Below are positions 1-58,976 of a DNA stretch of 58,976 nt, piece by piece. The notes under the pieces were generated by a model, which saw only the letters and a program-made list of their open reading frames with translations, was not told where the DNA came from and ran no database searches. Within the stretch, counting starts at the first letter, position 1; each line of letters starts with the position of its first letter. The stretch comes from Candidatus Staskawiczbacteria bacterium RIFOXYB1_FULL_38_37 (GTDB lineage Bacteria; Patescibacteriota; Minisyncoccia; Minisyncoccales; Staskawiczbacteraceae). Position numbers and translations under genes: made by a program. The stretch lies in the NCBI GenBank assembly GCA_001822075.1, contig MHPK01000006.1, positions 1 through 58,976 on the forward strand, written 5' to 3'.

Positions 1-174
1 AAATCAATATTTAAATTATTACAATAACGAAAGGCTGCATCTCGGAATTAATTTTAAAACACCCGTCGAGTGCGTCCAAGCTATTGGTTAGAAAGCGCAC
101 CTAGCGGCGGGGAAAAAACTCAAAAGCCCCCGCCGAAGGCGGGGGCTTCAATCGCTCAAACAGGTCTGAGCGAT

Positions 175-549
175 TCATTTTTTTTGGCGGGTTTGTTCGG
201 CTTGGCGGACCTGTTTTTCGTCCATGCCGAAGTGATGGGCTATTTCGTGCCAAACCGTATCTTTGACAGCCCTTTTAATGTCTTCTGGATTTGAAAAAAC
301 TTGTTCCATTGGATTTTTAAATATAGTTATTTTGTCGGGCAAAACCTGACCGTACGATTCCCTTTTTGTTTGAGGCACGCCCTCATATAAACCAAAAAGA
401 AATCCGCCTTTCATGCGCAGTTTTTCTATTTGATAAAGCGAAGGGTCGTCTTCAATAACAATTTCCACATTTTTTAATTTTTGCAGAAATCTTTCGTCAA
501 TTGCATCGATCCCCTGTTTTACTAATTGCTCAAATTCTTCGTGGTTCAT
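175..549 (-). CDS. Zincin-like metallopeptidase family protein
   Basis: 124 aa with HExxH motif (WHEIAHHFGMDE), resembles the bacterial minimal zincin family. Confidence 0.8.
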   Translation of the reverse strand: MNHEEFEQLVKQGIDAIDERFLQKLKNVEIVIEDDPSLYQIEKLRMKGGFLFGLYEGVPQTKRESYGQVLPDKITIFKNPMEQVFSNPEDIKRAVKDTVWHEIAHHFGMDEKQVRQAEQTRQKK

Positions 550-617
550 AGCGCGATGCTAATATACTAATACTATACGTAAAAAGACGTTTTTTCAACG
601 TCTTTTTGTTTCAATTT

Positions 618-3600
618 TTAAATATTTTCTGTTTTTCTAATTTGCGAAATTCTTTGGATGAGCTCTTTTTCTGCTCTGTAAACCCTTCTTCTCTTTTTGC
701 TGTTATCAACCCATTTTTCAACTCCCAAAAACATTCCAGACCTCAACATCATAATTCCCGCTAAAGCTGCCAGCAATGGCAAAAAGAATGAATCCAACCA
801 AATGTTATTAGTCAAACCAGTGGAAATTGAGCTGGCTCCATATACAGCTGTTCTTGTTACAATTACAGACGCACTATTTGTTGGGTTATAACCTGAATTT
901 GAGCTTGTAGCAGAAACACTATTGGTTAAGGTTGTGGTTCCGTAAGAAAAATTCTGAGATGAAGCAACCTGTGTTTGGTAAGTAATTGTTATTGTCTGGC
1001 CTGAAGGAATTGTGCCCAAATTTATTCCAGAAGTGATGTCTCCTGAATATGAGTTCGGGTTGTAGCTATAGTTGTAATTGGAAGCTCCTGACACAACAAG
1101 CTGGTCTTTGTAAATAAGGTTGTTTGCCAGATAATCTCTTACCACAACATTTTGCGCATCCTGATTTCCGGTTGCTTGTATTGTGACCAAAAACATTAAA
1201 GTATCAGATGGATTTGCATAAATTGTATTTGAAAATCCTGAGCCTCCAGATGTCAAATTTCTGCCGGTCTTTGTGATTGTGAGCAAATTCCCTGCAGGTC
1301 CCCCTGTGTAAAAGGTCATATCCTGGCCATAAACTATTTGGCCGTCGTTAGACTGGGCAACAGCTCTAAAGTGGTATGTGGTATTGTTGTTTAAGTTAGC
1401 AATATTTTGGCTGAAAGTGCCAGAAGAATTTTTTAGATTATGTGTTGTTTCGTTTCCATAGCTGGTGCTTGTTCCCCACTGAAACCAAACATAAACATTG
1501 TTGTAGCTATTGTAGCTGTCGTATCCATACACATAACCGTTTAAAGTAGCTTGGTTGTTGTATACATTTGTTGCAGAATTTGTCTGCACACTTACATTAT
1601 TTTGCTGGTTAATATTTACAGAGCAAGATGCGCTGTCGGTTTGGGAACCTGAAGTAACATTAACTGTGGCTGTCTGGTTTCCTGATCCTGAAAAAGAATT
1701 TGTGCAAGTTTGCGAGCTTCCGCTGCAGGCTCCAGACCATGAGTATGTATAGTTTCCTGTGCCCCCTGTGGTTGAAGATATAAAGCTGACGGACTGGTTT
1801 GAGTTAGCCGGGTTTGGAGAGGCATAGCAAGAAACATTTAAATCGTTTTGAGTTGTACAGCTTCCGTTATTACATGTCTGGTTGCCAGAGCAAGTAGTTT
1901 TTAACTGAGATGAAGAAGAATCAGAACAATATGAATTGACAGCTCCCGGATTATGGCAGGTATATGTTCTGTAATTTTGGTATACATTGTTTGACTGGCA
2001 GAACGGGTCTCCAATATATCCGTTGCTTCCGCAGTCAGAGTTTGTGTCGCAGGCAATGCTTTGAGTTGCGCAACTGCCGTTAGAACATGTCTGGCTAGCT
2101 GTGCAGTCTGTAATCAACTGGTCGTTTGTTGAACTTGAACAGCTTGCCGAAGCTGTTCCCGGATTGTTGCAGATATATGTTCTGTATGTTTTGTAAACAT
2201 CTCCTGATTTGCAAAAAGCATCTCCAATATATCCGTTGCTTCCGCAGTCAGAGTTTGTGTCGCAGGCAATGCTTACATTGTGGCACTGGCCGCTGCTGCA
2301 TGTTTGGTTGGCTGTGCAGTCTGTAATCAACTGGTCGTTTGTTGAACTTGAACAGCTTGCTGAAGCTGTGCCGGGGTTGTTGCAGGTGTATGACTTATAA
2401 ATTTGATAAACATCTCCAAATTTACAATAAGGAGATCCAAAATATCCATTAGTTCCGCAGTCTGAGTTGGCGCTGCAAACAATATTGATATTATGACAAT
2501 TGCCGTTAGAACATGTCTGGTTGGCTGTGCAGGTATTTTTTAATTGAGCCTGTGTGGAATTAGTACAGCTTGCGTTGGCTGTGCCGGGATTTAAGCAAGT
2601 GTATGTTTTGTAGTTTTGGTATACATTTCCTAACTGGCAAAATGGGTTGCCTGTAAATCCGTTGGTTCCGCAGTCAGAATTTTGGTTGCAGGCAATAACA
2701 ATGTTGTGGCAGGCGCCAGAAGAACATGTTTGGTTGCCCGAGCAAGTTTGCGTTAACTGAGAAAGGCTTGAGTTAGAACAATAACTCTGGGTTGTGCCAG
2801 GATTATTGCAGGTATGGGTAATATAATTTTTATAAACAGAATTGCCCTGGCAGAAAGGAGAGCCAATGTATCCGTTTGCCCCGCATTCGGAGTTATTATT
2901 GCAGGCAATGCTTTGAGTTGTGCAGCTGCCGTTTGTGCAAGTCTGGTTTGGAGAACATGTTTTAACTAACTGAGGAGTATAAGAGCCTGAGCAATAGCTT
3001 TGGTTAGTGCCCGGATTGTTACAGGAATATGTAATAAAATTTTTATAAACAGAGTTTCCCTGGCAAAAAGCGTTTCCTGTAAGGCCATTCGTTCCGCAAT
3101 CAGAATTTGACCCGCAAGCAATATTTAAACTTACACAGCTTCCATTATTACAGGTTTGGTTTGTTCCGCATGCTTTAGTTAACTGCGCTGTTGTGGAATT
3201 TGAACAAAAACTTTCGGCAGTTCCGGGTTTGTTGCACGCATAAGTTGTAAAATTTCTGAAAACATTTCCGTCCTGGCAGAAAGCGTTTCCCGTAAACCCG
3301 TTGGTTCCGCAGTTTGCGTCAGTATTGCAAGCAACAGTAATTGTTGCGCAATCACCATCTGAGCAAGTTTGATTTTGAGAACAGGTCTGTTGCAATTTTG
3401 GAAGACTTGAGTCGGAACAATAGCTCTGGCTGGTTCCGGGTTTGTTGCATTTGTGAGTGATATAGTTTTTGTAAACTGAATTGCCCTGGCAGAAAGCGTC
3501 GCCAACGTATCCGTTGGTTCCGCAGTCGGAATTTTTGCTGCATGTAATGTGTATGTTTTCACATATTCCGTTATTGCAAGTCTGGTTTGCGCCGCAAGAA

Positions 3601-4787
3601 TGCTGCAACTGAGGCACAATATTGCTGGTACAGCTTGAGTTTACGGTTCCTGGATTAAAACAGGTATAAATTTTGTAATTTTTGTAAACGGAATTATCGT
3701 TAGTATTGCAAAATGGTTCTCCGGTGTATCCGTTTGTTCCGCAATCTGTATTAGAACTGCAGGCGATGTTAACGCACTGGCCGTTTTGGCAAGTTTTTCC
3801 GAAAGCGCAGGTTGCATAATATTTTTCAGTTGTTTTATTACTGCAATATGCATTAGCTGTGCCTGGGTTGTTGCAGGTGTAGGTTTTATAGTTTTTGTAA
3901 ACATAGTTGCCCTGGCAAACGGAACCTCCTGTCCATCCATCTGTTCCGCAGTCAGAATTTTGGTTGCAGGCAATGTTTATATTTTGACAGTTGCCGTTAG
4001 AGCAAGTTTGGTTTTGAGAGCAGGTTTGTTGCAACTGAGCTTGTGTTGAGTTAAAACAACTGGCCGAGGCTGTGCCGGGATTTAAGCAAGTATATGTTTT
4101 ATAGTTTTTGTAAACTGAATTGCCTTGGCAGAACGGGTCGCCAACATATCCATTGGCGCCGCAGTCTGAATTGGTGTTACAGGCAATGTTTACGCACTGG
4201 CCGTCAGAACATGTTTTACTCTCACCACATTGCTGGTATATATCTTCTTTCTCATTGCAAGAATTATACCAGTAAACAGAATTTCCTTCGCACTTTTTGT
4301 ATGCGTGAGACGTACAAGCAGGCTGGGCCGTAACAGTAAAAACAATATCGTTGTAGTCGTGGTCTCCGCCATGGCCCAAATCCTCAAAACTTACTCTCCA
4401 TTGATTCTGGCCTATGTTTGAAATAATAGCATGCACTGTGTTGTCGCTGTTTCTTGAAGCAGGCCCCGTATACCATGTGCGCCCGACTCCGCTTACTATA
4501 TAAAAAATAAGCTCTGTGTTCTTTTGGAACTGGCCTAAGGTAAATTGGGTTCCATACTGAGTAGTCTCGCCGTATCCTAACAAACGTTGCTGGGGGCTGC
4601 TTAACCCAAACGCATCGTTAAAATCTGCCGACGAAGACTCAAATTGAACTGTCACGTTGCTGTTTTGTGAAAGTATAATTGTGCCCCCATCTTCAGCTAT
4701 TACGAGACTTGGATTTAATAATAACGCAAGCAAAACTAACGTTGAAAGCGATGTGCCTGCGATTGTTAATTTGAGTGCTTTTTTCAT
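618..4787 (-). CDS. Large secreted Cys-rich tandem-repeat surface protein (signal peptide, DUF4114-like N-terminus, about 11 Cys-rich repeats, Ig/FN3-like and DUF11-like domains, C-terminal TM)
   Basis: 1389 aa; repeat IACNxNSDCGTNGYxGxPFCQGNSVYKNYxTYTCNNPGTAxxxC...QTCSNGxC read about 11 times; N-terminal hydrophobic signal; C-terminal TM plus basic tail. Confidence 0.8.
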   Translation of the reverse strand: MKKALKLTIAGTSLSTLVLLALLLNPSLVIAEDGGTIILSQNSNVTVQFESSSADFNDAFGLSSPQQRLLGYGETTQYGTQFTLGQFQKNTELIFYIVSGVGRTWYTGPASRNSDNTVHAIISNIGQNQWRVSFEDLGHGGDHDYNDIVFTVTAQPACTSHAYKKCEGNSVYWYNSCNEKEDIYQQCGESKTCSDGQCVNIACNTNSDCGANGYVGDPFCQGNSVYKNYKTYTCLNPGTASASCFNSTQAQLQQTCSQNQTCSNGNCQNINIACNQNSDCGTDGWTGGSVCQGNYVYKNYKTYTCNNPGTANAYCSNKTTEKYYATCAFGKTCQNGQCVNIACSSNTDCGTNGYTGEPFCNTNDNSVYKNYKIYTCFNPGTVNSSCTSNIVPQLQHSCGANQTCNNGICENIHITCSKNSDCGTNGYVGDAFCQGNSVYKNYITHKCNKPGTSQSYCSDSSLPKLQQTCSQNQTCSDGDCATITVACNTDANCGTNGFTGNAFCQDGNVFRNFTTYACNKPGTAESFCSNSTTAQLTKACGTNQTCNNGSCVSLNIACGSNSDCGTNGLTGNAFCQGNSVYKNFITYSCNNPGTNQSYCSGSYTPQLVKTCSPNQTCTNGSCTTQSIACNNNSECGANGYIGSPFCQGNSVYKNYITHTCNNPGTTQSYCSNSSLSQLTQTCSGNQTCSSGACHNIVIACNQNSDCGTNGFTGNPFCQLGNVYQNYKTYTCLNPGTANASCTNSTQAQLKNTCTANQTCSNGNCHNINIVCSANSDCGTNGYFGSPYCKFGDVYQIYKSYTCNNPGTASASCSSSTNDQLITDCTANQTCSSGQCHNVSIACDTNSDCGSNGYIGDAFCKSGDVYKTYRTYICNNPGTASASCSSSTNDQLITDCTASQTCSNGSCATQSIACDTNSDCGSNGYIGDPFCQSNNVYQNYRTYTCHNPGAVNSYCSDSSSSQLKTTCSGNQTCNNGSCTTQNDLNVSCYASPNPANSNQSVSFISSTTGGTGNYTYSWSGACSGSSQTCTNSFSGSGNQTATVNVTSGSQTDSASCSVNINQQNNVSVQTNSATNVYNNQATLNGYVYGYDSYNSYNNVYVWFQWGTSTSYGNETTHNLKNSSGTFSQNIANLNNNTTYHFRAVAQSNDGQIVYGQDMTFYTGGPAGNLLTITKTGRNLTSGGSGFSNTIYANPSDTLMFLVTIQATGNQDAQNVVVRDYLANNLIYKDQLVVSGASNYNYSYNPNSYSGDITSGINLGTIPSGQTITITYQTQVASSQNFSYGTTTLTNSVSATSSNSGYNPTNSASVIVTRTAVYGASSISTGLTNNIWLDSFFLPLLAALAGIMMLRSGMFLGVEKWVDNSKKRRRVYRAEKELIQRISQIRKTENI

Positions 4788-4864
4788 AATAGTAAAATTT
4801 ATTTTAATGGCCTATGCTATCATAGGCATATTGTTTTGTCAAATTTTTTTCTAGGTTTCTTTTT

Positions 4865-5542
4865 TTAGGTTTCCAACTCAGCCCGAACCACAATTCTTTG
4901 ATAGTCTTTGCCCGGAGGCCAGCAACTTATCAAGCTTAATGTGTTGCTGTTTGAATTTGCTGCGCCAGATGAAACATTTTCCCCCCTTGCAATGATAGTT
5001 TTTTGTTTCACCGCGTAAGTATATTGCTTATTGTTTAAGCTAATTAAAACTTTGTCTCCATGATTCAAGTCGCCCAAGTCGCTAAAAACCCAGTCATGCT
5101 TTATTTTGGGCCAGCCTTCGGGAGCCGAGTGCCCAAGAATTACCATTTGGCCTATTTGCCCCGGATATACAGAGCCGGGATAAAAAACAACTCCGCCGTC
5201 TAAATCTTGCATTATAATTTTGGTGTCTGAGCTTTGAGAAAAAATTATGGGAACTGAAATTCCAAGCTTTGGGATTTCCAGTGTGTTTTGTTTTTCAGTG
5301 TATGTTGTTTTAACTTGTTCAACTGCTTGCCCGGCATTCTGGCTGTGATTGGGATAAAAATAAATATCATTAATTGATGATGCGTCTATTGTGGGATATG
5401 GATTAAAAAAATCGCTCACTAAGCCAGAAACTGCTCTGTAATTAAAAATCCATGAAACATCATTCCAGTTTATAACAAAAAAGCTTGCAAGATATATAAA
5501 AGCTATAATCTTTGCTGTTTTAATAAGCTGTTTTTTGTTCAT
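4865..5542 (-). CDS. Sortase family protein
   Basis: 225 aa; IPKLGISVPI...GHSAPEGWP...LISCWPPG (His...Cys...Arg catalytic pattern); N-terminal TM. Confidence 0.85.
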   Translation of the reverse strand: MNKKQLIKTAKIIAFIYLASFFVINWNDVSWIFNYRAVSGLVSDFFNPYPTIDASSINDIYFYPNHSQNAGQAVEQVKTTYTEKQNTLEIPKLGISVPIIFSQSSDTKIIMQDLDGGVVFYPGSVYPGQIGQMVILGHSAPEGWPKIKHDWVFSDLGDLNHGDKVLISLNNKQYTYAVKQKTIIARGENVSSGAANSNSNTLSLISCWPPGKDYQRIVVRAELET

Positions 5543-5560
5543 GTTTATAGAAACGGAATC

Positions 5561-6529
5561 TTAAATTATTATTTGATGCGAGACAGCAAGAATTAACAAG
5601 TTTTTGTTTAAAAACGCGGCAAAAGCTAATAGAATTAACATGATAAGCGACCGAAAAGCAATTTTTTTATCTAAAACCGAAACATTAAATAAAAGAATAA
5701 AGAGTAAAATTCCTGTTATAATTAATAGGCTTCCATAAATAACTTGCTGCACGAGCACATTATAACTATAAAAAATAAAATTTAAAATCCTTGAACGCAA
5801 ATCGTTGTTGCCTGAGTTATTTAAGGGCGCTAAATAATTAAAAATTGTAGATTCTGGTAAAACTATTTTATCATACATCGGAGATTTGTCTAATGAGAGC
5901 TGTTCGTTCTCTATAATTTCTGGCGGTAAAGCTTGCTCAGTTTTCTGTTCTATATTGCTGTATTTTTGAACTGGAATTTGTTCTAGAAGTTCTGAGCCAA
6001 AAAGCTGGACAACTACAATAGCATTATTGGTACCGAATCCCGTCAAAACAGCTGTTCCTACCTCTTTATAATTTTTGTTTAGCATATTTTCCCTGTGCGA
6101 GGGCGAATTAAGCCAGGCGTTAAAAGCTTCACCTGAGTCATAAAACCCAATAGCTAAATTTTCACCTGCATATTTATATTTATATCCTGACTGCAAAAAC
6201 CAATACCATGGCGTCAAGCCGCGGGGGCTGGTATGCGAAAAATACTGTTTTTGAACCATGTCTTCAGCTTTCATTTCAGCTGCCTGGTCCAATCTCCAGT
6301 TTTCTGACAAAGGCTGTAAGCCATATGAGCTTCTAGTTTGGTTAAGTATGGCAACAAGGTCTGTTTTTGTTATGTCGGCGATAAATAAATTACTGGGAAA
6401 ATTAATAAAAACCAAAGACGATAATATCTTAAAAGCTAACAAGCAAATAACAAAATAAAGCAATGCCTTGCTTTGTAAAATAGTAACAAAAACAGCAGTA
6501 AGATTATCCTTTTTAAGAAAATAGTTCAT
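5561..6529 (-). CDS. CAP (SCP/PR-1) domain membrane protein
   Basis: NQTRSSYGLQPL...HTSPRGLTPWYWF...AGENLAIGFYDSGEAFNAWLNSPSHRENMLN; several TM segments. Confidence 0.85.
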   Translation of the reverse strand: MNYFLKKDNLTAVFVTILQSKALLYFVICLLAFKILSSLVFINFPSNLFIADITKTDLVAILNQTRSSYGLQPLSENWRLDQAAEMKAEDMVQKQYFSHTSPRGLTPWYWFLQSGYKYKYAGENLAIGFYDSGEAFNAWLNSPSHRENMLNKNYKEVGTAVLTGFGTNNAIVVVQLFGSELLEQIPVQKYSNIEQKTEQALPPEIIENEQLSLDKSPMYDKIVLPESTIFNYLAPLNNSGNNDLRSRILNFIFYSYNVLVQQVIYGSLLIITGILLFILLFNVSVLDKKIAFRSLIMLILLAFAAFLNKNLLILAVSHQIII

Positions 6530-6618
6530 AAGTATCTTTAGTTGTGATTATATAATATATATAATTTTTTGTCAAAAAAAATGGCCTTTTGAGGCCATGG
6601 TTTTAAACTTTTTAAAAA

Positions 6619-7437
6619 TTATTTATAATATGCCCTTTCAAATCTTAAATCTATGTATTGTAAATTTTTTCGCTCGTCTAAATTAATTTTACCTGCAAGC
6701 AACAAATTTAATTTTGTAATTTGCAAATCAACATCAGAATTTTCGCTTAAATTCAAAAAAATCTGCCAGCTTTCTCCAGTTTTTATATCCAGCCTTTCAG
6801 AACTTGAAATAACAGCTTCATTTACATCTACTTGAAACTTGTCTGCAAGGTTTTTTTTAACCTTTAAAACGGCCCCCATGATGTTTTTTCCAACAGCTTC
6901 TTGACCCTCATAATTTTGAGCGCTGCTTGTCAACTGGGTTATGAATGTCATATTGCTTGGTAAGTCCTGCAATCTTTCAAAAATTATGCCTGATTCGTCG
7001 ATATAAAAACAACCTTCGTTGTTCTGGCTGCAATATACAGCAACAGGCTGCCTTTCTTTTATTTCAACAGCTATAGAGTCTGGAAAGTTTTTCTTTATTT
7101 TAAGGCTTTCAGCTTCCGGAAAATCTTCTAAAACCTGCTTTTGAATATTTTTTAAGCTGGCTAAAAAAATGCTTTCAGAAGTTACGTTAAAATTTAAAAA
7201 CTTAATAAGCTTTTTGTTTGTTTCCTTCAAAACTATATTTTTAATATCATTGGTTTCTATTTTTTGGGTTCCTGAAATAATTATGTTCTTTATTTGGAAT
7301 TTATCAAAAAATAACAAAAAGTAAAGAACAGCTGCAATCAAAACCAAAAGCAAAATAGAATACCAAAAAACAGGCGCCTTCAGCAATGACTTTTTCGGCT
7401 TTATTTTTCTTTTAATATGCCCCTTTCTGTAAGACAT
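6619..7437 (-). CDS. ftsQ: FtsQ/POTRA-domain cell division protein
   Basis: Single N-terminal TM then POTRA (IIISGTQKIETNDIKNIV) and FtsQ-like C-terminal region. Confidence 0.7.
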   Translation of the reverse strand: MSYRKGHIKRKIKPKKSLLKAPVFWYSILLLVLIAAVLYFLLFFDKFQIKNIIISGTQKIETNDIKNIVLKETNKKLIKFLNFNVTSESIFLASLKNIQKQVLEDFPEAESLKIKKNFPDSIAVEIKERQPVAVYCSQNNEGCFYIDESGIIFERLQDLPSNMTFITQLTSSAQNYEGQEAVGKNIMGAVLKVKKNLADKFQVDVNEAVISSSERLDIKTGESWQIFLNLSENSDVDLQITKLNLLLAGKINLDERKNLQYIDLRFERAYYK

Positions 7438-7440
7438 GGT

Positions 7441-8478
7441 TCACAGCTTCCTTTTAAATTTACGTATTTTTTCTATTATATAATTTATCCAGTATTTATT
7501 AGAAATTATAAAATCCTGAGTTTTTGCATATTCTTTTTTGTATCCGCCAAAGCCCATCTTAAAAAGCGTGGGGCCTGCCCATGGATGTTTTGGAAATTTT
7601 TCAGGGTCGGTAAATCCCCAAAAATCATAAATTTTACACCCTCTTTTTTTTGCTTCTTTTATCGCCTCCCATTGGATAAGATAAGGTATTGACAATTTTG
7701 AAAATTTGCCCAAAGAAGCTGCCTGATGGTAAAAAGCGATTTCAGACCAAAAGATAATCATAGCTCCCGCCACAGTTTCCCCGTTATGCTTTCCGAACAA
7801 AAGCAAAACCTGGCCGTCTCTTAAAAAAATTTCAAATTCTTTTTCGATAAGCTCTTCTGAAAAAGGAACGAACCCTTGCCTTCTTGAAACCTCTTTATTG
7901 AGTTTTTGGTAAATATCAATGTCTTTTAGGTCGGCGCTTTTTACAATTTTAACATCTTCATTTTCTGCAACCTTTTTTATTAGATAGCGCGTTGTTTTTC
8001 TCATGTTTTTTAAAAGCTCATCTTCTGGAAGAAACAAATCTAATTTCCAGGTTGCCTCATAAGAGCTGGCGGGCATTGGAGACTCTCTAAATTTTAAGTC
8101 TTCAAAAATAGTTTGATTTTCCTTATTTAATTCAAAAAGCGAAGATATTCTTATAAAACTGGCTTTTTCCTGATTTGCAACATTATTTAAGTGCAATAAA
8201 ATAAGTTCTAAAATTTCTTTTTTATCTTTATAGCTCAGTCCGTTTAAAATCACGGGGCCATGGGGAATAAACAAAAAGGCGCCTCTTTTAGCTAAAATTT
8301 TAAGCGCTAAAACAACGCCAATAATTTTTTCATTGTTGTAAATTCCCATCCGCCAAATTTTATTTTTCATTGCCAAATTAAATTCGCCCCAGTTCCATGA
8401 CTGTAAAAAAGTTTTTTCTGCGCAGTTATGCAAAAACTCTTCCCATTCTTCTTTGTTATTAATTTCTTTAATTTGCAT
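7441..8478 (-). CDS. FemAB/FemX-like peptidoglycan bridge aminoacyltransferase
   Basis: FLQSWNWGEF, RKTTRYLIKKA-like, and YDFWGFTDPEKFPKHPWAGPTLFKMGFGG. Confidence 0.85.
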   Translation of the reverse strand: MQIKEINNKEEWEEFLHNCAEKTFLQSWNWGEFNLAMKNKIWRMGIYNNEKIIGVVLALKILAKRGAFLFIPHGPVILNGLSYKDKKEILELILLHLNNVANQEKASFIRISSLFELNKENQTIFEDLKFRESPMPASSYEATWKLDLFLPEDELLKNMRKTTRYLIKKVAENEDVKIVKSADLKDIDIYQKLNKEVSRRQGFVPFSEELIEKEFEIFLRDGQVLLLFGKHNGETVAGAMIIFWSEIAFYHQAASLGKFSKLSIPYLIQWEAIKEAKKRGCKIYDFWGFTDPEKFPKHPWAGPTLFKMGFGGYKKEYAKTQDFIISNKYWINYIIEKIRKFKRKL

Positions 8479-8489
8479 TTTTATCTAAA

Positions 8490-8933
8490 TTAATTCCCTA
8501 TAATTTGCATTTGGATTTTTCTGTTTCTCGGGCTGTCCAGTTCAACCAAAAAAACTCTTTGCCATTGGCCAAGCTGGAGTTCTCCTGAAATTATATTTAA
8601 AGTAACGTTAACCAGCAAATGAATTGCCTTGCAGTGGGAATGGCCGTTTATACATTCATTATCGCATAAGTTTACATTTCTCTCAGATAAATTATCGTGT
8701 TTGTAACTTTCAGACCTGGCAGCTGTTTTTTCAATATTTTTTTTGAAATCTTCAATAAGCAAAGGTTCGTTTTCATTAACAATCAAAGCGGCTGAAGTGT
8801 GCAAAATCTGCACATTTACAAGCCCGTCTTTTATCTTGTTTTCTTTTATAAACTTCTCAATAAATTCTGTTATATCAACAAAATCAAGAGTTTCTTTTGT
8901 TTTAACATCAATTGTTTTATTTTTAATTTTCAT
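8490..8933 (-). CDS. YjbQ/UPF0047 family protein
   Basis: VQILHTSAALIVNENEP...GHSHCKAIHL...GQWQRVFLVELDSPRNR. Confidence 0.9.
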   Translation of the reverse strand: MKIKNKTIDVKTKETLDFVDITEFIEKFIKENKIKDGLVNVQILHTSAALIVNENEPLLIEDFKKNIEKTAARSESYKHDNLSERNVNLCDNECINGHSHCKAIHLLVNVTLNIISGELQLGQWQRVFLVELDSPRNRKIQMQIIGN

Positions 8934-10242
8934 TTTTTTTCAGAAATTTAATAATCCTTTCTGCGTCTTTTTGCGAAATATTTATATGAGTCGGCAGGTT
9001 CAATGTCATTTTTGCCAGTTTCTCGGCATTCGGGCACACGCCTATTTTATAATGCATTTGCTCTAATTTTGTATCAAAAGGAGCTATGGGCGTTGTATAC
9101 CAGTCCCCCAATAAAATATTTTGCTTGTGCCAGGCTTTATAAATTATTTCGTGGGCTTTTTGATGCTTTATTGTAAAGCGCAAAAATACGCTTGATAACT
9201 TGGGAGGCAAAATAAATTCTGTGTCTTTTAAATTTTCATAGTAATAATCGGTAATTTTACGCCTGTGATTATTAAAATTACCCAATTTTTCAAACTGGTT
9301 AATAGCCATTACAGCTAAAGCATTCGGTAGGGCTTTTGGAAAATAATCCGGCCTTTGTCCCCTTTTTTCTTTCCAGTGCACTGCTTTTGACAAAATATGG
9401 AGCCATTGGGACAAAATTAAAAATATCTTTCCCAAATCCAAAAAATTATAAACCGGCAAAATAATATAATAAAGTAAAATTGGATGCAAAAGCTGCTGAA
9501 GGACCCACAGCGAATTTGGCATGCCAAATTCGTCCTGAGCTTGCCGCAATTTATCGGCAAGCGAAGGGTCGTTTGTTACAGCCATTCCGCCATAAACAGA
9601 CGAAATAATTTTATCGCGCGAAAAGCTGAAAAATGCAACTTTGCTGTGCGAGCCTACTTTTACTCCATTGTATTCAGCTCCCAAAGAATGAGCGCAGTCT
9701 TCTATCAAAATTAAATTATTTTCAGCGCAAATCGCCCTTATATTATCCATATCAGCTGGCAGTCCAAAAGTGTGCTGAACAATAACCGCCCTTGTTTTTA
9801 CGTTAATTTTTTTCTTTAAATCCTCTGCGCTAATATTAAAATCATTCTCGTTGCAATCTATATACAAGGGTTTCAAACCCGCCCACAAAACAGGGTTTAT
9901 TGATGCGTTGCAAGTAAAAGCTTGTAGCGCCACGTTATCTCCATTTTTTAACCCATCAACCTCCTTTAAGGCTTTTAGAATTGCATAAAATGCGCTTCTC
10001 CCAGAATTAAAAGAAACCGCGTATTTTACCCCAAGATATTTTTTAAATTTATCTTCTAAATTATTTATTGCTTTACCGCGCTTCCAAAGCCACGGCCGTA
10101 TAATTAAATTCAGGGCGAGTTTTACATCGTCTTTTTCAACATTGGGGCTTAACGAAATTGATATTGGCCCGCCACGGCGGGTAAACTTAAAATATTTGCT
10201 CATAAAGTTTTTGGGGCACCCGGCCTTCCAGTAAAACAGCAT
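8923..10242 (-). CDS. DegT/DnrJ/EryC1/StrS-type PLP aminotransferase
   Basis: SFNSGRSAFYAIL, IEDCAHSLGAEYNG, SFSRDKIISS; N-terminus of the longest ORF is uncertain. Confidence 0.85.
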   Translation of the reverse strand: MLFYWKAGCPKNFMSKYFKFTRRGGPISISLSPNVEKDDVKLALNLIIRPWLWKRGKAINNLEDKFKKYLGVKYAVSFNSGRSAFYAILKALKEVDGLKNGDNVALQAFTCNASINPVLWAGLKPLYIDCNENDFNISAEDLKKKINVKTRAVIVQHTFGLPADMDNIRAICAENNLILIEDCAHSLGAEYNGVKVGSHSKVAFFSFSRDKIISSVYGGMAVTNDPSLADKLRQAQDEFGMPNSLWVLQQLLHPILLYYIILPVYNFLDLGKIFLILSQWLHILSKAVHWKEKRGQRPDYFPKALPNALAVMAINQFEKLGNFNNHRRKITDYYYENLKDTEFILPPKLSSVFLRFTIKHQKAHEIIYKAWHKQNILLGDWYTTPIAPFDTKLEQMHYKIGVCPNAEKLAKMTLNLPTHINISQKDAERIIKFLKKNEN

Positions 10243-11812
10243 CGCCCTTGGTGCAAAACAACGTAATCTGGGAATAAATGTCGTTAGGATTTTCTGAAAA
10301 AATTATATTTTTTTCTTTCATTCCGGCTTCAACAGCTCCTTTTTTAATATCTTTAAATTTGTCTTTTGTTGTTATTATGGCAACATCGCAAACCTGGCCG
10401 ATTTTTCTGCCGATTTTTTCGTGAACTTCTGATGACTTTTTGCCAAGCTCTATTAAACACGGCATAATAATAACCTTTTTTTGCGAAAAAATTGAAAGAT
10501 AATCTAAATCTGCCAAAACGCCGTCGGGATTTGCAGAATAAGAAGAATCAATTATATTAATTCCGTGTTTTTCTTGTTTTAATGTTATGCCCGCCTGCTC
10601 TGGTTTTATGTCTTTGCATGCGTTTGAAATTTCTTCGAGGCTCATCCCCAATTCTCTAGCCGCGCAAATCGCGGCTAAAAGATTTTGAACATTTTGCCTT
10701 CCCAAAACATTTGCATCAAAATGAGCCAAATTTTTGCCTCCGTTTTGTAAATTTTCAGCAGCCATAAAAGAAACGAAATCTTTGGAAATCTCAATATTAT
10801 CTGCAAAAATATTTGTTTCAATTTTGTTTTTATTTAGGCTGTAAACTTTTTTATTTTCCGGGCTTAATTTGGCCGTTCTTTTATATAAATCTAAACAATA
10901 TTTATTGTCTCCGTTTACAATAAGCAAGCCGTTTTCTGGCAAACATTCTGCAAGCTCTCTGCCGCCTTCAGCTGACAGCAAATTTTCTAATGAACCAAAT
11001 AGCGAAAGATGCTGTTCGTTAACGCCAGTAACAACACCAATTTCAGGTCTTAATGCAGAACAAACTTCTTTTACTTTGCCTTTATTGTAAGCTCCAACCT
11101 CTGCTATAAAAAATTGGTAGTCTGGCTTTAAATCATTTAAAACACATTTTGCGATGCCGATTTCAGAATTTTGGTGCTCTTTTGTAGACAGCACTCTAAA
11201 TTTATTTGAGAGTATAGTTGCTAAAAATTCTTTTGTCGAGGTTTTTCCATAAGAGCCCGTGATACAAATTACTTTAAGGTCTTTTGATTCTTTTATTTTC
11301 AAAGCGGCTTTTTTCAAAATATTATTCCTCAAAAGCACGAAAAACGGCTGAAAAAAAAGCACAATAAAAGAAACAATTAACGGAAGCAAAATATCAACAG
11401 CTAACAGCCATGCGAGTTCCTGTTTGTCTGATACATATAAATAAAGCCATGCTAAAAACAAGACAAAAGATAAAACAGAAATTGATGTCAAAAATATTGT
11501 TTTTAACGTTATTTTTGGCTTTTTTACGTTTTCAAACGCAAATTGTTTTAAAAATATAAAAGACTCTAAAACGTAAATAAAAAATAAAATTAAAAACCAT
11601 ATTGAAAACAGCTCACTGGCAAAAATAAAGGCCGAAACTAAAATGATTTTAAGCGGAAAAAAATAATTTAAAACGATTTTTTTGCCTTTATATGTTTTGA
11701 AATGATCCAAAAAACGGCCGACATGGTATTCTTTCAGCTGCCAAAGATAAATCCAAAAAAGAAGATATTTTACAGTCCTTATAGACCAAAAAATAGTAAA
11801 AATGAGATACAT
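10187..11812 (-). CDS. murF: Mur ligase family protein, MurF-like with N-terminal TM region
   Basis: ITGSYGKTSTKEFLATIL, VGAYNKGKVKEVC, GVNEQHLSLFG, IIDSSYSANPDGVLADLDYL. Confidence 0.8.
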   Translation of the reverse strand: MYLIFTIFWSIRTVKYLLFWIYLWQLKEYHVGRFLDHFKTYKGKKIVLNYFFPLKIILVSAFIFASELFSIWFLILFFIYVLESFIFLKQFAFENVKKPKITLKTIFLTSISVLSFVLFLAWLYLYVSDKQELAWLLAVDILLPLIVSFIVLFFQPFFVLLRNNILKKAALKIKESKDLKVICITGSYGKTSTKEFLATILSNKFRVLSTKEHQNSEIGIAKCVLNDLKPDYQFFIAEVGAYNKGKVKEVCSALRPEIGVVTGVNEQHLSLFGSLENLLSAEGGRELAECLPENGLLIVNGDNKYCLDLYKRTAKLSPENKKVYSLNKNKIETNIFADNIEISKDFVSFMAAENLQNGGKNLAHFDANVLGRQNVQNLLAAICAARELGMSLEEISNACKDIKPEQAGITLKQEKHGINIIDSSYSANPDGVLADLDYLSIFSQKKVIIMPCLIELGKKSSEVHEKIGRKIGQVCDVAIITTKDKFKDIKKGAVEAGMKEKNIIFSENPNDIYSQITLFCTKGDAVLLEGRVPQKLYEQIF

Positions 11813-11839
11813 GTGGATAGGTGCTGGGTTTTTCGCTCA

Positions 11840-12586
11840 CTAAAGCGAGCTTAAAACTTTTTCTGCCAGCAATTCTGGCATTGTTTTGTGCATTAAATGG
11901 TCGGCGCCCTCAATTATTATAAGCTCTGAATTTCTTATTTTTTCATTTATAATTTTCGCATTATCTAAAGGAACAGACTGGTCCTTGTCTCCCCAAATAA
12001 TAACCGTTGGCACTCTTATAAATGACAGATGATGCGACAAATCATCGGCTACCGCGTTCAAATAAGTTTGTTTCATTATGCCCTCTGCATAAACATAATC
12101 TGATTTTCTGATGATAAATTTGTAAATCGCTTTCCTAAAAAATGCGTAGTAAGGCAAAAAATAAAAAAATTTAACAAACTTTGAAATTTTTGCCAAAAAT
12201 CCCTTTTTCGCTGTTTTCTTTCTTATGACGGCTGCTGCCACCAAAAATAATTTTTTAACTCTTTGAGGATATTTTACAGCAATTTTTGCCGCCAATGCCC
12301 CGCCAAAAGAATATCCAAGCAAATAAAATTCTTGTATTTCAAGCAGGCGGGTAAACTCTTCAAACCAGCTTACGTAATCGTTGATAGTCCACGGCTTTGT
12401 TAATTTTCCGCTTTCTGCAAAACCCGGCAAATCAGGAACTACAACCTGATACCCTTGCTTTGAAATGATTTCTGCTTCTTTTATCCATTTGTCAGATCCA
12501 GAGCCCCACCCATGCAAAATAATAAACGGAGCTCCTTTGCCCATTGCAATATAGTTTGTTTTTACTCCGTTAATTATTATTTCCAT
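11840..12586 (-). CDS. Alpha/beta hydrolase
   Basis: PFIILHGWGSGSDKW, LLGYSFGGALAA, WGDKDQSVP, GADHLMHKT. Confidence 0.9.
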   Translation of the reverse strand: MEIIINGVKTNYIAMGKGAPFIILHGWGSGSDKWIKEAEIISKQGYQVVVPDLPGFAESGKLTKPWTINDYVSWFEEFTRLLEIQEFYLLGYSFGGALAAKIAVKYPQRVKKLFLVAAAVIRKKTAKKGFLAKISKFVKFFYFLPYYAFFRKAIYKFIIRKSDYVYAEGIMKQTYLNAVADDLSHHLSFIRVPTVIIWGDKDQSVPLDNAKIINEKIRNSELIIIEGADHLMHKTMPELLAEKVLSSL

Positions 12587-13881
12587 TATTTAATTACTTT
12601 GAATCCGCAATATTTTTGTAGTGCTTTTGGAACCCTTATGCTCCCGTCTTTTTGCTGGTAATTTTCCATTATCATTATTAAAATTCTGCCAATTGCAAAA
12701 GCAGTGCCGTTTAATGTGTGCGCAAAGTTCATTTTTCCTGATTTGTCTTTATAACGTATATTTAATCTTCTTGCCTGAAAATCTGTGCAGTTTGAAGTTG
12801 AATGGGTTTCTCTGTATTTATTTTCCGAAGGAAGCCATGTTTCAATGTCATATTTACAAGCTGCCGGCCTGCCCAAGTCGCCCGTGCATATATTTATTAC
12901 CTGATATGGCAAACCCAAAGCTTTCATTAATTTTTCTTCAATAGATAAAAGCAACTGATGCTCTTTTTTTGAATCTTCTTGTTTTGAAAATATAACCATT
13001 TCCAGTTTATCAAACTGGTGCACTCTTAAAATTCCTTTTGTGTCTTTTCCATAACTGCCGGCTTCCCTTCTAAAACAGGTTGAAAAAGCAACATATCTTT
13101 TGGGTAAATCTTTTTCATTTAAAACTTCGTTAGCATGCATTGCCACCATTGGCTGTTCTGAAGTTCCTGCTAAAAACATTTTGTCTTCTGCCAAATAATA
13201 TGCTTCTTTTTCATCTGTTGCTTCAAAATATCCTGTTCCCCGCGCCATTTCTTCTTTTAACATTACCGGAGGAATTACGGGCACAAATTTCTCTCCTGAC
13301 TGCGCAAGCAGGTTTCTTGCAATATCCATTACCAGATTTATTAAAGCAAATTCAAGCAAGGGCAATTCGTTTTTTAAATATCCAAACCTAGAGCCCGCAA
13401 CCTTTCCTGCTCTTTCTGTATCTATTAAATCTAAATCTTTTCCCAACTGCATATAGTCCTTGGCTGTAAAACTAAATTTTGGTTTTTTGCCGACTTGTCG
13501 CATAATAACATTTTCCGACTCGTTTTTTCCAACCGGCACATCGTCAAAAGGAATGTTTGGCAGCTGCAAAAGCAAAGGGTTTAATTCATTTTCAATTCTT
13601 TCCAGTTCCGGCTCCATTTCTTTTATTTTTCCCTTAATCTCTTTTGCCTGCTCAATAATTGGCTCGTTTTTAAATCCTCCGCCGCCTTCGCCTGTGGGCT
13701 TCGGCGAGCCAAGCCTGCTGATTTTATTTTGCTCGGCTTTCAGATTTTCCATTTCAGTCATCAATTTCCTTTTTTGTTTGTCTAACTCCAAAATTTTATC
13801 TACGTCAACTTTGGTCTGCTTTTTCTCGCAGGCCTCTTTTACTTTATTTGAATTTTCTCTAATAAAATTTACATCAAGCAT
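12586..13881 (-). CDS. serS: Serine--tRNA ligase
   Basis: MLDVNFIRENSNKVKEAC; class II motifs TSEQPMVAMH, FRREAGSYGKDTKGILRVHQFDKLEM, TLNGTAFAIGRILIMIMENYQQKDGSIRVPKALQKY. Confidence 0.97.
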   Translation of the reverse strand: MLDVNFIRENSNKVKEACEKKQTKVDVDKILELDKQKRKLMTEMENLKAEQNKISRLGSPKPTGEGGGGFKNEPIIEQAKEIKGKIKEMEPELERIENELNPLLLQLPNIPFDDVPVGKNESENVIMRQVGKKPKFSFTAKDYMQLGKDLDLIDTERAGKVAGSRFGYLKNELPLLEFALINLVMDIARNLLAQSGEKFVPVIPPVMLKEEMARGTGYFEATDEKEAYYLAEDKMFLAGTSEQPMVAMHANEVLNEKDLPKRYVAFSTCFRREAGSYGKDTKGILRVHQFDKLEMVIFSKQEDSKKEHQLLLSIEEKLMKALGLPYQVINICTGDLGRPAACKYDIETWLPSENKYRETHSTSNCTDFQARRLNIRYKDKSGKMNFAHTLNGTAFAIGRILIMIMENYQQKDGSIRVPKALQKYCGFKVIK

Positions 13882-14002
13882 GTTTCTATATTTTATATAA
13901 TTATTTTTTTTCCATTAAAAATAAATACTCACAATGCTTTCCATCATTATTTATCCATTTATTTTTTATAATTATCTGGCTCTATTTTGGGGGTATTTCT
14001 CG

Positions 14003-14146
14003 TTACTCAGTCACTTCTTCTATTTTAATTGCATAAACAAGTTTATCTTTTATCCATTCAATAAAATTATTCAACGCCTGTTCCTCACTATCCGCCTCAA
14101 TCTCCATTTGCTCATTTATTTTGCATTTAATACTATATTCTTTCAT
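14003..14146 (-). CDS. Small ORF (47 aa, MKEYSIKCKINEQMEIEADSEEQALNNFIEWIKDKLVYAIKIEEVTE) in the R-M operon, possibly DpnD/PcfM-like
   Basis: Translated by eye from the minus strand; starts 11 nt after the methyltransferase stop; not in the supplied ORF list. Confidence 0.45.
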   Translation of the reverse strand: MKEYSIKCKINEQMEIEADSEEQALNNFIEWIKDKLVYAIKIEEVTE

Positions 14147-14156
14147 GTGCAAACAG

Positions 14157-14984
14157 TTAAAAATTTAACAACTTAATTTGTTGTTCCTCTAATCTTTTTC
14201 TATTCTTTACAAACTCTAATTTGTATTCTGGTTTAATTTTTCCCTTATTTTCTAATCTGTCTAGAATCATTTTATAATATTTCGGATGTATCTCACAAGA
14301 AATAAAATTTCTTTTTAGCTCTTGGCACCTTACAACCTCAGAGCCACTCCCCCCGAACAACACAAAAACATTGTCACCATCCCTTGTACTTGCTTTTATT
14401 AACATTTCAACCAATGCCAATGGTATTTGGCAAGAATGAAAGGTTTTATCCTTGGAAATATTTTTAACTAAATCAAAATAGAACCAAGAATAAGGCATCC
14501 TTCCAGAATTGCCATCTGCAATTCTTTTTTGTATCCTTTTATCAGTTGGATTTTGATAAGGCAGCGCGATTTGTTCTTTATAAAAACTATTATTTTTTGT
14601 TTTAGTGGCATGTAAAATAACTCTATGGGCAGTAGTAAATTTTTTATCGCTATGACCAATGTTTGAGTTATAAACCCAAACATAATCATTTACTAAAAAG
14701 GCGTTATCATCTAAAAATTTTACTCTTAAATATGCGTTCTGTTTTGGATAATTCATCATAAACAAATTCCCAGTTGGTTTTAAGACTCTCATACATTCTT
14801 TTGTAAGTTTAATATACCAATCAATATACTTATTCCATTCAGCTGTAAATTTTTTACCGGCATAATTTATGCCAACATTATAGTCTGGGTCCCCATAAAC
14901 CATATCAATTGAACTATCTGGCATTCTTTTCAAAACTTGTAGAATGTCCTCGTTAAAAATTTTATTTATAAAATTGTCTATCAT
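14157..14984 (-). CDS. Site-specific DNA methyltransferase (N4/N6, DPxY motif)
   Basis: SIDMVYGDPDYNVGINY (motif IV) and DNVFVLFGGSGSEVVRCQELKRNFISCEIHPKYY (motif I). Confidence 0.9.
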   Translation of the reverse strand: MIDNFINKIFNEDILQVLKRMPDSSIDMVYGDPDYNVGINYAGKKFTAEWNKYIDWYIKLTKECMRVLKPTGNLFMMNYPKQNAYLRVKFLDDNAFLVNDYVWVYNSNIGHSDKKFTTAHRVILHATKTKNNSFYKEQIALPYQNPTDKRIQKRIADGNSGRMPYSWFYFDLVKNISKDKTFHSCQIPLALVEMLIKASTRDGDNVFVLFGGSGSEVVRCQELKRNFISCEIHPKYYKMILDRLENKGKIKPEYKLEFVKNRKRLEEQQIKLLNF

Positions 14985-15820
14985 TTTCTATTTTGATTTA
15001 TTAAGTTATACCTAACCGACTTTAAAAATTTAATTGAAGTTATATCTTGCGGATTAGTAAAAGTGTAGGCATATAAATTAAGCGCATCAAATCCTTTTTG
15101 TTTTTCCCTGACCACATAAATGCAAACTATTTCTTTTATTTTTATTTTTAATTCTGGTTTTTGTTTCGCTTGCCAATAATAAAGAAAAGGATGATAAATT
15201 TGATATACCGAAAAATTTGTTGGCTTGCCATTTTTCGCCTCAAAAATCCCTATTTTACCATTAAATTCAACGGTTAAATCAATCTCAATTTGGACATTAT
15301 TTAATTTTAGCCCTATATTTTTGCCAAAACTATATTCCAAATTAGCTTTTGTTCTGTGGGGAAAATATGTTTTTGGTCTACTATCAATATCCGAATTATC
15401 AAACTCTTTATCCTGACCAAATAAAAAATGATGTAAAATTCTCTGGTTGTTTGCAACCGATAAAATATTTGATTCGCTAGTATTGTATTGATTTAAAATT
15501 GATTTTCTATATTGCCAATCAATTACTTTTTTTATCGGTTCAAAATTATGATAAATTTTTTCTATGTTTTTGACAAACTGATGCTTTCCGCTTCCCAAAT
15601 GAATAAGAGCAAAATCTTCTTTTTGCAAGGCAATGGGTAATTTTTCTTTAGTATCCAACTTCGTAGCATCAAAATGATTTTGAAAACCAATTCTTTTAGA
15701 AACCGCTTTTACTAAATCGTTATCAAAAATAAAATCATTTTTATTTTTACAAATTTTAAAAATCACCGACAAAACTTTTTTCTTTTTATTTTCTTTTTTA
15801 AAAATCTTTTTTGCAGCCAT
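14981..15820 (-). CDS. Type II restriction endonuclease-like protein (PD-(D/E)xK)
   Basis: VQIEIDLTVEFNGKIGIFEAKNGKP (D-x(n)-ExK); overlaps the MTase start by 4 nt. Start moved to internal Met (MAAKKIF) at 15820, just after the lysS stop. Confidence 0.65.
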   Translation of the reverse strand: MAAKKIFKKENKKKKVLSVIFKICKNKNDFIFDNDLVKAVSKRIGFQNHFDATKLDTKEKLPIALQKEDFALIHLGSGKHQFVKNIEKIYHNFEPIKKVIDWQYRKSILNQYNTSESNILSVANNQRILHHFLFGQDKEFDNSDIDSRPKTYFPHRTKANLEYSFGKNIGLKLNNVQIEIDLTVEFNGKIGIFEAKNGKPTNFSVYQIYHPFLYYWQAKQKPELKIKIKEIVCIYVVREKQKGFDALNLYAYTFTNPQDITSIKFLKSVRYNLINQNRK

Positions 15821-15825
15821 ATTTT

Positions 15826-17322
15826 TTATTGTTTTGGTCTCATTAATGGAAATATTTGGCATTCTCTGCCGGGTTTGTCTATTAAAAATGAAAATAATCT
15901 TTCTGAAACTCCAAATCCGCAAGTTGGAGGCATTCCGTGTTCTAACGCCTCAATAAAATCTTTGTCATATCTTTGCGCCTCCTGGTCGCCCGCATCTCTT
16001 AATTTCTGCTGTTCTTTAAATCTTTCTGCCTGGTCAATTGGGTCATTTAATTCTGAATAACCTTTGCCATTTTCTGAGCCGGCTATAATCACCTGAAAAC
16101 GTTGCACTTTATCAGATTTTTCCCCGCCTGCGCGGGCAGGCATTCTTTTTGCCAAGGGCTCCATAATAATCGGCACATTAATTAAAAATCCTGGGCCTGA
16201 AATATTTTTTCTGCAGTGTTTCCATAAGTTATCAATCGCTCTTGTTTTATTAAAACCTTTTTTATCGTAATCAATGCTTAATTTATTTAACGTTTTTTCT
16301 ATTTCCGGCAAACTGGCTTGGTCAAGATTTATGCCGGTATATTTTGCAATAGTTGACTGATAATCGTATTTTTCCCATTTTTTGCCGAAATCAACATCAA
16401 ATCCCCTGATTTTAAATTTTAATTTGCCAAATGTTTTTTTGGCAATGTATTTATACATCTCCTCAACTAATTTCATTCCCTGTTCATAATCAGCATAAGC
16501 CCAGTAAAATTCCATTTGCGTGTAATCCTGCAAATGTTCTGAATCCATGCCTTCATTTCTGAACTGCCTGCCTATTTCAAATGTTTTTTCAAATCCTGCA
16601 ACCATTAGTTGCTTTTGCCACAACTCGCCCATTGAAATGCGCAAATAAACATCCATATCCAAGGCATTATGATGGGTTTTAAAAGGCCTTGCGTCAGCTC
16701 CGCCCGGAGTTGTTTCTAAAACAGGAGTTTCAACTTCTAAAAATCCTTTTTTCATTAAAAATTCCCGTATAGAATTCCAAAAAATAGCCCGCTTTTTTAC
16801 CATTTCCTTAACTTCCGGATTAAACATAATATCCAAATATCTTTTTCTCAAACATTCTTCAACATCCTGCAATCCGTGCCATTTTTCCGGCAAAGGCAAT
16901 AATGCTTTTGAAAGCATTTTATAATCTTCTGCTTCAATTGTTTTTTCTCCTCTTTTAGTTTTAAATAAAGTTCCTTTTACTTCAACAAAATCTGCAATGT
17001 CAAAAACATCAAGAAAAAACTGGTAGCCTTTTGCGCCTATTTTATCTTCTTTTATAATAACCTGAATTTTACCTGCCTGCGCAGGCAGGTCAGAGCCGTC
17101 GTTAATATCCAAAAAGGTAGCTCCGCCATGGCCTCTTTGCGCCATTATTCTGCCGGCTAAAACTACAGGTTTTTTAGATTTAGATAATTTTGAAAAATCT
17201 TTCAAAACTTCTGCAATTGAATTAGTTCTTTTTGTTTTTGCAGGGTAAGCCAAAAGCCCGGCTGCCTCCAGCTTTTTTAATTTTTCTATTCTAGTTTTTC
17301 TAAGTTCTTCTATAGTTGGCAT
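15826..17322 (-). CDS. lysS: Lysine--tRNA ligase (class II)
   Basis: RGHGGATFLDINDGSDL, RQFRNEGMDSEHLQDYTQMEFYWAYADY, GKGYSELNDPIDQAERF, EALEHGMPPTCGFG. Confidence 0.95.
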   Translation of the reverse strand: MPTIEELRKTRIEKLKKLEAAGLLAYPAKTKRTNSIAEVLKDFSKLSKSKKPVVLAGRIMAQRGHGGATFLDINDGSDLPAQAGKIQVIIKEDKIGAKGYQFFLDVFDIADFVEVKGTLFKTKRGEKTIEAEDYKMLSKALLPLPEKWHGLQDVEECLRKRYLDIMFNPEVKEMVKKRAIFWNSIREFLMKKGFLEVETPVLETTPGGADARPFKTHHNALDMDVYLRISMGELWQKQLMVAGFEKTFEIGRQFRNEGMDSEHLQDYTQMEFYWAYADYEQGMKLVEEMYKYIAKKTFGKLKFKIRGFDVDFGKKWEKYDYQSTIAKYTGINLDQASLPEIEKTLNKLSIDYDKKGFNKTRAIDNLWKHCRKNISGPGFLINVPIIMEPLAKRMPARAGGEKSDKVQRFQVIIAGSENGKGYSELNDPIDQAERFKEQQKLRDAGDQEAQRYDKDFIEALEHGMPPTCGFGVSERLFSFLIDKPGRECQIFPLMRPKQ

Positions 17323-17449
17323 GCTTCATAGAACATAAAACATGGAACATAAAACAAACTACGACGTTTTTGTTATGTGTTATGTGTTCTATGTTATGTA
17401 ATTTATTTATCTTATCTTATTTTTTGAAAAGCGTCAAAGCAAATTTCAC

Positions 17450-17497
17450 ACAAAAAAAAATGGGCGCTGTGATATTGCTATCACAACGCCCTTGCGC
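17450..17497 (-). terminator. Intrinsic terminator of the PEP-CTERM cassette
   Basis: Minus-strand GGGCGTTGTGATA-GCAA-TATCACAGCGCCC followed by ATTTTTTTTT. Confidence 0.85.
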
Positions 17498-17523
17498 ACT
17501 CACTCAGAGCATAAATGCTAATA

Positions 17524-18153
17524 CTAAGCGTGCCGGCGGCGGAGGTAAACCGCGATACTACTCAATGCGAATCCGAGCATCATCACAATGCTCGACGGCT
17601 CGGGCACGGCAAGGAAATCTCCTTGCAGTCCGAATTCCACAGTAAACCGAGTTCTTCCCGACACATACAAGTCGGGATACTCAGTAAGTGTGACCGTCAG
17701 TAAAAAGGCTTGGGCTTTCGGCGACCACACGTCTAGAGAGCCCGAAAAGTCGCTCCAGCCATAGGAATAGGAGTCCGAAACTCCTTCAAAAATCTCCACT
17801 CCATCGTAGTTTGTTGTGCTGGACGACGCCCACGAAGTTTCTGAAGTTGGAATTTCAAGGCCCCTTACCGACAAAGTTGCAGACCAGTGGTCTGGGTCAG
17901 CGGCAGTTGGAGCATTGAAGGTCCAAATTGCATTGTTTACCTGAAAGGGCGTGTGTACATCAAACCATGAGTGGGAAAAATCGTTGCCATCGCCAGCATA
18001 CCGCTGGCTTCCCATGGCAATGTAGAAATTAGGCGGATACATCATGCTGTCCGTGATAGTAGACCCTTCCACCAAATAGTTGGCCGAGGCCTTGCTCGCA
18101 GCTGCAATCACCAGCAACGCCAACACTACTGTCATCGCATTCATCCCTTTCAT
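17524..18153 (-). CDS. PEP-CTERM sorting-domain secreted protein (orphan)
   Basis: Signal peptide MKGMNAMTVVLALLVIAAASKASA; C-terminus VPEPSSIVMMLGFALSSIAVYLRRRHA; SD AAGGAGAG upstream. Confidence 0.85.
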   Translation of the reverse strand: MKGMNAMTVVLALLVIAAASKASANYLVEGSTITDSMMYPPNFYIAMGSQRYAGDGNDFSHSWFDVHTPFQVNNAIWTFNAPTAADPDHWSATLSVRGLEIPTSETSWASSSTTNYDGVEIFEGVSDSYSYGWSDFSGSLDVWSPKAQAFLLTVTLTEYPDLYVSGRTRFTVEFGLQGDFLAVPEPSSIVMMLGFALSSIAVYLRRRHA

Positions 18154-18169
18154 CTCAACTCTCCTTGTC

Positions 18170-18238
18170 TTATGGACCTTTTAGGTCCTGTTTTGGAAAA
18201 CGGTAAATTGTTACGTAAATACGCGTTTTGAGCTTCAA
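18170..18238 (-). CDS. Putative leader peptide (TTG start, MKLKTRIYVTIYRFPKQDLKGP)
   Basis: AAAGGAGGTTATGTT-TTG: strong SD 7 nt before TTG; ends 16 nt before the PEP-CTERM start codon. Confidence 0.4.
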   Translation of the reverse strand: MKLKTRIYVTIYRFPKQDLKGP

Positions 18239-18296
18239 AACATAACCTCCTTTCGTTTGTTTGAAGCCCTTTTTGTTAATGTTCACCTATACTATT

Positions 18297-18325
18297 ATCA
18301 TAGCATATTTAAACAACCTTGTCAA
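18297..18325 (-). promoter_or_regulatory. Sigma70-type promoter of the PEP-CTERM cassette
   Basis: Minus-strand TTGACA-17 nt-TATGAT. Confidence 0.8.
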
Positions 18326-18378
18326 TAGCACAAAAAAACACCCCGCCATTTTAGGACTGGACGTAGCAAAAAATATAA

Positions 18379-20313
18379 CTACTTTTCTGCAAAATACCAG
18401 TTTAAAACTTCTTTTGCCACAGGCAAAGTTACAGCTCCCAGGCCGTTAACTCTTTCTACTGTCATAACTAAAACTATCTGCGGATCTTCGTAGGGGGCAA
18501 AAACAGCTGACCAAACATTAAAGCGGTCTTTATATCCGATTTCAGCAGTGCCTGTTTTTGCTGCCACAGAAAAGGGCAAATCATTTAAATAAGTTGAAAG
18601 CCCATATGGCTGGACAACGCCGTCTCTCATGCCTTCCCTTACAATTTCTAAGTTTTCAGGGTCAATAAAATTGCTTCTTATAACTTCAGGAGAGAATTGC
18701 TTTACCAGTTGAGACGAACCCGGAGAGCCAGAGATTATTTTGTTTACAATTTGTGGCTTGTATAAAGTGCCTCCGTTTGCAATGGCGCAATAGGCTGAAG
18801 CCACCTGCAAAGGAGTTGTCTGCAAGTCAGACTGGCCGATTGAAAGGTTATATGTGTCGCCATCCCACCAGCCCTCGCCTTTCACTCTTTTTTTCCAGTC
18901 TGGGTCTGGAATAAGGCCTGAAAATTCGCTTGGCAAATCAATGCCGGTTTTTTCATTCCAGCCAAAAAGCGACAGATATTCTTTTATTTTTGTGGGGCCC
19001 AAGCCCTTTTGGTCTTCATATCCCCCGCCAATTGTATAAAAATAAATGTTTGACGAAACAGCCAGAGCTTTCTTCATATCAACCCAGCCGTGCGGAGCAA
19101 CCCCCCCATACCTGTAAACAATGCTTGGGTCGTATTGATTAGGAACTAAGATATATCCAGGGTCGTTAATTTGTTTTGTCGGTGAAATTAATTTTTCCTG
19201 CAAGGCAGCTGCGGCCTCAAAAGGCTTTATTGTTGAGCCTGTCGGGTACTGGCCTTGTATTGCGCGGTTAAAAAGTGGCTGGTTAACATCGTTTTGTAAG
19301 TTATCATAATCTTCTTGGGAGATGCCTCCAGAAAATAAGTTATTATCATACGAAGGGTATGAAACAAGCGCCAAAACAGCTCCTGTTTTAGGGTCCATTG
19401 CCACAGCAGCTCCCTTTTTTGCTCCGACATTTTCCAGACTTTTTCCTAAAGCATTATAAATACGTTCTTGCAAACCGGCATCAATGTTTAAAACTAAATT
19501 ATATCCTGGCTCTGGCTCTGATAATATTTCAGTTCCCTGCTCAATGCCCGAGGCTGTTTTAACTTCTTTTTTCTGCCCGGGCGTTCCTCTCAAATAAGTT
19601 TCATAATATCTTTCAAGCCCGGTTTTTCCAATGTAATCGTTAATTGCATATCCCGAAGAGCTTGAATATTCATCTTTGTTTATTCTGCCCGTGTATCCTA
19701 AAACTTGTGAAAAAACAGCGCCTGAAAAATAATTTCTTTCTGTGTTCTGCTGGATTTTGCAGCCTGAAAAATCATTCATCTTTGTTTCTAAAACCAAAAG
19801 GTTTTCGTGGCTTATGTTTTCTGAAACCAAAATTTCAGTTGAACCAGAGTCTATAATTTTTTGTTTAATATATTCAGAAGACATTGCCAAAACTTCGGCT
19901 ATATCATCAATTTCGTTTGAAATTTCCTCAGAAGACATTAAGAATCGCCTTCTGTCGCACACAAAATCAAAAGCCGGAGAATTAGAAACAAGCTTTTCAA
20001 AATTTATATCGTAAATCACTCCTCTTTCGGGTATTATCAACAATGCGCTTCCCTTGTTGTTTTCAGCAGCTGTGTATAATTTTTTGCCCCCGATTATCTG
20101 GAAAAAAAACACCTTTGAAAAAAAGGTTAAAGCCACTAATAAAAAAATTACCAATAAAATATACGGCACTTTTTCTGCCAAGGGCACTTCAAGCTTTTTT
20201 TCAGTAATGCCTAAATTCTCCTCTTCTATTTGGGCAAGCTTATCTAAAAAAACTTCGTGGGTTTCTATGGAACCTGGCAGGCGCTTAATTTTGTATTTGC
20301 TGTAAAAATTCAT
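18379..20313 (-). CDS. mrdA: Penicillin-binding protein 2 (MrdA-like transpeptidase)
   Basis: GRINKDEY...GKTGLERYYETYLRGTPG, QGQYPTGSTIKPFEAAAAL (SxxK), KTGTAE. Confidence 0.93.
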   Translation of the reverse strand: MNFYSKYKIKRLPGSIETHEVFLDKLAQIEEENLGITEKKLEVPLAEKVPYILLVIFLLVALTFFSKVFFFQIIGGKKLYTAAENNKGSALLIIPERGVIYDINFEKLVSNSPAFDFVCDRRRFLMSSEEISNEIDDIAEVLAMSSEYIKQKIIDSGSTEILVSENISHENLLVLETKMNDFSGCKIQQNTERNYFSGAVFSQVLGYTGRINKDEYSSSSGYAINDYIGKTGLERYYETYLRGTPGQKKEVKTASGIEQGTEILSEPEPGYNLVLNIDAGLQERIYNALGKSLENVGAKKGAAVAMDPKTGAVLALVSYPSYDNNLFSGGISQEDYDNLQNDVNQPLFNRAIQGQYPTGSTIKPFEAAAALQEKLISPTKQINDPGYILVPNQYDPSIVYRYGGVAPHGWVDMKKALAVSSNIYFYTIGGGYEDQKGLGPTKIKEYLSLFGWNEKTGIDLPSEFSGLIPDPDWKKRVKGEGWWDGDTYNLSIGQSDLQTTPLQVASAYCAIANGGTLYKPQIVNKIISGSPGSSQLVKQFSPEVIRSNFIDPENLEIVREGMRDGVVQPYGLSTYLNDLPFSVAAKTGTAEIGYKDRFNVWSAVFAPYEDPQIVLVMTVERVNGLGAVTLPVAKEVLNWYFAEK

Positions 20314-20840
20314 ATAAATCTTATTTGACGGCTGTTGTCTTTTGGCTTTAGATATTTTTTATAAATATAAAACGTTATATTAGCAAAAAACAAACTGTAA
20401 ATTATTTCTGCGAGGAAATTCCATCCAAAAGCCAAATATACAGGTGAAAAAAACGGAAAAAAAGAAAGCAGGCTTACAAATAATTTATACGCAGCAAAGC
20501 AAACCAAAAAAAGCGATGAAAAATGAGTTAAAGGATAGCTGTCTCTTTCTTCTTTGAGGGAGCTCTGGATTTTTTTTGTGAAAACAGCCAAGGCGGCTAA
20601 CAAAATTATTGAAGTTCCCAAATTAAGATAAGAAAAAACATCTAAAAAAAATCCTGCCGTTACAGCATAGAGAATTATGTAAAAATAATTTCTCTTGTCT
20701 TCAAAAAAAACTAGCAGAAAAAAAAGTATGAAAACCGGATTTAAAGAGCCGCCCAAAAAAATGAAATGCGCAAAAAAACTATTTTGCAAAAGCGCAAAAA
20801 AATAAAATAGAATAATTGCAATAAGAGGTTTGGCCCACAT
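20310..20840 (-). CDS. mreD: Rod shape-determining protein MreD-like
   Basis: 176-aa polytopic membrane protein between mreC and PBP2. Confidence 0.7.
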   Translation of the reverse strand: MWAKPLIAIILFYFFALLQNSFFAHFIFLGGSLNPVFILFFLLVFFEDKRNYFYIILYAVTAGFFLDVFSYLNLGTSIILLAALAVFTKKIQSSLKEERDSYPLTHFSSLFLVCFAAYKLFVSLLSFFPFFSPVYLAFGWNFLAEIIYSLFFANITFYIYKKYLKPKDNSRQIRFI

Positions 20841-20847
20841 CAGATTA

Positions 20848-21693
20848 TTACGGCTGTTTATAATTGGTTATTACAAATAAGTTGTCTGTGTTTTCAACCT
20901 CAAAAAATGGCTTTAGTTCTGCTGACTGAAAAGGCTTTTGGTCGTCTTTGTTTATTTTGGTTATCTTGCCGACTAAAAGATCTTTTGGAAATACTTTTTC
21001 CAAAGAAGAGCTTAAAACAACGTCGCCCTCTTTTATCTCTTGGTCAACTTGAACTAAATCTAAATAAATAGAAAGCGAACCTGAGCCCCGCACTACTCCG
21101 TTAATCTGCTGGAGAGAACCATCTTCTAAAACTCTCTGGACCATAACATCTATGGCGCTGTTTTTATTTGAAATCAGCATTACCTTTGAAAAGTTTTCGT
21201 AAACTTCAAAAATTTTCCCAAAAATTACCCCGTGCTGGTCAATAACCGGCATGCCTTCGGAAAGTCCGCCAGAAGCTCCCTTGTCTATAGACACTATGTC
21301 CTGGCCGTCGAATCCTATTTGAGAAGCCATAACGTTGGTAAAATTCTTTTCTTGGCAGCTATTAGAAAAATCAAAAATCGCCTCCGTGTTTTTTTGGTTA
21401 GAGATTAAAACAGATATTTTATATAAAAGGTATTGGTTCTCTTTTTTAAGATTTTCGTTTTCTTTGGCTAAATCAGACAGGTTTAAAAACGAGTCTAAAA
21501 ATCCCGACGTAGAAACACCAGCAGAAAAAAAGGTTTTCTGCGCAGGAGAAGATAAAATATAAAAATAATTTTTAAGCGGTTTGCTAAAAAGATTTAAAAC
21601 AGCAACAAAAATAAACAAAATAATCAAACAGGACAAAATTTTAAAATAATTTCTTTTCTTTTTATTTATAGGGGACCAAGTAAAAAGATTCAT
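20848..21693 (-). CDS. mreC: Rod shape-determining protein MreC
   Basis: Single TM, coiled coil, GFDGQDIVSIDKGASGGLSEGMPVIDQHGVIFGKIFEVYENFSKVMLISNKNSAIDVMV. Confidence 0.92.
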   Translation of the reverse strand: MNLFTWSPINKKKRNYFKILSCLIILFIFVAVLNLFSKPLKNYFYILSSPAQKTFFSAGVSTSGFLDSFLNLSDLAKENENLKKENQYLLYKISVLISNQKNTEAIFDFSNSCQEKNFTNVMASQIGFDGQDIVSIDKGASGGLSEGMPVIDQHGVIFGKIFEVYENFSKVMLISNKNSAIDVMVQRVLEDGSLQQINGVVRGSGSLSIYLDLVQVDQEIKEGDVVLSSSLEKVFPKDLLVGKITKINKDDQKPFQSAELKPFFEVENTDNLFVITNYKQP

Positions 21694-21794
21694 AAGTATA
21701 TTTGTTTAAGTAAATTCTACATCAGCATCTTTTTTTATGCAAATTTAGTTGTCCCCACTTGTAGAATTTACGTGTAATAAAAAATTGAGTTCTC

Positions 21795-21905
21795 TGGTGA
21801 CGATTACCTACTCTCGCCCTAATGGACTACCATCGGCCTTGGTGTATTTCACTTCTGAGTTCGGAATGGGATCAGGTGGGACAACACCAGTATAATCGTC
21901 ACCGG
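21795..21905 (-). rRNA. rrf: 5S rRNA
   Basis: Minus strand CACCTGATCCCATTCCGAACTCAGAAGTGAAA...CCGATGGTAGT; closing stem CCGGTGACGATTA/TAATCGTCACCAG. Confidence 0.95.
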
Positions 21906-22445
21906 AAAACTCAATTAATAAAAATTTTCCGGAAATATTTTAAAATAAAATCTGTATCTATTTAAACTTACGTTGTGAATCGAAAGATATAGACCCGCTG
22001 TTCAGTACGACCAAACTCGAAATTCGAATATCGAAATTCGAAACAAATTTTAATTTTCAAAACTTAAATGTTCAAAACCCGTCGTGTTTTGGATTTTGGT
22101 TATTTGGATTTTTGATATTGTTTCGGATTTCGTACTTCGGATTTTTCGACGCACTGAACAGCAGGTCTATGATTTATTAGTACTCCCCGGCTGAAGGCAT
22201 TACTGCCCTTACACCTGGAGCCTATCAACCCCGTCATCTACGGGGAATCTATGAGTTCTCATCTTGGAGTTAGTTTCGCGCTTATATGCTTTCAGCGCTT
22301 ATCTATTCCCGACTTAGCTACTCAGCAATGCCCTTGGCAGGACAACTGATACACCAGAGGTCAGTTCATTCCGGTCCTCTCGTACTAGGAACAAATCTCC
22401 TCAAAACTCAACGCCTGCGGTAGATAGGGACCAACCTGTCTCACG

Positions 22446-23164
22446 CTTATACCACTTATTACTAAGTGCGTGGACTATACCATATTCCGTATATTTGTAA
22501 CTATTTTTTTACGGAACCCGACGTTTTATAAAATTATTTCTAATTTTATCTGCCCTAAAAATAGGACAAGTCTCTACGGGGTTAATGTACGTACTTTTCT
22601 ATTTTTGGAATAATTTAATTCCCGAAAAGTATCAATTAATTTCGCAAGAGCTTCAAAATCTTTTTTATTTTCAACTTTACTTTTTGCAATGATAATCTTT
22701 TTTAGAAGCGCCACCTGTAACTTTTTCATCACAACGTATGGCTCTACTAAATTTAAAAATTTGATTATATTTTCTTGTTTTCCGATGATATATTCTAGAA
22801 TACCATCTTTTCTAATTCTTATATAACCAAGATTTATCATCGAGCAAAGTTTCTCAAAATTTTTCTGGTCTTTCTGCGATTGGAACAAGACAATATACGG
22901 CGCAACTTGGAAACCAAACTTGTATGTTTTGTTTGGCTTTAATTGCACATAAATACTGCCGTCTCCATCGAGAAAACCAGCTAAATATGCTCTTTTTGTT
23001 TGCGAAATCAACTTTTTCATACACAACTTCCCTCGGTATTATCCTAACATATGACAGGTTAATGTTCAATACTTTGTTAGGAATTCACCGATATGAGTCG
23101 GTTTGCTATCACAATTGCTCATGAAAGCCGCCGTGTTGATCTCGATATATATGGTTCATTTTTG
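22446..23164 (-). mobile_element. Group I intron in 23S, inferred after U2593 (E. coli numbering)
   Basis: Exons ...AAACCGT | CGTGAGACAG; intron ends in G; P1 candidate CCGU/GCGG; core-like GACTATACC/ACCCCGTAGAGACT. Confidence 0.85.
22574..23026 (-). CDS. LAGLIDADG homing endonuclease (single motif)
   Basis: AYLAGFLDGDGSIYVQL; inside the 23S intron. Confidence 0.9.
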   Translation of the reverse strand: MCMKKLISQTKRAYLAGFLDGDGSIYVQLKPNKTYKFGFQVAPYIVLFQSQKDQKNFEKLCSMINLGYIRIRKDGILEYIIGKQENIIKFLNLVEPYVVMKKLQVALLKKIIIAKSKVENKKDFEALAKLIDTFRELNYSKNRKVRTLTP

Positions 23165-23253
23165 ACGGTTTGAACCCAGCTCACGTAACTTTTTAACCGG
23201 CGAACAGCCGGACCCTTGGGAGCTTCTCCACCCCCAGGATAAGTTGAGCCGAC

Positions 23254-24164
23254 CACAAAATTCTATTATTACTAATAGCGCAGACTATACCTTTATTTAG
23301 ATGTCCATCTAAATACCAACGTTTTATAGTATATAAAAAATAATACTATCTTCATCCTGCTTTTTGCAGGAATCCAGTCGTTACGGGGTTGCGAAAACCT
23401 ATTTTGTACATCATCGAAGGGATAATATACGGACTAATGATATTGGCTAATTTTTTTGTTTCTTCTTGGTTGCAATACATTCGATATCCTTTATCGCGGT
23501 CGCGATAATAATTTATTTTGATATCAAAAATATCTTTAAAGCATTCCTGCAGAAAAATTATTTCCGGTAAGGAAAAGGAATATGTGCTTATATCAATTTT
23601 ATTTTTGGAATATGAACCATCGTCCATAATCCAAATTGCCAAGATAAAAGGATTTAATTCTTTTTTAATTTCAACCGGAACTATTTTTGTTCCATTTTTG
23701 TAATCATTTCCTCTATAAAACCTTTTATATATTTCTGTAAAATATGGATGTCTTATTGTCCTAAACCACCACGATTTTTCATATTTATTGCCATTTTTAT
23801 CGTATCTGTAACTTATTTTTGGTTCAGTAAATACAAATGATTTAAGTATTTGGTATTTCCAAATAACATAATCTTTTTGCGCTAATCCATGTTCTACCTT
23901 AAAGTTGACATTTTGGGCGCCTTTACCCAAACGCATCGTTCCATCGCCAAGAAGCGATCCAATAATCAAATCTTTCTGCATTTTTGTCAGCAAAAGAGAC
24001 TTTTTAATTGGAATCCACTTTTTATGCCAATGTTTATTTTCGCAACTTCCCACGGTGTTGACCATATAATTGTGTAATTTACTTTATTATAGCAAATTTA
24101 CTGGGTTTTTTATATGGCTTTCTCCGTTATGAGTTGGTTTACTTCCTCGACATTCGGCTAATTC
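23254..24164 (-). mobile_element. Group I intron in 23S, inferred after U2504
   Basis: Exons GGCACCTCGAT | GTCGGCTC; P1 CCTCGAT/GTCGAGG with U.G at the splice site; intron ends in G. Confidence 0.88.
23352..24065 (-). CDS. LAGLIDADG homing endonuclease (two motifs)
   Basis: LIIGSLLGDGTMRLGK and FILAIWIMDDGSYSK. Confidence 0.92.
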   Translation of the reverse strand: MVNTVGSCENKHWHKKWIPIKKSLLLTKMQKDLIIGSLLGDGTMRLGKGAQNVNFKVEHGLAQKDYVIWKYQILKSFVFTEPKISYRYDKNGNKYEKSWWFRTIRHPYFTEIYKRFYRGNDYKNGTKIVPVEIKKELNPFILAIWIMDDGSYSKNKIDISTYSFSLPEIIFLQECFKDIFDIKINYYRDRDKGYRMYCNQEETKKLANIISPYIIPSMMYKIGFRNPVTTGFLQKAG

Positions 24165-24219
24165 ATCGAGGTGCCGAACAGAGCCGTCGATAAGGACTCT
24201 CGGGCTCTACCAGCCTGTT

Positions 24220-25144
24220 CATGTTTTCACATAGACTATATCTTCACCCGCCCAAATATTTATTTTTGGCGGGGACGGCGTTTTAGCAAGGATTTTACCC
24301 TCGCTCTGTCTGAGACTTCAGACAAGTCGTTACGGGGTCAGGAAGAAAGTTTATAATTAAAATAATTAATAATATAATTTTTAATCAGCAATTTTAATTT
24401 TTCAATTTGTGAATGGGGAAAATAAATTGCAAACCCCTTCTTCTTTTGTTTTACTTTCGTTTGAATGTCAAACTTTTTAAGTATCGCCGAAGAAACAATA
24501 TTTGCTTCTTTTTCACTCACATTTCCAAGATAAAGATAACTACATTTATCTCTTTGATAATAATAGCCATCATCCATATACCAAACCGCAAACATTTGCG
24601 GTGAAATATATTTTTCCAGATTTTCCGGAATTATCTTTTTCCCTTCTGGATAAAACATTTTTCTTAATTTTCCCAAATAGGGGGTGGATTGCGATTGATG
24701 TCTCCAATACTTATATTTTCTTTTTGTCAAAGGATGGATTCTCTCCATATATTTTGGTTTTCCCTGGAATAACTGCTTTAACCTTTCTATTTTCCAAATA
24801 AGATATTCTTTTTGCTTATATCCATGTTCTAATCTTAATCGTGCGTTATTTTCCCCAGTTTTTTGCAAATATCCGTCTCCTAAAATTATTCCAAAAAGAA
24901 TTGATTCTTGCTCCTTAGATAAAGAAATCATGATTTTAGTAAAACTATTCTTCCGACTTCCCACGGTATTCCAATGGATTTTAAACCCTTTTTTGAGGGA
25001 AGACCAATCCATGGTTCACCGTTATAAGCCGTACGTGCCTGGAAAAAGTGGTAATTTCCCAAGCGCCCATTCTCACGAATGGGTTGGACAACAAACTCTT
25101 TTTCCCGCCTGCGCCGATAACTTTCGGCGGGCAGGTCAGAGTCT
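24220..25144 (-). mobile_element. Group I intron in 23S, inferred after U2449
   Basis: Exons CTCCGGGGAT | AACAGGCTGG; intron ends in G; ATATAGTC core element. Confidence 0.85.
24338..25012 (-). CDS. LAGLIDADG homing endonuclease (two motifs)
   Basis: ILFGIILGDGYLQKTGENNARLRLEHG and FAVWYMDDGYYYQRD. Confidence 0.92.
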   Translation of the reverse strand: MDWSSLKKGFKIHWNTVGSRKNSFTKIMISLSKEQESILFGIILGDGYLQKTGENNARLRLEHGYKQKEYLIWKIERLKQLFQGKPKYMERIHPLTKRKYKYWRHQSQSTPYLGKLRKMFYPEGKKIIPENLEKYISPQMFAVWYMDDGYYYQRDKCSYLYLGNVSEKEANIVSSAILKKFDIQTKVKQKKKGFAIYFPHSQIEKLKLLIKNYIINYFNYKLSS

Positions 25145-25654
25145 ATCCCCGGAGTAGCTTTTGGCTGATGATCTTCTCATTTTCTATAAAAATGAGTCGG
25201 TTCACTAAGTTCTGCTTTCGCAACTGCGCGACATAGCCGTCTTGCAGTAAAGCTGGCTTATGGCTTTGCCCTATCGCTTCGATTTCCATCCGAAGCTAGC
25301 CAACCTTTAAACGCCTCCATTACTCTTTAGGAGGCAAGTGCCCCACTTAAACTGCCCATTAAACACTGTCATCCCAAGTTAAGGGAATTAGAATTATAAT
25401 TTTCAAAGATGGGTGTTTCATTGGCGGATCCATCCCGCCCGAAGGCGGGACTTCAAATCCTCCCCACTACGCTACGCATCGAAAATCATAAACCAATATC
25501 TAACTACAGTAAAGCTTCCGGGGTCTTTCCGTCTAGCCGCAGGTAGGCAGCATCTTCACTGCCATTGCATTTTCACCGGGCGCCTCGTTGAGACAGTCTT
25601 CAAGTCGTTAAGCCATTCATGCGGGCCGGAACTTACCCGGCAAGGGATTACGCT

Positions 25655-26186
25655 CAATTTTGTTACTTAGTGTTAATTAAGTCATTTTTAACACCGGTGC
25701 AGTCATTTCTGCTGCATTCTGCATGTCGCCATGCAGTTCAGACTATATCTTGCGTTCATTGAAAAAAAATGCGGGTAGAGGCATTTCGCATGCCCGCCTA
25801 ATGTCAATTTACGCCTTGGCGTATAGTCGTTGAGGGGAATAATTATTCAATAATCAATGAAAGGGAAACAAAAGAGATTGTTGCTCTATTGTTTTCCCTT
25901 CTCAGTTTAGCCATAACTCTACTCTTGCATCGTTTTGCCGATGCATCGTTTGAAGCACGGAAGGTCGTGTATCTCATACCACCGCTACAATCAATATATC
26001 GTTCCTCATACGTTAATTGATACACTCTTTCACTTACTTCTCTTTTTTTCATGGCTTTCTCCTTTATTCTTCCCTGCTGATTGTCCGCACCGAACATATT
26101 TTCACCCACGATACAATCGGGGTAATGTCGGATACAACGGAGTTTCCAGCATATAGCCAAGTTTTACAAAAGCAATTGCGTTTGTT
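25655..26186 (-). mobile_element. Group I intron in 23S, inferred after U1931; lacks a recognisable homing endonuclease
   Basis: Exons CAAAGGT | AGCGTAATCC; P1 CAAAGGT/GCTTTTG with U.G; intron ends in G; core AAGATATAGTC and CAACGACTATACG. Confidence 0.85.
25843..26052 (-). CDS. Small SD-led ORF inside the U1931 intron, not LAGLIDADG (MKKREVSERVYQLTYEERYIDCSGGMRYTTFRASNDASAKRCKSRVMAKLRRENNRATISFVSLSLIIE)
   Basis: AAAGGAGAAAGCC-ATG upstream of an internal Met of ORF 25843..26160; the upstream extension overlaps intron core sequence. Confidence 0.5.
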   Translation of the reverse strand: MKKREVSERVYQLTYEERYIDCSGGMRYTTFRASNDASAKRCKSRVMAKLRRENNRATISFVSLSLIIE

Positions 26187-26200
26187 ACCTTTGGACGATT

Positions 26201-26949
26201 TCTCTCTTTTTATTAGTCCTTCGAGAGGTAAATCTCGGGACAGCCTTTATGTCGCCATAAAGAGCGGACTATATCATCCCGTTTCAAAAAATTAATTTTG
26301 ACGGGCTTCGCGTATAGTCTCTGAGGATAATAGAAATTTGTATATTGAGGATTCTTCAAATGGTTTGCGATGCGTCATTTTTTCTGCGATTCTTGCAATT
26401 TTTATCATTCCCTTTTTTGTTAAGTGTTCTCCCTTATCCATCATTTCAATAACTTTAACAAATCTTTCAAAATCATTTATTTTGGCTTTGCCAAAACATT
26501 TATAATTTTTGAAAAAAGGAATAATTTTTTCTTGCAATTCGCTTCTATTTCTGACGCAATATTTATAGAGAGGGTCCCATTTTCCTTGTTTTATATTTCT
26601 CGCGTTGTGCGCGTATATATGTCCGCAAGCAAAAAATTTTTCTAATTTATGAAGCAAATCTTTTCCTTTTAATGATTGTGAAACATTAAATTCAGGAAAA
26701 ACTTGCCATTTATTTTTTGCTCTTGGAGATTGAAATATATTTACAAGAAAAGACCCTTCTCCATCTACAAACCCAGTAATCCATCCACATATTTCTATTC
26801 TTTCCTGCTGATTGTCTGCACTGAATGCTTTTTTACTTTGCATAATATCAAAGGGGTAAATACACCTTTAATATATTATAACATAGTAGCATCAGATACT
26901 ACAGAGTTTCCAGCATATAGCGAAGTTTTATAACTACAATCGTCATCTT
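26201..26949 (-). mobile_element. Group I intron in 23S, inferred after U1917 (H69 loop)
   Basis: Exons GGCGATAACTAT | AATCGTCC; P1 ATAACTAT/GTAGTTAT with U.G; P10 candidate GACGATT/AATCGTC; core CTCAGAGACTATACG and GATATAGTCC. 3' junction ambiguous by 1 nt. Confidence 0.88.
26292..26843 (-). CDS. LAGLIDADG homing endonuclease
   Basis: GWITGFVDGEGSFLVNIFQSP; N-terminus SADNQQERI is encoded by ribozyme-core-like sequence. Confidence 0.92.
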   Translation of the reverse strand: MQSKKAFSADNQQERIEICGWITGFVDGEGSFLVNIFQSPRAKNKWQVFPEFNVSQSLKGKDLLHKLEKFFACGHIYAHNARNIKQGKWDPLYKYCVRNRSELQEKIIPFFKNYKCFGKAKINDFERFVKVIEMMDKGEHLTKKGMIKIARIAEKMTHRKPFEESSIYKFLLSSETIREARQN

Positions 26950-29620
26950 ATAGTTATCGCCGACGTTCATTGGTGCTTCATTCAGTGAGCCTGAACCTTA
27001 CGGCTCAGACCCCCAAACTTAACATTCCAACACTGGTCAGGCCTCACCCCCTATACATCCTCTTACGAGTTAGCAGGGAGCTGTGTTTTTGATAAACAGT
27101 CGCTTGAAGTACGTTTGTTGCATCCCGACCACCTTGCGGTGGAGGGAAGGCCATATTGCGAACTTACGGCCACTTGTTTGCCGAGTTCCTTAACGAGGTT
27201 TCACCCGTTCACCTTAGCATACTTACGCTTGTCCACCTGTGTCGGTTTGCGGTACGGTTCGAATACAATTAGCTTGATAGCTTTTTTCTGGGCATCGCGC
27301 TCATCTCAATTGTCCCGCCAAAGGCGGGGCTTTTCTCGCACCTTGATTTACCTTAGTGCAAGAGCGTGAAATCCAATAATCCGCTGAAACTACTGTAATG
27401 CGTCTTTCTATCAAAATGTATCCGAGGGTCGGAATATTAACCGACTGTCCATCAGCTGCCCCTTTCGGGTTTGCCTTAGGACCGCCTAACCCTTGGTTGA
27501 ATACCATTGCCAAGGAAACCTTGGACTTTCGGTGTGCAGGGCTTTCACCTGCAATGCGGTTACTCAGGCCAACATTCTCTCTTCTGAGCGCTCCACCGTC
27601 GTTTACACTTCGGCTTCAGTGCCCTCAGAATGCTTCCCTACCACTACCGCTCCTCGCTACTGCTCGTCGCTTCATCATCGAATTACGAATTTGTTACGAA
27701 TTTACTAATTCGTACATTCGTATTGATTCGTTATTCGTTGATGAGCTCCGAACAAAAGTGAGGAGCAGTAATCCATGTCTTCGGTATTAGACTTTAGTCC
27801 CGATAATCTTTGGCGCATCTCGCCCCTGCCTTTCCAAAGGAAAGACTTTGGGCAGTGAGTTGTTACACACTCTTTAAAAGATAGCTACCTCTAAGCTAAC
27901 TTCCTGCCTGTCTAGGGCAAAATACTTCCTTAAAAACACTTAGTCTAATTTAGGGACCTTAGACGATGATCTAGGCTGTTTCCTTTTTGACCACGGAGCT
28001 TAGCCCCCGCAGTCTAACTGCCTATCCAAAACACACGGTATTCGGAGTTTGATTAGAGAACCTGGAGAAACTCCAAGGAATTCTATTCAGTGCTCTACCC
28101 CCGTGTGCTGTTAATAGACGCCAGCCCTAAAGCTGTTTCGGGAAGAACCAGCTATTACGTAACTCGATTAGCTTTTCACTCCTTGCCACAAATCATCCAA
28201 GAGGATTGCACGCCTCACTAGTTCGGACCTCCTCCCGCCTTTCGGCGGGATTCATCCTGCTCATGGCAAGCTCGTCACGCTTCGGGTCCTGAATATACAA
28301 TTATAATTCGCGCTTTTAACACTCGCTTTCGCTATGCCTCCGCCCCAAAAGGGCTTAGACAATTATATATCCAGACTCGTTGGCTCGTTCTGCAAAAAGC
28401 ACGCCGTCACCCCGCCAAAGGCGGGGCTCCGACTCTTTGTAAGCAAATGGTTTCAGGTACTATTTCACCGGGGTCACCCCCCTACTTTTCACCTTTCCCT
28501 CACGGTACTGGTTCACTATCGGTGATATTGATTATTTAGCCTTGGCCGATAGTTCGGCCTGCTTCCTGCCAGGTTATCATTCCCGACAGTACTCAAGAAT
28601 CATAGCAAAGAGCATAATAAGTATTTTAGAATACGGGGCTATTACCCTCTATGGCGCCCCTTTCCAGGGTGCTTCTTTTAACACTATTATTTTGTATTCT
28701 CTCTCAGCAAGCATTACCTCGCGCTCCGCGCGAAAAATTTTAAATTTAAAATTTTAAATTTTTAATTCCTTTTGCGAAGCAAAAGGTAGTGCTCCTGACG
28801 CTACAACCTTACAACCCAGAATCTAAAGATTCTGTTTAGGCTTCCCCCTGTTCGCTCGCCACTACTAAGGGGATAACTTTGTTCTCTTTTCCTCCGGCTA
28901 CTGAGATGTTTCACTTCGCCGGGTACGCTTCTGTCCAACTTTTTAAACTTTAAATTTTTAAAGTACAAAAAGCTGGACAGATAATATGAGATTAATCATA
29001 TTGAGTTTCCTCATTCGGAAATCACCGGATCAAAGGTTGCTAGCCACCTCCCCGATGCTTATCGCAGGCACGCCACGTCCTTCATCGCATCAATATCCCA
29101 AGGCATCCGCCATTCGCTTATAACCTGACCTGCTGCTCAATGATTTCTGTCTTTTAAAAAATCATTGAGCAGCAGATCTATATCTTTCAATAAATTCAAA
29201 TGAATTTACGAAGATCACCATTCCATTTTCTTTTTGCGTAAAATGGAATTTTTTGCGTAAGTTTACCCGCCTAAATTTTCAATAAGAAAATTTGGCGAGG
29301 TTAATAGATACAGATTTTATTTTAAAATAAAATCTTATGCCCGCTTTCGCATAAAGCTACGGCGGGTAAATATGCTTTAGTTTACCTACTTTCTAACCAA
29401 GCAAAGACCCCTGTCTAAAACTTAGTTAGAAAAACCTGTTAAAAATTGCTGGTGGCAATTTTCCATCAAAGGAATTTAACAGGGTTAAATTTTCAATGTT
29501 CTTGGTTTTAATAAATTAAAAACCGCCTTTGCGAAGCGGTCATTTACTAACACAAAAAGTCAGACAGTTATCCGCTTCGTTTTTTGATAGTAGTTTTTAA
29601 TATATTTACCATGTAAATCT

Positions 29621-29649
29621 ATCTTATTAAATTTATTTACCCTTGTCAA
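29621..29649 (-). promoter_or_regulatory. Promoter for the detached 23S-5S unit
   Basis: Minus-strand TTGACA-17 nt-TAAGAT about 0.5 kb upstream of 23S. Confidence 0.7.
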
Positions 29650-29721
29650 TAGCCATATGGCTAATTTACAATTTTCAATTTTTAATCAATTCCCCAAACT
29701 TTCAGGTTGTCCTACGACAAC

Positions 29722-29750
29722 TTGACAAGTATTCTTTACTATGATATGAT
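29722..29750 (+). promoter_or_regulatory. Sigma70-type promoter of the 29834 cassette
   Basis: TTGACA-17 nt-TATGAT with extended -10 TGA. Confidence 0.8.
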
Positions 29751-29833
29751 AATAATATAGCACAAATAAACTTCCCGACCATGTGTCGGACGGCCCTGGC
29801 AGGCCGAACTCCTAACAAGAAAGGGAAACTGCC

Positions 29834-30055
29834 ATGAGGTTTTACATTGAGAGGGGAGACAAACGCAATTTTGCGGCAGTTGTCATTGACGCGGCCGAAG
29901 CGCAAAATGACATTGTAGTGGAAGCACTCGGCAAACACTGCCTCTGTCAAAGAGGCATCGTTGGGGGGTCTATCACGACTTCCGTGACAGACTTTCAAAC
30001 CGAAAGTGCCCTGCGAGAACATCTTCAATCTCACGGCCTGCGCGTTCAAGCGTGA
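29834..30055 (+). CDS. Orphan small protein (73 aa)
   Basis: ORF with upstream promoter and downstream terminator; AAGGGA SD-like; no family recognised. Confidence 0.65.
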   Translation: MRFYIERGDKRNFAAVVIDAAEAQNDIVVEALGKHCLCQRGIVGGSITTSVTDFQTESALREHLQSHGLRVQA

Positions 30056-30089
30056 ACCGACAACCCGAGCAAGGGTTAAGCTGCTACAC

Positions 30090-30123
30090 GCCGCGGACGA
30101 AAGTCGCGCGGCTTTTATTTTCA
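30090..30123 (+). terminator. Intrinsic terminator
   Basis: GCCGCGGAC-GAAA-GTCGCGCGGC then TTTTATTTT. Confidence 0.75.
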
Positions 30124-30291
30124 AAATTATTTGAATCAAAAGGGCGATATAATATTCGTCCCTAATTTTTGAAACGTTCGTAAAATTGGAGACAGCAAAC
30201 AAAAAGGCGTGGTACGTACACGCTTTTTTGTTGCCCCGCCTGCCCTGCCGGCAGGCTTTGGGGCCCTTTCAAATTGGACGTTATGTCAAAA

Positions 30292-30978
30292 TTATTTTTC
30301 TTCTATCTTTTTGTACATGTCAGAAATAATTTTTCCTGCTGTTTCCTTTCCGCCAAGTCCGATTGCCAAACCCGCGCCAAGAGCCAATGCTCCAACTATG
30401 CCGTAAACAATGCCAGTGTACAGTGTTACTACCAAAGCATTGTTCGGCAAAAGCTGGCCCAAAATCAAGAATATGGCAAATATCCAGATTGCCCATTTTA
30501 CAATTGAAGCTGCCAAATATCCATATCCGATTTTCAGCCTTTCCACAGAAACCCTTACAACTTTTTCAACAATATCAGAAATAACTATTGCGACAACAAA
30601 CACCAGCACTGCCACAATAACATTTGGCAGATAATTTAACACTCTGGTTAAAAATCCTGCGAAGGCAGTGAGTTTTAACACGTCAACTGCAATCAACAAA
30701 GATATTATAACGAACACCCATTTAAAAATGGCTCCGATAAATTCTGCGGGATTTACTTCAAGGTTTGCCCTTTGCAAGGCTTTTTTCCATCCCTCCTTTT
30801 CAAACAGCTTGTTAAATTTTACCGACTTTAGTATTTCGCTTATTATCCTGCCAATCCCCACTGAAATCAAATAGCCGATTATAAAAATTACCAAGGCCAA
30901 TATCAGGTTTCCGATAAAGCCTATAAATTGCTGTATAAACGGCTGGATTAACGTTAAAGACCAATCACTATATGTCAT
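30292..30978 (-). CDS. Membrane protein with mechanosensitive-channel-like TM helix repeats
   Basis: Repeated pattern FIIGYLISVGIGRIISEILK..., ALGAGLAIGLGGKETAGKIISDMY. Confidence 0.75.
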   Translation of the reverse strand: MTYSDWSLTLIQPFIQQFIGFIGNLILALVIFIIGYLISVGIGRIISEILKSVKFNKLFEKEGWKKALQRANLEVNPAEFIGAIFKWVFVIISLLIAVDVLKLTAFAGFLTRVLNYLPNVIVAVLVFVVAIVISDIVEKVVRVSVERLKIGYGYLAASIVKWAIWIFAIFLILGQLLPNNALVVTLYTGIVYGIVGALALGAGLAIGLGGKETAGKIISDMYKKIEEK

Positions 30979-31121
30979 AATTATTATTAATAATTTTAAG
31001 TTAATTAAAGTATAATCTGCTCGGTGCTTTTTAGCTGTTTAGCCGAGCGCGACCTTTAACTATATATTTATATATTATCCCAGCCCCATATAACTAAATC
31101 AAGAGTAAGCCTGTGGATAAC

Positions 31122-31150
31122 TTAACATTGATATGAATATATGATATATT
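31122..31150 (+). promoter_or_regulatory. Promoter of the zinc-ribbon cassette
   Basis: TTAACA-17 nt-TATATT with extended -10 TGA. Confidence 0.65.
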
Positions 31151-31198
31151 AAAAAAACAATAAACATTAATTTGTTCTTTAACAAGGAGGACTCAATA

Positions 31199-31507
31199 AT
31201 GATAGTCGTTCTAAATGGCTGCATGCTGCTAATCGCTGTAATGTTGGCCATATGGCTGGCAATTCTAGTTTTTGATTGGCTGTTAAAAACATCTTTTGAT
31301 ATTTTTAACATTTGCCCGCGGTGCGGTTCACATTCGTCATACGTATACAGAATTCTGCGCTGTGCAAGAACTGAAGAGAGAACCAAAACTGCCTATTTCG
31401 CGTTTGATGAAAAAATCCGCCAATGCATAGGTTGCGGCCACTCTCGCTTAGTTAAGCGATATGGGTGCACTGTCAGAGTTAGACGGCGCAATACGCGAAG
31501 AAGATAA
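31199..31507 (+). CDS. Orphan small protein: TM helix plus two CxxC knuckles
   Basis: SD AACAAGGAGG; ICPRCGSH...QCIGCGHS; start moved from 31172 to the ATG after the SD. Confidence 0.7.
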   Translation: MIVVLNGCMLLIAVMLAIWLAILVFDWLLKTSFDIFNICPRCGSHSSYVYRILRCARTEERTKTAYFAFDEKIRQCIGCGHSRLVKRYGCTVRVRRRNTRRR

Positions 31508-31513
31508 GGTTCT

Positions 31514-31555
31514 TGCCCCCGAGAGTTCCAAACTCTTCACGGGGCTTTTTTTTTG
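31514..31555 (+). terminator. Intrinsic terminator
   Basis: GCCCCcgAGAGTTccaAACTCTtcaCGGGGC then TTTTTTTTT. Confidence 0.85.
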
Positions 31556-31577
31556 CAGAAAATCCAACGGCTCAACT

Positions 31578-31916
31578 CTAAACAGGATGAGCCGTTAAAA
31601 TTTCTTTTATCCTGTCTGCTTCCTCTTCTACCACCGGACCAAAATATTCTCCCGAGTGCGCGCGCTGACCTTTGTAGACAGGTTTTTTTTGGTCTAAATG
31701 CAAACTAAATTCAAAGTCATTGTCCCCGCCTAAAGCTCCTGCATTATGGCGGGCAAGCTTCTGCTTCACGTAAACGTGAAATCTTGGATAATTGTCTCCG
31801 GCTAATTTTCTGACCAGATTATATTCATTGTTTTCTTTTGTATCAATAATCACATACCCAATCTTGCGCGCCACACTGACAATATTCTCTTTTATATTTT
31901 TAATTATAAAATCCAT
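31578..31916 (-). CDS. Conserved-looking hypothetical protein (112 aa)
   Basis: Intact ORF in the main-gene style (AT-rich, no SD). Confidence 0.6.
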   Translation of the reverse strand: MDFIIKNIKENIVSVARKIGYVIIDTKENNEYNLVRKLAGDNYPRFHVYVKQKLARHNAGALGGDNDFEFSLHLDQKKPVYKGQRAHSGEYFGPVVEEEADRIKEILTAHPV

Positions 31917-32029
31917 TTTAAAAAATAAAATTTATCTAATTATTTCAGGTTATCATATGATAACCAATGCTGGTAGCAACTATGGCTTTCACGATGTTGC
32001 GCTTCGGAGCAGAATGCAGGACGCAACCC

Positions 32030-32058
32030 TTGACAACTATATTCTTATATGATATACT
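32030..32058 (+). promoter_or_regulatory. Sigma70-type promoter of the 32177 cassette
   Basis: TTGACA-17 nt-TATACT with extended -10 TGA. Confidence 0.8.
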
Positions 32059-32176
32059 TAATTTATCGTGAAATTCCTGTTCGTATGAATGGGTCATCCC
32101 GCCAAGGCAGGATAAGAAGGCTGATTCTCTGCCTTAATCAAAGAGAATGTTCGTTCTTTCCAAAGTGAGGTGACGT

Positions 32177-32467
32177 ATGTCCACCAAATTCACCATCGTT
32201 TCAGCGCCGTCTAAGTGGGAGTTGATGCTCGCCTTGTTTGATCACAAGCATCATAGTGTCTCTTTTCGGTTATATTCCGAAAATGGGACATCTTCGCTTG
32301 GACACCCAAATTTCCTAGTTGAAATACGTGGGGTTTTACTGGAAGATGGCTCAGGCGAGTCGTTCTGTTTCAATGGCTATCACATAGTAGAATCGGGACA
32401 TATTCAGAGTGTGAAGGGCTGGTTCCGCACTTCCGACCGCAAAGGTTGGTTGCAAATCGTAGACTAG
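32177..32467 (+). CDS. Orphan small protein (96 aa)
   Basis: SD GAGGTGA before ATG; promoter upstream; terminator downstream. Confidence 0.7.
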   Translation: MSTKFTIVSAPSKWELMLALFDHKHHSVSFRLYSENGTSSLGHPNFLVEIRGVLLEDGSGESFCFNGYHIVESGHIQSVKGWFRTSDRKGWLQIVD

Positions 32468-32499
32468 TCCATTCAGACCCGAGCATGTCATAAAACTGC

Positions 32500-32530
32500 T
32501 CCCCAACACATGTTGGGCTCTTTTTTTTGC
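32500..32530 (+). terminator. Intrinsic terminator
   Basis: CCCAACACATGTTGGG then CTCTTTTTTTT. Confidence 0.85.
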
Positions 32531-32595
32531 AAAAAACTAGCCGTGTTCAAATTTAATTATCCTTCGACTACGTTCAGGATGATCGAGTTTTTATT

Positions 32596-33699
32596 TTAAC
32601 CATGCTTGAACTCTATCACATCGCCGTCTTTAACAATATATTCTTTTCCTTCTGTTCTTAATTTTCCCTGCTCTCTAGCTTTTGCATAACTTCCTGCATC
32701 AAATAAATCTTTCCAAAACACAACTTCGGCTTTCACAAATTTATTTTTAAAATCAGTGTGTATTACTCCGCCGGCAATTGGAGCCGTATCGCCTTTTTTT
32801 ATTGTCCAAGCTCTTGTTTCATCTTCGCCTGTTGTCAAAAAAGTTATTAAATTTAAAAGTTCGTATGACTTTTTAATCAAAATATCTGTTTCAGATAATT
32901 CCGGCAAACCCAAATCCTTTCTTTCTTCTGTTGATAAACCTTCTGCCTCAAACTCTGTGGCTATATCAATAATTAAATACTGCCAGTTGTTTTTATTAAA
33001 AATTTCCAAAATATTTTTATCTATTTCTTCGTCTTTCCCGTTTAACAAATATAATCTTGGCTTAAAAGTTAACAACTGAAAACTTTTTAAAACTTCCTCC
33101 TCGTCGGGTGTAAAACTTTGGTCAATTAAAACTTTTTCCTGCGACAAAAATTCTTTGGCCTTTTTACAAACAGCCACCAAGCCCAAACTCGCCGAAGGCG
33201 GGATTGAGGCTGGCCCGCCCAAATGCCCAAGGCTTTTGGCGGGTTTCTCTAATGCTTTATTTATTGTTTCCAAATCTTTTAAAATAAGCTCAACATCTAA
33301 AATTTCTTTTTCTTTTAACGGGTTTATTTCTGTTTGACCTGCCTGCGCAGTCAGGGTGTTTATAATATCTGAATTTTTAAAAGCGCGTAAAACATACAAA
33401 ACCGCATCGGTTTCTCTTATGTTCGCCAAAAATTTATTTCCCAATCCTTCGCCCTCTGACGCTCCCTTCACCAAGCCGGCAATATCAACAAAATCAACCG
33501 TGGCATAAATTTTCTTTTTTGATTTTGACAGTTCTGCCAGCTTATCAACCCTTTCATCCGGAACCAAAACAACCCCTACATTAGGGTCAATTGTGCAAAA
33601 AGGATAATTGGCAATATCAACCTCCTTTTTAGTTAATGTTTTAAATAATGTGGACTTGCCCACATTCGGCAACCCCACAATCCCAATAGACAAACTCAT
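32596..33699 (-). CDS. ychF: Redox-regulated ATPase YchF
   Basis: [50 protein letters not shown]; start at MSLSIG preferred. Confidence 0.95.
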
Positions 33700-33748
33700 A
33701 GTAAAATTATGCCACAAATTTTTAAAAATTAAAAGTACTTAAATAAAA

Positions 33749-33778
33749 AAAGGACGCGTGGGGGCGTCCTTGACTGGA
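33749..33778 (-). terminator. Intrinsic terminator after the 33782 ORF
   Basis: Minus-strand AAGGACGcccccacgCGTCCTT then TTTTTATT. Confidence 0.8.
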
Positions 33779-33781
33779 TTA

Positions 33782-34183
33782 TTAAAGGTGCGGGCAATTA
33801 AATGGCAAGGGGTGCGGCTGTTTGCCGCCATACACTATAACCCCTACTATACAGGGTTTTTCTCTGACCCTTTCTTTTGCTTCTAAAAATTCAAGCGCAA
33901 AAACTGCGAAGTCTGACAGAGAGGCGCTCTCTGAACGTAAAAACTCGCGAGCCTGCTGCCGGGTCACAAAAGCAATCAAGTAAGTGCCCATATCGCAAAG
34001 TGTTTCAGTATCTCGGAAAGTTATGCTGGCGAATTTATTTTTCCCGCGCTCTTTTAGCGCGTAAAAAATCTCGGGCACTTCGAATGATTCATTTTCGGCT
34101 ACAAAAGGATACCATCTGCTGGATATTCTCTTTTCTCTTTGAATGGCTTGCCAAAAATAAGAATTTTTGCAAATAGCTACCAT
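33782..34183 (-). CDS. Orphan protein (133 aa) downstream of tRNA-Ala
   Basis: SD AAAGGAGGTG upstream of ATG; no family recognised. Confidence 0.65.
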   Translation of the reverse strand: MVAICKNSYFWQAIQREKRISSRWYPFVAENESFEVPEIFYALKERGKNKFASITFRDTETLCDMGTYLIAFVTRQQAREFLRSESASLSDFAVFALEFLEAKERVREKPCIVGVIVYGGKQPHPLPFNCPHL

Positions 34184-34234
34184 CTTACACCTCCTTTAAG
34201 TCCTTTAAGGTTTTAAAGGTGCCGTGTAAACTAG

Positions 34235-34305
34235 TGGACCCTGCGAGAATCGAACTCGCATCTCCTCGTTGCAAACGAGGTGTTTTACCATTGTACCAAG
34301 GGCCC
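34235..34305 (-). tRNA. tRNA-Ala(UGC)
   Basis: GGGCCCT...AGGGTCC acceptor with G3.U70, CCTCG-TTTGCAA-CGAGG anticodon arm, GTTCGATTC T-loop; CCA not encoded. Confidence 0.95.
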
Positions 34306-34318
34306 GTATTTTTAAATT

Positions 34319-34759
34319 TTAACTTATCATTAATATCTTAACTTCTGCTGACTTAAAATCAAATTTATCTCCCACTCTTTTATTCATTAACTCTTTTCCT
34401 AACGGAGATTGATATGATATTTTATTTTTTAAAACATCTGCTTCCGCCGGAGCTGTAATTGTGTATGTTTCTTCGTCTTTCCCAAATAAAATTTTTACTT
34501 CACAGCCTATTTGCACAGAATCTGTATCTGATTTTTCTCTGACAACAGCATCATTAATGGCAGATTCCAACTCGGCAACGCGCATTCTCAAAAAAGACAT
34601 TTTATCTCTGGCATCGTGGTAAGCGGCATTTTCTTTTAAGTCTCCAAAGGCTGCGGCCTCTGCTATCAGCTTAACAATCTCTTTGTTTTTTACAGTCTTT
34701 AAATAATGCAGTTCGTCTTTAAGTTTTTTTAAGCCTTGTTTTGTAAAATATTGCGCCAT
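34319..34759 (-). CDS. greA: Transcription elongation factor GreA
   Basis: FTKQGLKKLKDELHYLK, AAAFGDLKENAAYHDARD, SPLGKELMNKRVGD. Confidence 0.95.
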   Translation of the reverse strand: MAQYFTKQGLKKLKDELHYLKTVKNKEIVKLIAEAAAFGDLKENAAYHDARDKMSFLRMRVAELESAINDAVVREKSDTDSVQIGCEVKILFGKDEETYTITAPAEADVLKNKISYQSPLGKELMNKRVGDKFDFKSAEVKILMIS

Positions 34760-34812
34760 GTTTCAATTTTACATAAATTGCGTCCTTTTTCAAGCCTGAG
34801 CTGTCAGATAAA

Positions 34813-37800
34813 TTAAATAATTCTATTGAACACAAAATATGCCCCTATGGCAAACAAAAGATAAGCTATAACACTGGCTACAACTGCTAGAATTATATGA
34901 GAGGAAATAAATTGCGCCAGCTGACTAAGAAAGGATTGCTTTTCTGAGAGTTTTGGAATTTTAAGACTAATTGATCCAGCTGACTGCAAATTTCCAGATT
35001 CAGCCTTTACTGCTATTAAAGTTATTTCTTGGGCCTGGTCTGATTTTGCCTTAAAAGTGATTTTCTTTTCAGAATACGGTTCTAAAGAACCGATATTCAT
35101 GCCATAAACTATGTTTTCTGAAGAAGGCTCGCCGTCTATCTTAGAATCCCCTTGATAGCTCATGCCTTCAGGCAGTTGAACTGTGGTTGTAACTTCTCCT
35201 ATGCCTTCGGCTGTGTTATTTGCCACCACCAGTAAAAATTCCAAATTATGGCTCTGCGTAAGGTCGGGATTTTCCTGCCACTCGCCTGTTTTTTGGTCTT
35301 TTGCAAAAAGCTTCAGGCTAAGCGCGCCAGATGAACAGTCTTTGGGGCAAGTTAAGGCATCTTCTTGGCAATTGCAAGTATCATCTCCGCAGGTAGATTT
35401 TGATTTGCAATATTCATCTGGGTTATATCCAGCGCATTCTCCATTATCGCAAAAAGAATCCTGGCAATCTTGATAAATTTCCTGTATCTGGCCTGTTGAG
35501 TCATACCAATAGACATCATCGTTATAGCACCCCTTTCTATAGTTTTTGATATAGGTAAGGGAGCTGCTGCACTTCTGAGTTTTTTGGCATACATACCCGC
35601 ACTTTCCGTCTTTGCACGACCACGAAGGTTCTTGCGTTTCAGAACAATTTCCATATCCGCAGGATGTACTGCCCTGGCACGTTTTATCAGACGACCAGTC
35701 AAGACATTCATCTGAATCATACTGCCCGCAGATTTGTTTATAAGATGTATCAGAGCACTTTACTTGGCCTTGTTCGCAATCATTTTGGCATTGCTGTGTT
35801 TGTTGAGAGGCAGTCTGTTGTTCGGTTTCCTGCGGCGGCAGGAGTTCCGATTCTTCTCCGGCGCAACTATTGCTTGGGTTGCACAAATATGTGCAACTTC
35901 CATTTTCGCACCTCCATGAGGGCTTGTATTCTGGAGGGCATATTCCGTATCCGCAACTAGTATCGCCCGAACATATTGTGGCAGTTGACCATTCAAGACA
36001 AGTGTCAGAATCATATTGCCCGCAGGTCTGCCTATGAGATGCGTCAGAACACTTTGCCTGGCCTGATATGCATTCATTGGCGCATTCATCTGATGGTTCG
36101 GGTTCGGGTTCGGGCTCTGGTTCGGGCGTTTCATTTAAACACGTATTAACGCACGTTCCTGTTTCAATTATAGGATTTCCAGAGTTTAGCGGCTGGGTAA
36201 CCCAATAGCCGTATGGAGCTATATTATTTTGGGGAGTATAAATTTGGCCGTTAGGAATTAAAATTCTTGTTGTGCCGTTTATCAAAAATAAAGCCGGATT
36301 TTGCTGGAGAACTTGATAAGTGTGTCCGCTGTCTTGGTTGGGTGTTAATCTATAAAGATTATAATGATTAGGAACTCTCATTCCTGTTAAAACATAATCT
36401 GCGCTATCGCTTACAAGGCTGCTAACAAGACTTTGCCTGTCCTGCCTGAAAAATGTTAACTGGTCAAATTCCTGCAAAAGCGCGTTCATTGCTGTAGATT
36501 CGGCAGTTCTGTCTGCTGTAGTGCGGGTGTCTTGGTCTTCGCCGTTGCCAGATGAATTGAACCAGCTTATGCCGTCAGAGCCCGTAAGCAAAACATGAAA
36601 AACATTTTCAGTCCAATATTTTGCGTAATTTAAATTAAATGTCTGGTTTTGCGGACTTTGCAAATCATAAGACCAATGGCTGAGCCACACGCGCAAAGGC
36701 ACCGAAGGTCCGGAAAGAGTTGCTGCGCGAATAGAATTAATCCCCAGTTTAAAACTGCTGAAGGTTATGTTTTCATAAGTTGCTATATCTTGGTGCGTGC
36801 CCACCTTTACGCCAGAGCCATAAGGCCAAAGCAATCCCGGTCTAGGATAAGCGGAACTATGCATAAAATTTGCATTATCTGTCATCTGCGCATTTGGATA
36901 ATATGATTTCAAAACATTGTAATACGCCTGGTTCAAATATTCAGCTTCCATATCCCAAGCAACAGAATTCCACATCAATTGTATATTTGTGGTAGCGGGC
37001 CTCGTCCATTCATATGTCCAAGGAGTGATGTAGTTATAAAGGGTTTGGCCTTGAGGAATTACAAATCCGTACTGAGCCAGTTTTGAGGCCATCGCAGGAA
37101 AGCGCGGATCATTTTGAATGCCGTTCCACCAAGCTTCAACGCGCTCGTTATAGGCTGGATAATAAAGAGACTCGTTGCATGGGGTGTCAGAATTATCGCC
37201 AGAAGGAATAAGGCTGGAAGGCCAGGGTTTTGCAAATCCCACATCAAATCCTATTTCATAATCAGACTGAAGATAATTAATTTCTTTTCCGCCGAGACCG
37301 ATATAATCATTTAAAAATGTTTGAAGCCGGCTCTGGTTTTCTGAAACCCAATTATTCCACCAGGGGCTTCTGTAATTAATCGCGTATCCATCAACTTTGA
37401 TATACGGACTTGTGCACCCGGGAGGCACTGGAACATCTTGCGCTCTCTCGCATGTTGAAAGGTCATTAGGGTTTGCGCAAGACCCCGGAATAATTATATT
37501 ATCTTTATCGCCCACTGTATCTATATAATCTCCCCATCTCGGATAAAAATAGTTAAGCACTGCCCTAAATCCTTTTGGCTGGCCGTCTGTAATGGTTTTT
37601 ATTCTTGCAACCTCTGCAGTATTGCCTATGTCTGCTATTTCAATGTAAGCTACCGGAACAATGTGCCAAAATTGCTTGTTATAAGCGCTTCCGGTTTGAG
37701 AATATATCCTGCCTACAGAACAGCTTGTGGTCCCGCACCAGCTGTATGCTATGCTTACATTTTCCCACTGGCAGGTGGAGTTGCATCCGTCTTCAGCTGA

Positions 37801-38034
37801 AAAATTTCCGTCATCGCACTCTTCTCCCAAATCCTCTTCAACAATGCTGTTGCCACATCCTCCTGCCCCAGAGCTTAAAACAGGGAGCTTTAAAAAAGCC
37901 GGGCCTATTTTGAAATCAAATGATTCCCATTTTATTTTTTTAATAGCATCAAAATTTAAAATACAAAAAACAGCAGAACAAATTAAAATAATTGCCGCAA
38001 AAATAATTAAAACTTTCCGCGTTCTAAAACCCAT
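34813..38034 (-). CDS. Large secreted protein with Myxococcus-type Cys-rich repeat, central glycoside-hydrolase-like region, further Cys-rich modules and C-terminal TM
   Basis: CGNSIVEEDLGEECDDGNFSAEDGCNSTCQ; CANECISGQAKCSDASHRQTCGQYDSDTCLEWS repeated; DUF11-like; TM at C-terminus. Confidence 0.7.
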   Translation of the reverse strand: MGFRTRKVLIIFAAIILICSAVFCILNFDAIKKIKWESFDFKIGPAFLKLPVLSSGAGGCGNSIVEEDLGEECDDGNFSAEDGCNSTCQWENVSIAYSWCGTTSCSVGRIYSQTGSAYNKQFWHIVPVAYIEIADIGNTAEVARIKTITDGQPKGFRAVLNYFYPRWGDYIDTVGDKDNIIIPGSCANPNDLSTCERAQDVPVPPGCTSPYIKVDGYAINYRSPWWNNWVSENQSRLQTFLNDYIGLGGKEINYLQSDYEIGFDVGFAKPWPSSLIPSGDNSDTPCNESLYYPAYNERVEAWWNGIQNDPRFPAMASKLAQYGFVIPQGQTLYNYITPWTYEWTRPATTNIQLMWNSVAWDMEAEYLNQAYYNVLKSYYPNAQMTDNANFMHSSAYPRPGLLWPYGSGVKVGTHQDIATYENITFSSFKLGINSIRAATLSGPSVPLRVWLSHWSYDLQSPQNQTFNLNYAKYWTENVFHVLLTGSDGISWFNSSGNGEDQDTRTTADRTAESTAMNALLQEFDQLTFFRQDRQSLVSSLVSDSADYVLTGMRVPNHYNLYRLTPNQDSGHTYQVLQQNPALFLINGTTRILIPNGQIYTPQNNIAPYGYWVTQPLNSGNPIIETGTCVNTCLNETPEPEPEPEPEPSDECANECISGQAKCSDASHRQTCGQYDSDTCLEWSTATICSGDTSCGYGICPPEYKPSWRCENGSCTYLCNPSNSCAGEESELLPPQETEQQTASQQTQQCQNDCEQGQVKCSDTSYKQICGQYDSDECLDWSSDKTCQGSTSCGYGNCSETQEPSWSCKDGKCGYVCQKTQKCSSSLTYIKNYRKGCYNDDVYWYDSTGQIQEIYQDCQDSFCDNGECAGYNPDEYCKSKSTCGDDTCNCQEDALTCPKDCSSGALSLKLFAKDQKTGEWQENPDLTQSHNLEFLLVVANNTAEGIGEVTTTVQLPEGMSYQGDSKIDGEPSSENIVYGMNIGSLEPYSEKKITFKAKSDQAQEITLIAVKAESGNLQSAGSISLKIPKLSEKQSFLSQLAQFISSHIILAVVASVIAYLLFAIGAYFVFNRII

Positions 38035-38371
38035 TCGTTAATTATAGTTGAAATAAAAGAACCAGTCAAAAACAAAAAATCCCCCTCGCCAAAGGCGCGG
38101 GGAATTTTTTGTTTTAGTTTCTTAAAGTTGTTTTCCCGCCGAGGCGGGACCCCGCTATGGCGGGGCGAATTAAAGGAGAATTTCTAGCGACTCTCCTCAA
38201 AACGCTTCAGAGTTAAAATCAAAACGATTCGACGAGCTCATCGAACTGAGCAAATCGAACCATTCTGATATTTTTCTGAGTCGACTACATAAATTCTGAA
38301 ATTCGCCGATTGGCGAACCAAAATTTTTAAAAAAATGATCCACGACCAGCTTCCGCTAGCCGTGCCTTGTT

Positions 38372-39156
38372 CATGATTTTCTCTATATCGCTATAAAGCA
38401 TGGACTATATCTTCATCCTATCGCAAAATATCTTTGATTTTACCGGATGGTAAGAATTTACAATTTCTGCAAACTTTTTATGATGCTTGGAAGATATAAA
38501 TATCCGCCAATAATCAGGGTCAACTTTTTTGCTTGGGTTATGAATTTTCCCGCTTTCTATCCCTATATCCGAAAGCATAGTTTTAATTTTGTTCATCTTG
38601 TCCAAGTCCTTCTGTACTAATTGGATATAAAACCTATCTTTTGTGTGCGGAATTCCTCCCTCAGCATCAAAGAATCCTCTGATATAAAAAGCTTTTTCAG
38701 AATTATCTCTTAACCTTGAAGGATCAAATCTAAAATCCAAATCTTTACAAAGAGTTTCCAAGACATAAATATTTCTGTCTTTTCCTTCCTTGTAAATCCA
38801 AGAGTTGCAGTCTATTTGCTTTAACAAACCTTGTAAATTCTCAAGCCATTGCTTATTTTTCTGAGCGAATCTAATTCTTTTGCCTTTATTCAAGGTCGCA
38901 TCATGGATTGCTCCATTCAAATAAGCGATGATTTGATATTTTGTAGTAGGAGTTCGGCGTGTAGTCTCTGAGGGGTCACTCGCCAAAAATTGAATATTTG
39001 GGCGAGGACTTCCCTGCTGATTTTCTGCACCGATTGCATTTTCACTCATGATATAATTATATCATGAGTAGCATCGGATACACAGATGTTCCAGCATACA
39101 GCCAAATTTGTCAGCCACATTGCTGTGGCAGGTCGCAACAAGTGCAGTTTGCACCT
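38372..39156 (-). mobile_element. Group I intron in 16S, inferred after U1498
   Basis: Exons AAGTCGT | AACAAGG; P1 GTCGT/GCGAC with U.G; intron ends in G; GAAGATATAGTCC and CCTCAGAGACTACACG core elements. Confidence 0.9.
38405..39049 (-). CDS. LAGLIDADG homing endonuclease
   Basis: FYIRGFFDAEGGIPHTKDRFYIQLVQKD; first motif degenerate (IIAYLNGAIHDATL). Confidence 0.8.
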   Translation of the reverse strand: MSENAIGAENQQGSPRPNIQFLASDPSETTRRTPTTKYQIIAYLNGAIHDATLNKGKRIRFAQKNKQWLENLQGLLKQIDCNSWIYKEGKDRNIYVLETLCKDLDFRFDPSRLRDNSEKAFYIRGFFDAEGGIPHTKDRFYIQLVQKDLDKMNKIKTMLSDIGIESGKIHNPSKKVDPDYWRIFISSKHHKKFAEIVNSYHPVKSKIFCDRMKI

Positions 39157-39247
39157 ACGACTTAGCCCCTCTTACTGAATCTAGCTTAGGGCCCTTGCGG
39201 GCACTTCGGCTATCCCCAGCTCGCTTGGCTTGACGGGCGGTATTGAG

Positions 39248-40195
39248 ATCAAATAGTAATTTGTCTCGCACCACCGGACGAACGGTTTTCCCGTATCCTG
39301 GCGGTTTCCATCAGAGAATTGTGCTTTTTGCCCATTGATCGCATTTTATCTCGCAGTTTGACAATTTTGACGTAGCCAGAATCAGTCAAATGCTCTTTTC
39401 TGCGATACATTAACACAATTTTTTTAAATAATTTGTAGACCTTGCATTTTTTTGTCTGCAGATTGTATTCATCAAGAAAGGGAAATAAATAATTATTCAT
39501 ATCGTCCGCGCCCGTAATTTTGTATTTTACGTGCGGATACCAACCGTAACGGTCGTATGAACAATCATATAATTTTCCGCAACCGATTGTAATTAATACT
39601 CTTTCAAGTATTTCTTGATCATCGGCTCGGAGTTCGATTTCAAATTCGGCGCGAACTTGAACACCTCTGCGGTATTCATCGTTTTTGCCGATACTTACTG
39701 AAAACGAACCTTCTCCATCAATAAAACCTGCCACATAATGCGGGTTTAATTTTTCTCTATGGATTTGTTCCTTCCCGATAGGCGCTTTTAATTTACGATT
39801 ATAACGTTTATCGGTACTACGAACTCTGCTGACTTCTTGCTGTTGCATAAAACTAAAATTGCTTTTAATTTTTTCCTGAGGTTAGTTATACAACTTAATT
39901 ATATAACATTGCCAAAGAAACAACAACAAGATCTCCCCGGGTCATCTTAAAAAACTTTTTTCTACATCTCGGCCTTCCGATTATTGTAATTCTATAATTC
40001 TCAGATGACTTCCCTGTGTACTCGATAGGTCATCAGAATCACAACCTTTTAATGAAGGACTCAAGCTATAAAATGCCTCCCCACCCTTCAATTTAAATTT
40101 CACAATTTAAACCTGCGGATCGGCTTTGCGCAATCTGAGATATGCGTAGTAAGATTTTCACTTACTTTTTTCTAAAACTGCCGGGCATCCCGAGT
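39248..40195 (-). mobile_element. Second 16S insertion near E. coli 1395 (type unclear, junctions approximate)
   Basis: Interrupts CTTGTAC...ACCGCCCGTC; encodes a LAGLIDADG protein; obvious P7 motifs not seen. Confidence 0.75.
39249..39848 (-). CDS. LAGLIDADG homing endonuclease
   Basis: HYVAGFIDGEGSFSVSIGKNDEYRRGVQVRAEFEIELRADDQEILE. Confidence 0.92.
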   Translation of the reverse strand: MQQQEVSRVRSTDKRYNRKLKAPIGKEQIHREKLNPHYVAGFIDGEGSFSVSIGKNDEYRRGVQVRAEFEIELRADDQEILERVLITIGCGKLYDCSYDRYGWYPHVKYKITGADDMNNYLFPFLDEYNLQTKKCKVYKLFKKIVLMYRRKEHLTDSGYVKIVKLRDKMRSMGKKHNSLMETARIRENRSSGGARQITI

Positions 40196-41918
40196 ACAAG
40201 ACTCAGGAACGTATTCATCGCCACGTAGCTGATTGGCGATTACTAGCGATTCCGGCTTCATGAGGGCGAGTTGCAGCCCTCAATCCGAACTGAGACCGGC
40301 TTTGATGGGATTAACCTCCGCCTCTCGGCATCGTACCCATTGTACCGGCCATTGTACCACGTGTGCAGCCCAGGTCATCAAAGGGCCATGCGGACTTGGC
40401 GTCATCCTCGCCTTCCTCCCAATTATCTCGGGCAGTCCCCTATGACATTTAAAACATAGGGCAAGGGTTGCGTTCGTTACCCGAATTAACGGTACGTCTC
40501 AAGACACGAACTGACGACAGCCATGCAGCACCTGTGCTAGTGTCTTGTGGAGGGCTCTAATTTCTTAGAGCTTTCACTAGCATGTCAAGACCTGGATAAG
40601 GTTCTTCGTTTGTTGTCGAATTAAGCCACATGGTCCACCGCTTGTGTGAGTCCCCGTCTATTCCTTTGAGTTTTAGTGTTGCCACCGTACTTCCCAGGCG
40701 GAATACTTAACGCGTTAGCTTCGCCACTGGCAGGGTCGACACTACCAATAGCCAGTATTCATCGTTTACAGCGTGGAATACAAGGGTATCTAATCCTTTT
40801 TTCTCCCCACGCTTTCGTCCCTCAGTGTCAGGGTCGTCCCAGCTAACTGCCTTCGCTTTTGGTGTTCCCGACGATATCAACGGATTCCACCCCTACTTCG
40901 TCGGTTCCGTTAGCCTCTAACGCCCTCTAGTATAGCAGTATTGAAAGCATTTCAAAGGTTAAGCCGATGAACTTTAACTTTCAACTTACTATGCCACCTA
41001 CGGACCCTTTACGCCCAATAAATCCGGGTAACGCTTGAGGATTCTGTCTTACCGCTGCTGCTGGCACAGAATTAGCATCCCCTTATTCATGTGGTACTGT
41101 CTCCCCGCCAAAGGCGGGGTTCCTCCCACATAAAAGAACTTTACACCCCGAAGGGCTTCTTCATTCACGTAACGTCGCTCCGTCAGGCTTTCGCCCATTG
41201 CGGAAGATTCTCGACTGCAGCCTCCCGTAGGAGTATGGGCCGTTCTCAGTCCCATTCTTGGGGGTCGCGCTCTCACGCCCCCTACCCGTCATAGACTTGG
41301 TAGGCCGTTACCCTGCCAACTATCTGATAGGCCGCAGGCCAATCTTCAACCGGTAATCCTTGCGGACACCCTTTACCCTTGCGGGACTATCATGAATTAC
41401 CCAACCTTTCGGCTGGCTATACATGTGTTGAAGGTTTGTACCTACGTGTTACTAAGCCGTTCGCCGCTATCCCTTGCGGGATCGCTCGACTTGCATGCCG
41501 GTATCCACGTTACCAGCGTTCACCCTGAGCTAGGATCAAACTCTCAAATATACAGTTTGATTTACTACTCTTGCTTTGAATAAATCCAAAGCAATTAGAA
41601 TAAACTACTAATGTGTTCCCGACAAAAACACAAAGTGTATTTTGACGGGATAATTCGAAACAACTTTAAAAAACTAATTTTATGGTTGTTTATTTATTAA
41701 ATTTAGAATGGTTTTTCTAAATTTAATTTCATATTCAATTATCAATGTTCTTTTTCAGCGGATCAAATTACCGATACGCCGAGTGAAAAAAACACCCGCG
41801 TCCACGATGCAAATGTATTGTATCGGGACGCGGACGTTTTTCAGCTACGAAAACGTTAAATTGTTTTATTTAGTTTTTGCGGTAGTAGAACTTAATACTA
41901 TTTTCAGCTACATTGTCC

Positions 41919-41947
41919 ATATTATTCCATCTAAACCCCAATGTCAA
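41919..41947 (-). promoter_or_regulatory. 16S rRNA promoter
   Basis: Minus-strand TTGACA-17 nt-TAATAT. Confidence 0.75.
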
Positions 41948-42008
41948 GCCGTTTATCCAATTTTGCCCAAATTCACCCAATTTTGGTTCTCCTGGCATAA
42001 ATATAAAA

Positions 42009-42281
42009 TTAATCATATAACTTGCTGTGTTTTGCAATCATTAAGAATAAAACTGTGTTCTTATCTACCTGTTCGTATATTGCCCTAATATCGCCAGTTA
42101 TATTAACACTTCGCAGATTCTTCATTTCTCCACGTAATTGGTGATTATTCAAAATCGGATTGAAAGGATTTATTTCAAATAATCCTAACCTTTCCTCGAA
42201 ATTCTTTTTAATTTTAACAGAAAGTTTTTTATATTGTTTCTTGAAGTTTTTACTAGAAACAATATCCATATTATTTTTCAT
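42009..42281 (-). CDS. RelE/YafQ-family toxin
   Basis: SKNFKKQYKKLSVKIKKNFEERLGLFE...LRGEMKNLRSVNITGDIRAIYEQ. Confidence 0.85.
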   Translation of the reverse strand: MKNNMDIVSSKNFKKQYKKLSVKIKKNFEERLGLFEINPFNPILNNHQLRGEMKNLRSVNITGDIRAIYEQVDKNTVLFLMIAKHSKLYD

Positions 42282-42549
42282 TAAGAAGTTTCATGGCTTC
42301 TTTGGCTGACTTCGCAACGATGAAATTTTCCATTTTTCCATCGTGCCACTCTTTACTTACCTTGAGAAGTTCTTTTTCAACCTCCGGTTTTAGTCTTGGC
42401 TCCAAACTAACCGAAAACTTGCGAGTCCTTATAAACTCGCGCAAATGAGCATTTACAATAGTGGAGAGCGGAACCCCCATCTGTGCGGCAATCTTTTTTG
42501 CCTTTGCCTTTTCCGCCTTATCAACCTTAACGTTTAAGATAGTTTTCAT
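42271..42549 (-). CDS. RelB/DinJ-like antitoxin
   Basis: LNVKVDKAEKAKAKKIAAQMGVPLSTIVNAHLREFIRTR; overlaps the toxin start. Confidence 0.8.
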   Translation of the reverse strand: MKTILNVKVDKAEKAKAKKIAAQMGVPLSTIVNAHLREFIRTRKFSVSLEPRLKPEVEKELLKVSKEWHDGKMENFIVAKSAKEAMKLLNEK

Positions 42550-42584
42550 AATGTATCTGTTGTATATATAATAGTTATATTTTT

Positions 42585-42613
42585 ATCTTATTCTATCTAA
42601 ACCCCAATGTCAA
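42585..42613 (-). promoter_or_regulatory. Promoter of the toxin-antitoxin operon
   Basis: Minus-strand TTGACA-17 nt-TAAGAT. Confidence 0.75.
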
Positions 42614-42617
42614 TACC

Positions 42618-43409
42618 TCAACGTTTGTTCCAGTAGTTGATTATTTTTTGCCTTCGGCGGTCAATGGAATCTGTTGAGGCGATGCCGGGGCCTGCAATGC
42701 ACCCGCCGTTGCAATTTAAGATGTCTAACAGTTTTAGCTCGGTCTTATTTGCAAACTCCTTCAAGGTTTTTTCTACCAATTCTGGCCCTGAAACAACGTC
42801 ATATTCTGGATCAGTAAATTTTTCTATAATGCCAGCTGACTGCGACAGCCCGCCAGACACAGGGTAAAGCCTTGTGGGTACTGCTTTAATATCAAAAACA
42901 GCTAACATATCCCGTTTTTCTGGCCGAATTTTTTCTATATCAAAAACTATTTTTAATTCTTTGTATGTTAAAACTAAAATATCAAGTTCCGGCCTGTCTT
43001 CTGAAGCTTCCAGCTTTTTCATTATGCAAGGGCCAATAAAAACTTTTTTACAGCCTGGATATTTTTTATTGCAAATTTTGGCTGTAGCTGACATGGGAGA
43101 ATCAATGGGGCTCAAATATTGAAAAAGCTCAGGATATTTGTTTCTTATTATGCGCACAACTGTTGGGCATGGGTTTGTAATATAGCGCCTGTCGGGGTGA
43201 AGCTTTGTTAAAGCTAAAAGCTGTTTGTTTGTTTCTTCGGCTCCCCTTGCCACTTCCGCAACATATTTAAATCCCATGCGCTTTAACATTCCCACAATTT
43301 GCGGATATTCAAAAACCACGGGAAAAGACGGGGCAAGCATTGCCACTATCTTTTCATTTTTATGAATTAGGCTAAAAAGTTTTTTTATATCCGGGCTGAA
43401 ACTCTCCAT
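42618..43409 (-). CDS. Iron-only hydrogenase large-subunit C-terminal domain-like protein
   Basis: KVFIGPCIMKKLEA and LDILNCNGGCIAGPG resemble H-cluster motifs; no N-terminal FeS domains. Confidence 0.75.
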   Translation of the reverse strand: MESFSPDIKKLFSLIHKNEKIVAMLAPSFPVVFEYPQIVGMLKRMGFKYVAEVARGAEETNKQLLALTKLHPDRRYITNPCPTVVRIIRNKYPELFQYLSPIDSPMSATAKICNKKYPGCKKVFIGPCIMKKLEASEDRPELDILVLTYKELKIVFDIEKIRPEKRDMLAVFDIKAVPTRLYPVSGGLSQSAGIIEKFTDPEYDVVSGPELVEKTLKEFANKTELKLLDILNCNGGCIAGPGIASTDSIDRRRQKIINYWNKR

Positions 43410-43999
43410 GTTTTATTTTTATAGAAATAAAAAATAATAAGCGAAATCAATCCTCCTGCCAAAGCTGTGGCAAGTTGGTTTAACCCCATTGCCTGCAAAA
43501 AAACAGCTGGCACAATAGAAAGCTTAAAATAAATATTTGCAATCAAAAATAAAAATAAAAACTTTGCTAATGCGGGCAAGCCAATTAGAGACCCGACCTC
43601 TAAAAGCTTGCTAAATACGTTTTTCAAATTAGAAGAGGTCGGGTCTCTTTTAAGCTTAAATTCGTAAATTTTTTTAAAAACCAGAATTAAAATTAAATTT
43701 CCCAGCCATATAAACGGCAAAAAATAAACTAAAAAATAAGTAAACGGACCAAAAACCAAACCTCTTGCCAAAACACCCAAACTAGGCAAAACAGCCAATG
43801 GAATATAATATTTTTTAGGAAGATACACCGCGCCCAAAAACAAACAAGCATTAACAATTGTTCCAACAAGCCACTGCGGATGCCCAAAAGCAAACGGCGC
43901 AAAAAATGATAAAATTGATACCGATGCGAAAACCAAATTAGCTTTCATCTCCGAAATTTGCAACGGCAAGCTTAATGTTATTTCTTTTTCTTGTTTCAC
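43385..43999 (-). CDS. Polytopic membrane protein (204 aa), GTG start
   Basis: Hydrophobic segments; start codon embedded in the CCCCGTTAGAAGTC inverted repeat. Confidence 0.65.
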   Translation of the reverse strand: MKQEKEITLSLPLQISEMKANLVFASVSILSFFAPFAFGHPQWLVGTIVNACLFLGAVYLPKKYYIPLAVLPSLGVLARGLVFGPFTYFLVYFLPFIWLGNLILILVFKKIYEFKLKRDPTSSNLKNVFSKLLEVGSLIGLPALAKFLFLFLIANIYFKLSIVPAVFLQAMGLNQLATALAGGLISLIIFYFYKNKTWRVSARI

Positions 44000-44103
44000 C
44001 CCGTTAGAAGTCTGTTTTATATGATAAAAGTATCAATTTAAACAGAACTTTGTTGGTTTGATATACCCCGTTCGTGCATATTTATAACTTCTAACGGGGT
44101 TCA
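43997..44103 (-). promoter_or_regulatory. Three-arm alternative hairpin leader, copy 1
   Basis: Minus strand: AACCCCGTTAGAAGT ... GAACGGGG ... GACTTCTAACGGGGTG(start). Confidence 0.7.
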
Positions 44104-44126
44104 TATAATTCATTATATCAAAAATT

Positions 44127-44954
44127 TTATTTTTCTTCTTCTTTTTGTTTTTCTCTTTCAGCAACAAACTCCTTTACATCCTCATAACTCATCTGCTTCG
44201 GCCACCAAAGGTTTCCATCAACATCATAAATAGGAACCCAATAATTCTCTTCTATATTTTCTTGCACAGTTCGAGAAAGTTCTTCGCCTCGCTGCAATTT
44301 CATTGTTTGTTCTTCTCCTGTTTCTTCCTCTATTTTCTTTTCCTGTTGACTGACATTAAATACTATCCCATCAAACGAACGAGGTGCCACCCTAAAAGTT
44401 GCAACATATCCTTCTGCTGGAGGAGGGTTCGGCAAACCAACTGTCGGCCCGAATGTACGCGCTTTAATTTGTTCGTCTGTATGATACTCCCCGCCATCAT
44501 ATTTTTTTAAAAATTTTGTTGTGAAAATAATACCAAGAGTATTCGGACAATCCATCCACGGAGCATTCTTAATTTTATCAATATCTCCACCAACGACATT
44601 AAAAAATATTTCCAAGCGTTTTCTTTTTTTAGCTCTTTCCGCCCATTGTTCCTTGGTCAATTTTTCTCCGTGTAAATAAGATTTCCACAGCTCATGTCCC
44701 AAAAGTCCCTCTTTCAAAATTCTTGGTAAAACTTCATCCATCGAAATTTTTATATTACCAGATTTGTCATAAATATTTTTGAGACCATGGATTGCTGTCC
44801 CCTTTTCATTTATATCCTTAACTTTCGCCATTACTTTTTCAATCACTTCGTGCGAGAGTTCTTGGTCAATTTGAGATTCCATTTTTATTTCGGAATGTTG
44901 TTCGGCGGTTCCCTCCTGCTGATTTTCGTCTCTGTTTTCAAAATTTTCTGGCAT
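44127..44954 (-). CDS. Hypothetical protein (275 aa)
   Basis: Intact charged ORF; no family recognised. Confidence 0.6.
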   Translation of the reverse strand: MPENFENRDENQQEGTAEQHSEIKMESQIDQELSHEVIEKVMAKVKDINEKGTAIHGLKNIYDKSGNIKISMDEVLPRILKEGLLGHELWKSYLHGEKLTKEQWAERAKKRKRLEIFFNVVGGDIDKIKNAPWMDCPNTLGIIFTTKFLKKYDGGEYHTDEQIKARTFGPTVGLPNPPPAEGYVATFRVAPRSFDGIVFNVSQQEKKIEEETGEEQTMKLQRGEELSRTVQENIEENYWVPIYDVDGNLWWPKQMSYEDVKEFVAEREKQKEEEK

Positions 44955-45019
44955 ATAAGGTTATTTATGAAATAAATTACACTTACGCCGCAAAGATATT
45001 GCGGCGATGCATTTATTGT

Positions 45020-45214
45020 TTATTTTTTCCTGCCTGCGCCAGCAGGCCAGTCTTCTATTGTTATTTTACCGCCTTTTAAATTCAAAACAACTTTTTGGCG
45101 CTCTTTCAACTTTAATTCTTTGACCATTTCAACCGGAATTGTCACACATAAACTTGTTTTTCCCACCCTTGTCAGTTTTCTTATGTTTTTTTCGCTTTCT
45201 TTTTTATCTGACAT
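45020..45214 (-). CDS. AbrB/SpoVT-like DNA-binding protein
   Basis: KLTRVGKTSLCVTIPVEMVKELKLKERQKVVLNLKGGKITI. Confidence 0.8.
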   Translation of the reverse strand: MSDKKESEKNIRKLTRVGKTSLCVTIPVEMVKELKLKERQKVVLNLKGGKITIEDWPAGAGRKK

Positions 45215-45262
45215 ATTTTACAAATTAGGAATACGTATTTGAATACGTATTCAAATACTTAC

Positions 45263-46054
45263 CTAAACTACATTAAACCGACTATTTTTGTATTCCCAAT
45301 TTTTGATTAAATGAGAATATTTATTTTCTAATTTTAAATAATCTTCTTTCAAAAGCAACTGCAATTTTATATTTGGATATAATTTTCTAAATTTTTCGTC
45401 CCTTATTTTTGAGTATTTCCAAAGAAAATTTTTGACTTCAATATATTTATTAAATTTTGGAAGATAAAAATCCGGCGTATAGCTTTGAGAGCCCAAATCA
45501 AATGTTTTCGGCTCGTATTTCCATTCAACGCCCAAATAATTTTGCAAACGAGCATAATTCGCTTCCCACCGGCTATAAAAATAAATCGAATTGCTTATGT
45601 CTTTTCTAATCCCCGCCTTGCCTCTTGAAGCCTTGGGCGAGGTAGGTTTGCCACCCGTTACTGCCATATGACATTTATTACTACAATATTTTCTGTTTGC
45701 CCATTCAATTGCTACAAATTTTTTTCGACATTTTGGATTAGCGCATATAATCTCAACCCGTGGAACTTTCAATATTCCTTTATACGGACTCTTTCTACCC
45801 ATTGAAGCTTTCCCTATCTTTATTTTTGTTTCATCAGATTGAATCCTTCCTAAATTAGAATCTTTTGCGGCACAGCTGTGGTTACAATAAATTTTTGGAT
45901 CACTCGGAGTAGCTTCAAAAAATTTTCTGCAGCATTTACATATTCTTTTTTCTCTTTTTCTTACAGAATCAAAAAGACCCTTTTTCCAATTTTCTTTCAT
46001 TATCGCACTCTGCCTTTCCCTGTATTCTATATTTTTGTAAAAATTTCTAGGCAT
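45263..46054 (-). CDS. Free-standing endonuclease-like protein with zinc-finger and PD-(D/E)xK-like region
   Basis: NUMOD-like GRIQSDETKIKIGKASMGRKSPYKG; CANPKCRKKF...YCSNKCH; WEANYARLQNYLGVEWKYEPKTF...YTPDFYLPKFNKYIEVK. Confidence 0.65.
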   Translation of the reverse strand: MPRNFYKNIEYRERQSAIMKENWKKGLFDSVRKREKRICKCCRKFFEATPSDPKIYCNHSCAAKDSNLGRIQSDETKIKIGKASMGRKSPYKGILKVPRVEIICANPKCRKKFVAIEWANRKYCSNKCHMAVTGGKPTSPKASRGKAGIRKDISNSIYFYSRWEANYARLQNYLGVEWKYEPKTFDLGSQSYTPDFYLPKFNKYIEVKNFLWKYSKIRDEKFRKLYPNIKLQLLLKEDYLKLENKYSHLIKNWEYKNSRFNVV

Positions 46055-46124
46055 TAATATATTATACCACAAAATAAAATCCCGAAAAATATCTCAGGAT
46101 TTTATTCTACTTTACAAAATATTG

Positions 46125-46196
46125 AGCCGATGGTCGGATTTGCACCGACAACCTATACTTTACAAAAGTATTGCTCTGCTGTTGAGCTACATCGGC
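46125..46196 (-). tRNA. tRNA-Thr(UGU)
   Basis: GCCGATG...CATCGGC acceptor, ATACT-TTTGTAA-AGTAT anticodon arm, GTGCAAATC T-loop. Confidence 0.93.
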
Positions 46197-46203
46197 AGAG
46201 TAA

Positions 46204-46521
46204 TTATTTCTTATCTTTTAGCTCTTTGTCAATTTTTTGGGCGTTTTTTCTTATGCCGTGCATCACAGAATCAATCTTAGATTCAACCTTAAGCGTTAAA
46301 ACCCTGACCCACGAAAGAATCTTGTGCAAAAAAATCTGCCTTTTGAATACAAGCAAAAAACTATTTATCTTCTCTTGTATTTTAGGCGCAAAACCAGAAC
46401 CTGGCAAAACAGTTTTTCCGTTTTGCGGCAATTCAACCAAAGCTGGCGCCTTTCTTGAAGAAATAAATACTATCCCTAAAACAGAAATAACAAATATAAT
46501 TGTAACAATAAGCTCAGCCAC
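46204..46521 (-). CDS. Hypothetical single-TM protein
   Basis: Intact ORF, N-terminal TM. Confidence 0.5.
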   Translation of the reverse strand: MAELIVTIIFVISVLGIVFISSRKAPALVELPQNGKTVLPGSGFAPKIQEKINSFLLVFKRQIFLHKILSWVRVLTLKVESKIDSVMHGIRKNAQKIDKELKDKK

Positions 46522-46533
46522 TTTATTTATAGT

Positions 46534-47118
46534 TTAAATTTCGTAACGAATGAATTTTTTGACCTCTATATTTTCGCCTATTTTAGCGACAGCTTCTTCA
46601 ATGATGTTTTTTATTGTTTTTGAATCGTCTTTTATCCAGGGCTGTGATAACAAAGAAATTTCCTGCTTATACTTGCTTAATTTGCCTTCTAATATCTGTT
46701 TTACAATGTTTTCCGGTTTTCCTGAATCCTTTATCTGCTCTTTGTGAATTTTTGTTTCTCCGTCTAAAAATTCCTCTGGAATGTCTTCCTCTTTTGCAAA
46801 CAAAGGCTTCATTGCCGCAATTTGCAAACAAATTTCGTGGGATAGCTCTTTAAATTCCGGAGACTTTGCCACAAAGTCAGACTCGCACCTTATATCAAGC
46901 AATACGCCTGTTTTTAAATTGGGGTGCAAATAGCTGTCAATAATGCCCTGCTTTGTTTCACGGCCTAATTTTTTGCCAACCAAACTTTTTCCCCACATGC
47001 GTAAAAGTTCTTTTGCTTTTTCTACGTTGCCATTAGCTTGGTCTAGGGCTTTTTTCACTTCAGACACAGAAACTCCTGTTTCTGCGCGAAGCTCTTTTAT
47101 TTGTTCTATGTCTGCCAT
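46534..47118 (-). CDS. tsf: Elongation factor Ts (short form)
   Basis: IKELRAETGVSVSEVKKALDQANGNVEKAKELLR...GVLLDIRCESDFVAKSPEF. Confidence 0.95.
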   Translation of the reverse strand: MADIEQIKELRAETGVSVSEVKKALDQANGNVEKAKELLRMWGKSLVGKKLGRETKQGIIDSYLHPNLKTGVLLDIRCESDFVAKSPEFKELSHEICLQIAAMKPLFAKEEDIPEEFLDGETKIHKEQIKDSGKPENIVKQILEGKLSKYKQEISLLSQPWIKDDSKTIKNIIEEAVAKIGENIEVKKFIRYEI

Positions 47119-47119
47119 T

Positions 47120-47815
47120 TTACTCTGGTTTTGAATTTTTAATTGTTTCTGCTACTTTGTCTATTATATACTTTACAGAAGAAATTGCATCATCGTTGGC
47201 GGGTATAACATAATCTGCTGTTGCAGGATTAATGTTTGTATCAACTAAAGCTATAATTTTAATGCCTTTTATTTTTGCCTCTTTGGCCGGTGTTTCATCT
47301 TTGTCTAAGCCGAATATGAATACGGCTTCCGGCAGTTTCTGCATATTTTTTATGCCCTCAAATTTTATTTTCAAAGTTGCCAGTTCTTTATCAAAATTCA
47401 ATCTCTCTTTTTTTGTATATTTTTCAAGCTCGCCAGCTGCCCTCTTTCTTTCTAATTCTTTATAATATGCCACTCTTTTTGATATGGTTTCAAAATTGGT
47501 AAAAGTGCCTCCGAGCCACCTCTCTGTAACATAAGGCATGCCGCATTCTTCGGCTGCATTTTTCACCAAATCTCTCAGCTGAATTTTTGTGCCAACAATC
47601 AAAATTGTTTTGCCCTCTGAAGCAAGTTTTGAAATAAAATCTAAGGCCTTTTCAAGCTCTTTTGCTGTTTTTTCCAAATCAAAAGTGTGGACATTATTTT
47701 TAATGCCAGAAACATATTGCTTCATTGACGGGTGAAGCTTTGAGACTCTGTGGCCAAAATTAACTCCTGCCTTCTCCATTTCCTCAACGTTCAACTTTGC
47801 TGGTTTTATTGCCAT
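47120..47815 (-). CDS. rpsB: Ribosomal protein uS2
   Basis: EKAGVNFGHRVSKLHPSMKQYVSGIKNNVHTFDLEKT...TERWLGGTFTNFETI...ALVDTNINPATADYVIPANDDA. Confidence 0.97.
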   Translation of the reverse strand: MAIKPAKLNVEEMEKAGVNFGHRVSKLHPSMKQYVSGIKNNVHTFDLEKTAKELEKALDFISKLASEGKTILIVGTKIQLRDLVKNAAEECGMPYVTERWLGGTFTNFETISKRVAYYKELERKRAAGELEKYTKKERLNFDKELATLKIKFEGIKNMQKLPEAVFIFGLDKDETPAKEAKIKGIKIIALVDTNINPATADYVIPANDDAISSVKYIIDKVAETIKNSKPE

Positions 47816-47904
47816 TTTAAATAGAAGTTTGCATATAATTATCAGGGGCGAATTTTCGAACCAGATAATTATACAAACCCCGCTCAGCGGGGCTTTACTT
47901 CCGC

Positions 47905-48135
47905 TTATTTCCTTTTCTTTTTTACGCTAACTCTTTTTTTAGACATCCTTTCTTTGAATTTTTGGACTCTTCCCATTGTATCTATAACCTTTTCTGTTTT
48001 TGTATAAAAAGGATGGCACTGCGCGCAAACCTCAGTTTCTATAAATTCCCTTGTAGAACCGACAGCAAACGTGTTCCCGCAGGCGCACTTTACCGACGCT
48101 TTTGAATAATATTTTGGATGTATATCTTTCTTCAT
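47905..48135 (-). CDS. rpmE: Ribosomal protein bL31
   Basis: MKKDIHPKYYSKASVKCACGNTFAVGSTREFIETEVCAQCHPFYTKTEKVIDTMGRVQKFKERM. Confidence 0.95.
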   Translation of the reverse strand: MKKDIHPKYYSKASVKCACGNTFAVGSTREFIETEVCAQCHPFYTKTEKVIDTMGRVQKFKERMSKKRVSVKKKRK

Positions 48136-48297
48136 AAAACATGGAACATAAAACATGAAACAAAAAACGACATCGCCGTTTATTATATATTCCATGCTAT
48201 GTGTTATATGTTTTATATAATAGCAAACTTTTTAATAAAAAGCAATATCTTCAATGTAAATGTTGAATTTAACTCCAAAAATTGTTATATTATTTAA

Positions 48298-49116
48298 ATG
48301 GAACAAGATTTCTCGCAATTTACTCCGGAGGATTGGAAAAATTACAGGCCAGAACCAGAAAGCTCTTCGTCGCCTGCGGGCTCCTCAGGGCGATTATCAC
48401 AGCAAGCTGTGATAATCGAAATACGGGCTGGCACGGGCGGAGACGAGGCCGGGCTTTTTGCTGCAGACTTATACAGGATGTATTCAAAATATGCCCAAAG
48501 CCGCGGCTGGAAGCAACGCGTTTTAGATTCAAGCGCCTCAACAATTGGCGGGTATAAAGAAATAGTTTTTGAGATATCGGGAGCTGGAGCCTATGATAAT
48601 TTGCAAAACGAAGGCGGAGTGCACAGGGTGCAACGGGTCCCGGAAACAGAAAAGCAAGGCAGAGTTCACACTTCAACTGCCACTGTTGCTGTTTTATTAA
48701 AACCTAAAAAAACAGAAATAAACATAAGCCCTGCTGACCTTGAAATTTCAACCTATAAGGCTTCGGGCCCCGGAGGCCAATATGTAAACAAAACAGAGTC
48801 TGCTGTAAGAATTGCGCACAAGCCTTCAGGTCTTGTTGTCACTTGCCAGTCAGAAAGAAACCAGCTTCAAAACAAAGAAACAGCCATGGCTCTTTTGTCA
48901 GCGCGGCTTTTACAAAAACAGGAAGAGTCTGATTTATCAAAATTAACCGAAGAAAGAAGAGAGCAAATCGGCTGGGCAAAACGTTCTGAAAAAATAAGAA
49001 CCTATAATTATCCTCAAAACAGAATAACAGACCACAGAATAAATAAATCCTGGCATAATTTAGAATCAATTCTAAACGGAAATTTAGAGCCTATAATAAA
49101 AACGTTTAGAAAATAA
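48298..49116 (+). CDS. prfA: Peptide chain release factor 1, N-terminally truncated form
   Basis: RVPETEKQGRVHTS (PxT), GPGGQYVNKTESAVRI (GGQ), TYNYPQNRITDHRIN; only 272 aa. Confidence 0.88.
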   Translation: MEQDFSQFTPEDWKNYRPEPESSSSPAGSSGRLSQQAVIIEIRAGTGGDEAGLFAADLYRMYSKYAQSRGWKQRVLDSSASTIGGYKEIVFEISGAGAYDNLQNEGGVHRVQRVPETEKQGRVHTSTATVAVLLKPKKTEINISPADLEISTYKASGPGGQYVNKTESAVRIAHKPSGLVVTCQSERNQLQNKETAMALLSARLLQKQEESDLSKLTEERREQIGWAKRSEKIRTYNYPQNRITDHRINKSWHNLESILNGNLEPIIKTFRK

Positions 49117-50530
49117 GGCCTTGGCAATAAGAAGACATTGTGCCTTCATCCATAAAGGTCTGTATGCAACCAGCTCTTGTGTATACGCTGTTAGCATAAG
49201 AAGAAGACCCTCCGTAGTACCTTGAAGCAGCATTTTTTTCTGCTGTTTTTGTTTTAGCTCCAGCTCCCAAATCAGCTAAATACAAACCTGAAGCTGTAAA
49301 AGAATCTGTTATGCCCCACGGGTCAGGAGTCCTGCCCAATAAGGTTTTTAATCTGTCTTCAAACAATTTCCATGTAGAAGGTATAAATTGCGCAGGGCCC
49401 ATGGCTCCTCCCCATCCGTATGGCTGGCCCCTCACATAGGCTGGAATCCAGCAAGAAACAGGAGTATCGTAAGCGCTTCTGCCCAATTTTTGTGTAATTT
49501 CTAAAAATGGCGCAACATCTCTTGTGGGCTTCATAATTCTGATTACAACAGCTCCTGTTGAAATCTTTTTTCCCTCTCCTGTTACAGCGTTTGTCAAAAC
49601 GCACTGGCCCACGTTTCTGCCAATAGCAGATTCCTGGCTTATTATGGCCAAAAGAAACGCCGGCCTTATGCCAACCATATTTCCAACGTTTTTGGCCATC
49701 TCAATTGCTTCTCCAAAATTTGGAGCCTCTGTATCAGCGGTTCCAGCCAAAGAAAATAACATTGCTCGGATTTTAGCTTTTTTAGCCTCAATTTCATTTT
49801 TGTCTGCCAGCTGTTTTTGATATTCAGCTTCTGTTAAATTCAAATATTCCTGCTGTTGCCGCTGATTTTGCTGGTTTTCTTTTTTCTGCAATGTCTGGAA
49901 GGCTATGGTTTTTTGAAGCTGATCCACTTCCCCGTCCATCTTTTCTTTTTGCCCTTCCAAATAAGATTGAAGGTCTTTTGTGCTGTCTAAAAGCTCGCTC
50001 ACTTTTTTGTTTAACCCTTCCAAATAAGCTATATTGCTAAAAAAATTAAAAAGATTTCCCTCTAATAAAATTATAAACGATGGCTTCTGGTCTTGCTCGT
50101 AAATCTTCCTTAAAATATTTTTTATCTGGTTTTGTGATTCTTCAATATCATAAAAGGTTTTATTTATAGATTCCTGAGTGTCTGTAATTTGCAAACCCAG
50201 ACTGTTAACCTTGACATTGCTCTGGCTAATCTGATAATCCAAATTTTGAATTTTCTTTTTAAGGGCTGCTATCTGGTTTTGAAGGGTGTTTTTTTGCTGG
50301 GTTGTTTTTGTAATATCCTGGCTTATAAGCTCTGACTGCTCGTCATAATAGTCTGAACATTGCTGCAGTAAATTTTTGCAGTCAGCTGAAGACATATTCG
50401 GGCAGCCTGTATTTGACTCTGAAATTTGAGCGCATTGGTCAGCCAGATCAGCGGCTACAAAAAAAACAGGAAACATTATCCCTAAAAGCAAAATAGACAA
50501 AAATAATGACTTTGCGTTACGTAAAAACAT
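49106..50530 (-). CDS. Secreted coiled-coil protein with lytic transglycosylase-like domain
   Basis: Signal peptide, long coiled coil, ISQESAIGRNVG...GGAMGPAQFIPSTW. Confidence 0.8.
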   Translation of the reverse strand: MFLRNAKSLFLSILLLGIMFPVFFVAADLADQCAQISESNTGCPNMSSADCKNLLQQCSDYYDEQSELISQDITKTTQQKNTLQNQIAALKKKIQNLDYQISQSNVKVNSLGLQITDTQESINKTFYDIEESQNQIKNILRKIYEQDQKPSFIILLEGNLFNFFSNIAYLEGLNKKVSELLDSTKDLQSYLEGQKEKMDGEVDQLQKTIAFQTLQKKENQQNQRQQQEYLNLTEAEYQKQLADKNEIEAKKAKIRAMLFSLAGTADTEAPNFGEAIEMAKNVGNMVGIRPAFLLAIISQESAIGRNVGQCVLTNAVTGEGKKISTGAVVIRIMKPTRDVAPFLEITQKLGRSAYDTPVSCWIPAYVRGQPYGWGGAMGPAQFIPSTWKLFEDRLKTLLGRTPDPWGITDSFTASGLYLADLGAGAKTKTAEKNAASRYYGGSSSYANSVYTRAGCIQTFMDEGTMSSYCQGLIF

Positions 50531-50645
50531 TACAAAAATTATTCTAATTTCTAATTAAATATTAATTTCTATTTATCTTTATTATCTCTTTTTTTAATAA
50601 AAAAACAACCCTGTTTTCCACAGGGATGTTCAAAGACGCAATCTT

Positions 50646-51302
50646 CTATTTTTTCTGTTCTTTTGGCTCCTCTATAACTTCTTCTGCTTTCTTTTCTTTT
50701 TCCACTTTTTCAACTTCGTCAACTTTTTCTTCAACTGGTACAGCTAATTCTTCTTCCACTTTTTCTGGGGGGGCTGCAGAAACCACGATTTCGTCTGGTT
50801 TTGCTGTTGCTTTAACATCTGGAGGCAGAAGCAAATCTTTCACTAATATATGGTCCTCAAAAGTTTCCAAGCTTTCAATAGAAACTTTAATTTCGTGGGG
50901 AAGATTTTGCGGCAAAGCTTTGACTCCTAATTCTGAAAAATGCCTTACCAGTGTGCCCCCTAATTCTTTTACGGCAAGCGACACGCCCTCGAAAACCAAA
51001 GGAACTTTTGCTTCCACCTCTTCTTTCAAAGAAGCTTGAAAAAAATCTATGTGAATTATTTTATCTGAAACAGAATTTTTTTGCACTTCATGAATAAGCA
51101 CCGGCCTGCCTTCTTTTTCCCCTTCCACTTGAAGCTCAATCAAAGAACTTTCGCCAGCTTCCTTAAAAACTTTTTGGAATTCTTTTAAATCAATTTCAAC
51201 CATGACGTTTTTAACGCCAGGGCCGTAAACAATAGCCGGAATTTTTCCTTCATTTATTCCGCTGCCTATTTCCTTTCTAATTTTAGCTGATAAACTGATC
51301 AT
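50646..51302 (-). CDS. rplY: Ribosomal protein bL25 (CTC family)
   Basis: SAKIRKEIGSGINEGKIPAIVYGPGVKNVMVEIDLKEFQKVFKEAGESSLIEL. Confidence 0.93.
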   Translation of the reverse strand: MISLSAKIRKEIGSGINEGKIPAIVYGPGVKNVMVEIDLKEFQKVFKEAGESSLIELQVEGEKEGRPVLIHEVQKNSVSDKIIHIDFFQASLKEEVEAKVPLVFEGVSLAVKELGGTLVRHFSELGVKALPQNLPHEIKVSIESLETFEDHILVKDLLLPPDVKATAKPDEIVVSAAPPEKVEEELAVPVEEKVDEVEKVEKEKKAEEVIEEPKEQKK

Positions 51303-51356
51303 TTTAAATTAATTTTAATAAGTTTAACGTAGCGATATAATTTAATCATGTTTTAA

Positions 51357-51566
51357 TTATTTTTCTATATGTATGCACTGGACGGGGCAAGCCTGAGCGG
51401 CAGATTCAGCGCACTCTACTTTTTCAACTTCTAATTCCTCCACTTCCTGTTTTGCAGCATCCTTAATGTGCGATTTGCCATCTTCTTGCGCCTCAAAATA
51501 TTTTGGGCACACAGCCTGGCATGATCCGCACCCTATGCACTTTTCTATTTCTAATTTAATCTTCAT
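51357..51566 (-). CDS. Ferredoxin ([4Fe-4S])
   Basis: CIGCGSCQAVCPKYFE...CAESAAQACPVQCIHIE. Confidence 0.92.
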   Translation of the reverse strand: MKIKLEIEKCIGCGSCQAVCPKYFEAQEDGKSHIKDAAKQEVEELEVEKVECAESAAQACPVQCIHIEK

Positions 51567-51698
51567 AAATGAAAATGCGATACTAATATACTAATTCATG
51601 CTAATTATACTAATGCGTAAATATTCGCATTATTAGTATGCATTCGCATATTGGCATCGCATTTAGAGTATATTATATTTCTTTAAAAAAGTAAAGCC

Positions 51699-52586
51699 CT
51701 ATGCCTTGTTTGCTGAACCAAATATTCCAATCTTCCTTTCAACTACTTTTGTCACTGCTTCTTGCGCTAAAGGCAAAAATTTGTAAGGGATTGCCTCTTC
51801 TGGGTTTTCTGCCAGCGCCCTTCTTAAATTTTCAGAAAATGCTGATCTTAATTCTGTATTGATATTTATTTTAACTATTCCCAGTTTAATCGCTTCTTTA
51901 ATGTCGTCGTCTTGCGTGCCGGAACCGCCATGCAAAACTAAAAATTCCGCAGAATTTTTACCCTGAGCCCGTCGAAGGGCCTCTTGGATTTTTGCTAATA
52001 AATCTAATCTTAAATTTGGGTCAATGCCGGAAACCTCAATGCCATGGAAATTTCCAATGCTCACAGCCAGTAAATTCACTCCTGTTTTTTTTATATATTC
52101 TTTTGCATGGCCTGGCTTTGTTAAATCATCTTCTTTTATCTCAAATTTTTCTGAATAAATTTTTGAAGAATCAGTTCCTATCCGGCCGACCTCTCCCTCA
52201 ACCAAAACATCTTTCCATCCAACATATTTTTTAACTTTTTTTGTAATTTCTATATTTTTTGGCAAGGGCAGTTTTGAACCGTCAAAATGCACCATGTCGT
52301 ACCCTGCATCAATCGCCATTTTTGAATACTCAAAAGATTTTCCATGATCTAAATTCAAAAAAATTGGCAAACCAGTTTTTTTTCTTAAAACATCCCTCAA
52401 AGCCACTGCCTCCTCCAACCCAAAAAATTTGCTCTCGCCTTCCGAGGTTCCCAAAATCACCGGCGACTTTAATTCTGCGCATTTTTCAACAATGGCTTTC
52501 ATCTGCGAAAAATCAGAAAAATTAAACTGGGGCATTGCCCACCCTTCTTTCTGCGCTTTTTTAAAATAATATTTAAGGTTTTTCAC
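51699..52586 (-). CDS. fba: Class II fructose-bisphosphate aldolase
   Basis: PIFLNLDHGKSFEYSKMAIDAGYDMVHFDGS, VEGEVGRIGTDSS, VLHGGSGTQDDDIKEAIKLGIVKININTELR; GTG start inside the inverted repeat preferred over the ATG at 52616. Confidence 0.9.
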   Translation of the reverse strand: MKNLKYYFKKAQKEGWAMPQFNFSDFSQMKAIVEKCAELKSPVILGTSEGESKFFGLEEAVALRDVLRKKTGLPIFLNLDHGKSFEYSKMAIDAGYDMVHFDGSKLPLPKNIEITKKVKKYVGWKDVLVEGEVGRIGTDSSKIYSEKFEIKEDDLTKPGHAKEYIKKTGVNLLAVSIGNFHGIEVSGIDPNLRLDLLAKIQEALRRAQGKNSAEFLVLHGGSGTQDDDIKEAIKLGIVKININTELRSAFSENLRRALAENPEEAIPYKFLPLAQEAVTKVVERKIGIFGSANKA

Positions 52587-52656
52587 CCCGTTAGAAGTCT
52601 TTTTTAGACCTCTCAATTATTTTTATATCTCCCCGTTAACGACTTCTAACGGGGTT
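52584..52656 (-). promoter_or_regulatory. Three-arm alternative hairpin leader, copy 2
   Basis: Minus strand: AACCCCGTTAGAAGTCG-TTAACGGGG ... AAAAAGACTTCTAACGGGGTG(start). Confidence 0.7.
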
Positions 52657-52660
52657 CATG

Positions 52661-53713
52661 CTATTTTTCTATGCAAAAATTATTTTCTCCGCACTCTTCT
52701 TTTAAAACCTCAACCGGCTCAAATTTTGAATTTTTGTCTAAAAGCCCGTTTTTTGCCCCGATTTCAGACAAACAGGCTTCAGAGTTCGCTATGCCGAGCT
52801 GTATGGCTTTTTCAATATCGCCGCCACTTCTTATATAATCTGAAAGAAACCCAGAGGCAAAAGAATCTCCTGCTCCGGTTGCGTCGATAACTGGCAAATC
52901 TTTGTGGCCGACTACAGAATAAAAATATTTTCCGTCAGAAACAATAGCTCCCTCTTTTCCTTTGGTCATTGCAACTATACCCGGACACATTTCATCAATT
53001 TTTTTAAATATTTCGGGTTCTTCGCGAAAAGAAACTTTTGTTAAGAATGATGCTTCCTCCTGGTTTAAAACCAAAACATCTATTTTTTTTAAAATTCTCT
53101 GCAAGTCTTTTGAAGGCAAAGAAAGCTGAGTATTTCCGGGATTTACGGCTATTTTTATTTTATTTTCAAAAGCAAAATTTACTATGTCTTCAAATGGTGT
53201 CGCCTGCCTGCCGGCAGGCAGGCATAATAAACCTGAAAGCGGGGCTAAATAAATCCATTTTGTTTTAATTTTATTCCACGGAATTTTATTTTTATCCAGC
53301 AAATCAGACGCTCCGCGGTATGCTAAAATTGTCCTGTCTTCTCCTTCGCTTGAAATTATAACAGAGTAATTTGTCGCCTTTTCCTTTGTTTTTAAAACCA
53401 AACTTGTATCCACTTTAAATCCCTTTAATTCACTTATGATTTCGTTTCCTGCTGGATCATCCCCGACAACTCCGCAAAAAGCTGTTTTAAACCCCTGTTT
53501 GGCAAAAGTGGCAACCACGTTAGTTCCGCCTCCGCCAGTGGTAAATTTTATATCTTCAACATCAATTTTAGAGCCTAAAGCCAGGCAAATTCCTTCACCC
53601 GTAACAGAATCTTTATCGCCTGCCTGCGCAGGCAGGTCTTTGGTTGCCTTAAACGCCTTGGATTTTAAATTAATATCCTGCGCCGCTGACCCAAATGTTA
53701 TAATATCGTACAT
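52661..53713 (-). CDS. PfkB-family carbohydrate kinase
   Basis: FTTGGGGTNVVATFAKQGF...CGVVGDDPAGNEI...VIDATGAGDSFASGFL. Confidence 0.92.
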   Translation of the reverse strand: MYDIITFGSAAQDINLKSKAFKATKDLPAQAGDKDSVTGEGICLALGSKIDVEDIKFTTGGGGTNVVATFAKQGFKTAFCGVVGDDPAGNEIISELKGFKVDTSLVLKTKEKATNYSVIISSEGEDRTILAYRGASDLLDKNKIPWNKIKTKWIYLAPLSGLLCLPAGRQATPFEDIVNFAFENKIKIAVNPGNTQLSLPSKDLQRILKKIDVLVLNQEEASFLTKVSFREEPEIFKKIDEMCPGIVAMTKGKEGAIVSDGKYFYSVVGHKDLPVIDATGAGDSFASGFLSDYIRSGGDIEKAIQLGIANSEACLSEIGAKNGLLDKNSKFEPVEVLKEECGENNFCIEK

Positions 53714-53800
53714 GATTTTATGAGCAAAGCGAATAAAATCATCCTGAGCCTTCGCAGGGCGAAGGATATACCTTGCTCGTTTAATTTTAAATTTAAAATT

Positions 53801-54112
53801 TTAAATTTTAAATAACCTGCCCCCAGAAAAAATGAATAAAATGGCGAATATCGCTAAAGCTAATATCGCCGCTATTATAATTCCCACTCTTCCGTCCTTT
53901 AAAAAAGCTTTTACAAAGAGATAAAGAAAAAATAAAAAACTAAGTAAAGATAAGATAAGAGAGAGAATGGCGAACGGCCAACTAAAAATAGTGCGAGAAG
54001 TATATGATGCCTCTATTCCATAGTACAAAGCTCCAAAAATAAAAATAACAGACAAAACTAGAGAAAAAATTGTCCAAAAAATTAACGATTTTTTATTATC
54101 TAAAAAAGACAT
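53801..54112 (-). CDS. Hypothetical three-TM protein
   Basis: 103 aa, hydrophobic. Confidence 0.5.
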   Translation of the reverse strand: MSFLDNKKSLIFWTIFSLVLSVIFIFGALYYGIEASYTSRTIFSWPFAILSLILSLLSFLFFLYLFVKAFLKDGRVGIIIAAILALAIFAILFIFSGGRLFKI

Positions 54113-54146
54113 AATTTTATAAATTTAATAATATTTATTAATTATT

Positions 54147-54671
54147 TTATCTTTTGTTTTTAAACGGTGCTCTTGATGGTGTAAAAAGCAGGGCTTCTTT
54201 TTCCAAATTTTTGTCGTCTTCAAATTTTTCTATGACCGCATCCAGCAAGTCGGGCAAAATTCTATTCGCCGGACTGAATTTTTTAATGGTTCCAAGGGGA
54301 GACGAACTTTCCATTGCTTCTTTTTCTTCCTTTTTAATTCTTTTTAATCTTCTCTTTCTATTTTCAACTAATCTTTTGACAATAATTTTATAACCACTGT
54401 CATCCTGCAACAAACATTTCTGGACGTTAGTTATCTTTCCATTACCAACACCGAGTAATTTTATAATTTCATTATAAGTATATTTTCCAGACAAAAGTAC
54501 TGCAATTTCAATTCTCCTCATTAAAGTTGCAATTTCATCGGCCGTCAGCAAACTTTTAATAAACAGGCGAACCTCATTTCTATCCTTTAATGAATCTATC
54601 ATATCATAAAACTCGCCTATCATCTGGATTCTGTTCTGTTTTGGTAAATTATTTAAATGAAACGTCGTCAT
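54147..54671 (-). CDS. TrpR/YerC-family HTH protein
   Basis: FYDMIDSLKDRNEVRLFIKSLLTADEIATLMRRIEIAVLLSGKYTYNEIIKLLGVGNGKITNVQKCL. Confidence 0.85.
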   Translation of the reverse strand: MTTFHLNNLPKQNRIQMIGEFYDMIDSLKDRNEVRLFIKSLLTADEIATLMRRIEIAVLLSGKYTYNEIIKLLGVGNGKITNVQKCLLQDDSGYKIIVKRLVENRKRRLKRIKKEEKEAMESSSPLGTIKKFSPANRILPDLLDAVIEKFEDDKNLEKEALLFTPSRAPFKNKR

Positions 54672-54678
54672 CTTACTT

Positions 54679-54704
54679 ACACCCGTGCACTAGTGCACGG
54701 GTGT
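54679..54704. promoter_or_regulatory. Perfect 26-bp palindrome, candidate operator or terminator
   Basis: ACACCCGTGCACTAGTGCACGGGTGT; 7 nt upstream of the TrpR-like start codon. Confidence 0.7.
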
Positions 54705-54730
54705 GTTTATATTTGACTATTTATATTAAA

Positions 54731-57181
54731 CTATTTTTTATCGTTAAGCTTTTTTTCGGTTTGGGCGATGGCAATTTTTGTTTTTATTACAGAATCAGGA
54801 TTCAGCGAAATTGATTCAATTCCTAGTTCCACCAAAAATTGCGCGAAATCCGGAAAATCAGAAGGCCCTTGCCCGCATATCCCAATATACTTTTCATTAT
54901 TTTGGCATACTTTTATTGCTTCTTCAATAAGCTCTTTTACAGCTTCGTTTTTTTCGTTGCCTATTGCAGACAAATTTGAATTGTCTCTGTCTAAGCCCAA
55001 GGTCAATTGCGTAAGGTCGTTGGAACCAATTGAAAACCCGTCAAAAATTTCCAAAAACTTTTCGGCCAAAATTACATTAGATGGAACTTCGCACATAACA
55101 TAAACTTTAAGGCCTAATTCTTGGCTTAACCCATTTTCTTTCATAATTTCTAAAACCCTTTTACCCTCTTCAACTGTTCTGCAAAATGGAACCATTACAA
55201 CCACGTTATCTAAGCCAAACTCTTCTCTTACTTTTTTAATAGCTTTTAGTTCCAGAACAAAAGCGTTTTTAAATTTTGGGTCGTAATACCTTGAAGCTCC
55301 TCTGAAGCCAATCATCGGGTTTTCCTCTTCTGGTTCATACAACTCGCCGCCAACCAATGACCTATATTCATTTGTTTTAAAATCAGAGAATCGCACAATA
55401 ACAGGCTTTGGATAAAAAGCTGCTCCGATTTTTCCGATTCCTCCGGCTAATTTATCAACATAGAATTTAATTTTATCATCATACCCCAAAGTCAGCTGGT
55501 CAATTTTTTTTCTTAATGCCGGCGATAATTTTTTGTAATTTATCAGGGCATTAGGATGGATTTTAATATCATTTGCAATTATAAACTCTTCTCTTGCCAG
55601 GCCAACGCCGTCGTTTGGAATAAAACTCAAATTAAACGCGTTTGAAGGCTCGCCCACATTCATTAAAATTTTGGTTCTTGTTTTCTGTATATTTGAAATA
55701 TCTGTTTTTTTAATTTCAAACGGAATAATTCCGTCATAAACCACTCCTGCTTCCCCTCCTGCGCAGGAAACTGTAATTTTTCTGCCAGTTTTTATTTTTT
55801 TTGTGCCCTCAGCTGTGCCCACAACTGTTGGAACTCCCAATTCCCTGCCCACAATTGCGGCATGGCATGTTCTTCCGCCTCTGTTTGTCACAATAGCTTT
55901 TGCAATTTTCATTGCCGGAACCCAGTCGGGGTCTGTCATATCTGTTACCAAAACTTCGCCCTCTTTAAACTTTTCAATATCTTTTACAGACATAATTACT
56001 TTTGCGGTTCCCTGCCCGATTTTACTGCCAACGCTCATTCCCTCTGCTAACACTATTTTTTTAGCAGCAGAATTTATTATATATTCTTCCAAAACACTAA
56101 GATTTTTTTTACTTTGAACAGTTTCCGGCCTTGCCTGCACAATAAACAATTCGCCGGTTTTGCCGTCTTTTGCCCATTCCATATCCATTGATTTTTTATA
56201 ATGGTCTTCGACTATTACAGACCATTTTGCCAAAGCCAAAATGTCTTTATCACTGATGCAAAAATTTTCTCTTTCTTTTTTTGTTGTTGCAAGGTCTTTA
56301 GTGGGATTTTTTGGGTCTTTTGTGTAAGTTAATTTTACCAATTTTGTGCCTAGTGTTTTTTCTAAAATTGGAGCAAATTCCTGCCTGCCGGTAGGCACGG
56401 CTTTTTTTAAAGTTGTTTCAAAAACATAAAACTGGTCAGGGTCAACCCTGCCTTTCACCACATTTTCTCCCAAGCCATAACTTGCGTTTATTAAAACAAC
56501 GTCTCCAAAACCGGATTCTGTTTCGCAAGAAAACATAACTCCCGAAGTTCCCAAATCAGACCTAACCATCTTTTGCACGCCAACCGATAAAGCAACAGAA
56601 AGATGGTCAACTTTTACCTGCTCTCTGTAAATAATTGCTCTGTCTGTAAAAAATGAAATAAAACAATTTTTAACAGCCCGTAAAAGCTGTTCTCTCCCGG
56701 TAATATTTAAATAAGTTTCAAACTGTCCGGCAAAAGAGGCGTCCGGATTGTCTTCGGCCACTCCGGAAGTTCTTACAGCAACATCTGTGGCGTTGCTGTT
56801 ATATTTTTTTGATAATTCCTCGTAGGCCTCAAATAAATCTTTTTTTAATTCTTCTGCAAAAATTCCTGTTTCAATTTTTTCTCTGGCTGCTTTGCCGACT
56901 GTCCTTACAGATTGCAAATTTTTGGGATTTAAATTTTTAAAAATTTCTGATAAAGATTTATCAAATCCGTTGGCTTTAATAAATTTCCAGTAAAAACTGG
57001 ATGTTATAGCAAAACCATACGGCACGTTTACCCCCTTTGAAGTTAAATTAGTATACATTTCTCCTAAAGACCCGTTTTTCCCGCCCACCAACGGCACATC
57101 AGCCATTCCCACTTCATTAAACCACAAAATATTTTTTTCAGCTTTTTCCATTTTATTTAATTTTAATAATTTTTTGGGCAA
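54731..57181 (-). CDS. ppsA: Phosphoenolpyruvate synthase
   Basis: VGGKNGSLGEMY, TNRGGRTCHAAIVGRELGVPTVVGT, MIGFRGASRYYDP, GFSIGSNDLTQLTLGLDRDN, GICGQGPSDFPDFA. Confidence 0.96.
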   Translation of the reverse strand: MPKKLLKLNKMEKAEKNILWFNEVGMADVPLVGGKNGSLGEMYTNLTSKGVNVPYGFAITSSFYWKFIKANGFDKSLSEIFKNLNPKNLQSVRTVGKAAREKIETGIFAEELKKDLFEAYEELSKKYNSNATDVAVRTSGVAEDNPDASFAGQFETYLNITGREQLLRAVKNCFISFFTDRAIIYREQVKVDHLSVALSVGVQKMVRSDLGTSGVMFSCETESGFGDVVLINASYGLGENVVKGRVDPDQFYVFETTLKKAVPTGRQEFAPILEKTLGTKLVKLTYTKDPKNPTKDLATTKKERENFCISDKDILALAKWSVIVEDHYKKSMDMEWAKDGKTGELFIVQARPETVQSKKNLSVLEEYIINSAAKKIVLAEGMSVGSKIGQGTAKVIMSVKDIEKFKEGEVLVTDMTDPDWVPAMKIAKAIVTNRGGRTCHAAIVGRELGVPTVVGTAEGTKKIKTGRKITVSCAGGEAGVVYDGIIPFEIKKTDISNIQKTRTKILMNVGEPSNAFNLSFIPNDGVGLAREEFIIANDIKIHPNALINYKKLSPALRKKIDQLTLGYDDKIKFYVDKLAGGIGKIGAAFYPKPVIVRFSDFKTNEYRSLVGGELYEPEEENPMIGFRGASRYYDPKFKNAFVLELKAIKKVREEFGLDNVVVMVPFCRTVEEGKRVLEIMKENGLSQELGLKVYVMCEVPSNVILAEKFLEIFDGFSIGSNDLTQLTLGLDRDNSNLSAIGNEKNEAVKELIEEAIKVCQNNEKYIGICGQGPSDFPDFAQFLVELGIESISLNPDSVIKTKIAIAQTEKKLNDKK

Positions 57182-58172
57182 TTGCTAATTCTTCGTCAGT
57201 TTCGATTGCTAACACCTTAGTTTTTTTTAAAATATCTAAATCTTTGCAAACATCATTACGGGTTTTTGGGTTTCCGGATCCAACAGATCCGGTAAAAACT
57301 AAAATATCGCATCCGCCCAAAATTGCAAAATAAGCTCCGATATATTTTTTTATTTGATAGGTGAAAATATCAAGCGCGAGCTTGGTGTTTTTATCTCCTC
57401 TCTTTATTTTATCTAAAACCAAAAGCATATCGTCTAACCCGCAAATCCCTTTGAATCCCGACTCAAAATTTATAATTTTTCTTGTTTTTTCCGTTCCGTA
57501 TTTTTTTGCCATTTCCAAAATTATTTCATTGTCAACGTCTCCAGACCTTGTCATCATAATCAAGCCCTCTGTTGGCCCAAACCCCATTGAGGTGTCAATT
57601 GCTTTGCCGTTTTTAATAGCAGTGACGCTCGCGCCTCCGCCCAAATGGCAAGTTATAATCCTGAGATTATCGAAGGGTTTGCCAATTTTTTCTGCGGCTT
57701 TTTTGGCAACATATTCATGCGAAATTCCGTGAAACCCGAATTTCCTGTACCCAAATTTTTTTGTTATAGCAGATGGCAAAGAATATGTGTAGGCGCAAGC
57801 GGGCAAACTGGAATAAAATTCCGTGTCAAAAACAGCAAATTGATTAGCAGTGCCAAACAGCTCAAGCGATTTTTTAATTCCTAAAAGATTAAAGGGATTG
57901 TGCGAAGGAACTATTTTATTAAATTTTTCCAGCTCTTTTACGGTTTTTGGAGTTATTCGCGTGGGTTTTCCAAATTTTTCTCCTCCAAAAACAACCCTGT
58001 GCCCTATTAAATCAATATTCTCATTAGATAAATTTTTAAGCTCTTTTTCTAAAACTTGCTGATATTTTTTTGCATCAAAAATTTTTATCTTGTTCTCTTT
58101 TACAAGTTTTAATTTTTTACTCAATAGTTTCCATTTTATTGATTGGCTCCCGCAATTTAAAACTAAAATCAT
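57153..58172 (-). CDS. ackA: Acetate kinase
   Basis: ILVLNCGSQSIKWKLL, HRVVFGGEKF, FDTEFYSSLP, ITCHLGGGASVTAIKNGKAIDTSMGFGPTEGLIMMTRSGDVD. Confidence 0.94.
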   Translation of the reverse strand: MILVLNCGSQSIKWKLLSKKLKLVKENKIKIFDAKKYQQVLEKELKNLSNENIDLIGHRVVFGGEKFGKPTRITPKTVKELEKFNKIVPSHNPFNLLGIKKSLELFGTANQFAVFDTEFYSSLPACAYTYSLPSAITKKFGYRKFGFHGISHEYVAKKAAEKIGKPFDNLRIITCHLGGGASVTAIKNGKAIDTSMGFGPTEGLIMMTRSGDVDNEIILEMAKKYGTEKTRKIINFESGFKGICGLDDMLLVLDKIKRGDKNTKLALDIFTYQIKKYIGAYFAILGGCDILVFTGSVGSGNPKTRNDVCKDLDILKKTKVLAIETDEELAIAQKIIKIK

Positions 58173-58181
58173 AAATTAATT

Positions 58182-58748
58182 TTATAAAATCTGGCCTGCG
58201 CCAATTTTATTAATGCCAGCGGCATTTCCTTCGTCTGTGTCTATATGCATACAAAGTTTATAATCATCTCTAACTCTTACCAAAACATCATAAAAAGTTA
58301 CAGGCCTATTGCTGTCAATTTTTACAGCCACTGCATCTTTGTCTTTTAAGCCAATTACTTTGGCTTCAGATTTTGCGCAATGAATATGGCGCAAAGCAAT
58401 TATCAAACCTTTTTCTAAATCAACCTCTCCATTCGGACCTATTAGTTTAATTCCGCAGCTATCGGACAAATCACCTGATAAGCAAACCGGCGGATTCACG
58501 TCTAAAAAAACTGCGTCTGTTTTTGATATTTCAACCTGGGTTTGCTCCCGTAAAGGACCTACTATTCTCACCTTCTCAATTTTTTTTGAACCGACCTGTA
58601 TATCTGCTGTTTCATGGCATGCAAAATCAGACGGCTGTGAAAGCTGTTTTAGTTTTTTTAATTCATATCCTTTGCCAAAAAGTATTTCCAAGTCCTTTTG
58701 CGACAAATGAACATGTCGCGCTGAAACCTCAATTGGTATTTTATCCAT
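58182..58748 (-). CDS. PduL-family phosphotransacylase
   Basis: IPIEVSARHVHLSQKDLEILFGKGYEL...VRIVGPLREQTQVEIS...ALRHIHCAKSEA. Confidence 0.93.
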   Translation of the reverse strand: MDKIPIEVSARHVHLSQKDLEILFGKGYELKKLKQLSQPSDFACHETADIQVGSKKIEKVRIVGPLREQTQVEISKTDAVFLDVNPPVCLSGDLSDSCGIKLIGPNGEVDLEKGLIIALRHIHCAKSEAKVIGLKDKDAVAVKIDSNRPVTFYDVLVRVRDDYKLCMHIDTDEGNAAGINKIGAGQIL

Positions 58749-58848
58749 ATCATTATTTAATCAAAAATTATTATCTTATTGTACTATCTTTAAACAAAAT
58801 AAAAAAGGGCTTGTCTGTGTATAGTATATTTGACAAAAAAACAGAAAT

Positions 58849-58878
58849 AAACGCCCCAGACACTGTCTGAGGCGTTTA
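58849..58878 (-). terminator. Terminator downstream of the GAPDH gene
   Basis: Minus-strand AAACGCCTCAGACAGTGTCTGGGGCGTTT, T-rich tail downstream. Confidence 0.65.
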
Positions 58879-58890
58879 AAATACAAATTT

Positions 58891-58976
58891 TTATAACTTC
58901 TTGCCCACGAATTCCGCGAATTCCGCGAGCCTGCAAGAATACCCCCACTCATTATCATACCAACCAATAACTTTTA
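58891..58976 (-). CDS. gap: Glyceraldehyde-3-phosphate dehydrogenase, C-terminal end only (gene runs off the window)
   Basis: Minus-strand translation KVIGWYDNEWGYSCRLAEFAEFVGKKL-stop; NEWGYS is the GAPDH C-terminal signature. Confidence 0.9.
   Translation of the reverse strand, partial: KVIGWYDNEWGYSCRLAEFAEFVGKKL

What the first reader, a model, noticed from the sequence alone, without database searches (positions are those of the whole stretch)
38171..38345. 16S 3' end lacks the anti-Shine-Dalgarno: GGATCA followed by TTTTTTT
Minus strand reads AACAAGGCACGGCTAGCGGAAGCTGGTCGTGGATCATTTTTTTAAAAATTTTGG. Helix 45 with its GGAA loop is intact, but CCTCCTTT is missing where it should follow GGATCA. 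About 150 nt further on, CTCCTTTA appears inside a hairpin with GAGGAG. Either the anti-SD was lost, or a ~157-nt insertion (38179-38335) separates it from the body and must be removed. In line with loss, about 30 main-gene starts inspected by eye (e.g. serS, lysS, tsf, rpsB, ftsQ, mreC, ackA) show no SD.
Basis: partly seen in the sequence, partly recalled or inferred. Interest (0 to 1): 0.85.

Follow-up and report, generated by a model that had tools for sequence, protein, structure and literature searches.

The report
16S rRNA lacking the anti-Shine-Dalgarno
The ribosome of this tiny Parcubacteria-type bacterium has lost the short RNA tag that most bacteria use to find the start of a gene, and the same loss runs through its whole order and about two thirds of the sampled genomes of its class, so it is real and old rather than a sequencing slip.

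Summary
The only 16S gene of this genome (Ca. Staskawiczbacteria-like; 762 kb, 98.8% complete) ends GGATCA-TTTTTTTAAAA, with no CCTCC after helix 45. It is neither an assembly error nor an unspliced insert. All 29 relatives' 3' ends fetched also lack CCTCC, and all 30 loci read from a phylum-wide search have it. In the class, 51 of 142 readable tails keep GGATCA-CCTCC, 19 have a shifted or partial CTCC, and 72 have neither. On a 16S tree this needs at least five state changes, or about ten independent losses if CCTCC is never regained.

The downstream CTCCTTTA belongs to a variable hairpin and to the pre-16S processing stem, so it is not a displaced anti-SD.

Native genes of this genome show no SD excess (7 of 565, controls 3-4). 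SD motifs concentrate in foreign-composition genes (14 of 56). SD use is also weak in relatives that keep the anti-SD, so scarcity of SD is not diagnostic by itself.

Initiation probably relies on A/U-rich, unstructured start regions, leaderless transcripts at some operon heads, and coupling inside operons. Anti-SD-less bacteria are known, including single CPR genomes. The class-wide extent appears unreported.

The parts
40192..41551 (-). 16S rRNA, first exon (to CTTGTACTC, about E. coli 1400)
   Evidence: cmscan RF00177, 1246.8 bits; exon end inferred from intronless relatives CTTGTACTCACCGCCC
39242..40191 (-). intron 1 in 16S: group II-like (RF01998 at 39768-39873) with a LAGLIDADG_1 ORF at 39249-39848; boundaries approximate
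   Evidence: corresponds to the hot spot 16IS9 at position 1400 of PMC11270868
39156..39241 (-). 16S rRNA, second exon (ACCGCCCGTC ... AAGTCGTA)
38371..39155 (-). intron 2 in 16S (about E. coli 1498) with a LAGLIDADG_3 ORF at 38405-39049; boundaries approximate
   Evidence: relatives read AAGTCGTAACAAGG without interruption
38336..38370 (-). last 16S exon: helix 45 with GGAA loop and the GGATCA linker
38324..38335 (-). T7-A5 tail in place of CCTCCTTTCTA; GGATCATTTTTTTAAA or close variants are conserved in the family
   Evidence: sequence not conserved in family members; TAATTCG pairs with the 16S leader
38114..38133 (-). 3' arm of the pre-16S leader-trailer processing stem
   Evidence: 95% complementary over 20 nt to 41658-41677, extended by 38166-38172 with 41651-41657
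41651..41677 (-). 5' arm of the pre-16S leader-trailer processing stem

Best explanation
The 16S rRNA of this bacterium truly lacks an anti-Shine-Dalgarno sequence. An ancestor in the class stopped depending on SD pairing, the CCUCC core and then the GAUCA linker lost constraint, and the tail after helix 45 became a short A/U sequence (here AUUUUUUUAAAA). Starts are probably found without 16S-mRNA pairing: A-rich, weakly structured start regions bound by the 30S subunit and an S1-like protein, leaderless transcripts at part of the operon heads, and termination-reinitiation inside operons. Shown: the sequence, its clade-wide distribution, repeated loss on a tree, absence of SD in native genes, the leaderless promoter signal, and the dip in structure at starts. 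Inferred: the mature 3' end, the role of S1, coupling, and the order of events.
For: One 16S gene with no GATCACCTCC in the genome. The same loss in all relatives' 3' ends fetched and in independent MAGs from many sites. In the class, CCTCC in 51, shifted CTCC in 19 and neither in 72 of 142 tails; the GATCA linker is intact in 51/51 keepers but only 15/72 losers. The 16S tree shows one deep all-lost clade of 28 plus further losses, at least 5 changes, 10 losses without regain. All 30 tails read from the phylum search have CCTCC. SD-like 4-mers at -18..-4: 7.9% against 8.2% control in G000 (n=571), 46% in E. coli with the same pipeline. Strict SD: 7/565 native genes (controls 4 and 3) against 14/56 genes of GC 0.43 or more (controls 1 and 0). 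TANNNT exactly at -12: 48 seen, 25.2 expected at operon heads; 20 against 17.2 inside operons. Mean 40-nt MFE rises to -2.2 at starts from about -4.4 upstream. Era absent class-wide.
Against: The mature 3' end is not determined experimentally. Starts were called as the first ATG of long ORFs. Relatives that keep CCTCC use SD only slightly more (strict SD 4.6% against 3.0% in G000, p=0.2), so SD scarcity does not prove the link. 64 of 214 class genomes gave no readable helix 45. An S1-like and a weak bS21-like gene are present, which does not discriminate between mechanisms.
Confidence: 0.88

Rival explanations
1. A ~157-nt insertion (38179-38335) separates the anti-SD from helix 45 and is excised from the RNA, restoring CUCCUUU.
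For: CTCCTTTA does occur at 38178-38171.
Against: Relatives have trailers of different length and no conserved CTCCTTT; the motif is one arm of a hairpin whose sequence differs between members. TAATTCG next to it pairs with the 16S leader, so it lies at the processing stem removed in maturation. No intron family reaches its gathering score in the stretch.
Confidence: 0.02
2. Assembly or binning error at the end of the 16S gene.
For: The sequence is from a metagenome assembly; some bins in the survey do hold a second, foreign 16S tail (G617, G244).
Against: The same tail type recurs in the family in genomes of many projects and contigs up to 660 kb, and different losses occur in dozens of families.
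Confidence: 0.01
3. The U-rich tail is a replaced anti-SD that pairs with A-rich leaders (AAAA upstream of starts).
For: AAAA is enriched at -7 to -5 in this genome (about 11% against 4-5% further upstream), and runs of 6 or more complementary to the tail occur in 25.7% of leaders against 13.7% in upstream controls.
Against: Shuffled leaders give 22.9%, so composition explains nearly all of it. A-richness also rises at starts in genomes whose tails are not U-rich and in those with CCTCC. Tails differ widely between families.
Confidence: 0.05
4. Bacteroidota-like state: anti-SD kept but hidden by bS21/bS18/bS6.
For: SD-poor genes and A-rich starts resemble Flavobacterium; a bS21-like gene is present.
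Against: The anti-SD itself is gone.
Confidence: 0.01

Closest known systems
'SD-scarce' organisms lacking CCUCC, category iv of PMC10783764 (Flavobacteriia, Mycoplasma, Carsonella, Hodgkinia; single genomes of Absconditabacteria SR1, Campbellbacteria, Wolfebacteria, Peribacter)
   Same: No CCUCC after helix 45 and few SDs.
   Different: There, four CPR candidate phyla with one or two genomes each; here a whole order and about half to two thirds of the sampled class, with repeated losses, linker decay and SDs confined to foreign genes.
128 taxa without CCUCCU in Amin et al. 2018 (PMC6107228)
   Same: Loss of anti-SD clusters in clades and goes with loss of SD; a few had AAAA as leader motif, judged unlikely to act as an SD.
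   Different: No CPR class is named as a concentration there.
Bacteroidota (Flavobacterium johnsoniae; PMC6847099)
   Same: SD-independent initiation tuned by mRNA structure and by bases near the start codon.
   Different: There the anti-SD is retained.
Mammalian mitochondrial ribosomes
   Same: Small-subunit rRNA without anti-SD (PMC10582724); mRNAs largely without leaders (general knowledge, not looked up).
   Different: ERAL1 (Era) is kept in mitochondria, while Era is missing here; this is a bacterial genome of about 760 kb.
rRNA insertion sequences of CPR bacteria (PMC11270868)
   Same: The two introns here sit at the described sites near 1400 and 1498.
   Different: The word Shine does not occur in that paper; the missing CCTCC is not caused by such an insertion.

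Membership tests
Anti-SD-less bacterial ribosomes (PMC6107228; category iv of PMC10783764) | No CCUCC in the ~13 nt after helix 45 | tested here: met
   GGATCATTTTTTTAAAA
Anti-SD-less bacterial ribosomes (PMC6107228; category iv of PMC10783764) | Holds in every rRNA copy | tested here: met
   One 16S gene in a 98.8% complete genome
Anti-SD-less bacterial ribosomes (PMC6107228; category iv of PMC10783764) | Shared by close relatives | tested here: met
   All 29 other 3' ends fetched from the family and order
Anti-SD-less bacterial ribosomes (PMC6107228; category iv of PMC10783764) | Genes lack SD enrichment | tested here: met
   Native genes 7/565 strict SD, controls 4 and 3; foreign-composition genes differ, 14/56
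Anti-SD-less bacterial ribosomes (PMC6107228; category iv of PMC10783764) | Mature 16S 3' end shown on RNA | not testable with these tools
   No RNA data
Bacteroidota-type sequestered anti-SD | CCUCC retained | tested here: not met
Excised rRNA intron or intervening sequence at the 16S 3' end | Intron signature or uninterrupted form in siblings | tested here: not met
   No Rfam hit in 38179-38335; no sibling fetched has CCTCC after helix 45

The most novel reading that the evidence does not exclude
Loss of the anti-SD is a recurrent, class-scale feature of Paceibacteria-type CPR, and the family-specific U-tract tail has taken on a new role in start selection by pairing with A-rich leaders, while SD-bearing foreign genes are translated poorly or by another route.
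Probability: 0.06. Interest if true: 0.85.

Novelty: new member of a known kind. Interest (0 to 1): 0.62.

Why it matters
The anti-SD is among the most conserved stretches of bacterial RNA, and its loss was known mainly from Flavobacteriia, some mycoplasmas, insect symbionts and isolated CPR genomes. Here it appears lost in about half (no CTCC at all) to two thirds (no intact CCTCC) of the sampled genomes of a very large, mostly uncultured class, with about ten losses if it is never regained. That gives a natural replicate series for asking what replaces SD pairing and in which order the parts decay (SD use, Era, CCUCC, linker). It also affects gene-start prediction in these genomes, because finders that score SD motifs will be misled, and it offers a test of how foreign genes carrying SDs fare on ribosomes that cannot read them. 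A 2025 survey of ribosome biogenesis in 505 CPR genomes noted only that the 16S 3' terminus was often not fully annotated (PMC12641178).

Tried and rejected
Displaced anti-SD 150 nt downstream: rejected. A second intact 16S gene: none. Poly-U tail pairing with poly-A leaders: explained by composition. A conserved precursor hairpin directly after GGATCA (CTCCTTTCTAGGGAG in keepers; TTCCAATTTGGAA, ATCCTAGTAAGGAT and similar in some losers): real in some lineages but not general, mean z only -0.35 in losers, so not used as an argument. YbeY loss tracking anti-SD loss: 1/51 against 10/91, Fisher p=0.10, inconclusive. bS21: divergent but found in keepers and losers; no statistical test made, no relation claimed. 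Genome-wide SD difference between keepers and losers in the class: weak and mostly not significant.

Full report
What is there. On the minus strand the last exon of 16S runs 38370-38336 (ACAAGGCACGGCTAGCGGAAGCTGGTCGTGGATCA). It is followed by TTTTTTTAAAAATTTTGG where CCTCCTTT is expected. Helix 45 is intact. The rest of 16S begins at 41551. It is interrupted by two introns with LAGLIDADG ORFs, one group II-like near E. coli position 1400 and one near 1498, both at sites described for CPR rRNA (PMC11270868). Joining the exons gives a regular 16S that ends in GGATCA. The genome (762,385 bases, 7 contigs, 98.8% complete) holds one 16S gene, one helix-45-like sequence and no GATCACCTCC.

Not an error, not an insert. 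Of 58 genomes searched with the 3' end, 41 matched. All 29 other 3' ends fetched from them, in the same family and order, lack CCTCC directly after helix 45, and most of the family reads GGATCATTTTTTTAAA. Record titles from an independent collection show this tail type mostly in Ca. Staskawiczbacteria. Matching A/T-rich tails also occur in records titled Nealsonbacteria, Liptonbacteria, Jorgensenbacteria, Harrisonbacteria, Yanofskybacteria and Wolfebacteria, from many unrelated projects (names are those of the depositors, and a few off-group titles are probably mis-binned contigs). The CTCCTTTA at 38178-38171 is one arm of a hairpin whose sequence varies among relatives. The adjoining TAATTCG pairs with the 16S leader: 41677-41658 with 38114-38133 (20 nt, 95% complementary) and 41657-41651 with 38166-38172. 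This is a typical pre-16S processing stem, so the motif lies in RNA that maturation should remove. No intron family matches in the supposed insert.

How far the loss extends. A pattern that prints the tail was run over 214 genomes of the class; 150 matched, and 142 listed tails were used. CCTCC follows GGATCA in 51 tails. In 19 a shifted or partial CTCC remains, and in 72 neither is present. By family, 22 of 73 have only intact tails. The linker is perfect in 51 of 51 keepers and in only 15 of 72 losers, the expected mark of released constraint. All 30 loci read from a phylum-wide search have CCTCC, so an intact tail is the likely ancestral state. A 16S tree of 58 rows, built without the tail, has one clade of 28 that is all lost (SH-aLRT 94) and includes this genome, plus scattered losses in the sister group. 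It needs at least 5 changes of state, or 10 losses if CCTCC never returns. Some bins carry a foreign second tail (G617, G244), and 64 genomes gave no match, so the percentages are approximate. The pattern favours GGATCA tails, so any bias is against the losers.

Do the genes use SD? ORFs of 130 aa or more with the first ATG as start give 571 leaders in this genome. SD-like 4-mers at -18..-4 occur in 7.9%, against 8.2% at -60..-46; E. coli treated the same way gives 46% against 8%. Operon-internal genes are even depleted (4.7% against 10.5%). The strict motif AGGAG/GGAGG is present in 7 of 565 genes with GC under 0.40 (controls 4 and 3), but in 14 of 56 genes with GC of 0.43 or more (controls 1 and 0). 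The same tendency appears in eight other anti-SD-less genomes (outlier genes 6/51, controls 0 and 0; typical genes 12/430, controls 5 and 3) and not in nine keepers (4/75 and 19/423). The simplest reading is that recently acquired genes still carry their donors' SDs. A caution: keepers of the class also use SD rarely (strict 4.6%, controls about 1.7%), and the difference from losers is mostly not significant.

How starts are probably found. At operon heads of this genome TANNNT is doubled exactly at -12 (48 seen, 25.2 expected) and not inside operons (20 against 17.2). TTGACA-like boxes add up 22-23 nt further upstream (10 of 48 at -35 and 9 at -34), which places transcription starts at the ATG: leaderless mRNAs for a minority of heads. 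The same peak is seen in keepers and in other losers. Starts are A-rich at -6 to -3, and predicted structure is weakest there (mean 40-nt MFE -2.2 against about -4.4 at -60). Many co-directional genes overlap or lie within 10 nt, which suits coupling. An S1-like protein of about 370 aa (called S1-like from its match to the rpsA model, below that model's cut-off), KsgA and YbeY are present, and a weak bS21-like match exists. Era, which reads GAUCACCUCC in other bacteria, has no true member in the class apart from one probable contaminant, in line with PMC12641178 and PMC10582724. That may have relaxed one constraint on the sequence (inference).

Relation to what is known. Bacteria without CCUCC are known (PMC6107228), and PMC10783764 lists one or two genomes each of Absconditabacteria, Campbellbacteria, Peregrinibacteria and Wolfebacteria as SD-scarce without CCUCC. 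Searches of the held library for anti-Shine-Dalgarno with CPR or Patescibacteria, and for Shine-Dalgarno with Parcubacteria, found no description of the extent seen here. The library does not hold most subscription papers. The organism is therefore a new member of a known kind; the class-scale repetition and the foreign-gene SD pattern are what appear new.

Noticed in passing
window 17527-18156 (-), 31199-31507 (+), 33785-34186 (-); elsewhere in the genome contigs C1:50064, C2:14932, C2:28254, C6:66985, C6:140097: High-GC genes with strong SDs and recurring leaders (stem-loop, then CCTTT..AAGGAG or ACCTTTACAGGAGAATANCG), one with a PEP-CTERM motif; they look like acquired gene cassettes with a shared leader type.
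   Followed up: partly
window 22170-29135 (-): 23S rRNA is spread over about 7 kb in at least three separate covariance-model matches, indicating several large introns.
   Followed up: no
window 34813-38034 (-): The 1073-aa protein gene just downstream of 16S has a TTGACT box, then TATAAT at -12 and ATG 6 nt later, the layout of a leaderless promoter.
   Followed up: no
G617 and G244: Bins with two different 16S tails, one of them foreign, indicating contamination in those MAGs.
   Followed up: no
16S tails after GGATCA in several families: A short hairpin directly after helix 45 persists with different sequence in some anti-SD-less lineages (for example TTCCAATTTGGAA, ATCCTAGTAAGGAT), as if the processing hairpin outlived the anti-SD.
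   Followed up: partly
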